From Polytrichum commune (lineage: Eukaryota; Streptophyta; Polytrichopsida; Polytrichales; Polytrichaceae): a DNA stretch of 64,000 nt. A program made the position numbers and the translations under genes. This document shows, one piece after another, positions 1 to 64,000 of the stretch (position 1 is its first letter; the number at the start of each line of letters is the position of its first letter). The notes below the pieces were generated by a model. It saw only the letters and a list, made by a program, of their open reading frames with translations. It was not told the origin of the DNA and did not search any database. The stretch spans positions 14,010,001 through 14,074,000 of the forward strand of contig OX485809.1 in NCBI GenBank assembly GCA_950295325.1, in the 5' to 3' direction.

Positions 1-128
1 TTTTCGAAGAAATTAAGTTGAAAGCAATGCAGAATGAGTGGCAGTTTTGCCGGGGTCTGCATCTGCATTCTGGATGGAGGCCACTTTTCATTCCCGGATG
101 CAGATCCAGGAACAACTGGGCTTGCTCT

Positions 129-206
129 AAGTAAGGAGCAGGTGCTACAGTACTACCGACGGATGAATAAGTAAGAAGCAGGTGGTACCGTACTACCGAC
201 GGATGA
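129..206. repeat. Tandem pair of ~39-bp units
   Basis: Two near-identical units lie head to tail with a period of 40 bp. Each begins AAGTAAG and ends CTACCGACGGATGAA, with a few substitutions between them. They lie about 100 bp upstream of a TATA-like element, so they could be promoter elements, but no function is shown. Confidence 0.8.
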
Positions 207-3180
207 AACACGTGCGGGAACGGAGACGGGCGGCTGGGGGGGCGTGCAGAGGATGCGTGAGGCATCTTCTCATCTCCTCACTCCAATTCTCTACCTCCTC
301 TACTGCCTATTTATACTTACCGCTGAATCGTGCTTTTCACTCATCGCAATCTGCACACATACTCCTCTCAACAGCACCTTACTCTCCACAATCTCTCCTT
401 ACACCGCCTGCTGGATTTGGACTGGTCTACAACTGAGTCCCTCTCTCTCTCTACACTCTGCTACTTTGACATTGGAGACGGATTCCTTTGGATTTGCCGG
501 CCTCCACGGTGTTGCGGATTCTTTTGAGCTATTGGTACATAGTCTCAACATTCCACTGGACTTTGCAGCTCTCCTCGTACCTTGTTGGCCATGCTTGGTT
601 ACGCTTGGAATGTGAATGGGTTACCAAGTTTTCGTCGTTATTGTGATGTTGTGGGGAGATTGAAAAGCTAGAGAATTAAGCTGGATGTCAGGATTTCGGA
701 TGGGTCGTAGTTGAAGCCCCTCCCCTTGCAACGAGTCTCTTTGTGGTCTCTGTCACTTTAGTTGCTATCGATCGTAGGCCGTTTCGATCCATCGATGTTT
801 GGACTCTTGGTCGTGATCCTTTTTGTTTTCATCTCGCGATACCAGACACTTCCTTTTGATCAATTTGTACCTAGCCTCTATGATGTCGCTGTTGAAAGGC
901 TTTGTGCTCCCATGAGGTGGTGGTAATGCTGCACTTTAGTATTTGGGATTTCAATGTTTCTGGAGAGCATTCCTGGCTGTTCTGATTGCTCTGACAGGTC
1001 GTAGAGTCAACACACACTTTCTTTCGGGCCAATTTGTTTGATGGCTCGCATGTTGTTCTAATGCTTGTCTGTTGTCCGTATTCTGGTTGCACTGGAGCTG
1101 GGTGGCGTCTGGCAAGGGGGTAATGCTGGTCGTGCTTGATTTCATCGTCACGGCTTAGCTTGCACCGAATGTTGTGATATAGGGAAAGAAGTTGTTGGAT
1201 GTGGATGGCTGGTCCATAACCAGGGGTTTTGTGTTGGGCCCTGCCATTGCAATTAGCGTCTTTGTTATCCCTATGTCACTTTAAGCCTCTCATGTGTGGC
1301 CCCCCAGTGTTGCTACCATAGGTCATGTTCAGGCAGCGATGCCCATCTTTCTGGAACCTCGGTACAAGACAGGCCTGACGGCCTCCATGTTGTTACCATA
1401 TCTGTGCATTTGGTGCTTGGGTTTGGTGCTTGGGTTCACTGCACTATACACTGCAGGATGGGTTTGCGTTCTCCTCGTGTAACCGTGCTGGTGGTGCTTA
1501 GTCTCATTCCTAGGGCTCGCCTGCAAATCTACGAGATTCGAAATTGTGCCGGAGGAAAGGGAGCCGATAGATGTGGACGGCCCGGGGATATCCGTTGTAG
1601 TTAGCGTCTTCGGTGTTGGTGGTGTCAATTACTTTCTTTAGCTACCATCGGCAAATAAACCTCCCAACATCCATAATTCGTTGTGATGCAACGAATACGT
1701 AGTTTTTTTTGATTATGGCATTCTTTTTTTCCTGGTTGAGTTTTTTTGTAGCAACTTGTAGAACCAGCCAAATTCTTGCAGTGCACACATATTAGTGTAT
1801 TGCTATGTCCTTTAATAGGAGTTTCTTTGAGCTCAAACGCCTTGGAGTATCCCCGAAGCATCTGCTTCCACTTTTATTGAATATTTTGGGTAGGGTAAGG
1901 CTTCGCGATTGAGTTTGTAAAAAAACGGAATTGGGTCAACTTATTTGACAGAAGTTTGTTCAAGTACTCTTCCTTCGCGTTTCCCAGATCTGTTGGACTC
2001 TCTGGATATGTGTGGCCTGCTATATATGTAACTAGTTAAGTCCTTTGATAGTAACCAAGTTAAGAATTGGTGTGTGCACAGGTGTTGTTCCAGTGAGTGA
2101 CGAGCAAAAAGGAATAAGTTACGCTCCACATTACGAGAAGATCAGTTGCATGAGCGTTGTATGCATATGGAATTGGCTTCCGGTGCAGGGTTTCTCCAGT
2201 CGTGCTTTGTGCAGCGTGCGAAGGTTCGAAATACGGCCTGACATCGAAGTCATCCACTTAGCTCCTCTCATTTGGAACTTTCGTCGAGCGTTTGCACTAT
2301 CCATTGAACCCGAGGCCGCCTTTCCTGCTTGAAGAAATCTTTGAGAGGAGTTCCACATACGAGCATTTTGTTGAAAGACATCACATCAGTGTACTCAACT
2401 TACTTCGCCATGACTGAACACACTAAGCACGTGGCCGTGCTCCCTAGGAGAGGGGACGTGCTCCGTAATGTCGCCGTTTCCGTGGCAGACGATATAAACA
2501 ACATCTACAATGCTATATGTAAGAGGACCGGACATCCTCATCACGACCCAGCTGCCAAGTGTAGCTGCTTAGCTAATCCTCCTAAGTAATGGAAGGCACT
2601 CAAGGTAGAATGCTGCAGAAGAGACCCCAATCTCTCTCCGCCCTTAGTTGTTCAAGGGTTGAGCGCGCGCATATTTGTATTTTTACAGTAAACAACGAGA
2701 AGGTAGAAGGTGAGCAATACTAGGGAGGTGGTGATGGCGAGAGTAAAAGCTTCCAAGATGCGGCAACCAAAAGAGCCGGCAGGCGAAGAGGGACGGGCTT
2801 CCGGCGGCGGCACTTATTCTAACTGTTCTTGCACCGAGGACAATGGCAATTGCAAGAATCTGTTATGTATTGAAGTTGACCCCACATGTTTGGATTTGTG
2901 TGGTAAACAATGAACACGTAGAAGGCGAGCGGCGGAAATCAAAGAAACGGTGGGCGAAGAGGGTCTGCAGCACAATGTCGATTTTGAGATTTCGCAAGAG
3001 CGTGTCTGTTGTAGAATATTGCATGATAACGAACACATCTAGCAGCGATGTGGCTGTAATCAATGTTATGCATTACCTGTTTAGGATTAAGCTAGTCACT
3101 CCACGTGAACTGGACTACAATATTTGTCGTCAGATTGTTCATAGTGAATGTTGTAGCTAGTACTAATTCCCGGGTACTTC
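207..3180 (+). other. GC-richer, possibly transcribed region without a recognised protein
   Basis: This 3-kb stretch is less AT-rich than the DNA to its right. It starts with a TATA-like box and a CT-rich leader and ends just before a duplicated segment resembling a 3' UTR. Open frames of 60-123 codons occur at 244-615, 2045-2332, 2329-2589 and 2843-3160 on the plus strand. They overlap or switch frame and none resembles a family I know. Plausible splice acceptors exist (for example after TGTGCACAG near 2081), but no phase-consistent chain of exons emerged. It could be a non-coding RNA gene, a decayed gene, or the 3' part of a gene entering from the left. Confidence 0.3.
308..315 (+). promoter_or_regulatory. 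TATA-box-like element
   Basis: The string CTATTTATACTTA is followed by a pyrimidine-rich stretch with CT repeats near 430-450, as often seen around plant transcription starts. This is inference from motif and context only. No coding exon can be tied to it. Confidence 0.3.
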
Positions 3181-3182
3181 TG

Positions 3183-3391
3183 CAGTGGCTTTGGATGCTA
3201 GCCCTTGCAATGTAACTTCACTTCATCCGGATGGTGCATCATATGCACAGAGCAGAGGACATGTAATCTAGTGTTGAATAGCTTGCATTGGCTTGGATAC
3301 CAGCCCTTGCAATGTAATATATAGTTCGTCTGGATGCTCCATCACATCATGTGGAGGAGCAAAGCGCATGTAATCTAGTGTTGAATAGCTC
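3183..3391. repeat. Tandem duplication, ~105-bp unit
   Basis: Two adjacent copies start at about 3183 and 3288. Both contain AGCCCTTGCAATGTAA and both end CATGTAATCTAGTGTTGAAT. The middles have diverged. The CATGTAAT and TGTAATATATA strings could serve as plant polyadenylation signals, so this may be a duplicated 3' UTR of the region to the left. Confidence 0.8.
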
Positions 3392-3978
3392 GTAGTGAAC
3401 CTTGGCGTGTTTCTATCATGATGTAATTAACCAACTAGAAACATAAGGCCGTTCCACGGTGCATGACTTCTTTGTATCCATCTCCTGCTTCACATGATGG
3501 GAAGACCACTCGGCATGTATGGTTTGATTACGAGACCAATATCTCTGCTGTGCTTATGTTGTTGTACGCCGTTTTGCAATATGGATCTTTTGTAGATAAT
3601 ATGTAAACATCTTCAAGCATCTTGAAGTGATCTTTTGCCGGCTGGCTGCATGCTTGCAGATGAATTCATCAATGGCTATTATGTATGTCTTGGGAAGCAT
3701 TTACATCTCACTAGACATTTCGACAGATTTGGCACTTGAAGAACATGTATTGTTTTCAACTTCCATCAATCTATTCTATTCATTCTTGTAGTCAATCATC
3801 TCAAGTTTAACATGAAAAAACCAGCTTTGCATGATGAAATTTTGAAGCACTTACTTTAAATTGAACACAAGAGAATGATTCTTTTTCTTTTTCTTTTTTG
3901 AACCATATGAAATGAAATGAAATTTGATTTTAATGTGTGGGAAGCCAAAAAGGCTAATGGCATGGGACTGTAAGTACA

Positions 3979-4317
3979 TTAGGATGGTTTCAAACTAGGT
4001 AATCCCCTAGAGTGGTGGAGTGCGGTAGCTTCAGTGAGATAGAGGTTAATGCCAACTTCATGGTCCAACTGAAAGATAGACCATAGGCTCTCTTGAACTA
4101 CATTCTCAAATAATGATGGAAACTTATCTCTAATGGGGTTATATAGGGCACATTCCAACACAAAACTTGGCTCCTTTTCAACTGCACTATTGGAACAAAA
4201 GTGGCATAGTCTATTATCTCTAGAGATGGGGATAGTCGTCCGTTGTATAATTTGAATGACAAGTCTATGGTTCGAGGTGCAGTAAGCAACAATGATCTTA
4301 CGTTGTGATGGTGTCAA
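3979..4317 (-). mobile_element. 3' end of a LINE-type reverse transcriptase (degenerate)
   Basis: The minus-strand frame of 112 codons contains RDNRLCHFCSNSAVEKEPS followed by FVLECALYNPIRDKF. This is the C-x2-C...H/S...C finger found at the C-terminus of many non-LTR retrotransposon polymerases, normally with a His in the E-x-H-F-L-x-C part; here that His is replaced by Ser. A shifted frame (4098-4292) carries LLLTAPRTIDL, and a plus-strand relative at 26891-27276 has LLLTAPQIKDL, which shows common ancestry. Only the last ~110 residues remain, with no endonuclease or YxDD core nearby. It is a dead fragment. Confidence 0.65.
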
Positions 4318-4766
4318 TGGTTGCTTCGAGTATAATTTGCATTTGTATTTGAGAAAATCCTTGAGGTCGAGGTAGTCTAGGTTCCTCCCTCAGGGATGAA
4401 AAAAGTTCCACTCTTTAGCAATAAAAGCCTCATTGATATCATTGTATGTGATTTTAATGTGGTTGTTTTGTCATGGGTTTCCCAATGATATAGACCCCAT
4501 GATGCCTTTCACATGGTTGTCGATTTGTGCCAAGTATTAAATTTTCGTTCAACAAGGTGTTGGGAAGTGGTTGCTCTATGGACTAACTAAGAGGAGGGTA
4601 GGTGTACAGGTTGTTGTTGAAAATGCGTAATGAGCTTGAGAGCGTATAGTTCTATGAGAGATTCTCCAAATTCATATATGGCATTGGGTTTCCCTAGAGA
4701 TGGCTTGGCTTCATGATTGAAGGTAGCACCAAAATGGGGATACAACCACAATGCATCATACAATCG

Positions 4767-4822
<56 letters not shown>
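4767..4822. repeat. Microsatellite (TA)n(TG)21
   Basis: A short TA run passes directly into 21 uninterrupted TG units at 4781-4822. The surrounding sequence is intergenic. Confidence 0.97.
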
Positions 4823-4825
<3 letters not shown>

Positions 4826-4899
4826 TGAATTTATTACATGCATCATGCTTAGTCGTTGTTGGGAACATCACTTTTAAACAACTCATCAATGTAACATAT

Positions 4900-7011
4900 A
4901 TGGGACACTAGAAGAAATTGTGTCCAAATGAACCCTGGCACATGGCGGCGGTTGCCTTTGAGTTCGATCATTACCGTTTTGACTAGTACCGCCATTTCCA
5001 TTGCCTTTTTTACTACAAAGAGGGTGACCCTGGGTTAAATCCATTTATGTAACAAACATTATGTACTTTGACACCCATTATACCCGTGAAGGGTAGTCGT
5101 TACCACTTTGGTAGCGACTAGGTAGACACCAAGTAGTCACTAGGTAGCTATTTCAATGTTATGGATATGCACTCTAGATGGTAGGGTGACCACTAGGTTG
5201 TAATTTTGGAGCATAGTCACTGTGGGACAACAATAATCCGTGGGGAGGGTAGTACACTTAGTATGATATTTAGTGTCACCAATTCTAATTGTCTTGCTCA
5301 ATACTAATTGTAAACCGCATGATATTGTCACCAACACTAAATGTTAACCCAACATTATTTGTCACTCCTTGTAAATTTTTGGGGAATGAATGGTTTACAG
5401 TGTTGCAATTACTGTCACTTCTGGAGAGATTTTTTTATCAAAATTTCAATTATCCATGACAAGATTTCATCACCATTTGTTGACAAGTGAAGGTAGGGTT
5501 TTGGCCAATGGATGAACTCATCCATCATCCATGACTATTTTTCTTCACTTATTCATAAAAAGACTATGTTTCTTCAGTTATTCATAAGAGGTATCATATG
5601 AAAAGTTACCATAATGACATAAAATATCAAATGACACTAAATATCATATTTAGTGTAGATGTTTTACAAATTTTAGATTTCCATGTCTATATGTAGATAT
5701 GTGTGTGACATGTAATTATTGATGGAATTTCACGTTCAATAGCTAGAACAAGTAGGATGTGCAAGTTGGTTGTTGTTTGCATTGTATTCTTGGGAAGATG
5801 TTGGTCAATACATAAGGTGTCTCAATGGGATTAATGAAGAACAATTTTGAATTGAGTATGTTGTAATTGATTTTTTTTTCCATAAAAGTTGAATAGATTG
5901 GCATTCACTAGTTAGAGAGCATTCATTGCAATAATTGTTGGCAATTAGACATCGGAGATTCAATCACTTGGGCAAAGTTGAAGAGCCTTGATTTCAAAGG
6001 ATGTTCGGAAACATTTGGGTCCTTGGTTGGTTTAAGCTCATTGACAAACATATTATCGCTCGAGTTACTAGGATGCAAGCCATTCAAACAACTTGTGTGG
6101 GTATTAAAGAGCTTAAGCTCATCATGACCAATTAGATTGTTCTAGGACGGCAAGATCCAAGATTTGATGAATCTCATACGTTTGGAGATTTTTGTAATGT
6201 TCGACTACTTCCATCTTACAAGCTTGGGTAGCATTTGAGCACACGGTTTATGATACAAATTGCAAGAGTTTGAAGAATAGATTGCAAACACATATAGCAA
6301 GATGAATAAATTGCAATGTAGTATTGATTTGTCACGTAGTGGTTTACACTAACTACCAAAGGAATGGAAGAGGAAAAAAAAAAAAAAAAAAAAAGTTTGA
6401 TTTTCATGGTGGGACCATGTTGAGGCTTGGTTGTGCCTATTGTGGAGAAATTGGGGGAGCCTTTGTCAAGTGGGCAAGGACCTCTCATTTGGGTATCACA
6501 TCCATTTGCAATTTCGAAATCTAAAATGTACCTTGGTAGTGATTAACCATAAATAATCCAATTAAACATGTGGTAGAATGGTGTTCGTACATTGTACTTC
6601 GTTTGCATAGTTAGCATTATGGATGCTATATGATGGGTGTTTTTTGTGGAAATGTAGAGGGTTTTTGTTCTAGTGGAGATGAACCACAACATGAGTCAAG
6701 GATCAAGTAGCTTACAACACTTTAAAGGCATCTTTGATGCGTCATTTTGGATCCTATGCAAATTCATGAAAGTGGCATTCAAAATCTTGAAAAAGGGGAT
6801 AATGGAGTTTGTGGTAAAAGCCTTTGGCAAGGACAAATGTGGAGTATTCCCTTACTTACGTAATTTGTGAAATAGCACTGATATTTTATCATTGGGTTCT
6901 TTTATCAAAAGCTCTTGTTAGTCAAGATTTGGTCCGTTTCATTCAAATGCATATTGCTCAAAGAATTGAGAATCATTTGCAAATATACATTCAAATCCAA
7001 CAACAGGACAA
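4900..7011. other. Intergenic AT-rich DNA, no gene seen
   Basis: There is no credible coding sequence. Short variants of a TTTAGTGT/ACACTAAA motif recur at about 5250-5345 and 5634-5656, suggesting decayed inverted-repeat elements. A 21-nt A run lies at 6374-6394. Confidence 0.6.
5634..5656. repeat. Perfect 23-nt palindrome
   Basis: ACACTAAATAT and ATATTTAGTGT flank a single C, giving perfect 11-bp arms. Related pieces occur at 5250-5345 and at 34200-34440, so this looks like the centre or terminus of a small dispersed inverted-repeat element rather than a terminator. Confidence 0.8.
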
Positions 7012-7422
7012 TGTTGTAAAGGGAACTTTAACATTAGTAATTATAGATTAGGTAGAAATTGTGTATTTTGAATTATTATAGTGAATTTGGTATAAACTAT
7101 GTTGAGTTGTTTGCTTAGCAATAAGGAACTCGGTGATAGGTGGAGAAGGTTGCTTCTACTAGAGATAAGGTCATATCGGCCATTTAATTTAAGGGGACGT
7201 TGATAACCGAGTCAAAAGTTAGTGCTCAGCAAGAGTGTAGTTGTTATCAACCTACTTCTATGCACCAAGGGAAGTTTGGTGTTCTCCACACTACATTGGT
7301 AGTTCTTAAACAATACCTCCTTAATGGAAGGAATTTTGTGTAAGATGTTCATTGAGTGATCATTGCTATGTGTATCGATATGGGTCACAACTCATCCAAC
7401 CCATTAACTAGGGCGTTTAACA
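7012..7422 (+). repeat. Left LTR of the 7.0-16.4 kb element
   Basis: It begins TGTTG and ends TTTAACA, and it aligns along its length with 15967-16382. Conserved blocks include AGTTCTTA-AACAATACCTCC and CAACTCATCCAACCCAT. The start is uncertain by some tens of bases because the similarity fades gradually. Confidence 0.6.
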
Positions 7423-7441
7423 TTTTGGCGACTGTGTTGGG
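7423..7441 (+). other. Primer-binding-site-like sequence
   Basis: TTTTGGCGACTGTGTTGGGG follows directly after the left LTR and is absent after the right one. It resembles the TTTGGCGCC...CGGGG sequence that follows the 5' LTR in many plant Ty3/gypsy elements. The primer tRNA cannot be assigned. Confidence 0.5.
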
Positions 7442-7588
7442 GATGAGAGTATGAGATTGAGTATCAATTAAGTGACCTAACACCGAGCAATGTTAACATG
7501 GAAACCTCAGGAGAAAAACCTGACAAATAAGATCAACAACCACAACCATTGGGGTCACTAGAAATGGAGACTTGTGACATATCCATAG

Positions 7589-8540
7589 ATGGACTATATG
7601 AAGCAATGGGCAACATCATGGAACAATTTCAAAAATTGGACCAAATATTCAAATGATTTGAAAAGAGGCAAACCCGGCCAAAAAACTTTATTTATGGATG
7701 AAGATCCCAACACCAATATAGCATCACTTGTCACACTAGCACCAAAATTTATACCTCCACAACAACACCCAATGCATGGGCAGCAACCCAATGCCCCTTA
7801 TTGGGGTTGGCCACCTACTAACATACCCTCAATAACGTTCCCATTACTACCTTGCCACGAGCCAAACATCCATATCCGAATGGGGTGGACTTGAATGCAC
7901 ATGTCAAAGCCTTCCATGTCATTGCAACCACAAACAACATTGATCAATCATGAGATAGAAAACATATTTTTGATCAATCCATGCTGAGAAGCACGGGTGT
8001 GGATTGGTATGTAAGTTTTTGTGTGATGAACCACTCGTGAAACTAGAAACCCTAGAGCGACAATTCTACAAAAGTTTTGTAACGTTAAATCCAATGATAA
8101 TTATCACTAAGATGTCCAAGATAACACATTTCAACAACAAAATTGTACATGATTATTACTCATGTGTTTTGAAGTTATAAGATTACATGTTGAGTAGACT
8201 TGATGAGTTCATCTTGAAATTACAGTTCAGAGAATGGGCCACCTTGGATGGATGGGCGAGTACCAAGGCACCAATGCCTCCGCCTGCTACATGCACCATT
8301 TGCAACAATGTAAACCCCAATAAACCATGTTGGTTTGAACCTTCCAACCCTAAAAGTAGACTCATGGAAAATTGAAGGAAAAATACATTGTCGGTCAATA
8401 TTGAAGCAAAAATAACAAAATATCATGCCATTCAAACATGAAATTTATCTTACCACGCCACTCGGTTATTGCAATCAACACCTCTTCAATATTTCAAATG
8501 TGGTCGACCACATCGTAATATTGAATGTCCAATAGTCCAA
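7589..8540 (+). pseudogene. gag-like remnant
   Basis: Several frames are needed to follow the protein. The segments run from an N-terminal helix-rich part (around 7590-7680), through a block near 7890-8100, to a frame at 8187-8375 with a Pro-rich linker and CTICNNVNPN. A degenerate zinc-knuckle-like stretch, YFKCGRPHRNIECP, lies just before the inserted LTR. The order and the knuckle are those of retrotransposon gag proteins. In-frame stops (for example near 7953 and 8178) and frameshifts make it non-functional. Confidence 0.5.
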
Positions 8541-9151
8541 TGTCACGTGGCATGGTGTCGAGCACCAAGCCACGTTTTGCTTAGTTAGTTTTAGGCTAAT
8601 TAATCTTGTTGTTTAATTTATAAACTAAGCATTATGTTAGTACAATCCTCGGGATAATTATCCGGGTTAAAAGGGTTGTTTAGGAGTTACTTTTGTCTTG
8701 TGGGACCTTGCCATCTTTTGGAAGGTTCTCACCCCCTTGTCATGGGACCCACTTAGGATCGGGCTTGGAGGAGTCAAGGCACGGCATCTCCCTCGGCTTG
8801 GCATTCTTGCCAAGTCGAGTCTTGTAATTGTGAGAGAGAGAGCTTATGGTGTAGGGTTTGCTTCAAGCATGGCGGATTGTCATTGAGTAAAGCCTATGAG
8901 TTCTCTTCATCTCTTTCTACACTCTTAGATTCTCCTCGTGTGGAGTGAGATATAGTTCGCCTTGTATTAAGTGAGTCTTGAGAGATGTTATAATTCTAAG
9001 AGTATGTAATGCCTCTTTCATTACTTAGTTTCTAGACATCAATCTCATTGAGAGTGTGTTAATAACACACTTACTGTTGTTTTATTGTATGTTTTTTGGT
9101 TATGTTTTTTTGCACGATGTGTTATGTGTAACGATATGTATTTACACGACA
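8541..9151 (+). mobile_element. Solo LTR inserted into the gag remnant
   Basis: This 611-bp block starts TGTCACG and ends ACGACA, and CCAA flanks both sides (8537-8540 and 9152-9155). It interrupts the gag-like reading and has LTR-like composition, with a GAGAGAGAG stretch and a TATAATTC-type element near 8990. Boundaries are inferred from the TG...CA ends and the flanking repeat. Confidence 0.5.
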
Positions 9152-9598
9152 CCAACAACAATGGGAGAAATATCATGCCGAGCATAATGTGAATCATTGA
9201 GGAGGAGTAACTATACAAGAAAGTGAGATCTCACGGCTAATACATTGAATGTGGAATGTAATACAGTTTCGATTTACTTGCAAAATTCCAATGCGAAGGT
9301 TCCAAAAGCACGTGAACCAACCACACCATTCATCAATACATATTGGCAAAACTTGGATACCATTCAAGAGGCATGTACAAAGAAACTACATGAAGAACCA
9401 CTTGAATGGACACCAATACTTACGTGCTTACCCAATTGCTTTAACACCAAATCACCACACCAACAAAACATGCCACATAACCAACGCAAATACGAGAACC
9501 AACAGATGGACAATAAATCTTACAATAAACCACGTCAAATTCCTTTGAACCAAGTACTTCGCTTATGCCCCAAACACATGCGTACATTTGAAAGCTAA
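9152..9598 (+). pseudogene. Continuation of the interrupted gag/pol reading
   Basis: A 117-codon open frame (9245-9598) follows the solo LTR and is rich in Asn, Gln, Lys and Pro, like a linker between gag and pol. It matches no domain I can name. Its position between gag and reverse transcriptase is the only reason to assign it to the element. Confidence 0.3.
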
Positions 9599-10259
9599 CC
9601 AATACCCACGTCGATGGTATCAAAGCAAACCACCGCGTTGCTCTTGTACGAATGTGAATTGGTGATATAGCATTGAACAATGTAATAATTGATGGGCGTT
9701 TCCAACGTAGCTATCATCTCAAACCACTTTTGTAGATGATTGAACCTGCCCAAACTTGGAAAAAAAATAACAACTTTATCACTAAAATGGCTAACCATTT
9801 GAAAGTTAATCCATTGGGCATTTTGCAAAATGTAAAACTATTATCCACGGCATTACTGTACCTGTAACATTCACGGTACTTGAATTTGTGATGGAGACAC
9901 AATATCTTGTAATCCAAGGAAGATTGGGGGTAAGGGACACCAACTCTATGCAAAATTAGAATAGCAACACACTAACCATTGGACATGCAAAACGAGTTAT
10001 TATTCCCCATAAAGATCACACTTTAGCCAAAATATCACAAGCAATTTGAGGTTTAACCGGTTGCGATACTCTCGAGACCACTCCGAAGAAGAGGAACAAT
10101 AGTTGTTAGCACTTAATCCGGATATATCACCCATTGCCGAGCTAAATTAATCTCCGTCCCTTTAGCAAACCACTGTGGCCAATACACTTGTCAAATTCCA
10201 AGCAACAAGCATCAACCACATACCCATTAACAAAAATATAGGGTCTCATACTTTAAGAA

Positions 10260-10925
10260 ACAAACCAATGCCCAAACGGTCTATGAATTTGGATGAGAAA
10301 GTCCAATTTATGAATTTAGGCACTAAAGAGTGTCCCTAAAATATCAAGACCAACGTAGACTCATACGAGTCGCTTAAAGGAAAAAAACAAAAAAACATCG
10401 TTATTCCATAAATGAAAAAAAATAAAATTGCATGACAACATGTAGATCTCAAAGGCATGCCACCGGCTTTGGCGGAACATAGAATCAATCTTAGCCAAGC
10501 AAAATTATGGCAATACAATGGAAATAGCATATGAACCCCAACTATGCCCTGACAATATATAAAAAGGAGCTAGATAAGTTGTTAGCAAACATATTCAAAA
10601 CACACATTGATTTGTCTCCATGGTTGTTATTTCTAAAGAATTTGGAGCTTCAAGCAAATGCCTTGACTTTTGCAAGCTTAATATAGCTATGAGAAAATAT
10701 CACCATCCTTTGGCCCCAATTTGTGATGAATGCGCCCATGACTTCCCAAAAGGTCTATGGAGAAGATATTCAAACCATTCCCCAAAATAGTTTTAGAATA
10801 TACCTAGAAGACATGACCAAGATCAAGGATATCTTATACATACATGATACAACCACCCCAAGATTAGAAGCAAGTTTAACAATTAATGTGTTGAGGTTGC
10901 CCTTTTATGTCTTGAGGTTTCCTTA
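10260..10925 (+). pseudogene. Ty3/gypsy reverse transcriptase remnant
   Basis: At about 10427-10530 the frame reads VDLKGMPPALAEHRINL, matching the (Y)xDLKGIPPxxxxHRIxL start of Ty3/gypsy reverse transcriptases; the Trp expected just before it is a TGA stop. At 10723-10815 the frame reads FVMNAPMTSQ then RIYLEDMT, corresponding to the conserved FGLxNAPxTFQ and VYLDDxxVYS motifs, with the catalytic YxDD changed to YLED. The ~200 bp between, which should carry the rest of the palm, is broken by stops. The element cannot be active from this copy. Confidence 0.65.
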
Positions 10926-10929
10926 ACCC

Positions 10930-13279
10930 TTAAAGGACATATGTTTTCCCGATACCACACCCAAAATATTTTTTAAATTTCATTTTAAGCATAATTAACC
11001 AATTAATTTACATAGGCTCTATTCTAAAGAAGTATAGATCTTGCTAAGGTGCTCGACTTGGCATTCTAAAAACCCCATTTGGTGCAATGGAGTAGAAGTT
11101 TTGAACAAGATTCTCCCAAAATAATACCAAGCCCGTGGGGCATTTAAGGGTTAACCATAGATGGTGTAAAGTTCCCATTACTGATCATTGAACACAAATC
11201 TTCTAACTCTAGAGGATAAGGTTAGCCTTTTGATGCCTTAATTCTCTTGTATATATTTTTGGGTGATAGTATCTCCTATGCATACCTTTAACTCCTTTTG
11301 CATATTCCAAGGGCACACATTCGTATATCCTCTAACTTAATTTGTAAACCTTTAATGTAGTACAAGACTTATCCTTAAGCACATCCTTGAAATGCTCAGG
11401 GAGTCATGTGCCCAAGCTTTACAAGATTATGTTCCCCTAAATCCTAATGTCATAGTTAAGTGTCCTTAGGACATGTTATTCCAAGCGTGAGTTATTTAAT
11501 TATAATTTACTTTTTCAATCTCATAAAGTCTCAAAAAAAGAATTCCACTTGTTAATCTCCAAAATCATTGGGTCACAAACTTCAAGTTTTCTCATAAGTG
11601 TTCAACATGATTGTAATTATATTCTTTAACCTAAATCGGATCTAAACCAAACCTAGTGGATGGGACATTCCCTTTGTCGAGGTGAAGTCTTGAATGTCAC
11701 TCAAGTACAACGTGGCGGAAGATTTCGCCTTCTCGGTTGCTTGTAGTGATTCTCTTACCATCCTAGAATTTTGTCTTTTCGATCGGTTCCTTTGTGATTC
11801 TCATTGATGGGGTCATAAACCTAAATTTACTTGAGCACTTGACATAAGTGGTTCACTTCACGCCTTGTCTTCATTCAATTGTGATCCTACCTTTGGGCAT
11901 TCATCTTTACTTGCTTGCATACCTCCCTTGTTATTCAATCAAGTGTTCAAGCCATCCATAAACCGTGTATCAAATCTAATTTGTAATTGTGTATGATGAG
12001 CAACTACAATTGTTTTTGATCCGGGCAAACTTGTACTTGAGGCCCCCGAGTCTTGAATCTTCTTGAATACCACATATCCAAGAAATCGAGTTGCCGATTA
12101 AGTAATTGTATTCCAATCCTCAAATTTAGAGCCCCAAGCAATCCTCGCACTCAAGCATCCATTCTAAATTTATTCTGAGTATTTTTGAACTTCCAAGTTT
12201 GACCGTTCTTCCGTTTGTAGTTCGATTGTACAAGTTCCAAGGATCTTTAAGCCTCCAATGAATATCTCTTGATTCAAGTATTCCGAGCCCTACAAAATTC
12301 TAAATACCAAACTTATGTATCTAAAGGAGTTGATTTTCCATTCATCTCAAAGAACTTTATGAATCTCTTATTTCTTTGGTTATTTCTTAAGTGTCCATGA
12401 GAAGGCTCACCCCTCAAGCCTTCAAGTCCTAAGTACATTAGATATGGTAGTTAGTGTCATATGGAGTTGTTTGGATGACACTTCTTATGAGTAAGTGAAC
12501 ACATAATGTTGTGCATGATGGATGAGTTCATTCATTGGCCAAAACTTTAGCTTCTCTTGTGATAATATATTGTCATGGGTGATTGAAATTTGGATGAAAA
12601 ATCTCTTGGTAAGTGACAGTAATTGCAACATTGTAAATATAGGGAACTCATATTCGAGCTTAAGTGCAACAAGTCTTAACTTAACCATGCACAAGACCTT
12701 TGGCACATGATGAACAAGTCTCAGTCTCCATTGTCCTCCGCAAGCCACCTTCAAACCCCATCAACTTCATTCCACTCTCAAATTTCAAGTATTGTCCCTA
12801 AACACTAAAATTCACAAGGAGGTGCCTCTAATCATCACTATATTCACAAGGAGGTGCCACTAATCACCACTACAAGAGCAAAGACGCTACAAGGTACAAG
12901 GGGAGAGAGCAAGAGAGTGGCAACCAAATGGGTGGAGAATGAAAGAGAAAGTGGCGACACCACTCACCCCACCCAACTAAACCCTAGGCGATGCGAGCCC
13001 TTGGATGGCAGGATGGGATCCATCCACGGCTTACAATAGACCACGTTGGCTATTCCCAACAATGGACCTCAGTGACGGGTCCTTGTTTTTAGGCAACTCC
13101 ACTCCACCTATGTGAAGCTAGTTGGCGCCACCTCTTACCCACTAAGAGTGGAGGTGGCACCTTTCAAGTCAAAAATCCAATTTTTTTAACATGTGTATAA
13201 ATCAATTCACTTCACCTCACCATAGCAAAGTGACTATTAGTAGCCGGGGGGGGGGGTTAAATAAGAAATAAAAATAGAA
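10930..13279. other. Gene-free interior of the retroelement
   Basis: No domain could be recognised on either strand. RNase H and integrase would be expected here in a complete Ty3/gypsy element, so the region is either heavily decayed or has been replaced. Confidence 0.5.
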
Positions 13280-13687
13280 TTGATACAACTCAAACAAATG
13301 AAGGACCAATTTGAGGCATTGACTTTCGGTTTTGAGCAACTCCGAACTGCTTGGGACAAAATAGAAAGACTCTCATGTCCTCAAGGATCAAACAAACGCC
13401 TAATCGAGCAAGTCCTTGAGGAATTACAAATTTTGAATCAACCACGGCTAACAACAACCATCAATGTGAAGATTCGAGACTTCCCCCCACAACAACACAA
13501 CATCCCAAGTGCACATGGACTTGATTCAAGAGGAAGAGATAGACTACAAAGCAACCCCACTCGCACGTACCACTATAGACCCGACACCTTAGCCATCGAA
13601 TTTCAATGGCAAGGTGTGGATAATTGCCCATTTGGACGAGAGTTTTGCCGATTTGGCTACACCCACAATCCCCCCCCCCCCCTGTGA
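13280..13687 (+). CDS. Orphan 135-codon ORF, retroelement-associated
   Basis: The frame is open for 135 codons. Its N-terminal half is helix- and coiled-coil-like (Gln, Glu, Lys and Leu rich, around MKDQFEALTFGFEQL), then a Pro/Gln stretch, then CPFGREFCRFGYTHNPP, which looks like a C...C...H cluster. The last codons run through a 13-nt C tract into the solo LTR that starts at 13683, so the natural C-terminus is lost. It sits inside the LTR element and may be a gag fragment of a second element. No family is recognised. Confidence 0.3.
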   Translation: MIQLKQMKDQFEALTFGFEQLRTAWDKIERLSCPQGSNKRLIEQVLEELQILNQPRLTTTINVKIRDFPPQQHNIPSAHGLDSRGRDRLQSNPTRTYHYRPDTLAIEFQWQGVDNCPFGREFCRFGYTHNPPPPL

Positions 13688-15185
13688 GCCCAAATTGATG
13701 CCCACATATGTTGTTAACACTTATAAAACATTACAAGTGGTGTTTTGTTGATTTATGATTATTCACAAAAATATAAAAAGAGTGAAGCTTGAAAAAAACT
13801 AAGTTTGAAGCATTAGGCTTGTGTGGAGTGAATTTAAGTAGTATGAGGACATACCTTGGTAAAGTATGGTAGGTAGAAAGCCAATGTTAGTTAAATGTTT
13901 GAATTAGGATCTTTGTTGATCATTTGAGGGAGGAGGCTTAGGAGATAAGATGAGAGCCTACAAAGTAGGAGGAGATTTCGAAGGCTTATCGTAAGCCTTG
14001 AGTGTGCTCACTCCCTCAAACTCACTATATAATCCCTCATTCTTCCCTCACTCATCCTTTCTTTCCTTCGTGCTCCTTGACACCCCACGTGTTATAAGTG
14101 TGGGTGTATGGAAGCAAGATAGGAGCATATGTGTGTGCATGATTTTGAAGTTAGGAGCCAAGGCTAGTTGGCTTTGAAGAGGCCTTGACCTCTTGTTAGC
14201 ATTAGTTTGGGTGTGAATGATTTTAAGATAATTTATGGCTTTAAGTTATAGTACTTGAGTTCATATTTCTTGGGTATATGTGTTTGCTAAGTGTCATCAT
14301 AACTATTCCACTCGGGCTAGGAGGAAATCGAAGGGTGGAATACTTTTGGTAACACGTTGCCGGAACACGAGTTGGTAAATGAGAGGATCCTTTGAGTAGT
14401 CTAGGTTGTAAGGGGCATAACTTCCGAGCAGAAGAAGATACTTCGTTGAAATTTAGAGGGTTAGTAAAAAATTTGTTTATATAAACATGGTCAAAATCTG
14501 AGGATGTTTGGAGTACTGGAGCAGCAGTTATGACATTCTGAACTTTGCCTACATTTTCAAGCTGAAATGGGCATAACTCCTGGACAAAGGCTTGGAAACG
14601 CATGAAATTTTGAGGGATGCTTTGTTCTTAGGTTTTCTAGTTGTGGTACAAATTTCAAGTCATTCTGAATAGATGAGAAGGAGATATATCATTCTGAAGT
14701 GTTTTCAAGAGTTGTAGACTAAAAAGGCCATAACGTTTTGGCAGAAAATGAAAATAGTTTGAAATTTCAGGGGGTCATAAACAATTAGTTTTTGTGATTG
14801 CTCCCAAAATTTGAAGTTCTTTGGAGCACGTGGGAGGAAATTATGACATTCTGAAATCTGGGTAGACTGACACACTAAAATGGTCATAACTGTCGGACAA
14901 AAAATAGGATAGGTTCACAAATTGGTGAGATGTTTTTTGCTTTGTCTCCCTAGTTACAGATAAAATTTCAGGACATTCCGAGAAGTAATGAGAAAGTTAC
15001 ACTATTCTGAAATTTGTTCTGGATGTAGCCTTGGGGGTTAAATCATAAGTCATTAACGTTGTGTATATTCCAAAGGCATATTGGAATGATACATTGAGTT
15101 ACTAAGGAAGGAGTTTGCTAAATATCATCAATACTATTCCACTCGGGCTAGGACGAAATCGAAGGGTGGAGTACTTTTGGTGACA
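13683..15185 (+). mobile_element. Second nested solo LTR (1.5 kb) with internal repeats
   Basis: The block starts TGTGAGCCC and ends GGTGACA. TCCCCC-type sequence lies on both sides, compatible with a target duplication. It contains a TATA box (CACTATATAATCCCTC near 14020). A 70-bp segment containing CACTCGGGCTAGGA is present twice in direct orientation (about 14282 and 15113). A tandem array lies between the two. No coding domain is present. Confidence 0.5.
14408..15040. repeat. Degenerate tandem array, ~157-bp period, four units
   Basis: The core GGNCATAACTNNNGGACAAA recurs at about 14413, 14571, 14729 and 14882, each followed by a TTGAAATTT-like and an ATTCTGAA-like block. Such arrays are common inside long plant LTRs. 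The units are diverged, so the array is old. Confidence 0.75.
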
Positions 15186-15575
15186 TCCCCCTTCCCTCAT
15201 TTCGTCGATATTCGTTGCATAAGTTGGTTAAGGAATTGGACATCGTGGATGAGAGATCGGCGAAGCCAACCAAAGGGAGCGGCAAATCGAGAGAATTGGA
15301 GGAGCCCGAAGAAGACCCCCAACCGAAAATTGACAGAAAAACATGGGAACATTTGGGGGCTAACCCTAACACACTATAATGTATTGATTGATGGAGTAGT
15401 TATAGGGGTTGTCCATGAACAACCAATTAAAGAACTAGAAAACCTTAAGATACCCAAAAGAAAAATCAAAATACTTATGAAACAATTACACCAAATTGCC
15501 ATTAAATACCTAACATATTTGATATTAAACAAAAGAAAACTAGACAACAAACAATTCCATGTCGATCCCCCCTAG
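15177..15575 (+). other. Open frame of 132 codons, unassigned
   Basis: The frame begins inside the end of the solo LTR and continues into the element interior. It is basic (many Lys, Arg, Asn) and shows no motif I recognise. Most likely it is chance, or a fragment of retroelement coding sequence. Confidence 0.15.
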
Positions 15576-15966
15576 AGGCTAGGAACTAAACCGTTGAGTG
15601 AACTAAAGGAGCCCACCTCCTGAGAGGGAGGAAGTACCCCTACAGTGACGTTTGGTCAAACATGATCACAGTAGAGAGGAACAGGCTCCCATTCACGTTA
15701 GGGTAAAAGAAACCTAGACGTTGCTTTTATTTTATTTTATTGATTGATGGAGTCAGTAGTTGTGTTGTCCCATGTACACCACAAAGCCCTTTCAAAATAT
15801 CACCGGCATGTACACGCACATGACGGCAATTCAAAAAGAATGATTTGAATGCATCAAGCACTCGCAATGGCCATCCATCACCTCCGTGAAGGAAAGGACC
15901 TTCTCCGACGAAAAGACAAGAACAAGACTTGAAAAATTGTTCCTCTATGATTCCGTCACAAAATAT

Positions 15967-16382
15967 TGTTCAAAGGAAACTTTGGTATTGGTAACTATAG
16001 ATTCAATAGAAAGTGTGTGTATTAAGTTAACATAGTCATTTTTGGTGTCAGATTTGTTGAGTTGTTTTCTTAGCAATAAGGGAACATGGTGATAGGTGGA
16101 GAAGATCACTTTTGCTCGAGATAAGGTCTAATTGACTATTTAGTCTAAGGTGACATTGATAATTGTGTCAAAAGTTAAAAGTTTGGCAGGAGTGTAGTTA
16201 TTCTCAACCTATCTCTCTACACCATGAGATGTCGAGTGCTATCCAACACAACAAAGATAGTTCTTACAAACAATACCTCCTTAACAATAAGATTTTTATG
16301 TAAAATTACTTACCGAGTGCTCACCACCGTGTGTATCAATATGGGTCGCAACTCATCCAACCCATGAACCGAGGCGTTAACA
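15967..16382 (+). repeat. Right LTR of the 7.0-16.4 kb element
   Basis: It matches 7012-7422 in order and orientation and ends GGCGTTAACA like the left copy. The following sequence lacks the primer-binding-site-like motif, as expected for a 3' LTR. No convincing polypurine tract is visible directly upstream. Confidence 0.6.
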
Positions 16383-17930
16383 CAATGTTACTTTTAAAAG
16401 GCGAGATAATGGGTTGACGAGGAGGACAAGGAAGAGAATTTGCTTGCTGATCAATGTCCAAGGACCTCAAACCCAGAACACCATGTTGTGCTCTTGAAGT
16501 GGATATTTAGGGGTCCATACTTTTACGGGTCATACCAACTCATTTTGGGGTCAAAATAAGATTTCAACCCCTAAAGGCTGAGAAGGACATGCAATCACAT
16601 GTGCCTGACAATACTAGCGTACACGTTTATGTTATAATCTCACCATTGAGACATGTGAACAATCTTAACTTTACAAAAAATGCCATTTGTGGCTAGATCT
16701 ACCATTTGAGGTACATAATTACTCGATATGGATTGAGATGGAATCTATAAAGCAATTTGGGGTAGAATTTGCTTTGGTCTTTAGGGGTTAAGGGGTCAAA
16801 CTAGTGCACTTGGGTGTCATACAACTCTTCAAGAATACTACCAACTTAAACTTTGGATTACCAATCATGTTGAGGCCATGGTCCCAATCATGTACCACCT
16901 TGATTTCGTATTTGTCAAAAAAAAGGCTATTTTTCAATGTTAAGTCTAAACAAGTAATTGATAAATAATGAAATGTAACAAGAACAAATGTTTTTGTTTT
17001 ATCAAATCATATGTGCATATTCTATCAAGAAATCCTACCATATAGTTCAACATGTTGTAATTCCATATTGGACCTTAGTCCAATTGTACTTAAATATTGC
17101 TTGACACTTATTGATACACGGTGCCACATATTTCAATTTGAGAAGGCATATTTTTCTTTGCATGTTGTCACTTGATTATTATAGTTTCAAAAAAGGTTTG
17201 TAACTTCTTTAGTAAATGTTCTTAGAGTGGGAACTTGGATCAACATCATTTGACTTCTTTTCCTAGCTCTCATTCTCTCCATCGAGTCTCCTACAATAAG
17301 TAGCATGGCTCCCATGCATTGCCCGGGGAGGGGGGGGGGGCACCCTGGCATATTATATATAAAATTGACATATTGGTATTATGTTGGTTTCATTTTTCAA
17401 CCACCCCTACATATAGAAAATGGTCAATTTCACACAAGTGAGATAAAAGCATGTTATCATATGCTTACCATACAATATTACCATACAATATTAACCCTAA
17501 AATTTAATTAATGGAATTAACTCCAATTAAATCCAGTAATTAAAATAATTGATTAATTAATTCCATTAAGTATATTTTATAAATAAGTGCGTATGAATAT
17601 TCTTGAAAGTAGCCAGAATTATCTAAAATATTATAAAATATACATACCACATCAGCACACTAAATTTAAGTGTCATTTTAGAATGACGAAGACAATTTCA
17701 AATGGTAAGTCATAAAAATTATAACCTCAATGTTGATGAGGATTTTCTAATTTTTTGACTTCCAAAGGTTATTACATTCTTGGTTGATGGTTTCACTTCC
17801 GGAATGAAATCCCATTTAATGCCTTATTTACTAGGGGGAAGTGCACATATATATTGGATTTGAGACCTTGAAGGTGAAGTGCACTCAATATGGGATTTGT
17901 AGTGAAGCGGCCTTCAAGAATGGAAGAGCA
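16383..17930. other. AT-rich intergenic DNA
   Basis: No gene is seen. It holds a G tract (17331-17340) and a short AT-rich inverted repeat around 17505-17570 (TAATGGAATTA and TAATTCCATTA). Confidence 0.6.
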
Positions 17931-17944
17931 ATGTTTTTTTCGTT

Positions 17945-18040
17945 TTCGGGCGGGGCGGGCAGCTATTTTCGGGCGGGTTTGGAAAAAATCCGGGCGGGGG
18001 CAGAAATTTCGTGGGAGGGCTGCCCCCGCCCGAATATGGA
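17945..18040. other. G-rich island able to form a hairpin or quadruplex
   Basis: A run of GGGCGGG-type clusters on the plus strand is followed by a C-rich complement (CTGCCCCCGCCCGAATA). The first part therefore fits a G-quadruplex pattern and the whole can fold into a hairpin. It lies 0.7 kb upstream of the BED gene start in otherwise AT-rich DNA. Confidence 0.6.
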
Positions 18041-18756
18041 ATCCCTATTAGTTCGTGGGGGGGTATTTAGCGTCCTCCGTCCAATATTGTTGGCTATCTA
18101 CAATAGGACATGAAAGTTGAACAGTGCACCAGCCAATCTTGTGCGAATATATAATAAATATACAACCCACATCCTTCGATACTGGTATCTAATAGCTGGA
18201 TGCTTGTCCAACATTCCTACCTGAATAGAATTGAGCACTTTATGAACCGATGTTGGGTATATGGGTATATGGGTCAGTCAGGGTATCTACTCTATATTTG
18301 GCCCACATCCTTGAGGACCGGCATTGATACCCGAGTGGAACCCAGTCCCCCTGTCCGGATATGGTCAGCGCAGCCTGAAGGAAGGAAGATTCCCGACCTC
18401 CGGTCGGAGAATTTCCCAGTCAGTTACCACCCCACGACCGGTCGGCGCCGGCTGTTCGCCTCCTTTCTTGTCAGTGACCAGACAGGGCGCACACACCGTC
18501 GGATACGGGACAATGAGCGGCCCGGATCGTGGAAGACAGGGGAGGGGGAGAAGGGGGACGGGAACCCGAGGGAGGGGGGCAGGGGCTCGTGTGTTCCCAA
18601 CTTCCCAGCGCTAGGGTTTGGGGCTCGCAGAGCAAAGGCAGTGCTGGGGTTGCGTCGGGAACGACGAGAATTTGGAGTGTTTTTTGGGCCCTTTTCGGGA
18701 GCGTTGAACTTGTGGAAGTGTTATAAGACAAGCAACCCATCACCAGCCCCTTGGCT

Positions 18757-19730
18757 ATGGTGAAGGTGAAGGGCGTGGAGTGGGGGCACGTCCTGGTGGT
18801 GAAGGAGCCCGAGCGCCATGGCATGGCCACGCTCGTCAAGTGTGCGCACTGCGGGAAGGAGTTCCAGGGCAACGCTATGCGCATCAGGGCTCACTTACTT
18901 GGAAACAAACGATCCGCAGGAGTGTCCGGATGCCCTTCCTGTCCCGAAGAGGCCAGGGAGGAGCTCCGTCTCATCGACTTGGCTAAGTCCCAGGTCAAGC
19001 GGAAGCGCCAGGACCGCACTCCTAGAGCCCCGAGGGCTACTTCCAGCGCGAGTGATCATAGTTTAGAAAGTGGGCAGCAGATTGACATCATGGCTGCCCT
19101 CCAGAAAGGGGAGAAATCCGCTGTGGAGCATGCCTTCCGAAGTATGGTGTTCCAGGCCGGTGGATTGCCTGTCAATTTCGTCAATTTGTCGCCGGTAAAA
19201 TCAGCGGTCAGACTCTCTCTCTCTCTCTCTGTCTCTCTCTGTCTGATTCCCCCCTCAATCTTCCTTGAATTGGTGGATTATCTTGTGTCAGAACTCGTGG
19301 AGCCAATCGTGGTTGGGATTGAGAACCGTCATCTTGTGCAATCCATTGAGAGACCAGAAGTTTTATGATAGTTACCTGCTCAGAAATTTTTAAAATTATA
19401 AACCTTGATTGCAGTCATGGAGCTGGTGCTCGAAAACTACTTTTAGACAACCTTAATCACCCCGCGGGATTTGGACGGGCATACTCAATTTGGCTCCTTC
19501 GTGAATTGGTGGATTATCTTCTGTAAGCATTCGTGGAGCCAATCGTGTTTGGGAATAAGAACCGTCAATTTGTGCTGTTCTTTGCCCAACCAGGGTTTCT
19601 TGATAGTTAACTGCTCAGAATAAAGAGTAAAAGCCTTGATCGCGGTCATGGAGCTGGTGCTTCGATGAAAATTTCTTTCAGACAACCTTAATTGTCCTAA
19701 GGGGGATTTGGACGGGCATACTCGGATCAA

Positions 19731-19767
<37 letters not shown>

Positions 19768-21895
19768 CGCACAAGAAAGTACGGCTTCTCTTCTTGGCAG
19801 GCTCCTCCCTCAATCCTCCGTGAATTGGTGAATTATCTTGTGTCAGAACTTGTGGAGGCAATCCTTGTTGGGAATGAGAACCGTTATCTTGTGCAATCCT
19901 TCGCGCAACCAGGGTTTCTTGATAGTTACCTGCTCAGTTTTAAAATTTTAAAAACCTTGATCGCGGTCATGGAGCTGGTGCTTCGATGAAAACAATTTCC
20001 AGACGACCTTCATTGTCCTCTGGGGATTTAGACGGGCATACTTTGGAACAATGATTTTATTCAGATGGCCTTTTTTTCTTGTCTTCAAATGCCCTTGCAG
20101 CCGCGAAGAATAATGTTTAGAGAGGTGATAGAGTTGGTTCATGGACGAAAGTTATTGCCGGACACCTCAATTGTGCTCTTGAGGATTTGGACGGGTATAG
20201 TCGGAATTATTATTGGAATTGTTCGTAGCGAATGGGCATTTTTGGTCTTTAATTGTGCTTGCAGACCCGAGAGTAATAACTTAGAGAGGCAATAGAGCTG
20301 ATGCCTGGACGAAACCCATGACCTTTGACCTTATTGTCTTGGAACAACGATTTTAATTCTGTGTATCAGATGGATTTTTTTTTGGGGGGGGGGGGGGGGT
20401 GAGGTCTCAAATTGTGCTGGCAGACACAAATATTATGTTTAGAGTTGATAGGGTTGGTCCCTTGGGGTAACTTATTGCCAGACTCCTCAATTTGTGCTTT
20501 GGGGGGATTTGGATGGGTATAGTGTGAACCACTATTGGAAGTGTCCGCATCAAATGAACATTTCAGTCTTCAATTATGCTTGCAGACCCAATAATTATGT
20601 TTAGGGAGGTGATAGAGCTGGTGCCTGACGAAAATTATAACCCTAGACCTTATTCGTCTTGTGGGTACTTGGAGCGGCCATTTTCGAAGCCACTACTTAA
20701 GTTTGTGCATTAAAGATCGAAGTTGTCTCTTTTGCGTTCACAGACACAAAATATTATGGTTTGAGTCCTTGATTATCTTCCACATCCTTGTGGATGATGT
20801 GTAGCGCTCTTGGCAGGAGGTTTTACTTCTTCTGACATAGTTTAGTCTTGATGATATGCAGGCGCCAATTTTAGCTGAAGCCACAGACCTTGAATCCTTC
20901 TTTGATGGATTTGGATTACGACCAGAAACAATCTCCATCATTAAGGAGATGGGCTTCACTGGAAAGACATTTATGTCGAATGTTGATGAGATCCTTACAC
21001 TTCTCGATTCAATTAAACAGCACTGTCATCTAACTCTTGGAGAAGAGTGGGGGATCAAGGGTGCAGCAAAGAAGTGGCAAAAAGGTATTCACCTAAGTGT
21101 TCTTTGAAAAGCAAGTTTAACTCCAGCAGTGTATATGTTCAGCACATGAATAAACTCTCCATACTGTCTTATGAATGCAACGCATTTGTAGAAGAAAGAT
21201 CGAGGAAATACACAGCAAATAACTTGTTTGGAGTGGTAAATTATACGGATGATTAATAGCTCTTGTGCCCCACAGATCATGCGATGGTATTCACTCAACC
21301 AGAACTTGAGAAGTGGCCTGAGACTGATCACGAGACCCCAAATGGTTGCAAGGAGGTGATGTGTATTCGTAAGCACCTCTACTCCCTCCTCTCCTGTAGT
21401 GAACTTGATTTCTTTGTTGCACTTTTCTCTCAGCACCAAGTTGGTTTTGCCGCATAAAGAATATCTGAGTTAGTCTCGGAACATATCTTTATACATGCTT
21501 TGCCTCTGACTTGACCTTTTTGGTTCGCATGTAGCTTCAAGCTAGTTCCAACGGACAAACATGCAGAGGCGATCAAGTGATAGGAACTATGTATGGCTGA
21601 ATGTTGGATGCGATGATACAAATCTCGGCTAAAGTCACGGCTGATATTTTCTCAATGTAAGATATACCAATACAGCTGGGCTTTTCAAAGTTCACTGAGG
21701 TTGCAGTGTAAGATATATGAGGAGAGTCAACGTGGCAGGAGATTTGTGGAGCTCATGCTAGCAAAGTGGCATAAATAGCTAACATCTTTGTAAACTGTGG
21801 GTGAACAGAAGCCGAGTAGGGCTGCTGGAGAGTATACGACATTTAGGAGAGCTGGAGTGGAAGATGAGAATCTGAATGATGATGTTTTTTGGTGA
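18757..21895 (+). CDS. BED zinc-finger protein with LEAFY-type SAM domain (novel architecture)
   Basis: Proposed exons are 18757-19194, 20862-21084, 21276-21355 and, less surely, 21809-21895. All have GT/AG borders and the phases agree, giving about 275 residues. Exon 1 encodes a BED finger: W9, C29-x2-C32, H46 and C59, with RIRAHLLG between. It is followed by a basic patch and a stretch (FQAGGLPVNFVNLSP) like the segment before the catalytic core of hAT transposases. Exon 2 encodes DLESFFDGFGLRPETISIIK, EMGFTGKTF and LGEEWGIKGAAKK, which match the N-terminal SAM oligomerisation domain of LEAFY/FLORICAULA (family pattern: LE-x2-F, GFT, GE-x-x-GIK-x-A). Exon 3 and the last exon are acidic and unassigned. 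No LEAFY DNA-binding domain is seen downstream. Inferred role: a nuclear DNA-binding, self-associating protein, perhaps transposon-derived. The ATG at 18757 is preferred over an upstream TTG. Alternatively, exon 2 could start a separate gene at the ATG at 20856. Confidence 0.6.
19209..20700. repeat. Intron-1 repeat array of the BED/LFY-SAM gene
   Basis: Three direct copies of a ~235-bp unit occupy about 19251-19485, 19493-19718 and 19801-20043. Each runs from GAATTGGTG-ATTATCTT to GGANTTNGACGGGCATACT. Shorter partial units carrying the GACGGGTATA or GATAGAGCTGGTG part follow at about 20100-20200, 20270-20330, 20440-20520 and 20580-20690. CT microsatellites precede copies 1 and 3 (19211-19243 and 19734-19764). 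Copies 1 and 3 are open in one frame with the related peptide ELV-YLVSELVE, while copy 2 has stops. The array may come from a duplicated, now dead exon. Confidence 0.75.
20384..20399. repeat. Poly(G) tract inside intron 1
   Basis: Sixteen consecutive G follow a T run. The tract is one of several long G or C runs in the window. Confidence 0.9.
20862..21084 (+). other. Exon coding the LEAFY-like SAM domain
   Basis: The exon lies between TGATATGCAG and the donor AAAG|GTATTC. It starts in phase 0 and ends after one base of a codon. It holds nearly the whole LFY-type SAM domain (about 70 residues), including the Gly-Phe-Thr and Gly-Ile-Lys positions conserved across LEAFY proteins. Confidence 0.75.
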
Positions 21896-21899
21896 GGTC

Positions 21900-24150
21900 T
21901 TGGACACGTTTACGGAAGTTTCCTATAGCAGCTGTAGCCCCTTACTTGTACATACCTGCAGTCCGTGGAGCAATGTTTTTATACTCCATTGGCTCAGCTG
22001 TAAAGACAAGAAAATTTTGTGACTATAAACTGTTAATTCATCATTTTATTAATCAAACATCTAGTTTATGCCGCTACATATTGTTTAAGTGGCATGAATT
22101 CACTGTATTTCAAGTTTTTCATATGGAGTGTGTTTTAAGTATTGCATCTAAGAGGTAGATGTGCACATTTTGTAATAGGTATATCTATTTCATTTTGTGC
22201 CTAGTCTTTATGAGTCGGGCTCAAAGCTTGTTATAGCTTTTGTCATCCTGCATAAGCTTTAGGGTATAGGCAGCTGAGGGGCTGATGACACCAGCCAGTT
22301 CTGGCACCATCCGTTGGCATTTCCAGTTGTATTAGTCTGAAAAGTGGTGGGCCAACATATATTTCTCAACATAATCCCCAGCAATTACACAGCTGCAACC
22401 GGACGGAACCATTGGTGTGATCAGGGCATGAGTCTTCTCATTACCTGTCAAGACGGGCACTCCAAGTTTCTTCCAAGTTGGTCTCTGTGTGTATGTATGC
22501 AACACTGTCACTATTGTTTCCCTTGATTTCCCTTTGCTTCACAGAGCAACAAATCAAGATATACTTGTTGGGTGAGTATATCTTAAAGAGCCCATCATTG
22601 GCAGTTCTAGTGAAACAGTGATCGAATTGATTTCATGGAGATTAGATCAAGGGACTGTGTTGCTTTGCTCCATATCAGAGATTGATCTCATGATTTGGTA
22701 TCATAAAGATAGGAAATATTTAAGGTTTGGAGGGTTGAGATTGTTTCAAAGATCATGTTGTTTGTTTTTGGTTATATTTCCAGGAAGTCTTAAGAAAATC
22801 TCCCTGATCTTGGAGCCCTACCAATGGAATATAGGATATTTCACGATGTCTGGTGACACTCCAATCAAATGATAGGTAGATATTGAATTCTGGAAATTGA
22901 AATCAACTAAGAAATTATGATATTATGTACACTATCCAAAAAGAAATTGGGGGGTATTTTTTGCTGTCAATTCCAACTGTTTCTATATACTTTTTGATAT
23001 CCCTAAAGTGACTCAAGTATGTGAAAACAAGTATCTAACAAACTAAACTACCAATACAAACTTCTTGTAAGGCACCTTGGTTGGAAATTGAATTGTCAAA
23101 TACCAAAACTTTTTCTTGTACGATTGGCACACATGAGAAGAATCTTAGATTTGTTACTTTTCAAACACATACATCCCTCCCTTGTGCATATAAGGGAGAT
23201 GGCTGTTGTTGTGGATAATGTGTATATGGTTAATCCTAAGAACAAACTTTGACCAGTCAGTTTTTCATCCACTTGAGGTTGAGACGGACTTTTGAATTTC
23301 CAATCCTGATCCTACTGTGAAGAGCATCGCGCAATGAATTACAGTTATCGGTGCATATTACATATCAAAAAGCCAACTCATTCATTGTTTATATGGTCGG
23401 TGTTTACAACTTACTATGTGAGCTATATACAGATGTCTTCAAAGGGACTACAACATATAATAACATGCCTACCAAATATGTAGAAAAAACTTGGTTGAAC
23501 ATGCTGTTAATAACATGCCGATTGTGATGTTTAAAACCAAGTTATGCATTTGTGCACACATGTGCATGATGCGAAAGATACTTGCTACACTAACATGTGC
23601 AATTATTGCATTTCTGAATAGGTCACGTCTTTAGCCATGCAATTACCTAGGGTCAAATTTAGGTTATATAAGCTTATAACTTTGTTTATTCATCCCTATA
23701 ACAATCACAATAAATATATACAATTACAAACAAAATTGAGTACGTTGTATACAAACTCAACTTTAGCTTTCATTGTAAGCCGATTCAAATCAGAAAACAA
23801 AGTGATGAAGTGATCACATAATGAGTCCAAGTAATCAGGTGCATAAATGTGAAACCAATAAGTGAAAAGGGTGTAGGGTTTCTAAAATAGGAAATGTCAA
23901 AGTGGTTAGGGTTATAGTACTCGCTTTTGTTTGCTGCCACTCTTCCAACATTGTCATCTCTGTGTGCATTATGTAGTTGAGAACGTCGTTAGATTTCTTA
24001 TGCATTGTGTAGCCTTGATTCCATAGTATGTGAGGTGCAATTTGTAGAATCGTTGTAGCCGTATTCCTCCGTTGTCTCAAGAACAAAAGCACCAACCTTT
24101 GGTGCAACTTAGAAGCGGTGTTTCTACTTGCAAAGTTGCCGCTTTAGTGG
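21900..24150. other. Intergenic DNA, no gene recognised
   Basis: This includes the presumed 3' flank of the BED/LFY-SAM gene. Open frames are short and show no family resemblance. No LEAFY DNA-binding-domain motif was found here. Confidence 0.5.
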
Positions 24151-24156
24151 ACATGA

Positions 24157-25061
24157 GCCAATCTTCATAGCGCATTTGAGGAAGGATTCAAGGGTGAGAT
24201 TAAGAGACAAATAGGAAGGCGTCCAAACCAATATAAGAGGCGTTGTGTCACTCTTGATATTGAAGGTCGATTTGGAACCGCATTTGCAACAACAAAACAA
24301 CTTCGATTTGAAATAAGTAAATTGTTGTCTGACATCAATGTGAGGCGTGCTTTGGAAGAGGTTGGATTGGGTGCACAAGTGTAGCAAAGGAAACCATTTC
24401 AGAGTCATAAACATGTTCTCATATGCTTGAGGTTTGCTCAAGAGAATTGGACCATTGATGATTGAAAACGTGTGATTTTCAGTGACGAGACAAAGATAAA
24501 TGGGTTTAACTTAGATGGTAGGTCATAGTGTTGGATTGGAGATGGAAGACGTGTTGGACCTCAACATGTCCAACATACCGTGAATCATGGTGATGGGTCA
24601 ATGATGAGTTGAGGATGCCTGACGGCTTTTGGACCGGGAACATGGTACAAAATTAAAGGTAGGATGGATAGGCATTTGTACAAAAAAAGTTCAAAATTTT
24701 TATTGTGGTTCACTATACAAAATTACAATACGGATCCAAGTAGGTTGGTATTTTAACAACATGATAATGATCCCAAGCAAACGAGCAATATCGTGCAAGA
24801 ATGATTGGCATCACAACCATTTCAACTCCTTCAATGGCCTGCAGAATTTCCAGATTTGAATCCCATTGAACACTTTGGGCACTTCTCAAACAATGCTTGG
24901 ACGAATTTGCAACACCTCCAAGAGGTATCCAAGAATTATGGGAGCGTGTGTGTTCAGTGTATCCCAATTTCAGTGAACAAGATTGCATGGCATTCTATGA
25001 GAGCATGCCATAGAGAATTGATATTGTCTTGAAGAGTAGGGGTTATTTGACCAATTACTAG
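24157..25061 (+). pseudogene. Tc1-type (DD34E) transposase pseudogene
   Basis: One frame can be followed from 24157 to 24873 through several stops. It shows a GRRP-like linker, NVRRALEEVGLGAQV, WTIDD-stop-KRVIFSDET with the first catalytic Asp at 24484, QHDNDPKQTS with the second at 24763, and WPAEFPDLNPIEHF with the catalytic Glu at 24868. The last two are 34 residues apart, the DD34E spacing of Tc1-like elements. A one-base deletion near 24875 shifts the frame. After it come CLDEFATPPRGIQELWERV and the terminal SMP-stop-RI...KSRGYLTNY-stop, so the C-terminus is complete. Three stops are TGA where the family has Trp (24463, the VWGC motif, and EWL before the Glu). The N-terminal helix-turn-helix region and the terminal inverted repeats were not identified. 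Confidence 0.9.
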
Positions 25062-25099
25062 AGATTGTAGGCAACTTGAATAAAATTGAGTATCGGTAT

Positions 25100-26880
25100 T
25101 TATTTTCTCATTTGGCTTTGTAGCATATTTCTTACTATCAATGTAATGTGAAATTTTGCATACTAGAGCACAAGTTTGTGCAGTATCATATCCAATTTTC
25201 AGAATAGCTTGTGAATTGTTTGTGGTTGTCTGTTGAAGATGAGTATGTTCAAATAATACTTAGTATTGTTCGTCAGCGTATTCCTCATGTTTTGTTATTG
25301 TTGTAATAGTTTCTCAAAATAGTGCGACTGTCAATAAATTAGCGTGGGGCAACCTAATCACACGTGTCAATGAGGTTGGAATAAAAACTAATTTGTGCCT
25401 AGCCTATGTGTCATGTTGGTTATTTCTTCATCCATGAATATTTTAAGATCCCATGCAAATCATTGACTTAACTTTTAAAAGCATAGGCCTATTTCCAAAA
25501 AGTCAAAGTATTGCATATGAGTATTTTTTTGTTTACTTGAAAGAGTGAAAATTATGAAGTAATATCCTACGTAAATAGGCAAGTGTATAATGAAGCTATG
25601 ACCAAAATATCAACATGAATGGATCATATTTGGAATAGGTATGTTTTATTGCCTATGAAATTAAATGTACTCTAATCATAAATTTTCATCCAAATTTCAT
25701 TTGTGGTAGAGATAGTATTTAATCATTAATAAGTCAAAAGAATTAAAGGAAGAAGTCACAAGAGGCACATGATGAAGCATCCCTAAATTTTGGTATGCAT
25801 GTTGGACACTCAATTTTTTATTTTCTCAACAATGTAGAATCTATAAATTAGGTCTTGTACTCAATTTCAACAGTAAAAAAAAATCACGACCTATCTTAAA
25901 CATCATGTGAAAGGAGTATCTCCAATAGAGGTTTGAAAAACAATAATTTGACATTTTAAACTAAAATCGATCCCTTTGTGGTCACTCGCTTTGTTTAGGG
26001 TTGAAACAAAAATTACTCGGTATGTAGATTCTATGTTGACAACGTTAAAGAACATTTTGGAACTATGTCTAAATTTTGCATAAATATTATCAACATGGGC
26101 AAATAAACCCTTGAAGGTTTCAAGCCATTGTTGCATGGTTTGCATGGCACTTCATAAAAATCCTCAACAATTGGTTTAAAGACAGTTTTCAATTGGTTGA
26201 CGAGACTAACGCTATGTGTGAGCCCGATATGAAGCGTTTCAAATCAAACCATATTTGTTCTATGAAATGGGTGTTATATCTAGCACAACTTATTGCATAC
26301 AAAAAGTGATAACACATTTATACGCAACGATGCTTATCAAACATACATAATGATGTATTGAAGTTCGCACTATTTCTCCAAGCGTGGTTTTTTATGTTCT
26401 CATTCCTTGCATGCATTGATATGATTGAAATAAATGATGTCATATATCGACTCATTAGATGGGGTCACTTTTGACATCATTGGTTAAAATAACAACAAAT
26501 AACCTTAAATACCTCATGTGACGCTTTGAGACCCTTTAAATGTTTTAAAGAATTACTTTAAATCCACTCTACTTTAACTCTATGAAGGGATTTCATGAAT
26601 ACCAAATTAACACATGCTTTGCCGATATGTCAAATTATTAGATGATATGGGATATGCTATGATAGTAGCATTTGTAACCATTGGGTTCTCGACGCCGAAT
26701 TGGACAAGGGTTTGATACTTGGTACAAAATAAGATCCATTGGAAGTCATCCTAGGATCTATCACAAATGGGAAATCCTAGATATCCCAACAACACTAGAA
26801 ATCACATTTGATACTATCACTCATGCCTTTCTTGCTAACGGGGTGCAACTCTTTCCACCTCATGGGGAGAGAAATTAAAT
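25100..26880. other. AT-rich intergenic DNA
   Basis: No coding sequence, RNA gene or clear repeat was seen on either strand. Confidence 0.5.
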
Positions 26881-26890
26881 TACCTTCACT

Positions 26891-27276
26891 TTGAAGGATT
26901 TTTCCAACTACAAATTTGATCAGTTTTTGAGGAAACATTGGCAAAACCCCAACGCAAAATCATTGTTGCTTACCGCACCTCAAATCAAAGACTTGCCTTT
27001 GGAACTAACCGGTGGTTGGCTATTCCAATCTTTAGAGATAAATGATTACGCCAATTATGTTATGAGAAGCTACTGGAAAGTGAGGCACCCTTTGTGTTGG
27101 AGTGTGCTCTCTACAACTCCATGAAAGATAGGTTCCCTTTCATGTTTCAAAATGTGGTATTAGGTAGTATCAAAATTTCCTTTCAAATGGACCATCAAAT
27201 TGATATTACCATGTATCTTGTCAACACCGCTACACTTTGTCATTCTAGGAAATTAGCCTTTTTGACAACATCTTGA
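26891..27276 (+). mobile_element. 3' end of a LINE-type reverse transcriptase (second copy)
   Basis: Two overlapping frames hold parts of the same protein. The first has LLLTAPQIKDLPLELTGGW, the second FVLECALYNSMKDRFPF and NTATLCHSRKLAF. Both match the minus-strand fragment at 3979-4317 (LLLTAPRTIDL, FVLECALYNPIRDKFPS, EATALHHSRGLPSL). One finger Cys pair is lost and a TGA interrupts the frame before LRQLCYEK. It is a dead copy of the same family in the opposite orientation. Confidence 0.6.
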
Positions 27277-27279
27277 TGT

Positions 27280-28680
27280 ACTTCTAGTCACATGAGCCTT
27301 CCAACCTTCCTCGATGTCAAAATCAATTTCATTTCACTTCGTTGGCACTGCTTTCATTCTCTCCAACACAAAACGCTATAACAAAGCCTTTTGAAAGCCT
27401 ACCACAACAATTCATGACCCAATACTCTACATTGGTTCCCGCTTGCCAACAACACTATTGTAGATCCTTAACAATCTTCAACTAAGTTATACTACATTGA
27501 TCATCCCAATTAATGATGGAGGGCTAATAGTGCGTGTGGGAAAGTAGTGAAGGTGATAATAAATTTCTTTGTGCTATGAAATCATTGCCACCAAAAGATA
27601 TAGGAAACATTGTTCATCTCGACATTATTCACTAAAAATATTATTGATAACAACTATTCATTGAAAGATATGGAACTATTCATTTGGCACTATTCACTAA
27701 CAAGTATGTGTTTGCATTAAAATGTTTAAATCACTCTACAAGCACCTTAGGGCATGCACTAAAATTCGTTTAATGTATGGTAAATGAGCATGTATTCGTG
27801 ATTTAGTATCACTCAATAAAAAAATTCAGCCCGCACTTATTTTGAAATTTGGCAAAATAGTAAGTGTTTTGGGAATTAGTACCACATGCACTAATTGGGA
27901 TAATTGGTGTAGTCACAATTAGGCGGTATCACCGACTTCCTCTCACTATGGTAGATGAGGCTAATTCGGTTAGTTTCCTTAATCAAACACCTATTTTGGG
28001 CTCTTAATCAATGGTAACTGGGTGGGTGAGTAATACACGGTGATTTAGCCACACACATTGATGATATTTGGGTTAGTCACCTTTGCAAAAGTCAAACTAC
28101 ACCCAACATCCTCTATAATAAGGAGTGTGGTCTACCAATCTATCACACATTTGATTTTGTGGATGAGGTGGGCAAATTAGGAGACAACATGTGGTTGTGA
28201 CTTGTGAGGTGTTGACCAACTTTGTATTGTGGGTATTATGTAATGTAAAGCCATTGTGGCAACACCTTATATTATCCGTGACCACTTTTAGAGACATCAA
28301 TATTGGCATTCAACTTGGTTTTCATTCAATTTGGCAAATGACCCACGTAGAATTTGCTAAAGATGTCGTCCACCTACACAATAAAATGATAAAATAATCC
28401 CCCCCCTATAACACCAAAATGGGAAGCATAGAATCTTTGAATCCGTAGGCTTGTTCAATACCTTCCTCAACTCCGATTTCAACAATTTCAAATTCTTTGG
28501 TCTTGATTCGCAATTGCTAACCTGCTCAAGCTTCTAATGCCCGAATCCATATGTTGGATGATTCCACAAAGTTGGAGGTGTCCACTTACAACACTTTCAT
28601 GTTATTCAATACGATTTTGTCATCCTACAGGGTGGATGTGTCCCTGCTCTTATTGCTTTGGGAGATGAGAATTATAATCA
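27280..28680. other. Intergenic DNA without recognised genes
   Basis: Only short, non-overlapping open frames without family resemblance occur. Nothing else stands out. Confidence 0.5.
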
Positions 28681-28689
28681 CATACGAGT

Positions 28690-29830
28690 GCACATGTGGT
28701 ACTTTTGGGCCACCCCCTTTCGAGGGAGCCTAAAAGTATCACACAAGCCCTTCGGTGAAGGTGGCCTGCACTTGCAGGCGCCCAAGCCGAACTCGGATGA
28801 TATGTGTATAACGTGAGTAGTTAGATTTTTAAGGGAGATTAAATATGTGTCGTAGTACCTCCGGAGGTTGGGCCTTAGTGTTTTACTAGTGTGACTCATA
28901 CCACCCTAGCTCAATGAACGGAATAACGACAATTTGATGGACCATTCAATTCTTTCTATTTCTTTACTTAGTTCTATTTAGTTTTCTAAGCGGGGGAACT
29001 TGGCCTAAGTCCCATCCTTCACACAAATTCCTTCTTAATTACTTATTTTTGTTTGCACGTCCTAACTCACTACATTAACATATTAGGCATCACCCCTTAC
29101 TTGGTTGGTGCATCCCTTACCTCGGAACCTTCTAAGGCCTCGTGCAGGTCCTTTGAAGGTCGAGTAACATCTCAAACCCTTCGGACATCAATGGTTCGAA
29201 GGGTGGTGTCACTCTACCGAGTTAAGTTTCCGATTCGGGTCTCTTGCCAACAAGGATGTACGATTTATTTTATATGTTTTGATTGTTAAATGTGTTTACA
29301 CTGGATAGACCACGAAATGCAACTCAATGGGACCAGGGTGACGGGCGACCTGTAGGTTCAACATGTTGCGCAATCTTTATAAATTGGGGTCATTACTCCC
29401 AATCTATGGGGCCAACAACATAATAATGGATTCGCGGATCATTAATCCCACCTTTCCATCAACAACATTAAGAGTGGTTATGTCGGTGATTAATCCGACT
29501 TACCACACACGAAACTTGCTAATAAATGAAGCTACTACCACAAAACATACCAAGGGCCCCGAAAACAATGGAGTTGGGTATTCTCTTGGCGGTCAAGTGG
29601 TCAAGCCACTTGACCTTACGAGATAGGTGAGTGAGTTTAGAGATGCGTACCTTAGCCGCGCTCCCTCCAATCCTAAATGGAAGGCTAGCGTTAGTAAATT
29701 TACCTCAATTCTCCTCGGTTGATTTGGGCTCGATGGAGGCCGAGCCGCTACCTCCTTCCTTGCTCCACTTCCCGAGCGTCGACCTTGCCTCCTTCTTTGT
29801 AACTAGTTTGGTAGTAAGCGTACATTAGTT
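28690..29830. other. Retroelement-like non-coding segment
   Basis: This GC-richer block has LTR-like words such as GGTTCGAAGGGTGGTGTCAC near 29191, which recalls the ATCGAAGGGTGGAGTAC ending of the LTR at 13683-15185. No coding domain or paired LTR was found, so assignment is tentative. Confidence 0.3.
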
Positions 29831-29984
29831 AACAATTAAAATATAAAGTATTTATTCTGTACTGTAATTTAATCCTAAGCATAATATTTATACTTAGTGC
29901 ACCTAATTATCTTTCCAATGATCTAAAAATCACTTTAATCGGATAAGAATTGCAAAAGTTATGAGGGTTGGAAGTGTGAGGTCG

Positions 29985-30660
29985 ATTCAACCGACCCTTC
30001 CAACCCACCTATCTACCTTCTAACTTCAAAAATTCATAGCACATTCTTTACTAGTTGGATCTAGGCTTTCCTTATACCATTGGAAAGCTATGAACAAGTT
30101 CTAACTAGGAAAATTATGACATCAGCAGGTTAAGCTAATAGAAATTCAGCAGACTCCTTGTAACACAGCAGTCAATCAAGAAGGCTTAAACTATGTATCT
30201 CGCCTTCAACAATTCATATCTAATTCAAATCTTACTCAAATCAAACGTTCTATATGACCCTAGAGAGATATTAAAAATATGTATTTGATAAAAATATGTG
30301 ATTAGAAAGGTAAGCCAAAGTGAACCCAGAAGATCCTCTGTAATGCAGCAGTCAACCAAAAGTTCTCAAACTATGTGTTCCATCTTCCACAATTCATATC
30401 TAGTTCAAATCATGCTCAAATCAAATGTTCTAAGCCATTTTGGAAAGCTACACAAAATTTCTACTTGGGAAAAATATAACTTCTTAGAATTAAAATTCCT
30501 ATTGGGCTCGCAGGTCTGATCCAGCAGCCGCTACCCACAAGACCACCCACTTTTTCTACTCCATCTTTGGAAATCCATAACTAATTGTCATCTTAATCAA
30601 ATCACAAATGGGAAACGGCTATGGATAGTTATATGAAATCTCTCTAAGAGAAAAATAATA
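29985..30660. repeat. Degenerate tandem array, ~180-bp period
   Basis: The core ATTCATATCTAATTCAAATC...CTCAAATCAAA recurs at about 30028, 30208, 30388 and 30572, each followed by a GGAAAGCTA- and CTAGGAAAAATAT-like block. It has the same style as the array in the 13.7-15.2 kb LTR but is not obviously the same sequence. It is probably the interior of another long LTR. Confidence 0.65.
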
Positions 30661-30799
30661 AGTATCTTGTTCTAGCTTCTGAACTAAGCTTTCAGGGCAT
30701 TGGCAGATGAGGTCAACAATGCCTCCACTCAAAATTCTACCATCCAACCTACCTCTACAAAAGAAGGAATAATTTTGTTGGTGTGTTAATAAACACACA

Positions 30800-31040
30800 T
30801 TCTAACTAGGAGAGAGAGTAGAGGAGGTTCTCAAGCCTTTCTTTTAGGCCATTGAGAATGCATGCTAAAGAAATTTTTCCTAACTACATTGAAGCAGGGT
30901 TTCGCCTAAAAACTAGAGAAAGAGAAAGTTGAGGAGTTTTTAAGCCCTTGTCTTAAGCCATTGAGAATACATGCTAAAGGATTTTTTCCTAACTACATTG
31001 AAGCAGGGCTTCGCCCAAAAACTAGATAAAGAAAGAAAGC
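30800..31040. repeat. Tandem duplication, ~110-bp unit
   Basis: The two units share GCCATTGAGAATNCATGCTAAAG and TTTTCCTAACTACATTGAAGCAGGG-TTCGCC. They start at about 30824 and 30933. GCTAGCATCTACTAA repeats follow at 31370-31450. Confidence 0.8.
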
Positions 31041-31099
31041 TACAAGGTAGAAGGAGGGGTTTTTAAACCCTCTCACAAAAGGGTTGGACCCCTCCTCCA

Positions 31100-33235
31100 C
31101 TGGATCCATTTTTCAAACTCTTTCCCGAAATTTTGGCTTGGGGGTTTTCCCGGTTGAGGTTGCCACCCTCTCGCCGAGGTGGCTCCGACAAAAAACCTTT
31201 AGAAATCTTTCTAATTTTTCCGCCATCGAGTTGGCAAGAGGGCAAGTGGGCAAGTAGCCCCTTTGCTCTCTTTCTTTTTTGTCTTCAAAAGTCTTCAAGC
31301 CGATTTTGTCTTCTTACGCAAAACACCTCCAATAGTCTTGTGTGCCTCACACTAACTAATAAACTAACACTTGCTTAGCTAGCATCTACTAACATTTGCT
31401 TAATAGCTAGCATCTACTAATATTTGCTTAGCTAGTTGCTTTTACTAGCTAGCATATTTTTTCTACTTTGCTATCTTCTAGCACTACTTAGTTTCATTTT
31501 GACCTTCCTTCTTCTAAGCTAAATGCTAAATGAACTAATTTTCCCTAAATTCCCTATCAATTCTAACTTTTAATGCTAACATTCTAACTAAAAGTGATCC
31601 CGCAGAGTGGTGGACCATTCAAAGGGTTCACAGCACCTCTCATCCGTCCACCATAAATGATTTGATATAGCATGTAGGCAATATGCTACTTTATAAAGTT
31701 GACTTGACATTGAAAATAACTTCAATGACTCTATGCCAACAAAGTGGGACACATTATAGATGAATTAACCACAAACTTAGAGAGGGGCATGTTTTTTAAT
31801 TTGGATGGGTGAGATGAATATATGTTTGGATGAAATATTTCCCTCTCATTCTTTCTGCGCAATCACCCCTCCAAAGATGAAAATATAAGTGTGTTGACAT
31901 GAACCATAAATTTGGCTTGTACCTATTGGTACAAGTTAAAAATAAACACACACACATATAGAAGAGCAACCTTCTTTGAGGTGGTCTTTTTAAATGGTGC
32001 AATCATAGTTTGCACTTGAGCCATGTGGCTAGAATTGTCTACTTTTGTTATGACTTATATCTCTTATGTCCCCCTCCCCCTTTACACAAAGTCTTTCTTG
32101 CATGAGCAAAAGATTCTAACATCTTTGGCACTTCCAACTCCCCAAACATTTTTGACCGTTAGATCAAATTATTAATTGTCTTATTCGTTTAACAATTTTA
32201 AATTGTCGATTCCACTTCTAGATTGAAGTTGAGATGCAAATGTTTTGGGATGCCATCAAATTGAAAATTCCTTTTCTATCAAAGTGATCACATATTTTTT
32301 CCCAACTTGTGTTGATCGTTGAGTGAATAATTGTTAATATAGTATACTACTAATGAATTTAATTTCGATAACCAACATAAAGTGAAGCCAATGAAGGTAA
32401 GTTCAAACCATTGTTGAATTGGTACCTATAATATTTTTTGTGATACCATTCGGGTATCTAGAAGGGTGCCTATAGGTATTTGACATTTTTATTTTTATTT
32501 TTGTTATTTTTTCAATACCATTCGGACCTATGTACCATGCAAGTACCTTCATACCTAAGTAAAGATTATATTAGTATCAATACAAGTTAGAACGATAACG
32601 ACTCAAATATTAACTCATATATGCAAGGATTCTCTCACCATGATATACCCATCAAGTATAAAGTTTCACTTATACTACAAATTTTATACCCAACGGTTCA
32701 GTTCTTTGATACCACAATCGATATGGGTTATTGAAACCATGCGTTCACTTACATACTATGCCAACATTGAAGCTCTACCAATGTGGCGTTAACTTACCGT
32801 TACGTTATTAACTTAACATAATATTAGTTATCACCAAGGTTTGGCATAACATTATCCAGCTGGGTCTATGTACTAGGTGGGGCTCATAATAAGTTAGATT
32901 CTAGCAAAATTATACTTTATTTATTCTCATAGTAGAGCATTGCACTGGCATATTCAAGTTGAAGCGTTGTACTGATATTATTAGAATGAAACAAATGATA
33001 GCAACTGCACAATGTTATGGGTGTGAAGCAAGTTTACTGCACCGTCAATATTCTCAAATAATATTGGGTGGTGTGAACCCTACCTAAATCTTGTACGGCT
33101 GGGGCGAACCAACCCGTACATTGGTTCCTTGGAGGCAAGGTTTTAGGCATCCAACAAGGAACGAGTGTACGAGTCGATCGGTTTGCCCAAATCATCTTGT
33201 ACTATGTAGTGGTGTATCAGAAATTGTCAACTAAC
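31100..33235. other. AT-rich intergenic DNA
   Basis: No gene was recognised. At 32420-32620 there are several ATACCATTCGG and GTACC-TA words, resembling pieces found in the long CCX intron at 61.35-61.6 kb. Confidence 0.4.
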
Positions 33236-33239
33236 ATAG

Positions 33240-33720
33240 AAGCCGGAGCCAATAAAAACAAGGTAAATGGGTCTTGAATGGTTAAGTTTTTTTTTCCCAC
33301 TAGCCCACTTCTCTTGGGATTTGAAACATGCGTTTAGTACGAGATGGTTATCAAATCCAAATAGAGACCGTAGCCACTTTCCTCATAATTGCATGAGCTT
33401 GTATAAATATCTTATTCATTATCAAAGTGAAGAGTCTCGTGCTCATTAAACACTCATAGAGGTCCTCCCAATTATGTTGACTATCGACCCTAACATGGTT
33501 ATCATATTTAGACACGTAGTCCAATCACTTTTAAACACGTGTCTTTTTGGTATCCGTTCTTGAAGCCACACCAAACTCAAATATAGGTGTCCGATTAAGA
33601 TGGTTGTTGAATTATACACATCCACCTTAATATAAATGTGGCTAATTTAATTACTTATATTAACAGGACACCTATATTTGAGTGGCGTGTGGTTGGGTGT
33701 GGCTCCAAGAATGGTTACCA
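33240..33720. repeat. Dispersed repeat, copy A
   Basis: It shares blocks in the same order with 59390-59770: GTCTTGAATG, AGCCCACTTCTC, GAGATGGTTA-CAAATCCAAAT and CTCAAATATAGGTGTCCGATTAAGATG. Its right part forms the inverted repeat listed separately. Confidence 0.7.
33559..33709. repeat. Imperfect inverted repeat, ~151 bp
   Basis: The left arm starts CTTGAAGCCACACC and contains CTCAAATATAGGTGTCC. The right arm is its complement, ending GGCTCCAAG. The arms are about 40 bp with a small gap. The same arm sequence lies near 59690-59760, so this is a fold-back element. Confidence 0.75.
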
Positions 33721-34497
33721 AAAATTCATGTGTTTAGAAGAGATTGGACTACATGCTGAAAAAATAATAACTATTATGAACTTGATAGTGAGCATAATTG
33801 GGAGGACCCATATTTGTATTTCATGAGCACAAGAATGTTCACTTTGCTAATGAATAAGACATTCATATGAGCTCTAAAATCAAGAGGAAAGTGGATAGGG
33901 CCTCAATATGGATTTGCTAACCATATCGTACTAATCGAGTGTTTCATATCCCAATAGAAGTGGGTTAATGGGGGATCAAGTAACTATATAAAAAAAACTC
34001 TTCTATTTTCTCTAGTGTATTTTTATTGGCCTTATCAACCATAATCTAATTGGTAGAAGTATGTCAGGTCCGTTCCAGAGAGGAACACTCCCACCACATT
34101 GGCATTTGGATTTAAATGATTTGTTCAATCCTATTAGCAACATGAAAATTTAAATCGTTTTTTTACGCTTGATAAATAATTGGAACATGGGGGTTCACTA
34201 CACTAAATATTGTATTTAGTGTCACTTTCTATTACGCAATTTGCTATTGTCACTTATTATTTGAAATTACGCAATTGCTATATCTCATAATCTACCATTA
34301 AATTTCAAAATGGTTGTTTGGATATTATAGAACTTAAAAAAACTTTTACTTGGTAAAAATTTTACATCCATAGTACAAATATATAGTAGTGTGTGTAACT
34401 CCAACTAGCAAATTACACTAAATATCATAACTAGTGTAGTTTGCAAGTCCCAGTATAGACTCAGGCTCCGCCCTCGTCTATGCTAGGACCCTTCTAA

Positions 34498-34724
34498 ACT
34501 ACAATGTTGTGTCTAATTAGTATGGGTTACCATTTGGAATTACACAATGCTATAGCATTTTACAGAGAGTATCATTAGTTACCGAAATAACATAAATAAT
34601 AAGTATGCACACCAAAGAATATGATATAATCCCGTTGATAGGAAACGAGAATGTTGGTAAAAAGTTATGGGCAACACGTAACTCCGAATGGTAACCCACA
34701 CTAATTAGACAAAAATAATGTAGT
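34498..34724. mobile_element. MITE-like element, 227 bp with ~46-bp inverted ends
   Basis: The ends ACTACAATG and AATGTAGT are inverted. The arms continue through GTCTAATTAGTATGGGTTACC on the left and its complement on the right, with only a few mismatches over about 46 bp. There is no coding capacity. A target duplication is not clear, so the superfamily cannot be stated. ACACTAAATAT fragments just upstream (34200-34440) suggest a second, older element. Confidence 0.8.
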
Positions 34725-34748
34725 GGACCCCCCTTGCTCCAATTCTTT

Positions 34749-34935
34749 ACCCTAGACAATTTTTTTGTGGAGACAGACGGTCGACATACCAGCGCCCAAG
34801 CACATGAAGCAATTGACCACCTGACAAGTTTACTGTCAAGGAGAGAGGAGATTTCATAACCGGGAATCGAACCACCAACCTCTTCCTTGAGTGTACCCTA
34901 GAAGAGCCGCCAACTACGTTAACAAGGTGACCCTA
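34749..34935 (-). mobile_element. tRNA-derived SINE with 6-bp target duplication
   Basis: Read on the minus strand, a box-A-like GTAGTTGGCGG is followed about 50 bp on by a perfect box B, GGTTCGATTCC. The body ends GACCGTCTGTCTCCACAAAAAAA, a tail typical of plant SINEs. TAGGGT flanks it on both sides (34749-34754 and 34930-34935 as ACCCTA on the plus strand). It is about 175 bp without the duplications. It does not fold as a complete tRNA, so it is a retroposon and not a tRNA gene. Confidence 0.75.
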
Positions 34936-34986
34936 CAGCCAGAGAGCGCGAGAGGAGGGACGACCGAGTCGCTCTCATGAGCTGCT

Positions 34987-35001
34987 GGCGGGACTCCCGC
35001 C
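34987..35001. promoter_or_regulatory. Palindromic E2F-like site upstream of ORC6
   Basis: GGCGGGA and its complement TCCCGCC flank a single C. GGCGGGA is the core of the E2F binding consensus (TTTSSCGC). Further TTCCCGC words lie near 35237 and 35314. The sites are 0.9-1.2 kb before the ORC6 ATG but next to a pyrimidine-rich stretch that could hold the transcription start. ORC genes are known E2F targets in plants; use here is inferred. Confidence 0.4.
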
Positions 35002-35039
35002 ACCCTCTCCCCCGCCAATCACCGGCATCACCGGCATCA

Positions 35040-36216
35040 CCGGTCACAATTTGAAATTCGGCCTCCTCCCCTCCCTTTCCCTCCCTCCCTCCCCTCCCTC
35101 GGAACGAAGAACTGTCTGTCTGTCGCTCTCCTCGCTTTGCATCGCCATGGATGGATGTCTCTCATCTCTCCCGCCTTCCCCATCGCCATCGCTCCCGCCT
35201 CTTCTGTCCCCCTTCCTCCTGCTCCTGCTCCTGCTCTCGCTTCCCGCTGTTCTCTTTTCCTTACCTCGCTCGCTCTGGCTCCCGCGGTCCCCTGCTATTC
35301 TTGTCTCCTTTCGATTCCCGCTCCCTTCCGTCTCGCACAACAATCATCCCTCAACGCTAGTGGCCATTGCGCATTCAGCCTTCCGTGACTCGCCAAGCAC
35401 ATTAGCTTAGGCTTCTTTGAGGTTAGCGAATGCGCTGGTCAATAATTGACACAGATTGATACGTTGTGGCCCCCCTGGATTGCTACTTTCATCGTAGCTG
35501 GTGTTGTCGTTCATCTGTGATTGTGGACGACCAGCGAGCACTTGTGTGAGGTTGTTGGATTCAGAGGTTCTTATCCGATTTCATTTTCTTTGGAGTCCGC
35601 TCGGTCCTACACCGACTGCCCCTGTTCGCTCTGATCTCCTCCTTTCTTGTCGCATTCGTCGCTGTAGCCTCTGAATTGGTGCGTTGTGGCACCCTGGAGT
35701 GCACATCTCGATTCTCTTGTGCCTTTGTAGGGCGAATCGTTGCGTCTGTGATGACGGAGCTCGTTGTTGAATAGTTGCGCATGTTTCATGTAGCATCTGT
35801 TATCTGGATTCACGCAGGGCTTCTTATTGCTTTTTGAGGTTGGGAAAGCTCTTTGACTACTCCTTCCGGTCGTTTTCGCTACTCCTCGCCTTGCCCTGCC
35901 CTTTCTGCTGCCATTCTCGCCTCCTTCTTTCACTCTCCTTGCTGTTCCCGCAGTCATCCCATACGACTGAGACGTTGTGGCGCCTGGGTTGCTCATCTCT
36001 GGTTTCGTAGAGCTTGTGTTTCCTTCTGTTATTGCGGATTTTTCTTTGAGGTCAACAGATACGGCAGCACGTTTGGAGGTGGCTCTGCTTCCATTCCGGT
36101 GGTTTCTGTTATCGATTATGGCGGTTGCGTGTCTCAGAGCGAGAGTTTTGTGATTGATCTTCATAATCGCAATTTTTCTTGGAGTTCGAGTTACTCGAGC
36201 TTCTGCATTGGCGAAT
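35040..36216 (+). promoter_or_regulatory. ORC6 promoter and long 5' leader with a repeated motif
   Basis: A C/T-rich stretch (35060-35330) leads into a T-rich leader. The motif ACGTTGTGGC-CCTGG-TTGC-CATCTC occurs three times, at about 35462, 35682 and 35969, each after a pyrimidine-rich segment, so the leader looks built from three diverged ~220-290-bp units. Open frames here (for example 35051-35410 and 35853-36275) lack conservation and are treated as non-coding. Confidence 0.5.
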
Positions 36217-38584
36217 ATGGATATGAAATCTCTGCAAACGAAGTTAGGGCTGTCGGACCAAGTCAAAGTGGTTAGGAAGGCTCAGGAGCTCGTGCGATTG
36301 AGCAATGTGCACTTCAATTCGTCGTCGTTTGGCGTGGTATGCACTCCATCCATCCTTGCTCTCTGAATCTTCAATGTTGCAAGTTTGCTCCATTGTATTA
36401 TTTCATCTGCGTGAGGTTTTCGAGGATGTGCGTATTGGCTCTTCATTGCTGACTGCGGTTTGATGTGCTTGGCAGGGGGAGGTTTGCAAGTCAGTGCTGT
36501 GCTTTGAACTTGCTTGTGGCGAGTAAGCACCTCTGACCTTCTTGATACGCTCCACATTGAATATGAATGCCTGCTCACCTGCAGCTTAGGTCTTGCAATC
36601 ATGTAGTGTATTAGCCTCGTGCATCATGCATAAACACAGTTCAACTCTATTTAACAGAAACTGGATTTATGTAAAGATGCCATGACTGCCCGCGTCTTAC
36701 TCACAGCCAACCAACTGGGACATGTGATTCGTATCTATTCCAGGTTGCACATTCCATTTGACAGACAGAAAGGTGTACGTGTGAGTGGGATGTCCGAAAA
36801 GGCTTATGTTCGATCCTTGACGGCTATGCAAAATGCACTAGGTTTAAGGTGAGCTATGCATCTCTATGAATGCCATAAATAAAGAAATAAAGAAATAGAT
36901 TTAGGGTGCTTAGGCTATATAGTATACAAATAGGTTATAAAATTAGATTGCCAAATGTGATTCAGCATCAAAATTTAACAAAGAAGCCCTTGCTTGTTCT
37001 TGTGTCCTCTATATTTAGACTGCTCAGAAACTGAGCCAGGGAGTATTGAATGTAAGAGACTACTATGTTACATATCCTTTGAGCCGAGGTTAAGGTGTCC
37101 TGCTTGTGCACAAGAGGTAGCTGTCCATTGACTGACTGATCTAACTGACGTTGTAGGCCAAAGGTTGACGTGAGAGAGTTAGCAGTACAATTTGGATGTG
37201 TAAGACTCATCAACACCGTCCAAAGAGTTCTATCACTGTAAGTTACCTCATTGCCACCTTCCTGTGTGCCTGATGTGCCAGAAATGAAATTCTTGAAGCT
37301 AGATGCATATGATTGTCTTCTAATATGAGCAGGAGGACTTTCCTACATGTGTGCTGATTATATCAGATGTACATTGATGTAGGTATAAGCAACGCTTTGT
37401 TGCAGCTTTGCCTGAGTCACGCCGGACTAGTGCAGATTTTAGCCGCCCAGTATTCATGGCTGCTGCATTTTTCCTCTCTGCTAAGAAAAATAAGGTAGTC
37501 ATCCTACCTGCAAGTGCTTTGGATTTGATAGCTCTCAAATGGGCAATTGTACTCTGGTATCAAGCATTTAATCTGAAACTTGTGACTCTGTCCTTGGTGG
37601 GCAATTCTGATTCTCTGTCAAAAAAATTATGCAGCTCAAGGTGGACAAGCTTCGATTGATGGAGATTTGTGGTACTTCAGATACTGAATTTGGAAATGTA
37701 AGTTGTGAGCTCCAGTTAGTAGTTTCAAAATGAATCATTCATGTCCTTGTCTTGTATGCTCATATGTTGTGGGGCATCTTCTGATTCAGTTCTTCTGATG
37801 CCTTGCAGATAGTTACTTCAATGACTGACCTTTGTTTTGACACAATCGGCATTGCAAAGGAGAAAAAAACTTCTAAAGCAAATAAAGAAAACCAAGGTAC
37901 AATTCACTTGGAGTCTCAATTGCTGGCTTCCCTGCTAAATAGATGTGGGAGTGCCATCCAATTTTATTATTATCTAATCAATTATGTGAACTTCTTGCAG
38001 AGTTACCAACCATTGGTGTAAAGAGGCCTCACGATGATGAAGATTCAGACAGTGATGCTGAATCCATAGATGATGAAGATGGCTTAGAGGTGAGTTGCAA
38101 AGATTTGTGGCAAATACTGCATTGGTTTGTTTTTGTGTACGATTGTGGGCTTTGTTTGTAGTTTGTGTTTAACAGTGACTAAATGAAATTTGCATTCCAT
38201 CAGGTTCCTGGTGTCAAGAGATCAAGGAAGGCTGTGAACACCAAAGCTTATGAAGAGTGGAAAGCTTCAATCATAGTTGCTAGACAAACACTTAAAAGCT
38301 CTGCATCAGGTCCGCTTCCCCCCAAAATAGTTGTGTTGCTTTTTGCATTCAGCAATCCTCTGGGACTTCGGTATTCTTAGTTTCTGTGTGAAGTTCCTAA
38401 TGTTGAACTAATCTGCACACCATTGATCATCTAAGAGAGTTTTCTGAGAGTATCTGATACATCACATTGAAAGTATCTGTTGTCCTGACTGTTCGAAATG
38501 TTTGGGGTTGTAGATATTTTGAAGAAACCAGCTAGGCAAACATCTCTATGTTTCAAGAGAGTGCAGCCAGTGCCAGCCGCCTGA
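36217..38584 (+). CDS. ORC6: Origin recognition complex subunit 6
   Basis: The ten exons are 36217-36336, 36476-36522, 36744-36848, 37157-37237, 37383-37494, 37635-37697, 37809-37896, 38001-38089, 38204-38309 and 38514-38584. All have GT/AG borders and consistent phase, giving 293 residues (Arabidopsis ORC6 is of similar length). The N-terminal half holds the TFIIB/cyclin-like fold with the conserved VRKAQEL, PFDRQKGVRVSGMSEKAY, VRELAVQFGCVR, SRRTSADFSRPVF and KVDKLRLMEICGTSD blocks. An acidic stretch (DDEDSDSDAESIDDEDG) and the C-terminal AYEEWK motif follow. In the nucleus ORC6 is part of the complex that loads MCM helicase at replication origins. The gene is intact. It converges on the SKP2-like gene, with 710 bp between the stop codons. 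Confidence 0.95.
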
Positions 38585-38824
38585 GTGGCTTTCTTGTGAT
38601 CACATGTAAACATCTTGATGCCTCCCAGGAAATCTGATTGAGGGCAGTCTTAAATTGGTATAGGCTTCTTTTATTTTGAAGTTATGGAGTAGAAAATCTA
38701 CCTGTGGGTGCTAGAATATTCATCTGCCCCATATATTACGTCATGCAAGTCCCTAAGTTATTCCCAATTCACATAGCTGGGCTGTGGTTACAAATTCCAT
38801 ATCAGCAACAAAGTTGCTAATATC

Positions 38825-38830
38825 AATAAA
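38825..38830 (+). terminator. Canonical AATAAA poly(A) signal after ORC6
   Basis: AATAAA in the context TATCAATAAAATGG lies 240 bp after the ORC6 stop, a plausible distance for a plant 3' UTR. A TTTATT near 38671 could serve the opposing F-box gene, in which case the two 3' UTRs would overlap. Confidence 0.4.
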
Positions 38831-39294
38831 ATGGCGTTGTGGTCATTATTTGACTCGTTGATTTTTAGTTGGGGCTCTGTAAGAGAAGCTGGAGTTATTT
38901 ATGTCAACAGTGTTATTATACCATTACCATTTGACTCGAACCATAAATTCCACCAGAGTCTCGCACATAAAAAGAGAGACGTGAAAAAGCGTCGTCTGTA
39001 ACTGAGAAGAAAATCATCATGACAGGAGGACTAAAGTTTTTCCATTACAAGCAGTATGCCAGGAGTTCCAATGAAAAGGTATCTTCAAAGTTGTGCATTT
39101 CACTATCACAAAAATGCGCGAACAGTAACAAAGTAGCATTTTTTTGCTTACATTGGGCAGCAGAAAAGTATCTGCAACGTCATGAAATCCGACAAGATTT
39201 AAGGAATCCAAGTAGCGAGGATTCTATCTGGACCTAACTAATTGTTTTATCTAAGCGGAAGGACTAAATTCACTAGCTAGATAGTCACACATTT

Positions 39295-41475
39295 TTATAC
39301 AGGAAGGTTCCTTACCACCAGCCCAGCCCTTCGCTCCCTGTTTGATCGCTCCCGCCGCGCCTCAATTATACATATACAATGGACCGTGGCAAGCTTGGAG
39401 CAGCCACTTGTGATTAATGATGTCCGCTCCGGACATGTGTGAAGCTCAGGGAACGCATTACACACTGCTTGCACAGCCTGCGCAGACAAGGAAGTGCACC
39501 CACTAAGGTTCAACGATACCAGACCATGACGGTTGTACTTCTCTCCAAGTAGCGTGTCCAACCCCTCTTTCCTTGTTACAGGAAGCTTGGTGGCATCGCT
39601 ACTACATGTGCTACCACTGCTGCTGCAGCTGCTCGTGGTGCTGTTTGTGTTGTAGTATCTGTGCACTGGAAAACGGCCATCCAAGTTCCTCAACCCTCCC
39701 TTCTTGGACGTTATACTGTGCTTGGAGAATTCGGGTTTGCTTTGTTTGCCGTTTCTGGCAAGTGTGTACATTGCATCGTCAGTGACGAGGCGGCAACAGT
39801 GGAGCCCCAAAGCACACAGTTGGGGGCAGTTGTCTGACAATGCTTTGACACTAAGATCTGCAGGAGGGAAAGTTAACCAAAGCGCAAAGGTCAGTATCTC
39901 TGCAACTCTAGGCAATTTTTGACTTTCAGCCTCAACTACACAAAACATAAATTAACCAGCAGTTGATAGTGCATAGCATCCTTAAGCATGTGTGGGACAT
40001 TCTCTTTCTATTCTAGCTCCAGAAGCAAATACATGCAATGAATGCCAACCGTTTAGTCAGCACCTCATTGTTACCTATCTTCGGACAAAGCCTTCTTCCA
40101 TCTACAAAGATTTAACTTAAAGAACTTGCCAAAAAGAAACTCACTGAGTGTATACTCTCCAAGATGCTTATCAAGGGTGAACAAGCACTACACCACTTAA
40201 GAATGCTATGTGAGTTTCTAAAATGTGAATTGTGGCAAGTTTGACTGAACTTTATCTAAACCTGAGGAATGGGTCTCAGCCTTTGCATCAGTGTCACTTT
40301 GAGTGCAGCTACTCATCCAAACAGTTGAGGATGGAACAAACCTGTGATGTGACTACATCCACATAGGTCTACGACACGCATATCTGGGCAGCCTTGGGTC
40401 AATGCTATCACACCCTTATCAGTAATGTGTTCACACCAGCCCAAATTAAGTGATTGGAGGCCTCTGCAATGCTGCGCTAGTGCCTACATGCAGCACAGTT
40501 CAGACAGCAAATATTAGATTCAACCTAATGGATGATGCGCATCTCCATTCGATACATGCCACTTACAATTGAAGCCTTGTCAGTCCGTACCAAATATTAA
40601 AAAATAAATTTCGAAGTATAAACAAATCGTTCCCTGCAAATGAATACCTGTAGATCTTGTGGTGTTTAGCAGATAAGTACAACTTGAACAACATCAGATC
40701 ACAACCATACATGCGACAAAGGAAGGGCTTGTGTACCTGCAATGCTGTGTCTGTACCACCACTATCACAACCACAGAGGTTGAGATGGCGCAAATTGTTG
40801 CAATGCTGTGCAAGAATTACAAGTCCAGCTTGTGTGATTCCTGTACAACCACTTAAATCTAGCTTCTCAAGAAGTGGACAGCCCTCCGCTAATGCACGTA
40901 AGCAAGCATCGGTCAGTTGTGTGCCAAAGGTGAGATCTAAGGTCTTCAGTCCATGCCAATTTCTTGCAGCTGCTTCAATTGCTGTATCATCCAAGGCACA
41001 ACACCGTCGCAATTTGCAACACTGAAGGTTTGGAAATCTAGGAGCAACGGACTGGACCAGTCTGCTCACGCCATGGCCACACCTGATCGTAGTAGTAGCA
41101 CTAGTCATCAGCATTAAAGTAACATGTGATGGAATCCATATCATGTGGTAGCAAAATCACGTGTACAAAGGAAGAGATATCAAACACCAGATAGAGTGTA
41201 CTCGTAGGAGATTCTCACCATGAGAATGAAAGATCATGAATGCCCATTCCTACAGAGTAACGCCAGCCGCTACATACTCCGGATGCTACTATAACTGTCC
41301 GATTGTCCACCAGTGCAAGGATTCGAACCAACAACTCCATTGGAAGGTCATGCCACTTGGTCTCTGTCTTCTCAGGCACTTCAGCTGCATGACCTTCCTT
41401 TGAAGCAGTTCCAGAATTTCGCATTTTATTCAGGCGCTTCCACTTTCGTTTCATATCTGGTGGAGCTGATTCCAT
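39295..41475 (-). CDS. SKP2A-like: F-box/LRR protein of the SKP2A/SKP2B type
   Basis: Coding exons (transcript order) are 41611/41475-41219, 41082-40737, 40483-40342 and 39857-39295. They splice in phase to 435 residues from the ATG at 41475. Residues 40-85 are the F-box (KWHDLPMELLVRILALV, CSGWR). About eleven leucine-rich repeats follow (LEKLDLSGCTGITQAG, LRHLNLCGC, LQSLNLGWCEHITDKG, MRVVDLCGCSHIT, LVSLNLSGCTSLS). The end matches SKP2A/B: AVQAVCNAFPELHTC...HCICIIEA. In Arabidopsis SKP2A is an SCF substrate receptor for E2FC/DPB and binds auxin. Compared with it, this protein has a ~40-residue Ser/Thr-rich insertion in the last exon. The frame stays open upstream of 41475 to an acceptor at 41611 (with a KKRARK basic motif), so the true start may lie in an unidentified upstream exon. 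Confidence 0.92.
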
Positions 41476-42279
41476 CTCATCCTCCTCTGAATTCCAAAAG
41501 AATTGTGATAGTGTTGATGAATTGAAGGGGTGTTTTCTTGCCCTTTTCTTGTGCGGTTCAGCAGGTCCTTGATCCCCACTCTTTCCATTATTGAAGTCAC
41601 TATCATATGTCCTGCGAAAATCATAGAGTTGGCCTGTCCAATGCAACAAAATACCTCTGCTCAGAACATTGCTAAAAAAAATGTACACATTGCCATTGAT
41701 GATCACATTGAGTATATAAGAATCATCTCAACCTTAATAGTTCCAAATTAAGAATAAAAACATAGGTTCTATCGGGTTCAGCATAGGTCACTAGTGCACC
41801 TAATAAGGATAATTCTCCAAGCAATACATGTATTCATTTATTCACAGAAGATTAAAAACTGGCTCACTTGTAGTGTATCATCAACACAACAGGAGAGGCA
41901 CGTATGTATCATGCCAACCATCGTCCTGAGGCACCAATCGATGAACATCCAGTTCTAATATTGAAAGATTCTACATATTCATTTCATCGACATCTGTTTG
42001 CAATCCCAGTATTATGGCGTTAGGAACAAAAACAGTGAATTGAGAGCCATCCAAACACACAGGTACCTCTTAAAATTCAAGTCAGTTAACATTCTCAACA
42101 AGTGATAACCTTGAAATTGTAAATGCTTGAAGGACCCATCTTCAGCCCACATTAACAATATTGTGAAACGACCAACTAAATTAATCAACTGTACTCAATG
42201 CTTAAATTTTGTTTAAACCTTGGAAGGACCCTCTTCTTTCGCATTCCAGCCCCACATTGTGAGCAGAAAGGTCATCATC

Positions 42280-42990
42280 TTGCACCCAATTGGCAAGGAC
42301 ACAGAAATTCTAGAGCTTCACCCACTAGAATTTAGGGTTCAACACCAAAGATGCAAATCTTTACAACCCAGGATACGCCTTTGTTCTGTCCCCGAAAGAG
42401 GTTCAGGAATCACTATTGCAAGCTTTGGATGAGATAGTAGATGATTGGTTTGAGTTTGAGCTTTTCCGTCTGAATAATTCATGCTATCATAGGGTTTTGC
42501 GTCTATACCAGCATTTCATCATGTGTTCACATGTGAGGCACCCTGGATGTATAATTCGAGGCCCACATTTACATATCACCACCCATCCCACCTATCGATG
42601 TACTGAAAAATGCCGAGGCATATCAGGAAGGCAAGCCTCTCTTGTACCTAAGTGGCAAGGACACAGAAATAGAAAGGTATGCAAAGAGCTTCACGCACTA
42701 CACTTTAGGGTTCAACACCAAAGATGCAAAATCTTTAGAACTCAGCATGATACGCCTTCGTTTTATCCAAGAGAGAGGTTTAGGATTACGATTGCAAGCT
42801 ATGGATGAGATAGTGGATGATGAGTTTGTGTTTGAGCTTTCCGTCTGATTAATTCATGCTATCATCATAGGGTTTGCATCGATGCCAGCATTTCATCATG
42901 TGCTCACATGTGAGGCGCCCTGGATGTATGATTCCAAGCCAACAGTTACACATCACCACCCATCCCCACTCATCGATATACCCAAAATTG
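42280..42990 (+). repeat. Tandem duplication of a protein-like ~365-bp segment
   Basis: The copies start at about 42285 and 42650. Both contain GGCAAGGACACAGAAAT, GGGTTCAACACCAAAGATGC, GATGAGATAGT-GATGA and CAGCATTTCATCATGTG. On the plus strand the second copy is open for LSGKDTEIERYAKSFTHYT and LQAMDEIVDDEFVFEL, and the first has a related but shifted reading. This resembles a decayed, duplicated coding segment. The family is not recognised. Confidence 0.7.
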
Positions 42991-43279
42991 CTAAGACGTG
43001 TCAGAAAGTCCCATGAAACCTGTTTGAAGAGTGTAATGGGCGAAATGCAGAAAGTTGCAAAAGATGAGTTTACCTTCTCTTGAATCCATGGACACTGAAT
43101 CGAACATCGTGTCTTCTTCCCTTTAGCAGTGCCAGAAACTCTCTTTAACCCAAGGGGGCGGTCCTTATAAAAGTAAGGCTGCAGCTGCAGCAAGAATAAC
43201 GAGCCCGTCCGTCCGTCTGTATCACTGCAAATGTAACTCACGCCTCAATTCAACCTTATATATGTGTCATCAATTAAGA

Positions 43280-43308
43280 GCGCGCGCGCGCGCACACACA
43301 CACACATG
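43280..43308. repeat. Microsatellite (GC)n(AC)n
   Basis: Alternating purine-pyrimidine GCGCGC passes into CACACA. Such tracts can adopt Z-DNA. Confidence 0.95.
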
Positions 43309-44331
43309 GATGCTGTGCATGAGGTTTTATAGGTGAAGAAGAATCGAGCACCTTAGAAAGAAGTTACTTCTCGTTGTGAAGAACAATGGCAAAAGAGTCA
43401 CAAACTTAACTTAAAACACATCGAAAAAGATGGCGCACACATTCACAAAACTCCTAACCGTTCAGCTACAATTGAAAGCGCTAACTCTCAATCTTAAGAA
43501 AATTGTCCTGGCCCTGGATACCAAAGCTCCCCGAACTTAAGATGATCCATTGACAACAAAAGACAAAATCTACGCCAAGAGCGAGGAATCCTTCAGAAGA
43601 AGAAGTGGAGGTTACCTTAAACACGCACGCTCCGAAGGCAATCGTGTGTAAGGAACTTAACTAATACAGCAAAAGAACTGCAGAAATCCAAGACTCGGAA
43701 CAGAAATTAATAAAATAAAATAAAATATTCCACAACCCGCAACAGAAGCAGAATCTCTCCCCCCCCCTACCTGTAAGGTAATTCACGAGGTGTATATGTC
43801 AAAGCCCTCGCACATTTGGAAAATAATCTTCTCCAACCGACCGAATCTCAAAAGACAGGGAGGGAGCTCTACCGCTACCGCTACCGACTGCTGCCAAAAC
43901 AAAACTAACGCGCTGAACCGCGATCTGTGTAACAAGAACCCTTACAATTACTGTCCGCCCTCGCTACACAAGTAGGAAACGTGACACCGGCATCATCCGC
44001 ACACAATTGCTAAGAGGAGAAGAAAGAGAGAGACAGAATAAGGGAGAGCAATTTGTACATGAAATATGATAAGGGATCACGAATTGGATCGGAGTTGGCA
44101 GTAAGTAAGGCAAAAGCGGAGGAGTGAGGAGGTTGCGTAAAAGACAGCTGCCTGCCTGGACACGTCACGAACGAGCGGACGACTTGGATACTTGTGCGGG
44201 CGTGGCATGCAAGAAAAAGCGGCACGGGGAAAGCGCCAAGGATTTGGAGTGCAAAATCGTGTGCAAAGCATACGATTTAGCACGGGGGCCTGAGGGAGCA
44301 GACTGAATTAAGAAGGTCGAAAGCGAGCTAG

Positions 44332-44354
44332 CGACCGACCGACCGACCGACCGA
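44332..44354. repeat. Microsatellite (CGAC)n
   Basis: Five or more CGAC units lie in the GC-rich stretch assumed to hold the SKP2-like gene's promoter. Confidence 0.9.
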
Positions 44355-44439
44355 GAGATTGCGCAATAGCTAGCGAGCGAGCGCCGGCAGTGGCGATGGC
44401 GAGAGACTTCCAGGCCTCGGAGATGGCGAAGAGCGCTCT

Positions 44440-45570
44440 CCCCCTCTCTCTCTCTCTCTCTCTCTTTTCCTCTTTCTCTCTCTATCTCTAGCTCTACCTC
44501 TCGTCACGCTCTCTCTCTCTAGCCCCCGTTATCTCCTCTCTCTAGGCCTTGTCCACTTTCGAAGCCCTAGCTACCCACGTGGCCTAAGTGTAGGGTAGGA
44601 TGGCATGTGCTTTGTGCGACTACATGACGGATGAGAGGAGAGTGGATGACGATGAGTTGCAATAGTAAATGAGACAATCCATTGACACTTGTTTGCAACG
44701 GGACATAATTAGTCTGCTCATGGATGTAAACTATAAGTTATGGATGAAATGATCTTTGCGTGGATAGAACACTGCAAGAGAGTTGTTGGAAGTGCCCTTC
44801 ACTAGGATGAGTGTCCGGTTATGTTCACTCGACCATTATGATTTGGAAACCGTACTCTCATAAGGTTGAGGGGCAACTCATTCCAACTGGATCCCACTGA
44901 GTCAAGGTTTCGGCTACCATTTCGGGAGTTGTCTTCTTAAATAACCATTTTCAAAATGTATACTAATTCAATGCATGTTCACCTCCCTAATGAACGAGTT
45001 TACATGGCTTCCTGTTGTTCTCTCTCTAACTCCACCTCTCATCAATCTCCCTATCTCTAGCCCCTTGTTATCTCCTCTCTCTCTACGCCTTCTCCACTCT
45101 CCAAACCCTAGCTAACCACGTGACCTATGTGGTAGGGTAGGATGGCTTGGGCTTCATGGCATCTATGGTAACTCATTCATCGTGGATGAACGGGTTCCAA
45201 CTCAAAATAAAACCCCCACAAGGTTGAGGGCCGATTTATTCCAATTGGATCCCACTAGACAAACTTAGAGTCCCAACTACCAATTTTTGGAGTTTTGTCT
45301 TCTCAAGATAGTCAACTTTCAAGCTAAAGACACATCAAAGAGTGACTTCCCTCTCTTTCTCTCTCTAGCTCTAATTGTTGTCTCCCTCTCTCTAGCCCCC
45401 AATCATCTCCCCTCTCTCTAGGCCTTCTCCTCTCTATGGGACCTACCTTACTACATGGTCTATGTGGTCGGGTAGGATGGCTTGGGATTCATGGCATCTA
45501 TGTAAAGTCATTTATCATGGGTGAAAGGGTTGCAATGATACAAACCCCCTGTAAGGTTGAGGGTTATTTT
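44440..45570. repeat. Degenerate tandem array, three units with CT-rich heads
   Basis: Each unit has a CTCTCTAG-rich head, then CCTTCTCCACT-type text, ACNACGTGG-CTATGTGGTAGGGTAGGATGGC, CATGGCATCTATG, an ACTCATTCATCGTGGATGAACGGGTT-like quasi-palindrome and AAGGTTGAGGG. Units lie at about 44440-44960, 45020-45340 and 45350-45570. The related text continues at 48-49.3 kb. Confidence 0.7.
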
Positions 45571-47085
45571 TATGTATTCAATATTGACTCTTGATCTTCT
45601 TATTGTGCATTTAGATTTGTAGATTCATCGTAACTATAAAAAAAAAATTGTGTTAAAAAATGTTTTTTGTAATTGAAATTGCAAATGCTACATAACAGTG
45701 GGAAGTTACAATCATGGTATGAGTTTGAAGTGATCAAACTATGAGAATCTCTCTTTGGCTCTCCTTGGCTATTGAAGATATGATGGCATGCTTGTCCCTC
45801 CGTTTACAATCAAAAGCTCATAATATACTTGTTTTTGGAACACTATAACTTATGTTAGACAACTAGGTGCAATTTCATATTTTAATCTTATTCATTGATT
45901 CTGATAAAGAGGTCAAGTAAATGTTCTCATGTTTTCATAGCCACGCCCTCCAAAGATAGGCCCTCTTTACCATGTTTGGTTGATAATGACTCCAAGGAAT
46001 TTTGTCTATATATATGGTGACACAACCATGTCACCTTAGGTACCTTGCAAAGCTCAAATAGTTGATTGTAGTAACCCTAAATTTGCCTAGTTCAATGGGC
46101 ACGCTCTCTATGCCCCAACTATCAAAATATCCAATCACTTGTCTTCCCATGCGCATGAGGGATCGCTCCCATATTGTAGAAAACTATGTGAGAACAATTA
46201 TAGGGTGCACTTTAAAGTTGCAAGCTACAAATTCTAAAACATATAACAAAGCTCGAGTTATATATTGAACTCCATGGTATTGATAAATTAGGGTGTTTAC
46301 AAATTTATCACGTTAGAAAATTTATAAAAATAACATACCATAAGTTTGGTAAGGTGGGTAATTAAAAATATTATATATTACAACCGCACACCATGGATGA
46401 GCACCATTGGATGACATCTCATGGATGTCTCTTGGTAGTTAGATGGTTGAAGGGTGGACAGTAGGCGTAGGTGCATAGATGCGCTCCTCATGTGCGCCCA
46501 TCCCAAGCTTCATCTTTCTTATTTTTGGGTTTTGCTTGCTCGGTATATGGGTGGGGTTTTGAATTCTTGTTGTGATTTATCACATTTTTTGGGGAGCATT
46601 GTCGATGTAGTGGAGGGGGGCAACGTCAGCAAGAGGCGTTCATATGAATGATATTAACCGCGACTTGAGGTACTCAACTTTGGTGAGGTTGTTGGTCACA
46701 AACCAAGTTTGCAATGTCTTTGAAGTTGAGATTGTTGTTACTTGCTAATGCCTATGCTAGCTCAAAACTTATTGGATCTTGCAAGTGCGACGAAGGCGAC
46801 ACATATGCAAAACTCAAAACTCTACTTGGAGGTAATTATATTGTAAATTAGCCCTTTCAATTATTTGATATTGAGAGTAGATGCAAGATTAACTACAAAC
46901 TTGAGGGGCTCAATAGAGTTTTTTTCGGATGTATATGTTCTACCATTAGTTGATCCCAACCTTGAATCCAAAAAGCGCGCACGTGTGGTTGACCTAGGTT
47001 TTGTTTTTGACTCCCAACTAACTTCATAGTGCATAGCAGAGGAGACTGAAATCCAAGAACATGCCCCTCTTGATGACTCTGACCA
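45570..47085. other. AT-rich intergenic DNA
   Basis: No gene was recognised. Open frames are short and unrelated to known families. Confidence 0.5.
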
Positions 47086-47089
47086 CCCA

Positions 47090-47446
47090 TTGCCTCCACC
47101 TGCTAGTTCTAGAATTAGCGGTGAGAGCACTTACCATGTGGCATCTGACATGGAGTCCACATGGGTGAGTGCCAAGGTTATGGCAAGATACTTGTTGACC
47201 AAAGAGAAACTTAGGAAAGATTTAAAACTAGTAACCCTAAAGGACCACCAATGGCACTTTAGATCTTCATACCGTAATTATGTGGCCGTAGTAAAGGTGT
47301 ACCGTGCGGAGTGTTGTAAAGCGCTTGGATCCACCATTGGAGATCATTCCAAGAACACAATTCACAACCTCGTTGCCAATCTTAGAAAACGCCGCCTCAT
47401 GTCTAACATACATGTTCGAAACCGGTGCCAAAGAAAGGGAGCCTAG
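47090..47446 (+). CDS. Orphan 118-codon ORF
   Basis: The frame is open for 118 codons, is basic, and contains the stretch NLVANLRKRRLMSNIHVRN near its end. No domain is recognised and there is no obvious promoter or intron. It lies in a repeat-rich area, so a fragment of a transposable element is more likely than a gene. Confidence 0.2.
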   Translation: MPPPASSRISGESTYHVASDMESTWVSAKVMARYLLTKEKLRKDLKLVTLKDHQWHFRSSYRNYVAVVKVYRAECCKALGSTIGDHSKNTIHNLVANLRKRRLMSNIHVRNRCQRKGA

Positions 47447-47782
47447 TTTAGTGATCATCCCCAATCACAAGCCTCTAAAGGAAAGTCCATTGTCTTGACC
47501 ACATATGATCATCAAACACTAGTGTTAAAACGACCACATAGACGCATCATAAGGTCGCATGATTTCTCAAAAGTTAATACGAAGAGGTGCAAGGTATAAC
47601 CCTTTGTGGTAGAATTAATAAACTTAGCCAACTTGGATGACAAGTCACAGCCTAGTCAACACCTTCCATGTTGATTATGGTTGTTTCAGCCAATACGTGG
47701 TCGATTTAACAATCCCTTATATATAGAGAGAGATTAGATGTACATTATACTAGGGGGTTTGCACATTGTTCCAGATATGTGA

Positions 47783-47815
47783 CTCTCCTCTCCTCTCCTC
47801 TCCTCTCCTCTCCTG
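47783..47815. repeat. Minisatellite (CTCTC)n
   Basis: About six pentamer CTCTC/TCCTC units lie in an otherwise unremarkable stretch. Confidence 0.9.
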
Positions 47816-47974
47816 TCCTGGTGCTGCCAGGTGGCATGTGGGGGGTCATACTAAGTTATTGACTAGGGTTCTGACGCTGGGGAAGTTGATATTTGTTTGT
47901 GTGCCTCTGACTCAGCATCCATTACATCTGACATGTCATAAGCTGTGAGTACACAAACGGGTTTTGTACACGCG

Positions 47975-49330
47975 GCCCACCAAACTCATCCACCGTGGAT
48001 GGATGGATGGATGGACACGACCTGCTCATGGATGTCACCATTCACTCTGGATGAAATATCCTACGCGTGGATGGAAATGTGCGAGAAGAGGGTTCCTAAA
48101 AAGTGCTCTCCACTTGGATGAGTGACCACTCACGTAAACTCGTCTATTATGGATGAACGGGTCATAATATTAACCCTTTGTAGTTAGAGGGTGCGTTCTG
48201 ATGACCTTGGAACTTTCATATCGTTCTAGAATGTTGGGGGCAGTTCAACCCATTTTCATTATCATTTTACATAAATAAAAAAATACTCGACTGCTCGTAT
48301 GTGGAATTTGAGAAGATTTAACAGTTGAAGTCCTCAAGTTGGGGCAACTCGTGAAAATTTTATGAGGTTGAGGGATTCCGTTTGAACCCTATTAGACTAA
48401 TTTGAAGTTTAGGATATAAATTTTAGAGTAAAATCATTCAATGTAGCCACAACATACTGCAAAATCGTTTGTTGCATTTTCACCTTCCTAGTGGATGAGT
48501 TTCATACGTGAAAACCACAATCTTTGGTGCATGCAGTTGCTAAAGGTTGGATCTGTGTGGCATTCAGGTCAACTCATCCATTGTAAATAAAGGGGCTCTA
48601 TTCAAAAATTAAAAATTAAAAATTAAATCTCCCTATAGGTTGAAGGTTTATTGCTAAAAGGTATAGGCCACTAAATTGTTCAATGTGTTTTTGCCATCGT
48701 AATGGATGAGTTGATGCAAAGACCACAAAGTTCTAGCCAATTGCAAAAAAATGCAAGGGCTAGAGCTTTGCGGTGTCCATGTAAACTTATCCATTTGGAA
48801 GGTGCAACGTATTGAGGGATTCTATAGGATAAAAAAATTCCATTTAGAACCATTCCATATTCAAAAATGGTATTTGAATCCCCATATTAATATATCAAAG
48901 TCTAGTTGGAATGAATCAACCCTCGACCTATAAGACACTTGTTTTTCTAAGAGCTCCTTCATCCACTGTGGATGACGTTACCTAGATTCCATGAAGCTCG
49001 AACCCTAAAACTTTAGAGTTGAATGGCTCGAGCTTTGTGGTGTGTAGGTAAGGTCATCCATGATGAATGATTGTACATATTTCCATGAAGCTCGATCCCT
49101 AAAAGCCTATAATCAAGTGGCTAGAGCTTCGTGGTATCTAAGCAAACTCATCCATTGCTTGTAAGTGAGAATGCAACAAAGGTATGGAGTACTTTTCTGA
49201 AATATGATCCAAGAATGGTGTCAGAGACCCATACTAATTTAGTAGGGTCTTGTTGGAGCGACTCTTGACCCTCAACCTGTAAGGGGTTTGCTTTTACTAG
49301 AGGCCCTTCATCCAAAATAGGTTAGTAAAC
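47975..49330. repeat. Array of diverged quasi-palindromes (CATCCAT...ATGGATG)
   Basis: The core AACTCATCCATNGTGGATGAANGGGT, itself a near-palindrome, recurs in degraded form at about 47982, 48145, 48570, 48785, 48956, 49054 and 49147. AAGGTTGAGGG-like and ATTGGATCCC-like words lie between several of them. The same core occurs at 45171 and 45508, linking this to the 44.4-45.6 kb array. Confidence 0.65.
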
Positions 49331-50021
49331 CTAGTCGCCATAGAACCCAAGACTTATGAGAACATGGCATACACCAAGAGAAATTTTGTCCATTCCAACC
49401 ACCCATGCAATTTGTTTAGTGCAACTCATGACAAAAGAATGCACATATAAATCATTTTGATTGTCAACTGGATATTTTTTGTTGTGAAATTTTCGTACAT
49501 AAGGGATTTAATATCATAGTCATCCATGACGTCACTTAGGGTTCCGATGAAGAGTCCGCTCCTAGGGGTCGAAGTTTTTATGTTAAAAGGATGAGAAGTA
49601 CATTCGTATGCAATATTTCCCAGTCTCTCCATGTGCAAGTTAAGGATGAATGCATAGTGAAAATGGAGGATGAAAAGACTGTTCTGTCCCTGCATATCTA
49701 TCGAACATGTACCCAAGTGCATGTAGGATAAGGCCCATAATGAGGGAGTTTGACCCACTTTAGATGAAAGTGGCATATATGCCTCGAAGTGATGGGATTT
49801 CACTGGATCATAATTAATGCTAGGCAATTATCTTAGAGTAACGATATCCGATCCATGATCCGTTGTTAGTTCAAAATTGTGTGTGTGTGTGTGTTTGTTT
49901 TTTGGGAACACTTTGGAGTTATTCCCATAAAGAACAAGTGCATTTACTTTGATTTCCTATTATCTAGTTCGATTTTGATAGTTGAATTCATAACTCATCT
50001 TTGTGATTTGCAATTGGTAAT

Positions 50022-50040
50022 GGGGGGGGGGGGGGGGGGG
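50022..50040. repeat. Poly(G) tract, 19 nt
   Basis: Nineteen consecutive G lie in AT-rich DNA. Similar runs occur at 13246-13256, 17331-17340, 20384-20399 and 55384-55401, and a C run at 13670-13682. Confidence 0.9.
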
Positions 50041-50423
50041 AGACAATAATCACTTTTATGATTATAGCCAAACACATGGCATTGGAAGTGTCATAGTGTA
50101 CATTTGACATTTGACATTGTTGTATTGGGAATAAAACATCGCTTAAAGTAAGTTACAAGTGTTTAGTTGGATTAGTGACACCTCTTACTTGTCCCAAATT
50201 GAGAATATATGTATTTTAATGAAAGAGAGATGCCAACCAAATGTTGGTGTGCATGAAAGATGTTTCACCTTTGGACACATACTCATGTTCGAATATAAAG
50301 TTGAGACCATGTATTGTCTCTTTTTAGAGGTGTTCTCTTGGCAAATAGTTACTAACAATATTATCCCCAAGATCAAAGACACACCTCATTGAATGAAAGA
50401 ACCATCAATTCAATGTTGAACAT

Positions 50424-50466
50424 TCTTCTTCTTCTTCTTCTTCTTCTTCTTCTTCTTCTTCTTCTT
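50424..50466. repeat. Microsatellite (CTT)14
   Basis: An uninterrupted CTT run of about 43 nt in intergenic DNA. Confidence 0.95.
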
Positions 50467-51489
50467 GGTTTGTGTGCGTGTGTGTAGCCACTTTAGATTG
50501 TCAAACAAAAAAAAACGTGACTCTTACTTATAATCAGTGTCTAATCATAAAATGTCGTAATTTCATGAACTCAATTATGTGAACTTCCATTATGGATGTT
50601 TCTTGAAAATATTTTGTGAATTGCTTTGAGCATGTTAAGGGCCTTGAGGGGCTGAAAGTATCCATTATAAGCACTTCTACCTTAGACAACTGACAAAAAG
50701 AGCCTCAAAGGGGCTTGGGAAATCAAGAAGTTTTGTGTACAATCCCATCTCGATAATACAACACCTTGATTATACAATGCATTTCCCATCGACCAAATGC
50801 ATTTCCTAGTGTTAATTTACCCCTATATTACAACTGTGACTTTCATAATACATCATTTTTAGGCATGATTTGTCATATAGCAGAGGTGGTTAACGTGCAT
50901 AAGTGGTAGGTCCCATAATAAGGATATGCCTTGGGATCGATGAGTTATTCCAAATACAATATGAATAAAAATAAAAACATGAATCATGATCATTGGTGGG
51001 TTAGCTTAACTTAAATTGAGTTATTTGTTTGAATATTGGTTCTAGAACATGTGTTGCACTTTCACGTGTGCACTTTTGAGTCTTTGGAATTGGGTGGAGG
51101 TTGAAGAAGAACCGAAGAAAATTCAAGTAAGCTTAAGTAGTCGTTACAAATTTCTTTCCAAGTTTTGATTGAAGGTTGGGTGGAGGTGACTTACTTACAC
51201 CAATTGGTAGGTGAGAGTCGGTGAAGGTGTTTGAAGGGTAGTTGATTTTATGGAAGCGTTAAATGTTGGTGGAGTTAGGGGAATTCATTCATGTGTATTG
51301 GAAGAGTCTAGGGTAGTTGTTGGAATCTTGGTAACATCTTTGGTAGGGACAATTTCAAGTCAAAGTTTTGGTGGTGAGGTGGTGTTTGATATTCGAAGAA
51401 AAATGAGTTGGGTTAGGGGTTTAGGGTATAAGGACTCCTCTCCTCTCCATATTTGGTTTAAATTTGGAGTTAGGCGAAGGGAGTGGTAA

Positions 51490-51840
51490 TCGCTGATGAT
51501 CAATGGATTGCAATTGCAGAGATCGATCTAGCAACTGAGGTCTAGTCTTGAATGGTGTGATGGGAGGATGTGTTGATTGCTGATGATTAAAATGATTGAG
51601 TAATAAGTTTTTGAATCTTGCAATTGATCAATGGATTGCAGTTGCAGAGATTGATCTAGCAACCTAGATTTAATCTTGAATGGTGTGATGGGAGGGATGT
51701 GTTGATTGTTGATGATTCAAATGATTGCGTAATAATTTTTTGAATCTTGCGATTGATCGATGGATTGCAATTGCAGAGATCGATCCAACAACCTAGATTT
51801 AATCTTGAATGATGTGATGGGAGGGATGTGTTAAAGGCAT
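51490..51840. repeat. Three tandem ~127-bp units
   Basis: The units start at about 51500, 51628 and 51756. They share ATGGATTGCA-TTGCAGAGAT-GATC, CTTGAATGGTGTGATGGGAGG and TTTTTGAATCTTGC. Similarity is high, so the expansion looks fairly recent. Confidence 0.9.
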
Positions 51841-51849
51841 GGTTGAGTT

Positions 51850-54800
51850 GGTGGATTTGCCATGGGGTGGAGAAGTCCATTTGGGTTTACATTTGAAAAA
51901 AGAGCCAATGGAGGAGAATGATGTGGATGACTAACCAACACCAATAATCAAGCTTCCTCAAACTCATGATATATCCCATTTTCCAGTGGAACATTCTTTA
52001 AAATTTTCAATTTTAGATGTGATGAACATGCAACTTTTTATGGATAAATCGAACAAGATGTTAATTTCCAACATCAACAAACATCATCAGAAGACAATAA
52101 ATTCCTACTTTCATAGTGTGTGATATGATGAAGACATCATCATGAGACTATGTATGTTTTTAACTTCACATTGTACGATGTTGTGAGCATATTTCTTCAA
52201 TATAAAATGTTATTTCATAATGTAATTTCATTGTGTATACAAAATGACACATTACATCAAAATAAGCCATTTTCTTAAAAAACCTTGATAATACAACATC
52301 TAGATAACACAACATTAGGATAATACGACACTTTCTTGGGCGACCAAACATGTCATATTAAAGAGGGCAAACATTAGTCCAAGCATGAAATTTGTTCCTC
52401 TAGGTACATGTAGGCTTAATTGTGTTCATTTGTGGGTAACTTTGATTTAGGACCACTTGGTGTGATCATTCTCATAACATCTCACCCATGAAGCAACACC
52501 ACATGGTCACCTATGTAACACTTATTAGTCTAAAGACATGGCATGAGCTTTTGGATTTTTTTTCTTTTATTTTTTCTCTCCCAATTAAGGACGTGTCACG
52601 CTTATCTAAGGGTGGGGTTGCATGTAGAATGCTCGATTTCTCTTTCTTGGGAATGAGTGACTCAAAAGGGAAGTCAAGCCTTTGAAGTACCAAAGTACAA
52701 AAGTAGAGACCCCTATTACACTTGAGTACGTCCTTGAAGTTTGGCTTCTTATGGTGTGCAATAAATTCATTATGAAATATCTAGTTGATGAGCAAATTTT
52801 GCATGTTAAATTTCATACATAATGTAGTACATTGGTCCAAAAAATGCGTTGGGATGTACTTGCTGACATTTCATGCATTGTTTTGCAACAATTATAGGAT
52901 ATTGCATTTCTTTATACCATTTAAAGGTTGTATTTGAAATAATGCAAAACACATAACATTTTTTTCCCTTTTTTTCATCTCACATTTACATTACAATGTG
53001 TGTTTATGTGTTATATATATATATATATATATTATTCACCTTTCATTATGGTGGTCTACCATTCTACTTTATTGTTTTCTCTCCCTACTCCCAATTCGGA
53101 GAGGACTAGAAGGCATATAAACACCACTTCAACCCTAAAAAAATCGGAAAAATGTAAAATTGGAGGGGTCAAAATAGACATTCCCAAAACAATTTGCTAC
53201 AAGGATATATGCGATGTTATATCCCGTCAACTATCTTTTTGACGTTGAAAAGTGCTCTCTTTATAACATTGTATGCTTTTTATACTAGCCTTTGCGTATC
53301 TACTTTACCAGCGCTATTCTAGAGCAAAGCTATCAATATCATTAGCAATTTTGGCCCAAATGTGTCCCTAAATAACTGCGTGGATGAAATTGTTTGGAGA
53401 GTATATATGAGGTTGTTTTATTCACTAACTAGCTAAAATATCTATATTATTCATATTATACACATTTATTGTAAGCATCTATGGTGTCACAAATCAAAAT
53501 ATCTTGGTAAATTGAAGGTGTTGACCTGGAGATTGAGGTATTTTTTTCTTCATATTTCTACTTCCCTTTTTCCATACATTCTTTTATAAAGTGTATATTA
53601 TCTATATGTATTTTACTCATAAAATAAATGAATCCTGAGTAGAAGTATTGAACCACATATAACTCTAACTCAACATCTATAGTAGAGGCGCCTATTTATG
53701 ATTAAGAACCCATCATCAATTTATAGGGTATTGGAATTTCAATCAAGTTGGGATTAATTTCCAATCAAGTTGGAATTGATTTTTAATCATACCATAACTG
53801 ATAGTGTCATGACACATGTTTCACTTTTGACTGCTAAAGTGAGGAGGAACGAGTAGTTGAAATGAACAGTTATGGCATACTCTAGACATTGGTAATATGT
53901 TTAGCACAACTTTTGGCTTCACAAATTCACAGTAATTTCAACTTAAGGACCATAATTTCCAGAATTTTGACAATCCTCTTGATTTCTATCTTCCTACATG
54001 GAAAATTTTTGCACCGCCTTATACTTCTCTAGATTTGGTGTAGAATATCTTAAGTGATTGGTTATGGGCGCCTCTACTCTACACTAATTGAAATGCATAT
54101 GCTCCAAGGTTGCATATATATATGCTTGTGTTATGCAGAAATTATAATTCCATGTTTTTGAGGTTTAAAGTCTATAGTATCCATGTTACACATAAATAAT
54201 GTGTTTCTTTCCATACACTAGACTACAAAATTTGTTTAGCACAACAAAACAAGTATAAATAGAGTCACACGTGTGGCAAAGGTGACCAAATATGCTAACA
54301 CTAGCGCATTTGTATGCATTGGTTTTTTTTAATACTTAGTTCTAACTAAAACATTTGTACTAGACCAATAAATAGAAAGTAAGATAGTTTAAACGACTAA
54401 TTTCATATGAGACATTAGTTGGCAAGAATGGATAAAAATACATATGTGTAGCTTTCCATACATAAATAGCAATTGAAAAGCCCATGATGGGTGCCTTGGG
54501 TGTTAAGAGGCTAACAATCTACTAGATCACTAATCGAATCTTAGTAGTTATGCACTTCTCGCTTATCAAATCTAGAGTCTTCTAGCATCCATGAAGTTAC
54601 AACTATACACATCTAGAATTTCATGTACTATGTGGTTGTACTGTGATTATCATGTTGTGTTTTCAAAGGGTTCTAAGATTTTAATGCTAAAATACTAAGT
54701 ATTTCCTACTCCACCTTTGTCAAAAATAAGAGCCTTGTCCAAAATTTCGGGGACAAAGAGGGTGAGATGACATCACCCCATGGTTGAGGTGAATGAGAGA

Positions 54801-57800
54801 CATTGTCCTTCATCATCATAGTCACCAAATATTTAAGAGAACCTAACAAGGTATAGCTTTGTCTTCATATCATGCATTTTGGTAACCAACACAAGAGCAT
54901 TGGAGGGTATGACATGTGGCTAGCCAACATTGGCTGGTAGTGACATTTAATGATAAAAAAGCAGGTTGCACTCTAGTTATCGAACTCTGGGTCCATCCCA
55001 CATGTTGGGTTGCCTTTGTGAGATGAACAATACTCAAGTTGAGCATTGTTCATTTTGCAAGGGTGGTCCAACATAAGTGGGATGTGATTCTCATGAGATT
55101 CCCAAAATATGCCACACCCTAGTGTTGAGTGACATTAATGGGATAGTCTTGCAATGAAAAAATTGATCTTGTATTTAACCATATCTCATGCTCAATGTAG
55201 AAAGTTCACGAGGTTTTATAGAATGCCAATGTTTTGTACTAGAACATGGCATTGCTAGATTGGTAGGAAAACCTGGGGGGGGAGTACTTAATACAAAGCT
55301 CAACTTAGTATTCTATATGCTTTTGATTCTCCATGGTGTTTGAAGGAGCTCTTTGTTTGTAGAACAACCTTATAGTGTCCATTGGGGGGGGGGGGGGGGG
55401 GTTGTTATGGGGATTTGCCTTGCAAGTGGTTGTTTAATATTCTCCAAAAATTGAACTTCTTCAATTTGCTCCAAACTAATAATAACAATGAAATGGTGGG
55501 GTTTGGGTTTGGATTTGCATATAAAATCCCGATCAACAAAGGTGTGCTTCCAAAATCATGCGGGCATCCCAAGATATCCCAAGGGTAAACGAGAGACTTG
55601 AAAAAGAGCAAGATGAGGACAAAATCTATACATGTTTCTCATAAGTGGGCTTGTCTTTTAATGCCTCCCTTTGGGGTCGAAGCGCAACCCTCGGCATTGG
55701 AAAATGTGACCGGACCATAGAAAAGCAAAGGAGCTCATGACCCCTAGTGATGCAAGTGGTGTGTGTTGGGGTGGCGGCCTTATATTATGTGTCTCGGATC
55801 CCTCAAAGCTGTCTACTCATAATTAATTAGGGTTTGGACCCCCAAATAGCCTCTCAAAATCCCAAATGCTTAAAGTAAACAAGCTTCCTCCCACAAGGTT
55901 TGGCCTCTTTAGGTTTGGGAAAGAAAATACACAATTGATTAGCAACTTTTGCATGAACCAAATGTCATAAGATGAAGACTAGATTGGCATGATCTCAATT
56001 TGTAACGAACTCTCAAAAAACATGTATGCGATCTTCTTAAGTGGTTATATAGGTATGCACAAAGTAGTTAAGTTAGTGTTGAGTGGGCGTTGAACATTGA
56101 TGTTTTAATTATCATGTGTGTACAACATGATGTTTCCTTGTGCATCTTTTTAATGCCAAAGTATAATTTGCACTTAGGATCTGAGAGGGTTTCAAGGTAT
56201 GAAAGACTTCCATGTGGTAAAATTTCAAGAATATTAGTTTAATAAAAGCCGAAGCATGAAGCACTCTACGGCCTTCAAATCAAGCATTAAATGGGTGTTT
56301 GATGAGTTTCGCTACATGTTATTATGGATAAAAGTGCCCGACATTGATTCATATGAATTTCAAAAGTTTTGTTGGATGTAGATGAAATGTGAACTGTTGA
56401 TGAAAATAAAAAATCTTTGGTTAGCAACAAAAAAAAAATGATTTATTTATGCACTTTCTCGTCATGAATTGCAATGGATGAGGTGGAATGGAGAAGTTTT
56501 CTTCTAGTGCTACCTACATCACTACAAGCACATGATCATGGGCAAATATCATGCGTCACTAAAAATTTATCTTGCATCACTGGGGAAATATGAGTCTACC
56601 ATAGTGGTACATTTGCATTTTTTTTCACCAATGCAGGTGGTTTGCCTAGGACACATTTACTAGTAGTGCATCATGGCAAGAGGGAATTAACCCATATAGG
56701 GGTACCACTCATTCATCTAACATAACAATCCTAAAATAGTTTGTAGTCCAAAGGTTGTTATTTTGAATTTGTATTGATTCGACATTGGAATTACTTTCAA
56801 AGACGCCGAATCAACCTTAGTGGAAAGTATTTTGAGATGAAGCAACCACAAACATGGAGGGGGAGAGTTTTTCACATGGATGGATGAGAGGTATGCTCAC
56901 ATGTGAAAATTCCCTCTCGACTTGCATCATTACCTCTTGAATCATAAATTCAAGGAAGTTGTATTGTGCAACTTCCAGTCAAGCCACAACAACCTTTTCA
57001 GATGTGAAAACGGACAAATGACTTACTCTTCTTGTATAAGAGCCGTCCCTTGCAAGAAGCTACATGCGTGCTTCCATGTGTTGGCCCTTCCAATGAAGAG
57101 AAACGGGCCTCACTGATATCAACACAACTTTTGCCGGTATCTCCAAACATCTTGGTGGATGAACACTTCCATGTGGAGTTAGGTTGCCAACATATAAGAC
57201 AATAGGTATGTCTCGTTGTCAAACTTGGAAGTTGGAATGTGGCCGCTATTGTAGTTTGAATATTGCCAATGGCAAGACTAGATTTATTGAACTTAATAAC
57301 TTGAGATTCTAGTAAACTTCATCTAAATTCAAAGCTTATGAAAAATTTGGGCAAGGTTGAATAATAAGAATCTAGTAATATGCAACCATTTGGTGTAAAA
57401 TACAACAATCTCAGGTCCACACCAATAGGTTTATACAAATCGTTTTTTTTTGCCATTCAAGCGAAAGTCAAGTTCCAATTCTAGATTAGAGAGGCAATCA
57501 AGTTCCCCACCTCAAACTTCAAGTTCCTCCTAGAATTGTGGTGGCCGCCGATTCTTGTTTACCGAGGGAAGTTAACATACACCTCTATGTGAAGGGGGTC
57601 CACATCTCTGTCATGTAGTGATTTTTAGAGACACACCTTAATACCATCATTGTTGGACGTGAACTTTGAGCTCTAGATTTCCAAAACTAAATGATGTAAT
57701 ATAATTTAAAGCCCATGTTAAATTGTGAAAAGTTTTTCGTTCACACTACAATGATTTTTATTTAACTTAATTTTTTTTATTGTGGTGTTCTACTAGATTG

Positions 57801-58600
57801 TGCACCACATCAAAATGAAACTAAATAAATTAGTGACAAAAGGTTGTAATTTGAATTCTTAGCTTCTTGGAGCGCATTGTGGTTTCATTAGATCATCTAA
57901 AAAGTAGGCTCAATTTTTATTGTACCTAAAAGAAAAGTTGTTGCTAATGATTTTAAGATCACATCAATAAGGTAGCAATGTTGATTGAATTGATGATTTG
58001 TTTATAATTAATCTAGAATTGTTAAACTTCAAGAATTTTTTGATAAATATATGCAATAAAATTGTATCCATAATTTGAAGATTATACAAAGAATATACAT
58101 ATAGACTTCAAGGTAAAAAAAAGAGTCCATACAAATTTGACAAATTTTCAATCAAAATAATATGAATTTACTATGTATATAGAAATGTATCAACAAAGAG
58201 AAAAGTAGTTAATTCTTGACATTTCAAATCTCTTGTGAACAACCATCTTTTCATTTTGAAATGAAATCATCGCCATCGACAAGAAAATTTCATGAGGAAC
58301 ACAATGAAACCTTAGAGATGAATTTGCCTTCAAAAAGTCCTTCAGGAAGTTGAGGGTTAAAACCCACACGAAAGAGAAGATTTGTCAAAATCCGCTTGCA
58401 AATGACCAACAAGACCCAACAAAGGTTGAATGCAAACATACATATACATATAATAGCGGTGTTGCTTTCAAGGACAGTCATAGTTGTAATCATGACTCAC
58501 CATGCTCAGCGATGAAGTCAATTGTAGTGTATAAAGTGCAGACAATGCTTTTAGGTGAGCACTTGAATAATTGCACTCAAAAACCCAGAGTAGTGGACTC
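51850..58600. other. Long AT-rich gene-free stretch
   Basis: No coding region or RNA gene could be supported on either strand over 6.7 kb. It holds a TA microsatellite (53012-53033) and a G tract (55384-55401). Open frames are at most 80 codons and unrelated to known families. Confidence 0.5.
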
Positions 58601-58607
58601 ACTGCCT

Positions 58608-58775
58608 TGAGCTTGAGGGTCTGTTGAATTCTAAAATCTCTCATTGGTCGGAAAATGCGGAGACTCGTCTTACTTTACTTTACAGCTTGAGGGCCCGTGA
58701 CCATTGAAATCCAAAATCTCTCATTGGTCGACAATGTGAGGACCGCCTTAATTTACTTGACACTACAGCTTGAAG
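58608..58775. repeat. Tandem duplication, ~80-bp unit
   Basis: Two units share GCTTGAGGG, AAATCTCTCATTGGTCG and ACTT-ACTTTACAGCTTGA, with starts at about 58608 and 58686. A third partial head follows. Confidence 0.8.
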
Positions 58776-59348
58776 GCGTAAGAGACCAAGTAAGTTTGAA
58801 TGGTAAAAAGAAGCATGCATGGAGATCCTACATGGCATGCAAATGGGTAAGTGAAAAGAAATGAAATGAAATTTGAGTTTAGAATCCGCGAGACCAAAAG
58901 GTTTGTGGGACTAAAAGTACATCAAGATGGTTGTCAAACCGGCTTATTCTCTAAAGTGTTGTAGTGCGAACATAAGGTTCCATGAGCGCATAAGGTTTCC
59001 ATACCTTATATTGCTGAGAGAGATTTATTGCATATGAACGTACCTCTCCTCCATCCAACATAAAGACTCGATGTCCTATAAGTTTGTGGCCGATTAATCT
59101 CAAATGACTTTGGCTAGACTAACTCAGGTCTTTTGAAGCTAATTCCGGTGTCATCTAAGGGCTTTTCTGTTGGATGAATGGGAGATGAGGGTTGTGTGCA
59201 ACTCCTTCTCACCCCTTACACCAATGCAATATAACCAGTTTTGATGGGCAATTTAGGGTGTGCCAGGTCTATCGATTTGCAGTGGTCAACAAGTATAAAA
59301 CACCTTCATCATGGTGTTGGGTATGCGAGAATTTACTTGATCTCCACT

Positions 59349-59370
59349 CTAAACCCTAAACCCTAAACCC
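59349..59370. repeat. Short telomere-type repeat (CTAAACC)3
   Basis: Three CTAAACC units match the plant telomere repeat TTTAGGG on the opposite strand. With so few units it is an interstitial telomeric sequence or a telo-box, not a chromosome end. Confidence 0.8.
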
Positions 59371-59389
59371 TTGAAGAACTGTCAAGAGG

Positions 59390-59770
59390 GGTAAGGTAGA
59401 CAAGTCTTGAATGATTACTTTTCTTTATTAGCCCACTTCTCCAAGGATAATAAACATGTAATTAGCATGAGATGATTAGCAAATCCAAATCAAGGATGAA
59501 ACCATTTTCCTTGTAAATTTTGAACGATATACAGAAAAACATAAATACATAAAATCAATTGTAAAAGTGAAGATTCTCTTTCTTGTTGAATGATTACATC
59601 GGTTGCCTCCAGTTATATAGACTCGCGATCGAATAATAGTTAACCAATTTTGAGCACAGAGGGCCAATCTCTTTTTGATTTTGTGGAGAGTTTTTGGTCT
59701 TGTTGATCCACACCTAACCCCACACCACTCAAATGTAGGTGTGCGATTAAGATGAGTAACTGAATTAGGC
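59390..59770. repeat. Dispersed repeat, copy B
   Basis: It matches 33240-33720 in order and orientation (GTCTTGAATG, AGCCCACTTCTCC, GAGATGATTAGCAAATCCAAAT, ACTCAAATGTAGGTGTGCGATTAAGATG). The inverted second arm of copy A is missing or decayed here. Confidence 0.7.
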
Positions 59771-59927
59771 CTGTCTACCTTAATACGACAATCTCGCCTT
59801 ACAGCAGGAGGCCACAATTGTGGCAAAGTTACAAGTCCACTAATCTACACTCCAGCCGTGTGAAAGAGCTGCCGGAAACTTGAACCAGAACTAGGTACCC
59901 TACCCAATCTTTACACCTACAGTATTT

Positions 59928-59931
<4 letters not shown>

Positions 59932-59958
<27 letters not shown>

Positions 59959-59959
59959 T
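59932..59959. repeat. Microsatellite (CAG)9
   Basis: Nine CAG units lie outside any recognised coding frame, 460 bp past the stop of the CCX gene (minus strand). Confidence 0.95.
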
Positions 59960-60070
59960 GGGGTGACTCTACAAATGCCTGAAAACAAAAATGCTTTGCT
60001 TTTTGCTTTCGCTTTTGTTCTGCACTGTATGAATCATCAAGGGTTACGACCCAGCGGCTATACAGCCAAT

Positions 60071-60490
60071 CTACTCCTACTCCTACTCCTACTCCTACTC
60101 TACCTTGTTCAAGAAAGCTACAGGATTTTCACCCACATAACCCAAAACTCGCACGGTCGAGTTCAAAGCCTTCCAACGGAAAGCCAGGAGACCTGTGTGG
60201 GGTTATCGGACATTAAACATTTGGGCGTCGTCCCCAATCTTACGGACACTCCAATCAAGCAGATTGACGGCCTGGATTTGAGGACAGGGGAAGAAGGCAA
60301 GGGTTGTGCGATATGATACAAGTCAGCCTCTTCCCCAAACACGGAACGCCACTTCATGTGCCAGATGGTGAAACCCTAAACCCTGCCACTCCTACTCTTA
60401 GTACTTTGGTTGAAGAAAGCTGCTACAAGATTCGTACACCCAAATAACCCGAACTCGACGAGGAGTCGAAGTGAAAGCCTTCCAAGGAAA
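60071..60490. repeat. Duplicated 3' end of the CCX gene
   Basis: The segments at about 60071-60185 and 60385-60490 share ACTCCTACTC, GAAGAAAGCT-CTACA-GATT, CACCCA-ATAACCC-AACTCG and AAAGCCTTCCAA-GGAAA. The second contains the stop and last codons of the CCX exon. The first lies just past its end and carries a (CTACTC)5 microsatellite (60071-60100). Confidence 0.75.
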
Positions 60491-63135
60491 TCAATCCGAG
60501 GCTGTTGGCCAGTCGAAGTGACATGAACGAGGCGTACAGAAACAAGAGGCCAACCCCCAACACCTTACTCGGTGCCATCTTACGAGACGGAAGCACAATC
60601 AGCGACCACAGCAAGCTGAGAAACAGGAACCCGATAGTGTAGATTACTGTGTCGTCTTCCGGGAGGATTAGAGGTTTTGGGAACCGTTTCCAGCTCGCGA
60701 GTACAAATGAGAGCCCCAAGCCCACGAGCGTGTTGAACATCGGCCCTGCGAAGCATCCTGAGATCACGATTTGAATATTGGCCGCCCTCTGTTCTTCGTC
60801 GTCCCCGCCACGCGCAAACGCAAGGTTCGAAATCAAGTCCCCGATCGAGTTCCCCCACGCGAGGACGGTGAGACCCAAAATGGCTGAATCGATCTCGAAG
60901 ATGACCCCGAGGGCAACAAGAGCCGCGACAAGTTCGTTGGCAATCAAGTAGAACCACACGATGCTCATGATGAATCCTCCCACCACCCACGGCAACGACC
61001 AACGTGTCGGAGGATGGTCTTCTTCCAAAGAGAAATAGGCCAAGCTGCCTAAAATGATTCCCACAATGATACCAAACATGTACACACCAGGGCTGCTCCC
61101 AAACGGCTCCCCGTCATTGCTGTCCCAAACTCCAGCTAACAATGTCGGGGCTAATGTTGCACTTGCAATCGCATAATTCCAAGACCACCGGTCTACTTCG
61201 ACAATGGGAATCGTGAGGCGGCGTGGTAGGCTGAGAGGCAGGTCCAGGATCTCCCACATCGTCATCCCACATGTGGGTTCCTGCTTGCAAATACATAACA
61301 CACAGCAAGGTGGTGAGTTATAACCAATGTTGGACCGGTATATAGGTGAATGCATGGTATCAAAAGGTAACCAACATCAATAATGGTATCAAGAACCTAC
61401 CTGCCTGGTATCAAAATTGCAATACCAGTGAAATATTGGTAGTTGGCGAGTATCTCAAGGTGAGAGAAACTTTGTATACCCGAGCTATTATTTGGGTCCA
61501 TACCATTCCAAATCAGATTGATACTAGGACGATTGTACCTAGGTGTGAAGATTCCTCGATGGTATATAGACCTGAACGGTATTGAAAAACAAAAAACTCC
61601 TCAAATACCCATACCCTACTGGAATCAAAAATTGGGAAATCCTCCCTACATATACCCAAATAGTATCAAATGAAGATGACACCAGTCCAACACTGGAATG
61701 GAAAACAAAAGTCACCAAATCCTTCCAAAACCTTTGGAACCGAAATGAGAAACAAAGACACCAAATGCCTCTTGACGTGCTCTACTGAAAGTTTAGTATG
61801 TTCACAAGTTGTTCAACCAATATCATGGCTGCTGAAACTAGCTTTGTCATGAGCACGTTGCCATGCTAGACGAAGTATTTTGTGTATACTTTTGTCAATG
61901 ATCAAAACATCGAGGCAATTATGGACTAGGTGTTGTATGGAATGAGGTATAGATGCAAGGTGTAGCCGAAGCCAGTTGCACTTGAGTCGTGGCACTTGGA
62001 GTGCTTAGTCCTGACATGACAAGTAACCGGCAGCCATGCGAATCTCATACCAGAAAAAGCCGGGTAATTGGCACAAGTTGGCCAGTTATTGAATCATGGA
62101 AGCCGGTGCTACCCTGTACCCTCCTGGTACAAAGGATGCAAAGGCCTACGAAAACTATGGCCAGTAGCCGTGCAAATTCCATACCAATACCAGACATAAT
62201 CGGATGACTGAGATAGGTCGAGCAGGTCAAAGACCTGTAGTAACCGGTGCTACCTTGTTCCTTCATGGTATGAAGGACTAGGGGGGCTGAACATTTGTGC
62301 CACTCAAGTACGTTGAGGGTTAAAAGGTTGGGAACCTCTTATACCTCGGCGGTTTCTTTTCTTAGCAAATTTGACCCCATGATTAGCATCAGAGACACTG
62401 AATTAGTCTAGTGGGATTGAGTTGAGATTGATCAACCATAAACCTATATGGGGTAGGTTTTTACTGCGACCCCTTACATGAACAGCATGAATCCTAAGCT
62501 GCTACGGGGAAGGTGTCGTGGTACACAGGGCACTGGCTACAGGGTGTATTAGGTGTGCTTCTGAGCCAATCACAACACGACATATTGGCGAGACCTGTCC
62601 CAAAATTGGCTATGATAGCACAACAAGTTCCAGATTAGGGTTTCCCCCTCTTGACTTCTTGGCTTCTCATGGCAGGAGTAGCTAGCGTTAGTCATGCCAC
62701 CCTAAACCAATGTTTTAGTGTGGCCCACACTGTTGATCATCGACCCACATAGATTGCTTTGCAACCACTGTGTGGAACCCAGAGAGGGTGTATATGACAC
62801 TTGGTGCTACATGACAAGCAACGAAGACTACTCTAATTAACATGGCACACCAATTTTACTGCCACACTAGATCAGATACTTAGTGTGGCTCTTGGTTATA
62901 ATCTCTTGTCTTGGGTAGGAGCTTACCTCATGTTCTATGTTTGGCGACGTATAGCCCCCAGCATGTTCGGTCTCCGCCATTAATTCTTCAAGTGCAGCTG
63001 CCATGCTCGTGTGCGAGTAGATTGCAATATGGTGTGCTTGTACTTCCCATGGGGTCGTGGGAAATTCATCAGTAGTATCAGAGCTCACCCCTGGTTCTTC
63101 TGCATCGCTTTGAAGGCTGCCATTCGAAATCGAAT
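60423..63135 (-). CDS. CCX-like: Cation/calcium exchanger (CCX family), C-terminal part, 5' end outside the window
   Basis: Two exons are visible, 63135-62927 and 61283 (or 61280)-60423, joined in phase 0 across a 1.64-kb intron. The first encodes an acidic cytosolic-loop segment (EEPGVSSDTTDEFPTTPWEV, LEELMAETEHAGGYTSP). The second has LPLSLPRRLTIP, the loop end that precedes the second half in plant CCX proteins, followed by six or more membrane segments. It carries the alpha-2 repeat LGLTVLAWGNSIGDLISNLA with the conserved G-N-S-x-G-D ion-binding core, then ISGCFAGPMFNTLVGLG. CCX proteins exchange Na+, K+ or Ca2+ against H+ or other cations in endomembranes or plasma membrane. The protein ends with a Ser-rich tail. 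The alpha-1 half and the promoter would lie right of 64000. No stops interrupt the visible part. Confidence 0.9.
61346..62860. repeat. Repeats inside the long CCX intron
   Basis: At about 62030-62280 a ~141-bp unit occurs twice, with CCGGTGCTACC-TGT-CC-TC-TGGTA near 62102 and 62243 and CATACCA-ACCAGA before each. At 61350-61600 many GGTATCAAAA and AATACC words recur. No coding sequence was recognised on the plus strand. Confidence 0.6.
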
Positions 63136-64000
63136 CTAAGAGCACAGAAGTATTAGATAAGTGGCAGACAAAGCAAGCGCCTCATTTACATGAATATATA
63201 CTAAACTACATGCCTTTTACAGCAGCGGCCCATGATAAAAATAGTTCAAACTTACCAAACTACATAGGAACAGCATAGGAATCCAAGCGTGAAAGAACAG
63301 AAACCAAGAGTCCTTCAGGTTGACAGCAGCTCAACTATTGCACTCTAAAGAATGGTTTGGGTTTCATAATAAGGCTCAAAATATGAGACTCACACTTGTG
63401 AACTTCTCGTGAATATGCATAGCCCATGAATATGGAATTTACAATCACAATCACAAACTCAGGAAATTGAAGTGAGGCACACGCTTGGTCAGTTATTGGT
63501 GGAAACAAGAGTCAAATGCCAGTCTAGGCATGAAAGTGAATTTCTCCCTTTCTGATTGGTTCCCCTATTGTCCCATTCACCTCTCATCTAAATAAAAATT
63601 ATTTAGACACGTTCTCAAGCTTCTCTTGTCTGCTCAAATACGATCCCAAACTCAGAGCAACTCCTATGGCCGATAATAGGTTCTCCGGTTATTTTAGGGG
63701 CAAGGTAATATTCTCACCCCACCCACGAAGCCTCATGTTTTCCAAATCCTTACTGCCCACCAATTATCGAGAAAGAGGCAACCCTCTAAACCCCCTTCCC
63801 ACTCTCAAGAACTGAGAGTTGAAGGACTTTTAAGGGTCAAGTCCCTTTCTCAATAATTGGTGGAAAATGATGATTTTATGATATATAAATATATGCACTT
63901 CATGTGTGAGATGGTCCACAAAGCTTTGACAGCCCATTGTTGAAAGAATCGCATTCCAGGGATCATAGGAGTTACTCTAATGCTAAAGGTGCAGCGATGT
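63136..64000. other. Upstream intron of the CCX gene, no exon recognised
   Basis: The acceptor at 63136 requires an upstream exon ending with one base of a codon. None was found up to the window edge, so the intron is at least 860 bp long or short exons were missed. A weak dyad (AATTGGTGG and CCACCAATT) lies around 63760-63865. Confidence 0.4.

Follow-up and report, generated by a model that had tools for sequence, protein, structure and literature searches.

A moss gene family encoding a BED-like zinc finger and a LEAFY-type SAM domain in one protein, with a possible role in cooperative DNA binding

Introduction

The LEAFY/FLORICAULA proteins combine an N-terminal SAM domain (SAM_LFY, PF01698) with a DNA-binding domain (C_LFY_FLO, PF17538). 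Animal ETS factors, such as YAN and TEL, likewise unite a DNA-binding domain with an oligomerising SAM domain in a single protein, with both the SAM family and the DNA-binding fold being different from those of the protein described here; its likeness to them would lie in having the two activities together. YAN is also named in PMC4844672, in which the LEAFY polymer interface is described as T72, T75 and E83 of one face meeting R112 and R116 of the other; changing T75 or R112 abolishes oligomers, and LEAFY SAMs mutated on a single face still pair with each other. According to passages of PMC6588583 and PMC8742948, LEAFY is characterised by two domains, SAM_LFY being one of them. A third point of comparison is provided by the hAT transposases with BED fingers and the domesticated SLEEPER/DAYSLEEPER and ZBED proteins, whose N-terminal finger has the pattern CxxC...H and lies close to a basic stretch; in SLEEPER proteins, a passage of PMC3499209 places a K/R-rich nuclear localisation signal next to the BED finger.

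Here we describe a single nuclear gene of the moss Polytrichum commune, lying in a window of 64,000 nucleotides (the whole stretch of DNA analysed), and its relatives, for which we use the family name BED-SAM_LFY. The protein resembles LEAFY in its SAM_LFY domain, by Pfam, by best fold match and by the residue classes of the interface, whereas its SAM lies C-terminal to a C2HC finger and the LEAFY DNA-binding domain is missing. It shares a finger of the CxxC...H pattern and the adjoining basic stretch with the hAT-related proteins; in contrast to these, it has no match to a hAT domain, and the SAM would be its oligomerisation module. We found no description of a BED-finger and SAM_LFY architecture in the mostly open-access literature searched. 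The word BED is absent from the LEAFY-evolution papers PMC6588583 and PMC8742948, the former using "zinc finger" once, and passages of PMC4189582 deal with maize and millet.

Results

Gene model and spliced product

The gene encodes a product of 258 residues, with a C2HC BED-like finger, a basic linker and a LEAFY-type SAM domain in N- to C-terminal order. Its features are as follows:

18757..19206, plus strand: exon 1, with start codon, BED-like C2HC finger and basic linker (P0002 residues 1-150, 99%)
18778..18945, plus strand: BED-like zinc finger, residues ~8-63
18841, 18850, 18892 and 18931, plus strand: presumed finger ligands C29, C32, H46 and C59, respectively, invariant in 30 aligned proteins
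18985..19035, plus strand: K/R-rich stretch 3' of the finger, putative nuclear localisation signal, residues 77-93
19207..20861, plus strand: intron 1, phase 0, GT/AG, separating the finger exon from the SAM exon
20862..21084, plus strand: exon 2, almost the whole LEAFY-type SAM domain (P0002 residues 151-224)
21276..21368, plus strand: exon 3, final part of the last predicted SAM helix, then the tail (P0002 residues 225-255)
21535..21545, plus strand: exon 4, PSS and the stop TAG, the same in P0002

The ATG at 18757 is preceded by an in-frame stop at 18724, and all three introns have GT/AG borders. The protein record P0002 (258 aa; sources jgi and lgn) is identical to the model at 251 of 258 residues, and in tblastn its consecutive pieces cover the exons one after another. 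As the gene spans 2789 bp and the contig of P0002 is at most 1152 nt, we infer that P0002 derives from spliced sequence; given its match to the model, the finger and SAM exons form one spliced product, bearing out the fusion that an earlier note on this DNA had proposed. That note was correct about the phase 0 of the junction. It had put the exon 1 donor at 19194, which is 12 nt short: P0002 retains the residues VKSA, and we rejected this donor in favor of 19206/19207 (GT at 19207), which yields the agreement with P0002 and GT/AG borders at every intron. The start that it gave for the third exon (21276) holds, but this exon runs to 21368 rather than 21355, followed by the short fourth exon. 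Intron 1 consists mostly of diverged internal duplications of several families, spaced at ~160 or 320 bp, with copies 61-87% like their reference, and also contains CT tracts.

Of the 163 open frames in the window that reach 70 aa, we scanned 20 besides this gene, which gave three Pfam matches with E <=0.01 and no match to a transposase:

40566-41156, minus strand: leucine-rich repeats (Pfam, E <=0.01)
41218-41727, minus strand: F-box (Pfam, E <=0.01)
60426-61376, minus strand: sodium/calcium exchanger domain (Pfam, 95.1 bits)

The F-box and leucine-rich-repeat exons (40566-41727) possibly belong to one F-box/LRR gene. No tRNA or Rfam family reached its gathering score in the window.

A LEAFY-type SAM domain without the LEAFY DNA-binding domain

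The SAM exon matches Pfam SAM_LFY with 37.8 bits (E 1.9e-9; cut-off 25.2) and, in phmmer, the crystallised SAM of Ginkgo LEAFY (4ude, E 5.9e-5), which is also the best match of the predicted SAM fold; the LFY-type SAM read in exon 20862-21084 by the earlier note is thus confirmed. SAM_LFY is likewise matched in 13 of 30 family members, the number carrying the SAM. A profile of 16 LFY proteins, run over the six frames of the window as stop-to-stop pieces of at least 25 aa, recovered the SAM exon (E 7e-11), with the five other rows at E >2, and found no C_LFY_FLO, as had been supposed from the start. In tblastn, four out of five LEAFY proteins hit the SAM exon, the only other rows being two at chance level (E 0.97). 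C_LFY_FLO is also missing among the Pfam matches of 10 relatives, as it is among those precomputed for the family records. The precomputed matches include PF26664 for several relatives, a family that appears in none of the Pfam scans made here.

A BED-like finger and the question of transposon origin

The finger matches Pfam zf-BED below the cut-off of 20.6 (13.7 bits, or 15.3 when trimmed), as the fourth among its weak matches. A weak zf-BED match recurs in all 10 trimmed members, is found in 17 out of 30 longer members at E <=1, and in two out of 10 at E <=0.1. A PDB profile search with the finger returned 11 rows, with no BED entry among them, and the presumed fourth ligand follows the finger histidine by 10 or 12 residues across the family records, another difference from the hAT-related fingers. 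We consider the BED label plausible for a finger scoring below the Pfam threshold. Neither the three exon pieces of the 258-aa protein nor the 10 relatives match a hAT transposase or hATC region in Pfam. These results do not demonstrate the transposon origin that the earlier note proposed, and the presence of the architecture in Sphagnum, Physcomitrium and Ceratodon indicates that the fusion is not a recent event.

A family of moss proteins

Two protein searches yielded 46 family records (P0002-P0047), which by sequence patterns carry both domains (16), the finger only (24), the SAM only (5) or neither (1). Among the two-domain records, the first residue is absent from P0006, P0009 is cut short and P0011 apparently reads through an intron. 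All records with a named organism come from mosses, namely Physcomitrium patens, Ceratodon purpureus and four Sphagnum species, and no organism-named relative was found outside mosses at E <=1 by a search that depends on shared 5-residue words and can miss distant ones. The architecture thus recurs in other mosses. The organism-named record closest to the window protein is P0003 of Physcomitrium (87%); among the other records, P0002 and P0013 are the nearest. A tree built from the window protein together with 15 relatives resolves separate clades, Physcomitrium being present in three (P0003, P0012 and P0020), and places Sphagnum in one group with two further records (support 74).

The 24 finger-only records diverge or end at the exon 1 donor, frequently with a V or VR, as judged by junction pattern for 22 and by eye for two. 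Most of them hence probably represent reading frames of unspliced genomic DNA, and the position and phase of intron 1 are conserved. Between the window protein and P0004-P0009, identity amounts to 82-86% in the finger, 74-77% in the SAM and 53-68% in the linker, a pattern that function of the two domains in one chain would give. Two variants were also seen: P0040 of Physcomitrium patens has a SAM_LFY behind a different N-terminus devoid of a finger, reflecting either truncation of the model or a genuine paralogue without the finger, and the clade of P0017, P0040, P0044 and P0046 displays an extended, conserved C-terminal tail that is rich in glutamine and proline and ends in TF; this tail is absent from the window gene. 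Several members bear the database name "Floricaula/leafy-like transcription factor", which looks automatic and is misleading since the LEAFY DNA-binding domain is absent. The earlier note's remark of knowing no such described family agrees with the literature searched, but the databases contain members under this name.

The polymer interface

We compared the interface positions in 16 SAMs, comprising the window protein, 13 two-domain records and two SAM-only records. The positions of T72, T75 and E83 are T, T and E in all 16, the match of the E hinging on gap placement; that of R112 is K in all 16 and that of R116 is K or R in 15. P0040 is the only SAM without a basic residue at the latter (L). 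The consensus sequences of the BED-SAM and LEAFY SAMs agree in residue at 24 of 71 columns and in residue group at 40 of 71, and the chance of five out of five interface positions agreeing in kind, given this group agreement, is 0.05. This conservation is only suggestive of retained polymerisation, and it makes self-association of the moss protein plausible.

Discussion

We posit, as the probable reading, that the BED-SAM_LFY protein is a cooperative DNA-binding regulator of mosses, in which the finger contacts DNA and the SAM forms head-to-tail oligomers. The N-terminal C2HC finger would most likely provide the DNA contact, the basic stretch beside it would drive nuclear import, and the C-terminal SAM most likely oligomerises head-to-tail by analogy with LEAFY. 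Judging from fold and interface, several fingers could thereby bind clustered or weak sites cooperatively. A role as a regulator rather than an enzyme is favored because no other recognisable domain is present. The simplest reading couples polymerisation to DNA binding by the finger, each functional step being a prediction.

The protein might instead act mainly by joining LEAFY polymers. Its SAM would then mix with that of moss LEAFY, and would either recruit the finger to the sites of LEAFY or cap LEAFY oligomers and limit them. The two families agree in kind on both faces of the interface, LEAFY SAMs mutated on a single face can still pair mutually, as noted above, and mosses possess LEAFY proteins with their own SAM (P0049 of Ceratodon, P0050 and P0074 of Sphagnum jensenii and P0068 of Sphagnum compactum). 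For the comparison with LEAFY, a search gave 405 proteins with E <=0.001 among 441 candidates, 20 being taken among the 120 matches listed, and 17 LEAFY SAMs were used, from mosses, Marchantia, the hornwort Nothoceros, ferns, Equisetum, a lycophyte (partial) and seed plants. Identity between the window SAM and each of these amounts to only 30-34%, and the 16 BED-SAM SAMs are split from the 17 LEAFY SAMs at 100% ultrafast bootstrap by a long branch (2.38 substitutions per site), such that cross-binding may have been lost. We hence regard this alternative as rather unlikely.

In the same SAM tree, which cannot be rooted, the LEAFYs join next to one of the BED-SAM clades, at a low support of 30-40. 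Recent descent of this SAM from a single moss LEAFY is unsupported, the window SAM being about equidistant from all 17 and the long branch unrootable, and the even identities mean that the donor is not traceable to one LEAFY. Either the two kinds of SAM separated long ago or the copy, once captured, evolved rapidly. Since mosses keep LEAFY proteins with their own SAM, BED-SAM_LFY represents an addition and not a replacement.

It is also possible, if improbable, that the SAM no longer polymerises and serves as a monomeric or dimeric protein-binding module, the protein being an adaptor. Compared with LEAFY, this SAM lacks one residue next to the E83 position and two further on (alignment columns 45 and 57-58), and R112 is replaced by K; however, all interface charge classes are retained in 15-16 of the 16 SAMs. 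That a separate finger gene and SAM gene were joined on paper, as the 24 finger-only and five SAM-only records might hint, is very improbable in view of both-domain records in several species, the conserved phase-0 junction and finger-only records that stop at the donor.

This small moss gene family, in which the self-assembly module of LEAFY sits behind a zinc finger, suggests that the module has been reused in a second kind of regulator. A conserved moss SAM_LFY behind another DNA-binding-type head shows that the module is separable and reusable, and BED-SAM_LFY offers a system independent of LEAFY in which the contribution of SAM polymerisation to DNA binding can be addressed. Annotation is also affected, as automatic names based on SAM_LFY can miscount moss LEAFY genes. 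Finally, these proteins are possible partners of LEAFY in mosses: we consider it a long shot that their SAM co-polymerises with moss LEAFY, in which case mixed filaments of finger-bound and LEAFY-bound sites could tune LEAFY in the first zygotic division.
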